Of a DNA stretch of 20,824 nucleotides, positions 1-20,824 are shown piece after piece (position 1 is the first letter of the stretch; each line of letters starts with the position of its first letter). A model generated the notes under the pieces. It saw only the letters and a list, made by a program, of their open reading frames with translations. It made no database searches and was not told where the DNA came from. Made by a program: the position numbers and the translations under genes. Source of the DNA: a virus; IMG/VR virus record IMGVR_UViG_3300044620_000508, positions 1 through 20,824 of that record; one strand, given 5' to 3'.

Positions 1-70
1 TATGTATGTGGGTGTGTGCGTATTATGTTACAAAATTCGATCCGGAATTCCAAAAAAAACTGACGAAAAT

Positions 71-150
71 CATGAAAATATTTTTCATGCCGGGAACCAG
101 GAAGGACCAAGAAGGATCAGGAACCAAAAAATATTTTTGATCCTTTCCTG
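71..150. repeat. cluster of short inverted repeats upstream of P1
   Basis: CATGAAAA (71-78) and TTTTCATG (82-89) form a perfect 8-bp inverted repeat with a 3-nt loop. A second set follows: GGATCA (114-119) with TGATCC (138-143), CAGGAA (118-123) with TTCCTG (145-150), and CAAAAA (125-130) with TTTTTG (134-139). Between the two sets lies a purine-rich stretch (about 91-130) with a single T. This could be the end of an upstream unit or protein-binding sites next to P1. No long T-tract follows, so it is not a convincing intrinsic terminator. Bases 1-70 hold nothing I can assign. Confidence 0.5.
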
Positions 151-159
151 AAAAAAAAA

Positions 160-192
160 TTTGCAGAATCAGAAAAGCCGGTTTTATCTTTG
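160..192 (+). promoter_or_regulatory. P1, Bacteroidota-type promoter
   Basis: TTTG at 160-163, a 21-bp spacer and TATCTTTG at 185-192 match the Bacteroidota primary-sigma pattern (TTTG at about -33, TAnnTTTG at about -7). Transcription would start near 198-200, about 35 nt before the ATG at 234. The upstream element lies in a 19-bp sequence, AAATTTGCAGAATCAGAAA (157-175), found unchanged at P2 (857-875). Confidence 0.75.
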
Positions 193-197
193 CACGC

Positions 198-217
198 GTT
201 CGGCAACGGTGCCGGAC
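198..217 (+). promoter_or_regulatory. 5'-end RNA hairpin in the P1 leader
   Basis: GTTCGGCA (198-205) pairs with TGCCGGAC (210-217) around an ACGG loop: eight base pairs, one of them G-U. It falls at the predicted first nucleotides of the P1 transcript, a position where hairpins often protect mRNA from 5'-end decay. The position is read from the sequence; the stabilising role is inference. Confidence 0.4.
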
Positions 218-233
218 CTAAAACACAAAAAAA

Positions 234-473
234 ATGAAAAAAGTAATTGTTTTCTCTGATCTGTTTCAAAAAATTGACTGGTTTTTTAATACTGAAAAGC
301 AAACCTTTATTCATCCTTATGAAGCTAATTTAGCAGATTCGGCTTTTTGGGTTTCATCTATAGAAATACCTGAATGGATTGCAGAAATTGCTTTGGATGA
401 ATTCAGGTGTTCGGAAGATTATTTAAGCGAATACGGCCTTTCAGTTCGTGAAATTAATACTTCAATTCTTTAA
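234..473 (+). CDS. hypothetical protein (79 aa), first gene of the P1 unit
   Basis: I do not recognise this family. The 79-residue product is acidic and rich in aromatic residues, with no signal peptide or membrane segment; the hydrophobic N-terminus (MKKVIVFSDLF) looks like a beta strand of a soluble fold. The start is supported by the leader AAAACACAAAAAAA directly before ATG, a motif that recurs before other genes of this module. It is the first gene after P1, and the next start lies 12 nt beyond its stop, so the two are probably co-transcribed. A small accessory or host-takeover protein is a reasonable guess from position only. Confidence 0.7.
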   Translation: MKKVIVFSDLFQKIDWFFNTEKQTFIHPYEANLADSAFWVSSIEIPEWIAEIALDEFRCSEDYLSEYGLSVREINTSIL

Positions 474-485
474 CCTTTAAATAAA

Positions 486-692
486 ATGGAAACCTTCGAT
501 ATTTATTTTAATGATTCCGAAAATTCAAATAATAAAGGTTTTAAGGAATCCTTTGATTATTGCCTAAACTATATAGACCGGAATTCTGGAAGCTACTTTC
601 AGGATTACCCGAAAGGATCTGTAGATATTGTAAGTAATGAAACTGGCAATATAGTTTTTTCAAAAACCTTTAGTTTTGAACGGTATTTATGA
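486..692 (+). CDS. small hypothetical protein (68 aa)
   Basis: An acidic 68-residue soluble protein beginning METFDIYFND and continuing with GFKESFDYCLNYID and a Gly/Ser/Tyr-rich middle. Short proteins of this style (N-terminal strand, then GFKESF and a Tyr-rich segment) are, from memory, common in Bacteroidota genomes and their mobile elements, but I know no function. It lies 12 nt after the preceding gene. Its stop shares ATGA (689-692) with the next small ORF, which suggests translational coupling. Expression should come from P1. Confidence 0.7.
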   Translation: METFDIYFNDSENSNNKGFKESFDYCLNYIDRNSGSYFQDYPKGSVDIVSNETGNIVFSKTFSFERYL

Positions 693-787
693 AAGACTTT
701 CCAGAAATGAGCTTAAAGGATCAGATCATTCTTTTTCTCAAACTGTTTGCCTTTTTGGCCCTTTGCCCTAACATAGGCCCTTTTTAG
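689..787 (+). CDS. possible small membrane peptide (32 aa)
   Basis: ATG overlaps the preceding stop as ATGA. The 32-residue product starts MKDFPEMSLKDQ and then runs as one hydrophobic stretch (about residues 13-32, IILFLKLFAFLALCPNIGPF), long enough to cross a membrane once. The stop codon (785-787) lies inside the stem-loop of the terminator at 775-800, so the peptide would be the last product of the P1 unit. The coupled start and clean membrane segment support a real gene; the very short length argues for caution. Confidence 0.42.
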   Translation: MKDFPEMSLKDQIILFLKLFAFLALCPNIGPF

Positions 788-800
788 GGCCTTTTTTTTT
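775..800 (+). terminator. intrinsic terminator of the P1 unit
   Basis: AGGCCCT (775-781) pairs with AGGGCCT (786-792) over a TTTT loop, followed by a run of nine T (792-800). It closes the first transcription unit, before P2. Confidence 0.85.
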
Positions 801-859
801 ATAGGTCCTTTCCCAGGTTTCAAGTGGTCAAAAAAAAATCAGGAAATTTTATCCAAAAA

Positions 860-890
860 TTTGCAGAATCAGAAACCGGAACTACTTTTG
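860..890 (+). promoter_or_regulatory. P2, Bacteroidota-type promoter
   Basis: TTTG (860-863), a 19-bp spacer and TACTTTTG (883-890) match the Bacteroidota consensus. It is the counterpart of P1: the box AAATTTGCAGAATCAGAAA is identical (857-875) and is followed by CCGG in both, with two bases fewer in this spacer. The predicted start near 897 leaves a short leader before the ATG at 917. Confidence 0.75.
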
Positions 891-916
891 TAAAAATTAA
901 AACACATTAAAAATTT

Positions 917-1024
917 ATGAAAAATCAAAATTCAACTTGGAACGAAGACAAAGACGTAATCTTTGCAACGGTCGTAATGTCAGGAATTTACCTTTGGCTT
1001 TTTATTGCCGTTATTTTCAATTAA
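917..1024 (+). CDS. small single-pass membrane protein (35 aa)
   Basis: The ORF encodes 35 residues: a polar, charged N-terminus (MKNQNSTWNEDKD, residues 1-13) and one hydrophobic segment (about 14-34, VIFATVVMSGIYLWLFIAVIF). This is the layout of a one-span membrane protein with the N-terminus outside the bilayer. It is the first gene after P2, with an A/T-rich leader (AAAACACATTAAAAATTT) of the same style as its neighbours, and the next gene begins 30 nt downstream. The function is unknown; small phage membrane peptides include superinfection-exclusion and lysis-modulating proteins, but nothing here tells these apart. Confidence 0.6.
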   Translation: MKNQNSTWNEDKDVIFATVVMSGIYLWLFIAVIFN

Positions 1025-1054
1025 TCCTTTTAAACTTTATAAACACAAAAAAAA

Positions 1055-1876
1055 ATGATTGCATTACAAGAAAACATAACCGTTTCCGCTTTGGCTAATT
1101 TGTTGAATGAGTTTCACAAAGAACTGGATCAGAAACCAGTATTGCCAAACTATACCGGGAAAATCAAAAACCTTTTGTCAAAAGGTGATTCTAACGCTAA
1201 AACAGAAAAAAATGAATTAGAAACTTTCATTCTGTATATGGCACCGGCCAAATCAAATTCATACGGTGTTAACCTTTGCGCTAAAGCTTCAAAAGGATGC
1301 GTTTTTGCTTGCTTGGTTTCTTCCGGCCGTATGGCATTTACTACTAACTACCTTGCAAGGATCAGGAAAGCGGATTTTTATGTAAATCCAGAAACCAGAA
1401 AGGATTTTTGCCTTCAGTTATGGAAAGAGCTTTCCAATAAGAATAAAACGGCAAAGAAACGAGGGTATAAAGTAGCTGTTCGTTTGAACGGAACTACGGA
1501 TCTGGATTTTTTCGGTATTCTTAAAAACCAGATCGGAAAGGACCTGTTTTCATTGGATAACCTTGTTTTTTATGACTATACAAAACTGATCGGAAAGGTT
1601 ATTAAGTACCAGGAACAAATGAAGGCCGGAAAGTACTTTTTGACTTTTTCAAGATCAGAAAACAACTGGTCCGAATGTTTACAAGCTTTGGCTATGGGCG
1701 TGAATGTAGCCGTCGTTTTTGGAAATGATTCTTTGAAGCCTGAAAAGTTCGAAGGCTTCGAAGTTATTGACGGAGACAAAACAGATATTGAAATGTTAAA
1801 AGTCTCCGGTAAAATTTTGGCTTTGAGGGCAAAAGGAAAGGCAAAGAAGGATCAAACCGGTTTCGTAATTCGTTAG
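1055..1876 (+). CDS. GP88-like phage protein (273 aa)
   Basis: The largest gene of the early module. Residues 73-91 contain NLCAKASKGCVFACL with Cys75, Cys82 and Cys86, the Cys-containing signature of the phage 'gene product 88' family, whose biochemical role is, to my knowledge, not established. Further conserved-looking blocks are VAVRLNGTTDLDF (about 140-152), VFYDYTK (171-177), FLTFSRSEN (195-203) and GFEVIDGDKTDI (234-245); the alternating strands would fit an alpha/beta barrel. The three Cys could bind metal, but the spacing (C-x6-C-x3-C) is not the radical-SAM CxxxCxxC. The C-terminus is Lys-rich. The start is supported by the leader AAACACAAAAAAAA before ATG. It is part of the P2 unit. 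Confidence 0.75.
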   Translation: MIALQENITVSALANLLNEFHKELDQKPVLPNYTGKIKNLLSKGDSNAKTEKNELETFILYMAPAKSNSYGVNLCAKASKGCVFACLVSSGRMAFTTNYLARIRKADFYVNPETRKDFCLQLWKELSNKNKTAKKRGYKVAVRLNGTTDLDFFGILKNQIGKDLFSLDNLVFYDYTKLIGKVIKYQEQMKAGKYFLTFSRSENNWSECLQALAMGVNVAVVFGNDSLKPEKFEGFEVIDGDKTDIEMLKVSGKILALRAKGKAKKDQTGFVIR

Positions 1877-1887
1877 TCAATTTTTAA

Positions 1888-1909
1888 ACCAGTAAACACA
1901 AAAGATATG
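1888..1909 (+). repeat. leader repeat, copy 1
   Basis: ACCAGTAAACACAAAAGATATG, ending in the start codon at 1907. Copies 2 and 3 precede the next two genes with one or two differences. This copy follows AGTCAATTTTTAA rather than the AGTCAA found directly before the other two. Confidence 0.7.
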
Positions 1910-2263
1910 AAAATTTTAATTTCAACCGGCCTTGCAAATTCCCAGGGCCGCTCATTTTCAAACTTTGAATCTGCAAACCTTTTTTGCCGTGGTCTATTAG
2001 GCCGTTATTCAAATATTTTTTATTCAATCCAGGACGGCAATTTTAGCCGTTCTGGTACCATAGATATGGAACCGGTTTCTTTTCATTCCAGACACAAAAA
2101 CCGGATCTTAACAGGGCATCTTTTTACATTTTCTCAAAATGTTCTAAGAGACATGGCCCTAAAAAAGTACCCTTTTAATACTTTGAATAAAACCGACTTT
2201 AAGGAAAATCAGGATCATTTTTCGGAATTAATTTCTTTGATTCCAGACAAAGTAAAATTTTAA
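1907..2263 (+). CDS. hypothetical protein (118 aa)
   Basis: I do not recognise it. The product is a basic, Ser/Asn/Phe-rich soluble protein of 118 residues, with MKILISTGLA at the N-terminus, then a stretch rich in RSFSNF, GRYSNIF and NFSRSGT segments, and a more helical C-terminus. It has no membrane segment and no Cys cluster. The start is fixed by the reiterated leader (ACCAGTAAACACAAAAGAT then ATG). It lies 30 nt after the GP88-like gene and 24 nt before the next gene, all within the P2 unit. Confidence 0.68.
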   Translation: MKILISTGLANSQGRSFSNFESANLFCRGLLGRYSNIFYSIQDGNFSRSGTIDMEPVSFHSRHKNRILTGHLFTFSQNVLRDMALKKYPFNTLNKTDFKENQDHFSELISLIPDKVKF

Positions 2264-2268
2264 GTCAA

Positions 2269-2290
2269 ACCAATAAACACAAAAGATATG
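2269..2290 (+). repeat. leader repeat, copy 2
   Basis: ACCAATAAACACAAAAGATATG, ending in the start codon at 2288 and preceded by TAAGTCAA (2261-2268), whose TAA is the stop codon of the upstream gene. One base differs from copy 1. Confidence 0.7.
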
Positions 2291-2449
2291 GAAGTAATCC
2301 AAAGAAATCCAGGAAACGAAAGCACCTTATTCAAAGGTGCTTTAAAGGATCAGGTTTATAAGGTAGCAGATAAGTTCTTTACAAATGAAAAGGAAGCTTT
2401 CGAATACCTTTCCTATGTTTTCCAAACCTTATCCAGATTAAGAAAGTAA
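2288..2449 (+). CDS. small hypothetical protein (53 aa)
   Basis: A 53-residue ORF starting MEVIQRNPGNESTLFKGALK and ending in a basic helix (LSYVFQTLSRLRK). The middle, VADKFFTNEKEAFEYL, looks helical and amphipathic. No known domain was recognised. The case for a real gene is the full-length leader repeat directly before its ATG, the in-order position between two other leader-repeat genes, and the 24-nt spacing on both sides. It would be translated from the P2 transcript. Confidence 0.6.
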   Translation: MEVIQRNPGNESTLFKGALKDQVYKVADKFFTNEKEAFEYLSYVFQTLSRLRK

Positions 2450-2454
2450 GTCAA

Positions 2455-2476
2455 ACCAGTAAACACAAAAGCTATG
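2455..2476 (+). repeat. leader repeat, copy 3
   Basis: ACCAGTAAACACAAAAGCTATG, ending in the start codon at 2474 and again preceded by TAAGTCAA (2447-2454), where TAA is the stop of the previous gene. Confidence 0.7.
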
Positions 2477-2704
2477 TTAAAATTTGTTGAAAAGAAATTT
2501 CAGAACCTTACTGTAGAAGTAAATGAAGCCGGGTCTATTTACATAACTTTGGGCACCCAGGTTATCAATTTAGAATTTACTTCAGATACTTTGTTGGTTG
2601 AAACATGGGATCCCGAAAACCTGAAAATCAGTATGAACAAAACGCTTCAGATTACTGATCAGTTAACGGCTAAAATCTGGGACTATAAACCTGAAGCTTT
2701 TTGA
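2474..2704 (+). CDS. hypothetical protein (76 aa), last gene of the P2 unit
   Basis: The 76-residue product alternates polar and hydrophobic residues in a way that suggests a small beta fold (LTVEVNEAGSIYITLG, VINLEFTSDTLLVETW), ending in a short helix before KIWDYKPEAF. No signal peptide, membrane segment or Cys was seen, and I do not recognise the family. The third leader repeat lies directly before its ATG. A strong intrinsic terminator begins 25 nt after the stop, so this is the last gene of the P2 transcript. Confidence 0.68.
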   Translation: MLKFVEKKFQNLTVEVNEAGSIYITLGTQVINLEFTSDTLLVETWDPENLKISMNKTLQITDQLTAKIWDYKPEAF

Positions 2705-2728
2705 CCTAAACTTTTCACCACTAACTAC

Positions 2729-2754
2729 AGGACCTTTTCAGGTCCTTTTTTTTT
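2729..2754 (+). terminator. intrinsic terminator of the P2 unit
   Basis: AGGACCT (2729-2735) pairs with AGGTCCT (2740-2746) over a TTTC loop, followed by a run of nine T to 2754. Confidence 0.88.
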
Positions 2755-2788
2755 GACCACTAAACAAGGCAAAGCAAACAATCCTAAA

Positions 2789-2812
2789 AAGGCCGTAAAG
2801 CGGCCTTCTTTG
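2789..2812 (+). terminator. second stem-loop, possible backup terminator
   Basis: AAGGCCG (2789-2795) pairs perfectly with CGGCCTT (2801-2807), followed by CTTTGCTTT. Outside the stem, AAAGCAAA (2771-2778) can also pair with TTTGCTTT (2810-2817). The T-run is broken, so termination would be weaker than at 2754. It may be a backup terminator or simply a structured element. Confidence 0.45.
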
Positions 2813-2994
2813 CTTTCGTATGATCTTTGCCTTGTCTTGATATGTCCGGGTTTCTTTGGATCGTTTCTACCTACCTTAAAAACCAAAATAAAAGTAAGCT
2901 TCCAGGCAAGCTATATTTTCAAAATTCTTTTGGCCGGTAAAAAGCTTTCCATTTTTTACCAATGGTATGCATTGGTATTCTTTGGTATTCTTTG

Positions 2995-3136
2995 TTTACA
3001 ATGTATTCCAGTCTATAGACTGTATACCAAAGGAACCAATGCAAACCAGATATACCAAAGGACCAAAGCTTAACAAAGGAATACCAAAGAATCCCAAAGG
3101 ATAAACAGTCTATAGACTGGAATACCAAAGTAAACC
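2995..3136. repeat. imperfect inverted repeat carrying two 14-bp palindromes
   Basis: CAGTCTATAGACTG, a perfect palindrome, occurs at 3009-3022 and 3106-3119. The flanks make the two copies arms of a larger inverted repeat: 2995-3028 aligns with the reverse complement of 3099-3136, sharing GTATTCCAGTCTATAGACTG (also GTATTC against GAATAC on the outer side). The 70-80 bp between the arms is filled with ATACCAAAG words. Paired dyads around short direct repeats are typical of binding sites for a replication initiator or repressor. That role is not demonstrated. Confidence 0.75.
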
Positions 3137-3320
3137 ATAGCTAACAAAAGGAAGAAAGGAAGTAAGGAATACCAAAGGACCAAAGGACCAGAAGAAAGAA
3201 AGGAACCAAAGGAAACAAAGGATCAGAAGGAACCAGAAGGAACAAAAGATCAAAGGAAGGAAAGGAACCAAGGAACCAGGGAACCAGAAGAAAGCCAAAG
3301 GATCAAAGCAAAAAAGAAAG
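3023..3320. repeat. T-depleted degenerate repeat tract (CCAAAGGA / GGAACCA words)
   Basis: The tract is made of overlapping short words: ATACCAAAGGA, GGACCAAAG, GGAACCAAAG, GGATCAGAAGGAACC, GGAACCAGGGAACCAG. Between 3141 and 3300 I count only five T in 160 bases. The words do not repeat with a constant period, so it is neither a simple tandem array nor CRISPR. Left of the first palindrome the same word appears inverted (CTTTGGTATTC, about 2979-2995), so the strand bias flips there. It could be an iteron-like origin, a DNA-unwinding or R-loop-prone element, or a packaging signal. Confidence 0.7.
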
Positions 3321-3614
3321 GTCTGGTTTTTCTTTTTGTACCCATACCCCAAAAAACCCGGATGAAAAAACAGGTTACCAAAGGCCCAAAGTACAATTTC
3401 CGAATGTTGTATAATTTGTATTATGTTAACTAACAGGGTAAAATCCTATTCTTTGGGCCTGAAATACAAGGGTACCCCATGCTCCAAATAAGGCCAGAAC
3501 CTGGGGACCCCCTCCCCCCATCTTCTACCAAATGAAAAATCGGTCCAATGAATAACCGGAGTTGACTGGTAAGCCCTGTATGCCTCTATTTCGCACACAA
3601 TCGAGTTATACCAG

Positions 3615-3648
3615 ACTTTCTCCAGAAAGTGGAGTCAATATACCTTTG
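3615..3648 (+). promoter_or_regulatory. P3, candidate promoter with operator-like inverted repeats, before the 3800 operon
   Basis: TACCTTTG (3641-3648) is a perfect Bacteroidota -7 element, preceded at 20 bp by TTTC (3617-3620), one base off the TTTG -33 element. The -33 element lies within ACTTTC-TCCA-GAAAGT (3615-3630), overlapped by CTCCA-GAAAG-TGGAG. A repressor binding there would cover the promoter. Transcription would start near 3655, giving a leader of about 145 nt. The placement upstream of the morphogenesis genes fits a late promoter. Confidence 0.5.
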
Positions 3649-3654
3649 TAAAAA

Positions 3655-3799
3655 TTGGAAGCCTTGTAGGCCCATTTCTGAAAGAATTTCCAGAGTGGAC
3701 CCTACCCCCCAATTTTAGAAAAATGAAAATGGGGTTTGGTAAAAATAGGCTTTTTGAAAAAAGTATTTACTTTGGGTCTTAAAATAAACAATTTAGACT
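3655..3799 (+). promoter_or_regulatory. structured 5' leader of the 3800 operon
   Basis: CCCC (3707-3710) plus ATTTT (3712-3716) pair with AAAAT (3726-3730) plus GGGG (3731-3734): a nine-pair stem with one bulged A and a nine-base loop. Over longer range AAGCCT (3659-3664) can pair with AGGCTT (3747-3752). No T-run follows the stem, so it is not a terminator. Whether it is regulatory is unknown. Confidence 0.35.
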
Positions 3800-3967
3800 A
3801 TGCCATTGAAGAAAGGATATTCCAGAAAGGCCGTGAGTAGTAATATTCGCAGGGAGATGAAGGCCGGTAGGCCACAGAAGCAAGCGGTAGCCATTGCTTT
3901 GAGTGTAGCAAGGAAGGCCAAGGCGGCCACCGGTAGGAAGCAGGGCCGTAGAACCATGAAGAAATGA
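3800..3967 (+). CDS. small, highly basic KQAVAIAL-type phage protein (55 aa)
   Basis: A 55-residue product with 18 Lys/Arg and one acidic residue (net charge about +17). Residues 16-40 read as IRREMKAGRPQ then KQAVAIALSVARKA, a pattern I know from short phage and mobile-element proteins (possibly the DUF6496 group; name not certain), where GxPQKQAVAIA forms a helix. The C-terminus is another basic run (GRKQGRRTMKK). The charge suggests nucleic-acid binding or packaging with DNA, by inference. It is the first gene downstream of P3. Its TGA overlaps the methyltransferase start as ATGA, so the two are translationally coupled. Confidence 0.75.
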   Translation: MPLKKGYSRKAVSSNIRREMKAGRPQKQAVAIALSVARKAKAATGRKQGRRTMKK

Positions 3968-4542
3968 TGGAGCATTACTACAAGAATCTTGGTGAAGACT
4001 GGTTCAGTTATCCAAGGATATACCGTGGAGCGGTGAAGTACTTTGGTACCGGTAGTACCTTCGTGGAGGTTGGAAGTTGGAGGGGTAGATCAAGTGTTTA
4101 CATGGGAGTTGAGATTGTGAATAGTGGGAAGGAGATAGCCTTGGTTTGTGTGGATACCTGGGAGGGTAGTGTTGAGCATCAGGGATGGGATATTCTGGAT
4201 GATGATGGTTTGTGGAAGGACTTCCAGAAGAACATTGAGCCATTGAAGGGAGTGATTACTCCGGCCCGGATGACCAGTTTGGAGGGTGCGGCTATGTTCT
4301 TTGATAATACCTTGGATTTCGTGTTTATAGATGCGGCCCATGACTACCAGAGTGTGAAGGAGGACATAGAGGCATGGTATCCGAAGGTGAAGGAAGGAGG
4401 TGTGATTAGTGGGCATGATTATCCAGATTGGGAGGGAGTGAAGAAGGCCGTGGATGAACGGTTTGGGAAGGACATGAAGGCCAGGTATGGCTCATGGGTA
4501 CACCAGAAGGGGGCTAAGAAGGATTTTTATAGATATTTGTAA
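3964..4542 (+). CDS. class I SAM-dependent methyltransferase (Methyltransf_24-like)
   Basis: The 192-residue protein has the core of a Rossmann-fold methyltransferase. Motif I, FVEVGSWRGRSS (33-44), binds SAM; LVCVDTWEG (60-68) gives the acidic residue at the end of strand 2; FVFIDAAHDYQSVKEDI (119-135) and GGVISGHDY (145-153) are the IDaaHdY and GGxixgHDY blocks typical of the Methyltransf_24 group. All key positions look intact and the length is complete. The substrate is unknown; relatives act on sugars, small molecules or proteins. There is no DPPY motif, so a DNA methyltransferase is unlikely. The start at 3964 overlaps the preceding stop and the stop TAA overlaps the next ATG, placing the enzyme in a coupled cluster with three small basic proteins. 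A second in-frame ATG follows immediately at 3967. Confidence 0.88.
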   Translation: MMEHYYKNLGEDWFSYPRIYRGAVKYFGTGSTFVEVGSWRGRSSVYMGVEIVNSGKEIALVCVDTWEGSVEHQGWDILDDDGLWKDFQKNIEPLKGVITPARMTSLEGAAMFFDNTLDFVFIDAAHDYQSVKEDIEAWYPKVKEGGVISGHDYPDWEGVKKAVDERFGKDMKARYGSWVHQKGAKKDFYRYL

Positions 4543-4673
4543 TGAAGAAGACCAAGGGGAGTACCGGATCATCCATAAAGGTTACATTTGGCAAACGGAG
4601 AGAGGGTAAGCATAGTAAGTCTAATGGACCAAAGGACAGTAAGGCAAAGAAGTATAAAGGACAAGGGAGATAA
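4542..4673 (+). CDS. very small lysine-rich protein (43 aa)
   Basis: ATG shares its first base with the methyltransferase stop. The 43-residue product has 12 Lys, 3 Arg and only 2 acidic residues, with Ser/Gly in between (KKTKGSTGSS, GKRREGKHSKS, KAKKYKGQGR), so it is probably disordered alone. No domain was recognised. The tight packing (1-nt overlap upstream, 2-nt gap downstream) and the matching composition of its neighbours support a real gene. It may bind nucleic acid or be a substrate of the adjacent methyltransferase; both are inference. Confidence 0.65.
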   Translation: MKKTKGSTGSSIKVTFGKRREGKHSKSNGPKDSKAKKYKGQGR

Positions 4674-4675
4674 TC

Positions 4676-4909
4676 ATGGCAGTAGCTAAGAAATATTCGG
4701 TTAAGTCTGGTGGCAGAACGGTTAAGTTTGGAGCCAAGGGTTATTCCATTGCCCCAGGGACCAAGAAGGGAGATGCATATTGTGCCAGAAGTTCTGGGAT
4801 TAAGAAGTGCAAGAAAGGACCTTGTCCGAATGATTTATCAAGGCAAGCTTGGGGATGTGTGGGAAAGAAAAGTGTGAAGAGTAAGGCCAAAAAGTTTAGC
4901 AGAATTTAG
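4676..4909 (+). CDS. small basic protein with four cysteines (77 aa)
   Basis: A 77-residue, Lys-rich protein. Its core has GDAYCARSSGI (32-42) and CPNDLSRQAWGCVG (50-63), with Cys36, Cys45, Cys50 and Cys61, which could form a zinc site. From memory the YCARSxGI ... NxLSRxxWxC layout recurs in small proteins of unrelated tailed phages, including marine ones; I cannot name a characterised function. GGGAGA about 5 nt before ATG is a Shine-Dalgarno-like site that supports this start. It is the last gene of the 3800 unit; a terminator begins 28 nt after its stop. Confidence 0.75.
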   Translation: MAVAKKYSVKSGGRTVKFGAKGYSIAPGTKKGDAYCARSSGIKKCKKGPCPNDLSRQAWGCVGKKSVKSKAKKFSRI

Positions 4910-4937
4910 GTTTACATGGGTTTGAAATGAGATAAAG

Positions 4938-4965
4938 AGGCCGGTTGATGACTGGCCTTTTTTTA
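4938..4965 (+). terminator. intrinsic terminator of the 3800-4909 unit
   Basis: AGGCCGG (4938-4944) pairs with CTGGCCT (4952-4958, one G-U), followed by TTTTTTT and ATTTC. It ends the methyltransferase/basic-protein unit. Confidence 0.82.
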
Positions 4966-4980
4966 TTTCAATATTTGCAA

Positions 4981-4988
4981 TAATTTTG
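4981..4988 (+). promoter_or_regulatory. possible -7 element upstream of the ParB-like gene
   Basis: TAATTTTG matches TAnnTTTG and comes 16 bp after a terminator, a sensible place for a promoter. At the expected -33 distance there is only the T-run of the terminator, so the upstream element is poor. A transcript starting near 4995 would first read through the stem-loop at 5036-5062. Confidence 0.35.
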
Positions 4989-5035
4989 CATCAAAAGTTA
5001 TTCATAATTGTTTAGTAAAAATGGTGTCTAAAAGG

Positions 5036-5062
5036 GACTGGCCGATGGCCGGTCTTTTTTTT
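5036..5062 (+). terminator. second terminator, in the leader of the ParB-like gene
   Basis: GACTGGCC (5036-5043) pairs with GGCCGGTC (5047-5054, one U-G) around GAT, followed by eight T (5055-5062). It lies 55 nt before the chosen start of the next gene and would be inside the coding region if translation began at the in-frame ATG at 5021, which argues for the later start. It may be a tandem terminator or an attenuator. Confidence 0.72.
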
Positions 5063-5116
5063 GTGTATGCCTTGGAATTTTGGCTTGATTGTAATTTTCT
5101 TTGCAAAAAAAGAAAT

Positions 5117-5839
5117 ATGGAGAAGGTCGCAATAGGTAAGGTTAAGAATAATCCTGATAATCCAAGGATCATCCGGGATGATAAGTTCTTCAAGCTTGTG
5201 AAAAGTCTGAAGGAATTCCCGGAGATGGCGGAGGTGAGGCCAATTGTGGTGAACAAGGACATGGTGGTTCTTGGAGGCAATATGCGCCTTAAAGCCATGA
5301 AGGAGGCCGGTTGGAAGCAGGTACCGGTGGTTAAGGTTGAGTGGGATGAGGCAAGGCAGAAGGAGTTTGTGATAAAGGATAATGCAAGCTTTGGTGAGTG
5401 GGACTTTGAGGATCTTGCAAACAACTGGGATGATTTGCCTTTGGAAGACTGGGGTTTAGATGTTCCTGTTTTTGCAGATACTGAAAAGGATATTCCTTTC
5501 GTGGATACCAAGGAGATAGATGAGGACTTTAAGAAAGGAGATTTGATTGAGTTTGGTGGAGTCCACCGGATTTTGGTTATGAGTAATCCTGATGACAATC
5601 ATCTGGAAACGGTGTTGGATGGAGATAAACCTGGGTTTAGTTCTGCCGAGATGTCATTTACTGAAAGTTTTTTGGATTATTCTTCCTTGGGAGCGGACCA
5701 GTTATTTGCGGCTAATGACTTGGGAATCCGGTATTGTGGGATTGTAGCTACGGCCAAATTGGCTTCAGAAATCGTGGAGGAATGGGTTAAGAAGTACCCG
5801 AAAGAAGAGTTGAGAAGGAATGGTGAGGTAATAGGCTAA
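5117..5839 (+). CDS. ParB-like protein with a degenerate DNA-methyltransferase C-terminus (240 aa)
   Basis: Residues 1-110 form a ParB/Srx-like N-terminal domain: KVAIGKVKNNPDNPR, then VLGGNMRLKAMKEAGWKQVPVV (51-72), the counterpart of the ParB GxHRxxAAxxAG box. In many phages this domain is fused to a DNA methyltransferase. Here the C-terminal half has the linker GDLIEFGGVHRILVM (141-155, compare GDLFxLGxHRLLCGD) and an end LFAANDLGIRYCGI...EIVEEW (196-223, compare LIAAxxxGRxCYGxELDPKYxxVIIxRW). The DPPY position reads FTESF, and the roughly 150-200 residues that should lie between are absent, so methyltransferase activity is not expected. The start at 5117 follows an A-rich leader; an in-frame ATG at 5021 would put the terminator at 5036-5062 inside the gene. 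A terminator overlaps its stop. Confidence 0.8.
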   Translation: MEKVAIGKVKNNPDNPRIIRDDKFFKLVKSLKEFPEMAEVRPIVVNKDMVVLGGNMRLKAMKEAGWKQVPVVKVEWDEARQKEFVIKDNASFGEWDFEDLANNWDDLPLEDWGLDVPVFADTEKDIPFVDTKEIDEDFKKGDLIEFGGVHRILVMSNPDDNHLETVLDGDKPGFSSAEMSFTESFLDYSSLGADQLFAANDLGIRYCGIVATAKLASEIVEEWVKKYPKEELRRNGEVIG

Positions 5840-5855
5840 AAAAAGCCTTTTTTTG
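5833..5855 (+). terminator. terminator overlapping the stop of the ParB-like gene
   Basis: AGGCT (5833-5837) pairs with AGCCT (5844-5848) over an A-rich loop, followed by a run of T to 5854. The TAA stop (5837-5839) is inside the hairpin. The stem is short, so termination may be partial. Confidence 0.65.
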
Positions 5856-5885
5856 CAACAATAAAATCAGAAGACAATCAGTAGT

Positions 5886-6293
5886 ATGGGAAGAGGTAAT
5901 CCGCAGAATCTTTCAAAGTACCAATGGAAGAAGGGACAATCTGGTAATCCGAAGGGTCGGCCAAAGAAATTGCCAGACCTTAAAGAATTGTTAATCAATG
6001 TACTTGGTGATACAAAGGAAGGCAAGACTGCCATGGAGGCCGTGTTGATGTCCATCAGGGCCAAAGCTTTGAAGGGAGACACAAGGGCGGCAGAGTTATT
6101 ACTGGATCGGGCTTATGGTAAACCAAAGCAAGAGACAGATATTATGACCACCTTCACCCAGGTCATCATGCCTTTGCCTCCGGCAGAGGAGGTGTTGGAA
6201 ATTGGTCAGGCAGGAATTGGACATATTGAGTCCAAAGGTACAGAGGCAATCAAGAATAAACTGGAAGAAGAAGATGGGTTCGATTCTGAGTAA
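5886..6293 (+). CDS. DUF5681-domain protein, possible small terminase subunit (135 aa)
   Basis: The N-terminus holds WKKGQSGNPKGRPKKLP (14-30), the hallmark of DUF5681, seen in phage and prophage genomes near packaging genes. A helical core follows: LKELLINVLGD (32-42) and RAKALKGDTRAAELLLDRAYGKP (58-80), then an acidic tail (from about 100, ending EEEDGFDSE). The size (135 aa) and position, before the large terminase but with five genes between, fit a DNA-recognising small terminase; this role is proposed for the family by context rather than proven. The next gene overlaps its 3' end by 20 nt. Confidence 0.8.
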   Translation: MGRGNPQNLSKYQWKKGQSGNPKGRPKKLPDLKELLINVLGDTKEGKTAMEAVLMSIRAKALKGDTRAAELLLDRAYGKPKQETDIMTTFTQVIMPLPPAEEVLEIGQAGIGHIESKGTEAIKNKLEEEDGFDSE

Positions 6294-6540
6294 TTTCGTA
6301 CAGGACCATCCATCGGTTGGTATGGTCAATAATCCCAAGCACTATGGCGGTGCCGATAATCCTTTTGAGGCAATCAAGGTTATAGAGGCATGGGACTTGG
6401 ATTTTAATCTGGGTAATGTGGTGAAGTATATCTCCAGAGCCGGGAAGAAGAATGAGTGGAAGTATCTGGAAGATCTTGAGAAAGCCGCATGGTATTTGAA
6501 TAGAGCAATTGAAAATAAGAAGAAAGATGCCGGACATTAG
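6274..6540 (+). CDS. DUF3310 protein (88 aa)
   Basis: It matches the phage DUF3310 family clearly: NPKHYGG (20-26), FEAIKVIEAWDLDFNLGNVVKYISRAGKK (31-59) and YLEDLEKAAWYLNRAIE (64-80). The family is widespread in phages of many hosts, sometimes fused to nucleotide metabolism domains, and its biochemical role is not settled. The start at 6274 was chosen because GGAAGAAGAAG precedes it directly and the product then has the usual length; the reading frame is open upstream to an ATG at 6202, which would overlap the previous gene by 92 nt. The start overlaps the DUF5681 gene by 20 nt, suggesting coupled translation. Confidence 0.85.
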   Translation: MGSILSNFVQDHPSVGMVNNPKHYGGADNPFEAIKVIEAWDLDFNLGNVVKYISRAGKKNEWKYLEDLEKAAWYLNRAIENKKKDAGH

Positions 6541-6709
6541 CCTTTGTAAAAATTATATCTGTCCGTTGGCCGAGCAATGCTACCGGTTCACGGCAAAACC
6601 TGATGAGTATTTCCAAGCTTATTCGGAGTTTGAGCCGGATGATGATGGGACCTGCGATCACTTCATGGTCATCCCGGAAGGGATTTGGTACACCGATGAA
6701 AACGAATAA
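6527..6709 (+). CDS. small four-cysteine phage protein (60 aa)
   Basis: An acidic 60-residue protein with Cys7, Cys12, Cys18 and Cys43 in CKNYICPLAEQCYRF and GTCDHF. This spacing suggests a small metal-binding or redox-sensitive fold. Similar short proteins with CPLxxxCYRFxAxPxEYxQxY occur in phages, from memory; I know no function. The start at 6527 is preceded by AAGAAGAAAG and overlaps the end of the DUF3310 gene by 14 nt; an in-frame ATG at 6509 would add six basic residues and is less likely. It is followed 9 nt later by the next gene. Confidence 0.72.
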   Translation: MPDISLCKNYICPLAEQCYRFTAKPDEYFQAYSEFEPDDDGTCDHFMVIPEGIWYTDENE

Positions 6710-6718
6710 CCTATAAAT

Positions 6719-6949
6719 ATGAAAGCAAGATTAATATTTGACCTGACTGACTCAGATGACATCAAGGCCCACGGTCGGTGCCTGAAATCATTGGACATGG
6801 CTTTGGCCCTGTGGGACATCAATAGCCGGATCAACCGGATATGGGATGAATCCGAAGATGCCAAGATGATTGATAGTGACCTTGTCTTTAAGGCCCTTGA
6901 AGAAATCATGGAGAAATACAACCTGAACCTTAATGAACTGATTGACTGA
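6719..6949 (+). CDS. small phage hypothetical protein (76 aa)
   Basis: The sequence MKARLIFDLTDSDD, then LKSLDMALALWDINSRINRIW and ALEEIMEKYNLNLNELID, is of a type I recognise from many phages: an N-terminal strand with FDLxD, a central helix with ALxLWDI and a C-terminal helix. It is commonly left as a hypothetical protein and I know no assigned function. The product is acidic and soluble. ATG follows ACCTATAAAT (A/T-rich leader). Its TGA overlaps the next ATG by one base, so the following gene is coupled to it. Confidence 0.75.
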   Translation: MKARLIFDLTDSDDIKAHGRCLKSLDMALALWDINSRINRIWDESEDAKMIDSDLVFKALEEIMEKYNLNLNELID

Positions 6950-7167
6950 TGGCACAAACGGCAGTAGAGTGGCTATTTAAAGCCCTCTGGGAAGAACCAA
7001 AGGATAAGATGGTCTGGTATGCCATTCTGGATAAGGCCAAGGAAATGGAGAAGGAGCAGATAATGGATGCCTACAACAATGGAGAAGATAGAAGTGCAGA
7101 ACTTTATTACAACGAAACCTATGGTGAAAATCGGGGTAGCAATCAGTCCATTACTGGAAAGGATTGA
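6949..7167 (+). CDS. small phage hypothetical protein (72 aa)
   Basis: The product begins MAQTAVEWLFKALWEEPKDK, continues LDKAKEMEKEQIMDAYNNG (27-45) and ends with Tyr/Asn-rich polar residues (SAELYYNETYGENRG). The pattern TAVEWLxxxL ... AKEMEKxQIxDAY is familiar from proteins of Bacteroidota phages, function unknown. The N-terminal two thirds should be helical. The start shares a base with the previous stop. The 3' end overlaps the next gene by at least 47 nt, more than other junctions here, so either that start is later than assumed or the coding overlap is real. Confidence 0.75.
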   Translation: MAQTAVEWLFKALWEEPKDKMVWYAILDKAKEMEKEQIMDAYNNGEDRSAELYYNETYGENRGSNQSITGKD

Positions 7168-7405
7168 AGATACATTGTGGCTACATGAGGCCCATGAAAG
7201 TATTCCACCAGGATACACCATGGATGGCTTTAGGGCTATCGTAAAGATTTTTATGTCGGCCATGATGGATAAGATGTATGAACTTCAGGTGAAGGAAGGT
7301 TTGGATCTGGAAGACAAGAAGGCTATGGCAGAATCCTGTGGTGATGAGGTAAGAAAGCTTGTCCATACCTACACCGGAATTGATACACTTGAAATGTATA
7401 AGTGA
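7121..7405 (+). CDS. phage hypothetical protein (94 aa)
   Basis: The core FRAIVKIFMSAMMDKMYELQ (about 37-56) with SCGDEVRKLVHTYTGID (72-88) is a layout I know from phage proteins of about 90-100 residues with no assigned function; it is mainly helical and Met-rich. The start is uncertain. ATG at 7121 gives MVKIGVAISPLLERIED, of usual length; in-frame ATGs at 7079 and 7067 would add 14-18 residues and lengthen the overlap with the previous gene to 89-101 nt. It is the last gene before the terminase leader. Confidence 0.68.
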   Translation: MVKIGVAISPLLERIEDTLWLHEAHESIPPGYTMDGFRAIVKIFMSAMMDKMYELQVKEGLDLEDKKAMAESCGDEVRKLVHTYTGIDTLEMYK

Positions 7406-7528
7406 ATGCACAGAACTACGGCAATTGTGAACTTATGGAGAAGAATTGTGCAATAGGTAGCACTTGCTACTACCTTTCGCAAAAAGTAACCCTATAACCT
7501 GACAAAAGCAATGTGCAAAAAATGCATA

Positions 7529-7536
7529 TACCTTTG
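7529..7536 (+). promoter_or_regulatory. possible -7 element before the large terminase gene
   Basis: TACCTTTG matches TAnnTTTG and lies 22 bp before the terminase ATG. No TTTG is present at the -33 distance. The 7406-7558 gap also holds a small dyad, GTAGCA-CT-TGCTAC (about 7457-7470). By chance alone about ten TAnnTTTG matches are expected per strand in a window this size, so the support is the location only. Confidence 0.35.
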
Positions 7537-7558
7537 TGGCCCAACAGAAAGCCAATAG

Positions 7559-8899
7559 ATGCCAACATTAGACCTGAGTAATTCGGAACTATGGAACGGT
7601 AAGTACCTTCCGGCCATTACCAGGCCAAAGATTTACAACATTCTATACGGAGGCGCAGGGAGTGGAAAGTCTCAGACCATGATCCAGTTCTTCCTGAGTG
7701 AACTACTGGACCATGATGAGAATGAGAATGAGACCTTTGTGGTCCTTCGTAAAGTTGCGGCTACCATTCGTACTTCGGTCTACATGGACTTTAAGAATAA
7801 GATTTACGAATGGGGTCTGGGAGACCTGATTACCGCTTACGATGGAATCTTTGAATTCCGATCCAGAAGTAACAAGATCATCTTCATGGGTGTGGATAAC
7901 CCAGAGAAGCTAAAGTCACTTGCACAGGCCAAGTATATCTGGGTAGAGGAAGCTACCGAGTTGACCAAGGAAGACTTCATTCAGGTTACACTTCGCCTTC
8001 GTGGTATATCCAAGCACCAGAAGAGATTCTTCCTGACCTTTAACCCGGTATCCGATAGCCATTGGATAAAGGAAAGGTTCTTTGACCGGCCACCGGAGGT
8101 TGAGAAGGATAAGATCCTAATTCTTCACTCTACCTACAAGGATTGCTACCGGTTTCTGGATAAGGAGTATCCCATCAGGATGGAAGCCCTGAAGGATGTG
8201 GATTATACCTACTGGGATGTTTACGCAAATGGAAACTGGGGAGTTTGGGATAGGGAGACATTGTATGTCCAGTATTTCAGTCCGAAGGACCATGTGGTAG
8301 AAGGGTATCTTAGGGCGCACCCAGATTATCCATTGTACCTGACCTTTGACTTTAACATTACAAACACTTGCGTGGCTATCCAGTTCTCAAAGAATGCTCC
8401 GGGTCATTCGTACTACGGTACGATAAATGTCATTAAGACATACCGGCATGGAGACCTTGGGGATTTGTGTAATATGATTAAGCAGGAATTCCCAGGTATG
8501 AGGTATGTCATTAATGGTGATCCGGCAGGGCAAGCAAGGTCCGCCTTCACCACGGCCAATATGTCGGCATACCAACTCATTGCCAACTTTATGAACCTAC
8601 CGGATATGAACCTCCAGATTATGAGGTCATCACCCAGTCACTTGAACACAAGGATTGTGGATACTCTGGTATTCAGGAAGTGTAAGATCCAGATTGCAGA
8701 GGAGCCTAATAAAGCCCTGATAGCAGATTTTAAGGAAGCAAAGGTGGACCGGAGGATAAGCTTGGATACCTGGAAGCAGAAGAACCCTGATAAGTCTCAC
8801 GCATTGGATGCATGGAGATATTTTTCTTTTGCGAATTTTTATGAAATTGCAAGCGAATACAACATTCAGAAATTCAATGGCAAACTGTTGCAAGAATAA
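7559..8899 (+). CDS. terL: terminase large subunit (TerL, PBSX/Terminase_3 type, 446 aa)
   Basis: TerL is the ATP-driven motor and nuclease that cuts the concatemer and packages DNA into the prohead. ATPase domain: Walker A GGAGSGKS (31-38), KSLAQAKYIWVEEATEL with Walker B and catalytic Glu130/131 (119-135), and the coupling motif FFLTFNP (157-163). Nuclease domain, RNase H-like: Asp264 in LTFDFN, Asp321 in NGDPAG and Asp417 in SHALDAWRYF supply the metal-binding acids. Both domains are complete and the length is normal. The order of motifs and the WVEEA box point to the Terminase_3 group. The start is preceded by GAAAGCCAATAG with only a weak ribosome site. The next gene overlaps or abuts the stop. 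Confidence 0.96.
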   Translation: MPTLDLSNSELWNGKYLPAITRPKIYNILYGGAGSGKSQTMIQFFLSELLDHDENENETFVVLRKVAATIRTSVYMDFKNKIYEWGLGDLITAYDGIFEFRSRSNKIIFMGVDNPEKLKSLAQAKYIWVEEATELTKEDFIQVTLRLRGISKHQKRFFLTFNPVSDSHWIKERFFDRPPEVEKDKILILHSTYKDCYRFLDKEYPIRMEALKDVDYTYWDVYANGNWGVWDRETLYVQYFSPKDHVVEGYLRAHPDYPLYLTFDFNITNTCVAIQFSKNAPGHSYYGTINVIKTYRHGDLGDLCNMIKQEFPGMRYVINGDPAGQARSAFTTANMSAYQLIANFMNLPDMNLQIMRSSPSHLNTRIVDTLVFRKCKIQIAEEPNKALIADFKEAKVDRRISLDTWKQKNPDKSHALDAWRYFSFANFYEIASEYNIQKFNGKLLQE

Positions 8900-9242
8900 C
8901 ATGGTAATATGCGAACCCATCATCGGGTGTTGCACGGAATTCTGGTTAGAAGTCCCATTGGACTATACCGAGGTTAGCATCCGAGTCCGGATAACCAAGA
9001 GCAACAATGTAACCTTTGAACAAACTCTGCTTGTGGAAGATGGTCTGGTGGAGATTCCTCTGGACATAATTGGCACCGATTGGTTCAATCCTTATGGTGG
9101 ACCTTACACACTTCAGTACCTTGACCCATTAACCTTAAATGTTATTAGCTTTCCTTGGGAAGGACAAATGGTAGAAGGGGTTCAATGGAACATGGCACCG
9201 GGTTTAAGCGATATAACTATCTGTACACTTGATATATTCTAA
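8877..9242 (+). CDS. unknown Cys-containing phage protein (121 aa)
   Basis: I do not recognise it. Two candidate starts exist. ATG at 8877 overlaps the terminase end by 23 nt and gives an N-terminus with paired cysteines (MANCCKNNMVICEPIIGCC); ATG at 8901 starts one base after the terminase stop and removes eight residues. I prefer 8877 because of the Cys pattern, with moderate confidence. The rest looks like a beta-sandwich: EVSIRVRITKSNNVTFEQ (32-49), LLVEDGLVEIPLDII (51-65), then FNPYGGPYTLQYLDPLTLNVI (70-90). Such a fold and the location suggest a small structural protein, perhaps a virion decoration or connector, but that is inference. Its TAA shares two bases with an ATG at 9242 that is not used. 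Confidence 0.68.
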   Translation: MANCCKNNMVICEPIIGCCTEFWLEVPLDYTEVSIRVRITKSNNVTFEQTLLVEDGLVEIPLDIIGTDWFNPYGGPYTLQYLDPLTLNVISFPWEGQMVEGVQWNMAPGLSDITICTLDIF

Positions 9243-9248
9243 TGAAGT

Positions 9249-9569
9249 ATGATGTTTCCTGCGGAAAGGGGCGAAGAGGTTGTTGCCTTATTAAGCCTGA
9301 TGTTGATGGCCTTCCTGATGGCCTGTTTGTCTTGGTTCCTGAATCATCTCCTGGACGATCATCCGATTGGAAAATCGTATTTATTGTGGCTCCAAAGCCT
9401 ACCGGAGAATCTGGCCAAACCCCTGGGTGAGTGTGTCTACTGCTCTGGGGCTTGGCAATTTCTTTTTGTAACCTTCTTTATTTTTAAATACCCATTATTC
9501 TTATGCTTAATTGGTTTAGGTCTAAACCATCTCTTCCTGAAACAAGTGGGACTGATGCTCCCCAAGTAG
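9249..9569 (+). CDS. small membrane protein with a CxxC motif (106 aa)
   Basis: Hydrophobic segments lie at about residues 11-33 (VVALLSLMLMAFLMACLSWF), 69-80 and 81-98; between the first and second is ECVYCSGAW (61-69), a CxxC pair near the membrane surface. It resembles small phage membrane proteins with a YCxGxW motif that I have seen in Bacteroidota phages, and more distantly DUF1360-type proteins. A holin or holin-like role is possible because no other lysis gene is present, but nothing proves it. Translation could start at 9249 or at the next codon (9252). The ORF overlaps the following gene by 67 nt. Confidence 0.68.
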   Translation: MMFPAERGEEVVALLSLMLMAFLMACLSWFLNHLLDDHPIGKSYLLWLQSLPENLAKPLGECVYCSGAWQFLFVTFFIFKYPLFLCLIGLGLNHLFLKQVGLMLPK

Positions 9570-10264
9570 ATTCTTCTGGGAAGCCAAGGTACCAAGGTCT
9601 TGCACCGAAGGAACGGTGGGACCAGATTGAATATGTTTTCTCCTCCGGTGGAATACATTACTTCAAGTTTAACTCTGAGGTGAACATCCCTTTCCAGAGA
9701 GCCGTGGCCGCAAGGGATATTCTTACCGAGGAACTATGGCAGATTAACCCAGACCAGTTGAAGGGATGGAATGATAGCCTGATTCAGGTTATAACCGATG
9801 ACAAGAAGAAGCATGACAAGAAGCTTTTTGAGGTGGGTGTATTGGCTCACCGGCTAAAGGAGCAGATTGATATGTCCTTCAGTCTAACAAGGCAGTTAAA
9901 ACTGGCTTCTGTGCTTTACTTCGATGAAGGTGAGAATCCATTAGATTACCAGTATCCATACAATCAGGAAAAGATAAGGCATTGGATGGCTAATAACGAT
10001 GTTCCCGATTTTTTTATTCAACTCCCGGAGTATGCTTTAATGCCCTCTGGGAGAGAATTAACGGAGAATTTCCCGATCTATTTGCAAGGGGAAACAATGG
10101 CAAGGTTGAAAGACCTGACACATATTATTTCAATTATGTCCATGGACAATTCAGACAACGATACGATGAGGGCCTTGCAGTCGCAGATGGATCTCCTGAA
10201 CGATATAAATTTATGGTCGAAAGGCCAGTTTACGAATACTACCTCTTCTACAACCGTTGGGTAA
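9503..10264 (+). CDS. unknown phage protein (253 aa), terminase-tape measure interval
   Basis: Starts MLNWFRSKPSLPE, an N-terminus typical of phage structural proteins, followed by a Pro/Ser-rich linker and a mostly helical body: YFKFNSEVNIPFQRAVAARDILTEELWQI (53-81), LIQVITDDKKKHDKKLFEVGVLAHRLKEQIDM (93-124) and TMRALQSQMDLLNDINLW (221-238). There is no membrane segment. It is too short for a portal and lacks the beta-rich composition of a major capsid or tail tube protein. An adaptor, chaperone or tail-completion role would fit the location but is a guess. A -1 fusion with the overlapping upstream gene is formally possible by frame, but no slippery heptamer was found. A terminator follows its end. 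Confidence 0.75.
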   Translation: MLNWFRSKPSLPETSGTDAPQVDSSGKPRYQGLAPKERWDQIEYVFSSGGIHYFKFNSEVNIPFQRAVAARDILTEELWQINPDQLKGWNDSLIQVITDDKKKHDKKLFEVGVLAHRLKEQIDMSFSLTRQLKLASVLYFDEGENPLDYQYPYNQEKIRHWMANNDVPDFFIQLPEYALMPSGRELTENFPIYLQGETMARLKDLTHIISIMSMDNSDNDTMRALQSQMDLLNDINLWSKGQFTNTTSSTTVG

Positions 10265-10331
10265 CCGAGAAGAGAAAAGAAATTACAAGAGCCAAGAGCC
10301 GATCAAGATAAAGGTTAGATTTGTTAAAAGG

Positions 10332-10358
10332 CCCTTGCAGATTGCAGGGGTTTTTTTT
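10332..10358 (+). terminator. terminator between the packaging and tail units
   Basis: CCCTTGCA (10332-10339) pairs with TGCAGGGG (10343-10350, one U-G) over GAT, followed by eight T (10351-10358). It isolates the terminase unit from the tape measure gene 28 bp further on. Confidence 0.85.
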
Positions 10359-10361
10359 ATG

Positions 10362-10369
10362 TACTTTTG
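10362..10369 (+). promoter_or_regulatory. possible -7 element of the tail operon
   Basis: TACTTTTG, identical to the -7 element of P2, begins 4 bp after the terminator T-run and 24 bp before the tape measure ATG. The nearest -33-like sequence, CTTG in the terminator stem (10334-10337), is 24 bp away, a little too far. If used, the leader would be only about 10 nt. Confidence 0.4.
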
Positions 10370-10385
10370 CCAAAATTGATTTCCG

Positions 10386-13300
10386 ATGGCTACCATTTCC
10401 AATAATGAGATTAAGATCAAGTATAGCCTTGACACCACGGACCTGGCAAATGCCACGGCCCTGTTTGATAGGTTGAGTGCGGAAGACCGGCAGTTGCTTA
10501 ATGACCTTAAAAGGTTACAGGCTCAGTTAAATGCCACAGGCCAAGCAGGGCAAGCGGCAGGACAGAATATTGGTAATGGAGCCAACAATGCAAGGCAAAA
10601 TATAAACGGCCTTTCTGATTCAATTAAACAATTAGGGGGTTACATTGGAACATACTTTTCTGTTCAGGCATTAGTAAGTTTCACAAAGCAAGTAGTGCAA
10701 ACAACCATCCAGTTTGAAGCACTAAACAAGGCCATCCAATTTACCTCTGGGTCAGTTAGTGCAGGATTGGCTAACTTCAAATTTCTTGAGCAAACTGCTA
10801 AAGAACTTGGCTTACCATTAGTAGCGGCCGCAGAAGGATTTAAGTCCATGAGTGCGGCCGCAAACAGAGCCGGAATCACTTTTAAGGAACAACAGAAAAT
10901 GTTCCTTGATCTTTCAAAGGGTATGGCGGCATTGTCTTTAACATCACAAGATGCATCACTTGTCTTCTTTGGTTTCGGACAACTCATGTCGAAAAACAAG
11001 GTGTCGGCCCAGGAACTTTACCACCAAATTGGGGAGCGACTTCCAATTGCGATGCAAGCCGCTCAAATGGCGGCCGCTAAAGTGACAGGGCAAATAAAGG
11101 TTACTGCCTCCGAACTTATCAAGTTAGTGGAAGATGGCAAACTATTGTCATCAGAATTTGCTCCTGCATTTACAGATGCCATTGCAAAGATTGCCGGAGA
11201 CTCTGCCAAGATTGATACACTTGGTAAGAACTTTACCAGACTTGGTACTGCATGGGATGAGATGTTGGCCGCAATGGGTAATTCAACAGAAGGGTTCTGG
11301 TACCAAACTACAAGGTTCTTTACAAAAGGCTTAGAGATACTTAGAAATTTAATAGCCGGGAATGCAAAAGAAGTAAATGATGCTCAAGCAGAAGCATTTA
11401 CAGAAACTTATAATCAATATGAAAAGGCTTCTATTCAGGCCATAGACCTTGCTATAAAACAAAAAGAAGCGCAAGTTGCTTCTACTGAGGCTATTAAGAA
11501 AACGGCAGATGCGGCCAAAAAGTCGGCAGAGGATGCAATACCTACCTTAATGAAGGTTGCTAATTATATTCCTTTTATTAATAGCGTATCCGTAGCTTTT
11601 CAACAAGAACTTTTAAATTCAAGCAAACAGGCATCAGAGCAAGCGGCACTTGCGGCAGGGAAAGCAAAAGGTCAACTTGATGCTCTGATTAAATTAAGGA
11701 CAGAACTAAGCAAGAAAAAAGATGAGGATAAGGTCAAAGATGAAGAGGCCGAAAAAGCCGCAGAGAAGCTTTATAAAAAGCTAATTAATCAACAGGAAGC
11801 CTTGATGAAAGCCGAGGAAAATTATATCAAATCAAGAACAAAGGCCGGAACAAATCAGGATATTCTACTTCTCCAGAATAAGGTTAAGTTTAACAATGAA
11901 ATGTTAAAGATTGACCAAGATGCAAGGTTTAAGGATCTTGAATTGGCAAAGAATAATGCAGTTGTGAGACAAGGGGAAATCCAAAAAGACCAGGAAGCAG
12001 AGGAAGAGTTAATCAGACAAGCCAGATTTAAAGCCTTTGCTTTGGAGTCTGAGTATTACAATAAGACAATTGAACTTATTCAGGATAATAAGCGGAAGAG
12101 AAGGCAAGAGTTGCAAACTGATGAGCAGAATGAATTAGATAAGACTGAGGATTTTTATGAGGATCAATTAATACAACTTCAAAATAAATATAAAGAAGCC
12201 ATAAAAATTGAAGGTCAATCCAAAGACAGTCTTGAACTATTGGAGATGAATTACCAAGATTTGAGAACTAAGTTGGAGCAAGATGGCGAACAGGCCAGAG
12301 CGGACATAAGAGCCAAGTTTCGGGCAAAAGAAAAGCAGGAAAGATTAGAGGCCGAAATGGAAATCCGTTCTGTAATGGTGGAAGCCGCAAATATCCGTAA
12401 TCAAGCCTTGGCTAAAACTGAGATGAAGAAGGCCGACATAGCCGATGAATCTGCGATTACTCAAATAGGAATTGAAAGGGAGAAGAACCACAAGATGGCT
12501 CAACTTCAACTTGAAAGTGGCAACCTATCAATTTCAGACAAGAAAATCATTAATGACAAACTGGAAGCACAGGATGTCCTTCTGGATGCCAAGCTTACCC
12601 AGATTGTAAAGGATGGCGAAAAGAGAAGACTTGAGTATAAACTTGAGATTTATCAAGCAAGCTTTGAAGCCATATCTTCGGCCTTCAACCAGATTACAGA
12701 GTTATACATTACCAACCTGGACAGAGAGAAGGAAGCCTTGGCAATGAAGTACGATGCCGATGTCCGGTTGGCCGATGGGAACAAACAGAAGCTTGCCCAG
12801 TTGGCTCAAGAGAAAGCAAGAAAGGAATACGAAATTGAATTGAAGCAATTCAAGGCCAGACAAATAATGGCCGTGGCCGAGGTAATATTCAAGACCGCCC
12901 CAGAGATTGCCAAGTGGATTGCCACCGGAGTTCTGGCACCGGTAGCCGCCATAGGTCTGGCCGCTCAAGCTTTTGCCATCGGTGCCATCTTGGCTCAACC
13001 ACCTCCGGTGCCTCCATACAAAGATGGTACGAAAGGAAGACCTCACCCTGGTGGTCCTGCTCTTGTAGGGGAAGCCGGAACGGAGAAGGTAATTACCACT
13101 GATGGTCAGGTTTACTTTACTCCACCAATGGCTACCTTAGTGGATCTTCCAAGGGGAGCGCAAGTAATCCCGAACCATGCCTTGAGCAGAAAGGAATTGT
13201 TTATGGCTAATGCGCTCAATCAGGGGAAGCCAATAAACTCTGGTGATAACCTTGGGCCAAAGCTTGATAGGATAGGAGGTATTCTGGAGTCACTTCCGGT

Positions 13301-13400
13301 ACATCAGGTCAACATGAATGAAAGGGGCTTTGAGAAGTTCGTAAGGACTCCAAGAAGAACTACCAAAATATTAAACAACCAGTTCCCGGTTAAGCATTAA
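10386..13400 (+). CDS. phage tail tape measure protein (1004 aa)
   Basis: The longest complete gene. Residues 1-80 are a soluble N-terminus with an Ala/Gln/Gly/Asn stretch; about 85-300 is the conserved tape measure domain (QFEALNKAIQFTSGSV, GFKSMSAAANRAGITF, FFGFGQLMSKNKVSAQELYHQIGERLP). A long Lys/Glu-rich coiled coil covers about 440-780. A hydrophobic, Ala-rich segment (about 827-870, IMAVAEVIF ... AIGAILAQ) leads to PPPVPPYKDGTKG and the typical LVGEAGTEKVI (about 892-902). The protein sets the length of the tail tube and is ejected with DNA. At about 1.5 angstroms per residue it predicts a tail near 150 nm (rule of thumb), so a siphovirus-like virion. No tail chaperone pair precedes it, which is unusual. 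Confidence 0.94.
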   Translation: MATISNNEIKIKYSLDTTDLANATALFDRLSAEDRQLLNDLKRLQAQLNATGQAGQAAGQNIGNGANNARQNINGLSDSIKQLGGYIGTYFSVQALVSFTKQVVQTTIQFEALNKAIQFTSGSVSAGLANFKFLEQTAKELGLPLVAAAEGFKSMSAAANRAGITFKEQQKMFLDLSKGMAALSLTSQDASLVFFGFGQLMSKNKVSAQELYHQIGERLPIAMQAAQMAAAKVTGQIKVTASELIKLVEDGKLLSSEFAPAFTDAIAKIAGDSAKIDTLGKNFTRLGTAWDEMLAAMGNSTEGFWYQTTRFFTKGLEILRNLIAGNAKEVNDAQAEAFTETYNQYEKASIQAIDLAIKQKEAQVASTEAIKKTADAAKKSAEDAIPTLMKVANYIPFINSVSVAFQQELLNSSKQASEQAALAAGKAKGQLDALIKLRTELSKKKDEDKVKDEEAEKAAEKLYKKLINQQEALMKAEENYIKSRTKAGTNQDILLLQNKVKFNNEMLKIDQDARFKDLELAKNNAVVRQGEIQKDQEAEEELIRQARFKAFALESEYYNKTIELIQDNKRKRRQELQTDEQNELDKTEDFYEDQLIQLQNKYKEAIKIEGQSKDSLELLEMNYQDLRTKLEQDGEQARADIRAKFRAKEKQERLEAEMEIRSVMVEAANIRNQALAKTEMKKADIADESAITQIGIEREKNHKMAQLQLESGNLSISDKKIINDKLEAQDVLLDAKLTQIVKDGEKRRLEYKLEIYQASFEAISSAFNQITELYITNLDREKEALAMKYDADVRLADGNKQKLAQLAQEKARKEYEIELKQFKARQIMAVAEVIFKTAPEIAKWIATGVLAPVAAIGLAAQAFAIGAILAQPPPVPPYKDGTKGRPHPGGPALVGEAGTEKVITTDGQVYFTPPMATLVDLPRGAQVIPNHALSRKELFMANALNQGKPINSGDNLGPKLDRIGGILESLPVHQVNMNERGFEKFVRTPRRTTKILNNQFPVKH

Positions 13401-13404
13401 TAGC

Positions 13405-15864
13405 ATGGCAAATTGGAAATTCTATCTGGATGGCAATGAAGTGGAAGAACCCATTGGATGGGATGCCGTGGAATTCACGGCTCTCAGAATGGAAAGCCAC
13501 GGGATTGACCAACCCTTCTCAACTGAGTTAAGGTTCTACAATCAGGGAGCCAAATACATAAAGAAACTTTATGATCAGTTATTTATCAATGCCTCCATTG
13601 CCATACAAATTGTTTCTGATGTATCTTACGGTGGCACACCATACCAGTTTGATGGCTTTCTGAACCTATCTGTTTATGAGGAATTAAATGTATGTGATAC
13701 GGATTCATGGGAGATTACCGTGGGCATCATGGATGATGACTTCAGGGAAAGATTTAAGGCACGACAGGATGTTGAAATTGATTTAACATCCACAAAGGAT
13801 CTGGATGGTAATCCAATTGAGCAGTTAAGCTATAAGGAAGTAAGACTTCACAAGCAGGACTTATACCTTGCCGCATCTGCCTCCCAAAAGGAAGTAGATA
13901 GTACGGTTTTGCTTACTTGGGAATGGAGCGTTGCAGGACCGAATTTTGGTTGGGACATCACAAAGTATTCTACCATTGCCCCAACCTACTTTGACAATTC
14001 AGACTTTGTAACTCCATTAGGTACAACCTTTGACCCACTTGGATTAGCTTGGACCTATGGTGGGCCATTTATTGTAAATAACGCAGGGTATGCAAGAACC
14101 TTTAGCTTTACATTAAACGCAGACACCTACTTCTCTTTTGAAGATTTAAAGCAAGGGGAATTAATAGGGCCAGTTTGGGTACCAAGCCCAATTGTAAATA
14201 GTGCGGATTGTAATGCCGATGTAATACTTTCTATTTATGATAGTAGCGACAACTTCCAATCCTTAGTTTTTATTGGCAGTACAGGTCTTATAAGTAGCCC
14301 AGGTATCGGAGGGTTGTATCCTACCTTTACCAATAATACATGGAATTTTACAGGAACATTTACCCTCCAACCAAGCCAGAAAGCCTTTATCTCAATGGAG
14401 ATAGGGGTTGATGGAAGTTTAAAAAGAGGGGACTTTGTAACACAACCAACTCCAATACTCAACCAATGGTATGAGGCCGAATGGAAGGTAATATGGAATA
14501 ATGTCTGCCTTACTTTAAGTGAAGTAAATCAGGGAGACTTCGCCTCCTTTTGCAATGGTTTGACAATTGAGCAATGGCTCAAAAGGGCCATCTTTATTCT
14601 TACCGGTAGTAATGACAAACTTCTTTCAGATACCTTCTCCGAGGAAGGCAATGGATGCTACTGGAATAATCTTTTGACAAATGGTCTGAAGATTAGGAAT
14701 GCCAAAACGGTAGAGCAGATTGAAATTGGGTGTAGTGCAGAGGAAGAAGGAGTACCTGATCTGACCAAATTAAAGACAAGCTTTAAGGAGACCTTTGATA
14801 ATCTGGATAAGATATTCTGCCTTGGTTGGGCCTACGAATGGACAGGCACCGAATGGAAGATTAGGGTAGAACGCAGAGAATACTTTTACCAAAACCAGAT
14901 AAGCCAAAGCTTTGAAAATGTAGGTGAGGTGAGGCAGATGGCAAAGGTTGACAAGCTTGCCAATAATGTTATCCTTGGGTACAACCCGAACTGGAAGAAC
15001 ATTCAGATTTCTGGATCATGGGCAATCCATACAGACCGGAATTACTTTATTGCCAACAAAGCAATGAATGAAGGCTCAACGGCCAATCTGGATTTAAGGT
15101 CCAATATTATTGCAGAGGGATATGCCATTGAGTTTAGCCGAAGGATGTCTGGCATTGCAGATGGGGGTGGATCTTCAGATAGGCCAAATGATTATAACAT
15201 TTTTATAATTTGGCTAAACAAGTTTGAACTTGAGTTTGAGGCAGTACAGAGTACACCATTTGTATTACCTGGAGAAACCGGTGCCGTTACATTCCTTCCC
15301 GGTCAGGTTAGTATGCCATCGGATTATATCACGGCATCTAATTCACCGCTTACTGGCCTTTACAATATTTACCACACTCCGGCAAGGGTAGCTTGCAGAT
15401 GGTGGAAGGTATTGGGTATGCATACCTACGGACTGGCAGATCCTAAGTTAAGGTTTCAGGTCGGGGAATACCAGACTACCTATTCATCCACAATCAATGG
15501 GGATGATGAGACCGAGTCTTGCATAGAGATATTCAACGGTGAGATAGCAGAGAGTTCGGATATTTATGCTTACATAATGAACACGGCCTATCAGGAATAT
15601 TTATTCAAACCGATTGCCATTGAGTTTACATATCCACAAAGTCTGTGCGATTTCTTAACTTTGTCACAGGATGAGCAATACCGGAAAGTCAGGCTCACTT
15701 CAGGAAGTTTAGATGTGCAAGGGTTTATAACCCAAGCTACCAATCAACCTGAAGATGCTTCCGGTGGTACTACGAAGTTCACCTTACTCATGTCTGCACA
15801 GATATCAGGAGTAGGTGGGGCTTTCACAGATGGCTTTAGCACAGGTTTCGATAATGGCGAATAG
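13405..15864 (+). CDS. tail/baseplate protein, distal-tail or hub type (819 aa)
   Basis: Directly after the tape measure gene (4-nt gap), where siphoviruses encode distal tail and hub proteins. The N-terminal part (MANWKFYLDGNEVEEPIGWDA) is a beta domain with FDGFLNLSVYEE (about 72-83) and WEITVGIMDDDFRERF (about 100-118). The middle is beta-rich with few helices. KTSFKETFDNLDKIFCLGWAYEWTGTEWKIRVERREYFY (about 456-494) and VDKLANNVILGYN (about 515-527) are blocks I know from large tail proteins of Bacteroidota phages. The C-terminus has KVRLTSGSLDVQGFITQAT. No lytic-transglycosylase or peptidase motif was recognised. The next gene starts 8 nt before its stop. The exact place in the baseplate is inferred. 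Confidence 0.8.
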   Translation: MANWKFYLDGNEVEEPIGWDAVEFTALRMESHGIDQPFSTELRFYNQGAKYIKKLYDQLFINASIAIQIVSDVSYGGTPYQFDGFLNLSVYEELNVCDTDSWEITVGIMDDDFRERFKARQDVEIDLTSTKDLDGNPIEQLSYKEVRLHKQDLYLAASASQKEVDSTVLLTWEWSVAGPNFGWDITKYSTIAPTYFDNSDFVTPLGTTFDPLGLAWTYGGPFIVNNAGYARTFSFTLNADTYFSFEDLKQGELIGPVWVPSPIVNSADCNADVILSIYDSSDNFQSLVFIGSTGLISSPGIGGLYPTFTNNTWNFTGTFTLQPSQKAFISMEIGVDGSLKRGDFVTQPTPILNQWYEAEWKVIWNNVCLTLSEVNQGDFASFCNGLTIEQWLKRAIFILTGSNDKLLSDTFSEEGNGCYWNNLLTNGLKIRNAKTVEQIEIGCSAEEEGVPDLTKLKTSFKETFDNLDKIFCLGWAYEWTGTEWKIRVERREYFYQNQISQSFENVGEVRQMAKVDKLANNVILGYNPNWKNIQISGSWAIHTDRNYFIANKAMNEGSTANLDLRSNIIAEGYAIEFSRRMSGIADGGGSSDRPNDYNIFIIWLNKFELEFEAVQSTPFVLPGETGAVTFLPGQVSMPSDYITASNSPLTGLYNIYHTPARVACRWWKVLGMHTYGLADPKLRFQVGEYQTTYSSTINGDDETESCIEIFNGEIAESSDIYAYIMNTAYQEYLFKPIAIEFTYPQSLCDFLTLSQDEQYRKVRLTSGSLDVQGFITQATNQPEDASGGTTKFTLLMSAQISGVGGAFTDGFSTGFDNGE

Positions 15865-18163
15865 AACCAGAGGGCAGTTAAGTACAGACTCATTAGACTT
15901 ATTCCCTAATAATACCAGTCAGTTAATTAGTCCACAAGATTTAAGGGACTGGATTACCAATGGGATTGAGTCATTTGTTACCCAGAAGGATACAAGTGAG
16001 TTTCAGAATGCATTTTATGAATGCCGAGGAAATCCAATAACTGCCACATCAGGAACAACTAACCTTGTATTAGCCAATGGTAACTTTGTTCATATTACAG
16101 GCACAACACCTCCTGCAATAACCATTAACTCCTTTGGCACATTGCCTGCCGGATCAAGGTTTGTATTGTGCTTTGACATTCCGGTTACGCTTGTCTATAA
16201 TGCCACCAGTCTGATTATTCCTGGGGCGGCCAATGTAACAACTGCCGCAGGGGATTGCATCATGCTTATCTCTGAGGGTTCAGGTAATTGGAGAGTGATA
16301 AGCTACTTTCCGGGTAGTGGGCTTCCGGTAGGCACAATCTCTGGGGTTACTGCGGGAACAGGTTTAAGCGGTGGAGGATCAAGCGGAGTGGTCACGGTAA
16401 ACCTTGCCAATACTGCCGTTACTGCCGGGCCTTACACCAATGCAAACATCACCGTTGATGCACAAGGTCGTATTACTGCCGCATCAAGTGGTACAGGTGG
16501 ATCAGGAATTACTGCCCTAACCGGAGATGTGACTGCATCAGGAACAGGCTCAGTTGCTGCTACCATTGCGAATGGTGCGGTGGATATACCTATGCTTTCT
16601 GCAACAGGGAGTCCATCAGGAACAACTTTTTTAAGAGGTGATAATACATGGGCAACTCCATCAGGAACTGGAACAGTTACTTCAGTAGACCTTACAATGC
16701 CATCTGCATTTGCAGTTTCTGGCAATCCAATTACCACATCAGGCACATTAGCAGTAACCGGAGCAGGCTTAGCGAGTCAATATGTTAGGGGTGATGGCAC
16801 TCTGGCTAATTTCCCAGAAAGCACAGGAGGAGGCAGTTCAATTAGTTATTACCTAAATGGTTCAATTACTCAATTAACAATAAGTGGTACAACTTATTAT
16901 CAAATGAGTAAGACTCCGGTTTTCGGAGCAGGAACTAACTTTACCAGAACAAGTGCTTCGGGGAATGGCTATGTAGCATCATTCATTACTGATGTAGGAG
17001 ACCCTAATATAATTTCAATACCAGGCGGCAACTTTAATCTTGAATTCTACTTTAATGCCTCTTCAGGAGGAGGTAGCCCTCAGTTTTACGCAGAGCTTTA
17101 CAAGTATGATGGTTCAAGTCTAACATTAATAGCCTCTGGGAGTACGAATCCAGAAGGCATTACCAATGGCACAACGGTTGATCAATACTTCACTTCTATT
17201 GGTGTGCCTACTACTGCTCTGGCATTAACCGATAGACTTGCTATAAGAATTTATGTAATTACATCAGGCAGGAATGTTACTCTCCACACGGAGGATAATA
17301 ATCTTTGCCAAGTCATTACCACTATAAGCACAGGATTAACTGCTCTCAATGGACTTACTGCCCAAGTTCAGACCTTTGCAACAGGCACAAGTGGAAGCGA
17401 CTTCGGGATAAGTAGTGTCACTAATACACATACATTTAACATTCCAGATGCATCTGCAACTGCAAGAGGATTAATAACCACAGGAGCGCAGACTTTAGCC
17501 GGAATTAAGAGTTTTGGCAATGGCGCAAGTGCAGGCGAGATTAGGTTAATTGAGCCAAGTGGAGCAGGTACTAACTACATCGGTCTGAAAGCCCCGGCAA
17601 CAGTAGCGGCAGACACTACATTCACCTTGCCTAATTCAGATGGCACACCAGGAACAGTAATTCAGACCAATGGTTCAGGAGTTTTATCATGGGTTAATAA
17701 TGGAGGGGCTTTATCAACTCAGTATTTAAAAAACACAACTGCCACAACTATTACTAATCCAACAGTCAATACTATCGTTGAGACATTAACAATTCCGGCA
17801 GGAACATATACTTCCAATAATGCCTTTTTAATGACTGTAAAAATTACTGGAACAATAGCCGCTACTGCCGTCAATTATAGAGTAAATTTTAATAATTCTG
17901 CCGCAATAGGAGGCACACAAGTAGTAGCTTCAAGCATGGCAATTAATAACACTAGTCAGCATGTGATTCTGGCATTTAACCTATTCGGAGGAGGCTCAGG
18001 AAATACAACTAGATATTTGGCTAATCCATTTGTCACTGGTACAGGTTTAGGCACGGCGGTGACAAGCATTGACTGGTCAGTCACTCAGTATCTCATCTTG
18101 TGGGTTGAGCCTTCGGCTAATCGTAATGTTACAAACATGTTACTTTCAATGTCACCAATATAA
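15857..18163 (+). CDS. tail fibre protein with repeat domains (768 aa)
   Basis: The N-terminal 60 residues (RTRGQLSTDSLDLFPNN, LRDWITNGIESF) probably attach the fibre to the tail. A beta domain follows, then Gly/Ser/Thr-rich repeats typical of fibres: TAVTAGPYTNANITVDAQGR with ITAAS (about 185-210), FLRGDNTWATP (about 258-268) and YVRGDGTLANFP (about 308-319), and later SFGNGASAGEIRLIEPSGAGTNYIGLKAP (about 552-580). The last 150 residues form a separate beta-rich domain (STQYLKN ... MLLSMSPI), the probable receptor-binding tip. The start at 15857 (ATGGCGAATAGA) was preferred to 15815, which would overlap the upstream gene by 50 nt. The stop overlaps the next ATG by one base. Confidence 0.88.
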   Translation, partial: ANRTRGQLSTDSLDLFPNNTSQLISPQDLRDWITNGIESFVTQKDTSEFQNAFYECRGNPITATSGTTNLVLANGNFVHITGTTPPAITINSFGTLPAGSRFVLCFDIPVTLVYNATSLIIPGAANVTTAAGDCIMLISEGSGNWRVISYFPGSGLPVGTISGVTAGTGLSGGGSSGVVTVNLANTAVTAGPYTNANITVDAQGRITAASSGTGGSGITALTGDVTASGTGSVAATIANGAVDIPMLSATGSPSGTTFLRGDNTWATPSGTGTVTSVDLTMPSAFAVSGNPITTSGTLAVTGAGLASQYVRGDGTLANFPESTGGGSSISYYLNGSITQLTISGTTYYQMSKTPVFGAGTNFTRTSASGNGYVASFITDVGDPNIISIPGGNFNLEFYFNASSGGGSPQFYAELYKYDGSSLTLIASGSTNPEGITNGTTVDQYFTSIGVPTTALALTDRLAIRIYVITSGRNVTLHTEDNNLCQVITTISTGLTALNGLTAQVQTFATGTSGSDFGISSVTNTHTFNIPDASATARGLITTGAQTLAGIKSFGNGASAGEIRLIEPSGAGTNYIGLKAPATVAADTTFTLPNSDGTPGTVIQTNGSGVLSWVNNGGALSTQYLKNTTATTITNPTVNTIVETLTIPAGTYTSNNAFLMTVKITGTIAATAVNYRVNFNNSAAIGGTQVVASSMAINNTSQHVILAFNLFGGGSGNTTRYLANPFVTGTGLGTAVTSIDWSVTQYLILWVEPSANRNVTNMLLSMSPI

Positions 18164-18381
18164 TGGAAGAGATTACTTTAATAAACGGCCAATTAACTTA
18201 CCGAGGCCAAATGTATAATTACAGTGATTTGACTGAAATTAACACTGCGGTCAATATTACGCTTCTTTATGACGGCTCTACATTTGAGGTGACAGTAGTA
18301 GCCAATGAGGTAAGCATCAATGGAATTGTTCAGACATCGGCACAGATGATAATTGACACACTAAGCAATGGGCAATCCTAA
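18163..18381 (+). CDS. small protein between fibre and large tail gene (72 aa)
   Basis: I do not recognise this family. ATG shares one base with the fibre stop (TAATG). The 72-residue acidic product is beta-rich (EEITLINGQLTYRGQMYNY, NITLLYDGSTFEVTVVANEV) and ends IIDTLSNGQS, with no membrane segment or Cys. It overlaps the next gene by 14 nt. Coupling on both sides marks it as part of the tail operon; a fibre-associated or fibre-assembly protein is a reasonable guess. Confidence 0.75.
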   Translation: MEEITLINGQLTYRGQMYNYSDLTEINTAVNITLLYDGSTFEVTVVANEVSINGIVQTSAQMIIDTLSNGQS

Positions 18382-20824
18382 TCCATTTTACAGGTTCAAG
18401 CAGGCATGGAATGCCGGGTTCTATCCGGATAACCAAATCATGACCGACCTAATCAATGAGATGGTTGGGCAACTGACCATTGACTTGCCAAGCATCTGGC
18501 CGAGCAAGACCATTGATGGGCTTTACTATACCATTAAGCAATGGGTCAAGGTGTATGAGGGTCATCCATACTATGGCAGATTTGACTTTAGCATTCAAAA
18601 GATTCCTGATCCACCATTCAATTCGGAGTATAATATAAATGTCTTCAACCCAGACATGGAAGCTCTGAATCTAACAGGGGCAGGCTTTACTGTTAATGGA
18701 TTTTATGTGCCAAGCACTAACATAGTTGTCAATAGCGTTGTCAATGCCTTTACTCCTGGTTCTTTCTCAGGCTCATTTGCCGAGCCATTAATTAATGAGG
18801 AGATAAAGGTTAGTGAGGCATTACAGATAGTTAACATAAATGGCTCTGCCATCTTCCCGATTACCTATGCATTCAATCCTATTTCCAATGTAGCTATATC
18901 GGGATTGGCAAGGGGAGATAACTGGTTTATTAATGCCAATGGAGTACCAGACAGACAACCTGTGCCGAACTTGCCCTATGAGAACAGGAGGACATTTGAA
19001 CTCCCTGCCCTCAATGGTGATGACACTTACATAGTGAGCGTAATGGAGCGCATCATTCAGGCTTCATTGAATGACATAAACTCTGTGTCGACTGAGTATG
19101 CCAAGTACACAATGCCGGAAGGTTGGACTAAGTCCATTGCCCAACCAAGCTACACTACTTACAATCGTTACCAGATTAACTTTGTTAATGCCTCCAGAAG
19201 AAAGTTCATTTTGGTAGGCAAACTGGATTCTACATGGCTATGGCAAAGGTTTGTCTCTGATGATTACGGAAATTCTCCGTACAACTTCCTGACCAATTAC
19301 TCAGAGTTTTCCCCGATTCCTTATGAGCCATTGCAAGCAGGAAGGTGGATCTATAATAACGATACATTCGACTTTGAGTTTGTAGATTTTATTCCGGATT
19401 GCTATGTAAGCCCAGAGTTCTATCCAATGCCGGCTATACCTGGTGATCAGTATCAATTTAATGTAATCGATGGTAATCTCACCGGACTTGACAATGTCAA
19501 TATAGGACTCTTTACAGAAAGCGGAGAGTTCATCCAGAAAATAGGTGAGGCAGAAAATAAATATACTGTCTCATTTGTAATCCCTAATCAAACCCCTCCA
19601 TTTGATCCTTATTATCCTGCGGCTACATTGTTAGTTGGAATAGGGGAAACAATACCTACTGGACCAAATGATTATCTGTATGCTTTCCCAAGGATTTTCT
19701 CTGGGATACCACCTTCCCCAACCCCAGAAGAATTCGCAGAATTTCTTTTAGAAAAGCTAAAGCTTGAAGGATTCTCCGATTCAACTTTTTATTTTAACGG
19801 CACAAATTGGGTTGTAAACTGGGTAGTATATAATTATATCAATAGTGTTTTAAGTATAGAGAATGATGATTATGTAGCTTCATTATCATGGGGAGGAGGA
19901 ACGGTGCCAGAAGATTTCCAATTCTTCCTTGAAGGGCAGAATAGTTGTTCAAAACAATTTAAAGCTTCCTGTACCATACCGGCAGTAAAGGATGGATGTT
20001 ATAGGTTGGGGCTTTACTCAGATCCAACATCTGAATGCGACCTTGAATTTACCTATACATTGGAGGGAACAGGGTTGACTGATTACCTTGACTACATTAA
20101 TACGGTAGTTTATACAAGCATATCCCCATATATTAAATGGCAGTTAGGGTCTGACATTGGGGTCTATAATGTAATCTCTGATACCACAACCGCCACGGAC
20201 ATTGTGACTTGGTGTAATGAAAATATATCAGGGATGGATGCTCAAGAACTTGAAGGAGCAATAATTTGGACTTGGAACAGAAACAATGTTCCCTGTGACA
20301 CTACTCTATCAATGAGTAATTGCCACACAGATGGATCTGGTTCCAGTTGCATTTTTGAATTATGGGAAACCCCAGAGCAAACCTGTGAGTGCGGAACAAG
20401 TTATTACTTGTACTCACTAAGCAATAATATAAACATTAACCGAGCAGACTGCTTCTCCACAATTCTTGAATTCTGGTCTGACAATAATACTGTTGCCCAA
20501 GGATATGAGTATTTCAATGAATGGAAGCAAAGAATCAGGATAGGACTTAACGGAGGAGGAGAGAAGCCGGTGATTGAGGAAAGCTTATATAGGCAATCCA
20601 ACGGAGTCCACCGGAGACCGCAGAATAAACAAGATTTATCCATAGATTTGCATACTGATTTCTTTGACTTGGAGACACAGTTGGCGATGACCGATGCCAC
20701 TCGACATCCCTACATAGTGTGGAACAATCAGGGAATATTTGTAAAAGGTGATATTGATGTTGCCACCATTCAAGATTTCACCACCCAGACCTCTTTTGAG
20801 ACTTTGTCCCAGATGAAGTTTCAG
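18368..20824 (+). CDS. very large tail protein, 3' end outside the window (at least 819 aa)
   Basis: From ATG at 18368 the frame stays open for 819 codons to the last base, with no stop. The N-terminus reads MGNPNPFYRFKQAWNAGFYP. A Leu/Ile/Pro-rich N-terminal third precedes a Cys-containing region: NSCSKQFKASC (about 535-545), DGCYRLGLYSDPTSECDL (about 552-569), SNCHTDGSGSSC, TCECGTSYYLY. Toward the end come CFSTILEFWSDNN (about 696-708), EWKQRIRIGLNGGGEKPVIEE (about 718-738) and DLHTDFFDLETQLAMTDATRHPYIVW (about 757-782), blocks I associate with large structural tail proteins of Bacteroidota phages. It overlaps the 72-aa gene by 14 nt. It probably belongs to the baseplate or fibre complex; function inferred from position and style. 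Confidence 0.85.
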   Translation, partial: MGNPNPFYRFKQAWNAGFYPDNQIMTDLINEMVGQLTIDLPSIWPSKTIDGLYYTIKQWVKVYEGHPYYGRFDFSIQKIPDPPFNSEYNINVFNPDMEALNLTGAGFTVNGFYVPSTNIVVNSVVNAFTPGSFSGSFAEPLINEEIKVSEALQIVNINGSAIFPITYAFNPISNVAISGLARGDNWFINANGVPDRQPVPNLPYENRRTFELPALNGDDTYIVSVMERIIQASLNDINSVSTEYAKYTMPEGWTKSIAQPSYTTYNRYQINFVNASRRKFILVGKLDSTWLWQRFVSDDYGNSPYNFLTNYSEFSPIPYEPLQAGRWIYNNDTFDFEFVDFIPDCYVSPEFYPMPAIPGDQYQFNVIDGNLTGLDNVNIGLFTESGEFIQKIGEAENKYTVSFVIPNQTPPFDPYYPAATLLVGIGETIPTGPNDYLYAFPRIFSGIPPSPTPEEFAEFLLEKLKLEGFSDSTFYFNGTNWVVNWVVYNYINSVLSIENDDYVASLSWGGGTVPEDFQFFLEGQNSCSKQFKASCTIPAVKDGCYRLGLYSDPTSECDLEFTYTLEGTGLTDYLDYINTVVYTSISPYIKWQLGSDIGVYNVISDTTTATDIVTWCNENISGMDAQELEGAIIWTWNRNNVPCDTTLSMSNCHTDGSGSSCIFELWETPEQTCECGTSYYLYSLSNNININRADCFSTILEFWSDNNTVAQGYEYFNEWKQRIRIGLNGGGEKPVIEESLYRQSNGVHRRPQNKQDLSIDLHTDFFDLETQLAMTDATRHPYIVWNNQGIFVKGDIDVATIQDFTTQTSFETLSQMKFQ

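Follow-up and report, generated by a model that had tools for sequence, protein, structure and literature searches.

Iteron-type origins of phages and plasmids, of the lambda ori type, are formed by repeated short words, inverted repeats and AT-rich DNA, and paired phage operators occur at early/late control regions. The locus studied here, in an uncultured bacterial virus (a phage; IMG/VR virus record IMGVR_UViG_3300044620_000508, positions 1 to 20,824; this whole stretch of 20,824 nucleotides is hereafter the window), resembles iteron-type origins in its near-helical word repeats, its inverted repeats and the AT-rich DNA found nearby in two relatives (L016 and L042). It resembles paired phage operators in the presence, by a late operon, of two identical palindromes, with helical register kept in two phages. 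Like intergenic minisatellites, it also contains an array that is quasi-periodic, lineage-specific and fast-changing; unlike in those, the array unit is also present in the conserved neighbouring core. We conclude that the T-poor tract at this locus is a real feature, largely explained as degenerate tandem copies of a 9-bp unit next to a conserved core, a putative control site.

The T-poor tract sits within the biggest non-coding gap of the window (1.1 kb), which separates the early genes (a gp88-family protein, PF17338, and small ORFs) from the late module; both points had been made in the initial annotation. In family scans, the late module comprises phrog_2423, a methyltransferase, a ParB-like protein, TerL and a tape measure protein; TerL was named from its matches to annotated terminases, and the tape measure is an apparent one, called from length and position only. 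Also as first proposed, the tract encodes no plausible protein: the overlapping ORFs in the ORF list of the window have TTG starts or are low-complexity antisense frames, and none of those listed is credible. The same layout, T-poor tract included, is found in a complete relative, G001 (locus L008; 40,669 b, its ends overlapping by 127 b; 40.5 kb; TerL 95%). The features of the gap are as follows (loci of relatives are designated by L numbers):

2705 to 3799, no strand: non-coding gap between early and late genes (ORF list, family scans, synteny with relatives).
2729 to 2754, plus strand: probable intrinsic terminator at the end of the early operon (AGGACC TTTT CAGGTCCT, then T8); L008 has a comparable one after gp88.
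2930 to 2995, plus strand: left part of the conserved core, TTTTTTACC-AATGGTAT and then ATTGGTATTC/TTTGGTATTC words spaced by about 10 bp (Tandem Repeats Finder period 10; aligned in the window, L008, L042 and L016).
3009 to 3022, no strand: palindrome copy 1, CAGTCTATAGACTG, exact (CATTCTAAGGAATG at 4604-4617 in L008).
3023 to 3140, plus strand: right-hand portion of the core, where the array begins, with ATACCAAAGGA words pointing away from palindrome 1 (ATACCAAA at 3024, 3052, 3081 and 3122).
3106 to 3119, no strand: palindrome copy 2, identical CAGTCTATAGACTG, 97 bp from copy 1.
3141 to 3310, plus strand: T-poor degenerate tandem array, about 19 units of 8-9 bp, ACCAAAGGA (Tandem Repeats Finder, self-match lags, wrap-around alignment).
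3308 to 3336, plus strand: inverted A/T repeat at the right-hand border (AAAAAAGAAA ... TTTTTCTTTTT), its T-rich arm kept in L008 and L010 (alignment).
3404 to 3435, no strand: AT-rich quasi-palindrome TGTTGTATAATTTGTATTATGTTAAC, a candidate operator or promoter (sequence comparison).
3503 to 3545, plus strand: most conserved non-coding element, C-rich, GGGGACCCCCTCCCCCCATCTTCTACCAAATGAAAAATCGG (CCCCCTCCCCCC-ATCTTCTACCAAATGAAAAAT; alignment of seven relatives, pattern scan).
3697 to 3760, plus strand: second conserved C-rich element (CCCTACCCCCC-AATTTTAGAAAAATG), with an inverted repeat of the CCCATTTTT...AAAATGGGG type (alignment of seven relatives).

Between 3141 and 3300, a count of the 160 bases gave 5 T, 88 A, 24 C and 43 G, whereas elsewhere in the window no stretch of 160 bases has fewer than 22 T. 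The near-absence of T reported for this interval is borne out by simulation: the lowest 160-base count was 18 in second-order Markov simulations of the window (n=200) and 15 in first-order simulations of the intergenic region (n=1000). The statement that the sequence lacks a fixed period was, however, wrong. Self-match within the array is elevated at lags of 8/9, 17/18, 27, 35/36, 44/45 and 53, and Tandem Repeats Finder detected period-8 arrays in the tract, with units ACCAAAGGA and AAAGGAAC. In a wrap-around alignment to repeated ACCAAAGGA, 142 of the 170 bases of 3141-3310 fit the unit, with a score of 188; when these bases were shuffled, scores were 39 +/- 12 and reached 70 at most. The tract thus consists, beyond what its composition would give, of head-to-tail copies of one unit with a quasi-period of 8-9. 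This unit contains no T, which accounts for the T-freeness of the tract and makes selection against T unnecessary. Among the substitutions away from the unit, 5 of 24 are to T, where 8 would be expected under equal changes (p=0.14); the copies mutate to T at a roughly neutral rate, and the counts are also compatible with weak selection against T. The missing T is a by-product of the repeat unit and needs no special function; a striking strand asymmetry can be the ordinary outcome of a short tandem repeat.

A function of the T-free strand as such, as an R-loop or as an unstructured, U-free RNA with a protein or the ribosomal 3' tail as its binding partner, is therefore a very improbable reading. 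What speaks for it is the excess of G over C in the tract (43 and 24) and the occurrence of AGGA 15 times, compared with 3.5 in shuffles, the AAAGGA words being Shine-Dalgarno-like; the GGA words, however, follow from the unit just as the T-freeness does, and the tract is absent from close relatives. Nor does the tract RNA fold better than shuffles (z 0.27 and -0.93) or match an Rfam family, and only the palindrome core folds; the skew, folding and Rfam tests support neither the R-loops first suggested for the tract nor a structured regulatory RNA. R-loop origins are described for phage T4 (PMC3016281); the idea of an RNA-DNA hybrid is shared with the skewed tract, but here the skew is explained by the unit. 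We give next to no credence to a U-free, AAAGGA-rich tract RNA or an R-loop acting directly in the early-to-late switch or the start of replication, as a decoy or primer RNA of a kind undescribed in phages.

The comparison with relatives that the initial annotation had called for gave a divided answer. The tract is present in G001 and missing from L016 and L042, which retain the left core and lack the twin palindromes as well; at the early/late junction, L020 has other low-complexity words. Of the loci compared, only two had a tract that, like that of the window, combined scarcity of T with very low complexity: G001, and L020, where the words differ. At sites aligned between the window and L008, the core and downstream sequence diverge by 19% and the tract by 38%, with several indels; the tract thus changes at roughly twice the rate of the flanking sequence. 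These observations, together with the roughly neutral substitution to T and a different, A-poor array on the left side of the core in L008 (4249-4481, with an 8/16-bp unit, GTCACCTGGCTTCCTG), would fit a non-functional minisatellite that arose by slippage in an unconstrained gap, a reading to which we give a little less than even credence. It accounts less readily for the sharing of the array word with the conserved core and for the recurrence of low-complexity arrays at this junction. In L020, low-complexity arrays with different units lie at 1031-1560 and 4656-5130, at or near the early/late junction.

The core, on the left of the tract, was left out of the initial annotation. It extends from about 2930 to 3130 and is formed by TTGGTATTC words at a spacing of about 10 bp and by the two identical 14-bp palindromes; the word is found in inverted orientation (TTTGGTATTC) at 2966-2995, to the left of the tract. 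The two CAGTCTATAGACTG copies are the sole perfect 14-bp palindromes in the window. The ATACCAAA/TTTGGTAT sequence (word or complement) has six occurrences in the window, each of them within 2981-3176. Since windows simulated with the second-order model contained 2.6 such words on average, what stands out is how closely they cluster rather than how many there are. When 2940-3140, 200 bases that include the core, was folded as RNA, z was -6.24 relative to shuffles, because the two palindrome copies and their flanks pair with each other. The left core with its words about 10 bp apart was found in four phages (the window, L008, L042 and L016), the spacing being weaker in L008; L042 (genome G009) carries 4.6 copies of GTATACCTTA with period 10.

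In G001, both palindromes read CATTCTAAGGAATG, at 4604-4617 and 4690-4703 of L008. From the window to L008, CAGTC-N4-GACTG has become CATTC-N4-GAATG in both copies, a stem pair changing from G-C to T-A, and the two copies are 86 bp apart, compared with 97 bp in the window, a difference of 11 bp or about one helical turn. Thus, in these two phages, duplicated dyad sites co-vary and their register is kept, the register being drawn from this single spacing difference. The identity of the palindromes could also come from recent duplication or gene conversion, instead of from a shared ligand.

With phased word copies to one side, inverted ones to the other, and twin palindromes that change together in helical register, the core is a plausible candidate for a control site of replication or of late gene expression. 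The explanation that we favour, at about even confidence, is that the tract is a decayed array of a 9-base word beside a core that resembles a protein-binding site and would control the start of replication and/or the late operon. The ACCAAAGGA array would have grown rightward from the conserved core by repeat slippage. A phage-encoded dimeric DNA-binding protein would sit on both palindromes and on the neighbouring words and, once bound, would start replication and/or activate the late operon, the first position of which is 3800. The array would most likely consist of spare, weakened copies of the word, or of filler, its lack of T being inherited from the unit, and may itself be without function.

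If the core and the array were a replication origin, an initiator would bind the phased words as iterons and nearby AT-rich DNA would unwind. The words follow each other at near-helical, approximately 10-bp spacing (TTGGTATTC type in the window, L042 and L016, less clearly in L008), and they are flanked by the two AT-richest 60-bp stretches of the L016 contig (511 and 604) and by two of the AT-richest stretches of G009 (14205 and 14333). In neither the window nor G001, however, does the core rank with the stretches richest in AT. Unlike in iteron-type origins, the AT-rich stretch is thus not kept in these two phages, the core lies outside any initiator gene, and the period of the T-poor array (8-9 bp) is not helical; that the DUF6291 protein is the initiator is a guess. 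The DUF6291 gene of G001 has 11-bp AAGCAAA-type repeats that resemble an origin inside an initiator gene, which argues against an origin in the core, whereas the DUF6291 protein of G009 is without the repeat-bearing linker, so that the origin of G009 may not lie in that gene. In a distant relative, L193, TATCGGCAAAAATGCC repeats followed by AT-rich DNA lie at 1590-1670 in a probable coding region; this array too looks like an origin within an initiator gene and speaks against one in the core, its location in a gene being apparent only.

Cumulative GC skew, suggested at the outset as a check, has its minimum in G001 at the second palindrome. When 25150-26060 was masked, the minimum moved by 3.7 kb to 22014, within a wide plateau of low values: its position in the tract was due to the bases of the tract itself. 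A skew extremum, which would support an iteron origin without strictly defining one, is thus lost from the tract after masking, and the skew is not decisive as an origin marker. On balance, we consider an origin at this locus somewhat unlikely. Of the proposal that a repeat-reading protein acts here, perhaps at an origin, the idea of a cis-acting site suits the core, with its phased words and twin palindromes, and an origin is possible; the asymmetry in T does not point to function. In the window (3751-6250), GC skew climbs to values between +0.24 and +0.49 in the first late genes before dropping to about +0.1.

The gap could also hold the early-to-late transcription switch, with twin operators, activator sites in phase and, somewhere from 3000 to 3800, a late promoter; this is a tentative reading, of less than even probability. 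The site is placed between the early terminator and the late operon, and the gap contains several conserved non-coding elements and carries paired palindromes in register. Two promoter-like sites, TTTG-N-TAnnTTTG, are present upstream of early genes, at 160 and 860 (the consensus is of Bacteroidetes type), whereas the gap contains no TTG-N-TAnnTTTG and sigma-70-like sites at chance level only; a different late start signal is therefore expected. The absence of any recognised promoter consensus from the gap, beside the putative sites, also weighs against a switch, as does the inversion in several relatives of the AT-rich quasi-palindrome at 3404-3435. In lacking a consensus promoter the locus is unlike paired phage operators; it is so too in that no repressor or activator was matched to the palindromes, for which an operator role is predicted.

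L042 carries the block at 3390-3454 inverted (83% over 65 bp), and shorter stretches match in inverted orientation in L016 and L010. A perfect 10-bp inverted repeat (AGGCCCAAAG/CTTTGGGCCT; 3382-3391 and 3451-3460), of a kind found in 24% of simulated gaps, flanks the block in the window, and the block is a possible invertible promoter segment. A pattern scan with the quasi-palindrome TGTTGTATAATTTGTATTATGTTAAC returned mostly AT-rich chance matches. In the seven relatives aligned, little non-coding sequence is as well conserved as the two C-rich elements, and the second directly precedes the first late gene (late operon from 3800); they may perhaps serve in packaging or as a late leader. With the terminase gene about 4 kb downstream, a cos or pac packaging site in the gap, perhaps at these elements and not in the tract, is conceivable, but we consider it improbable: the contig ends that fall near the tract (L009, L010, L011 and L019) are explicable by assembly breaks in repeats, and the 127-bp end overlap of G001 lies elsewhere. 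A partition site for the ParB-like gene is unlikely; no ParA was found among the matched families, several genes being without a match.

Upstream of phrog_2423, a widespread gene, no comparable tract, T-poor and of low complexity, was found in 80 other contigs, and the gp88 neighbourhoods of other phages contained no homologous tract. INPHARED contained no near-identical phage, its TerL matches being below 60% identity; a TerL search of 84,980 host genomes gave no match, and our literature search found no matching published description. Attention thus moves from the tract to a compact and better conserved core with twin palindromes, a candidate replication or late-switch site in an uncultured phage group to which none of the GenBank phages searched is closely related. 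A small cysteine-containing protein encoded at 4676-4909 of the window is 95-97% identical among the relatives, the other proteins of which are far more divergent, and is widespread in IMG/VR.
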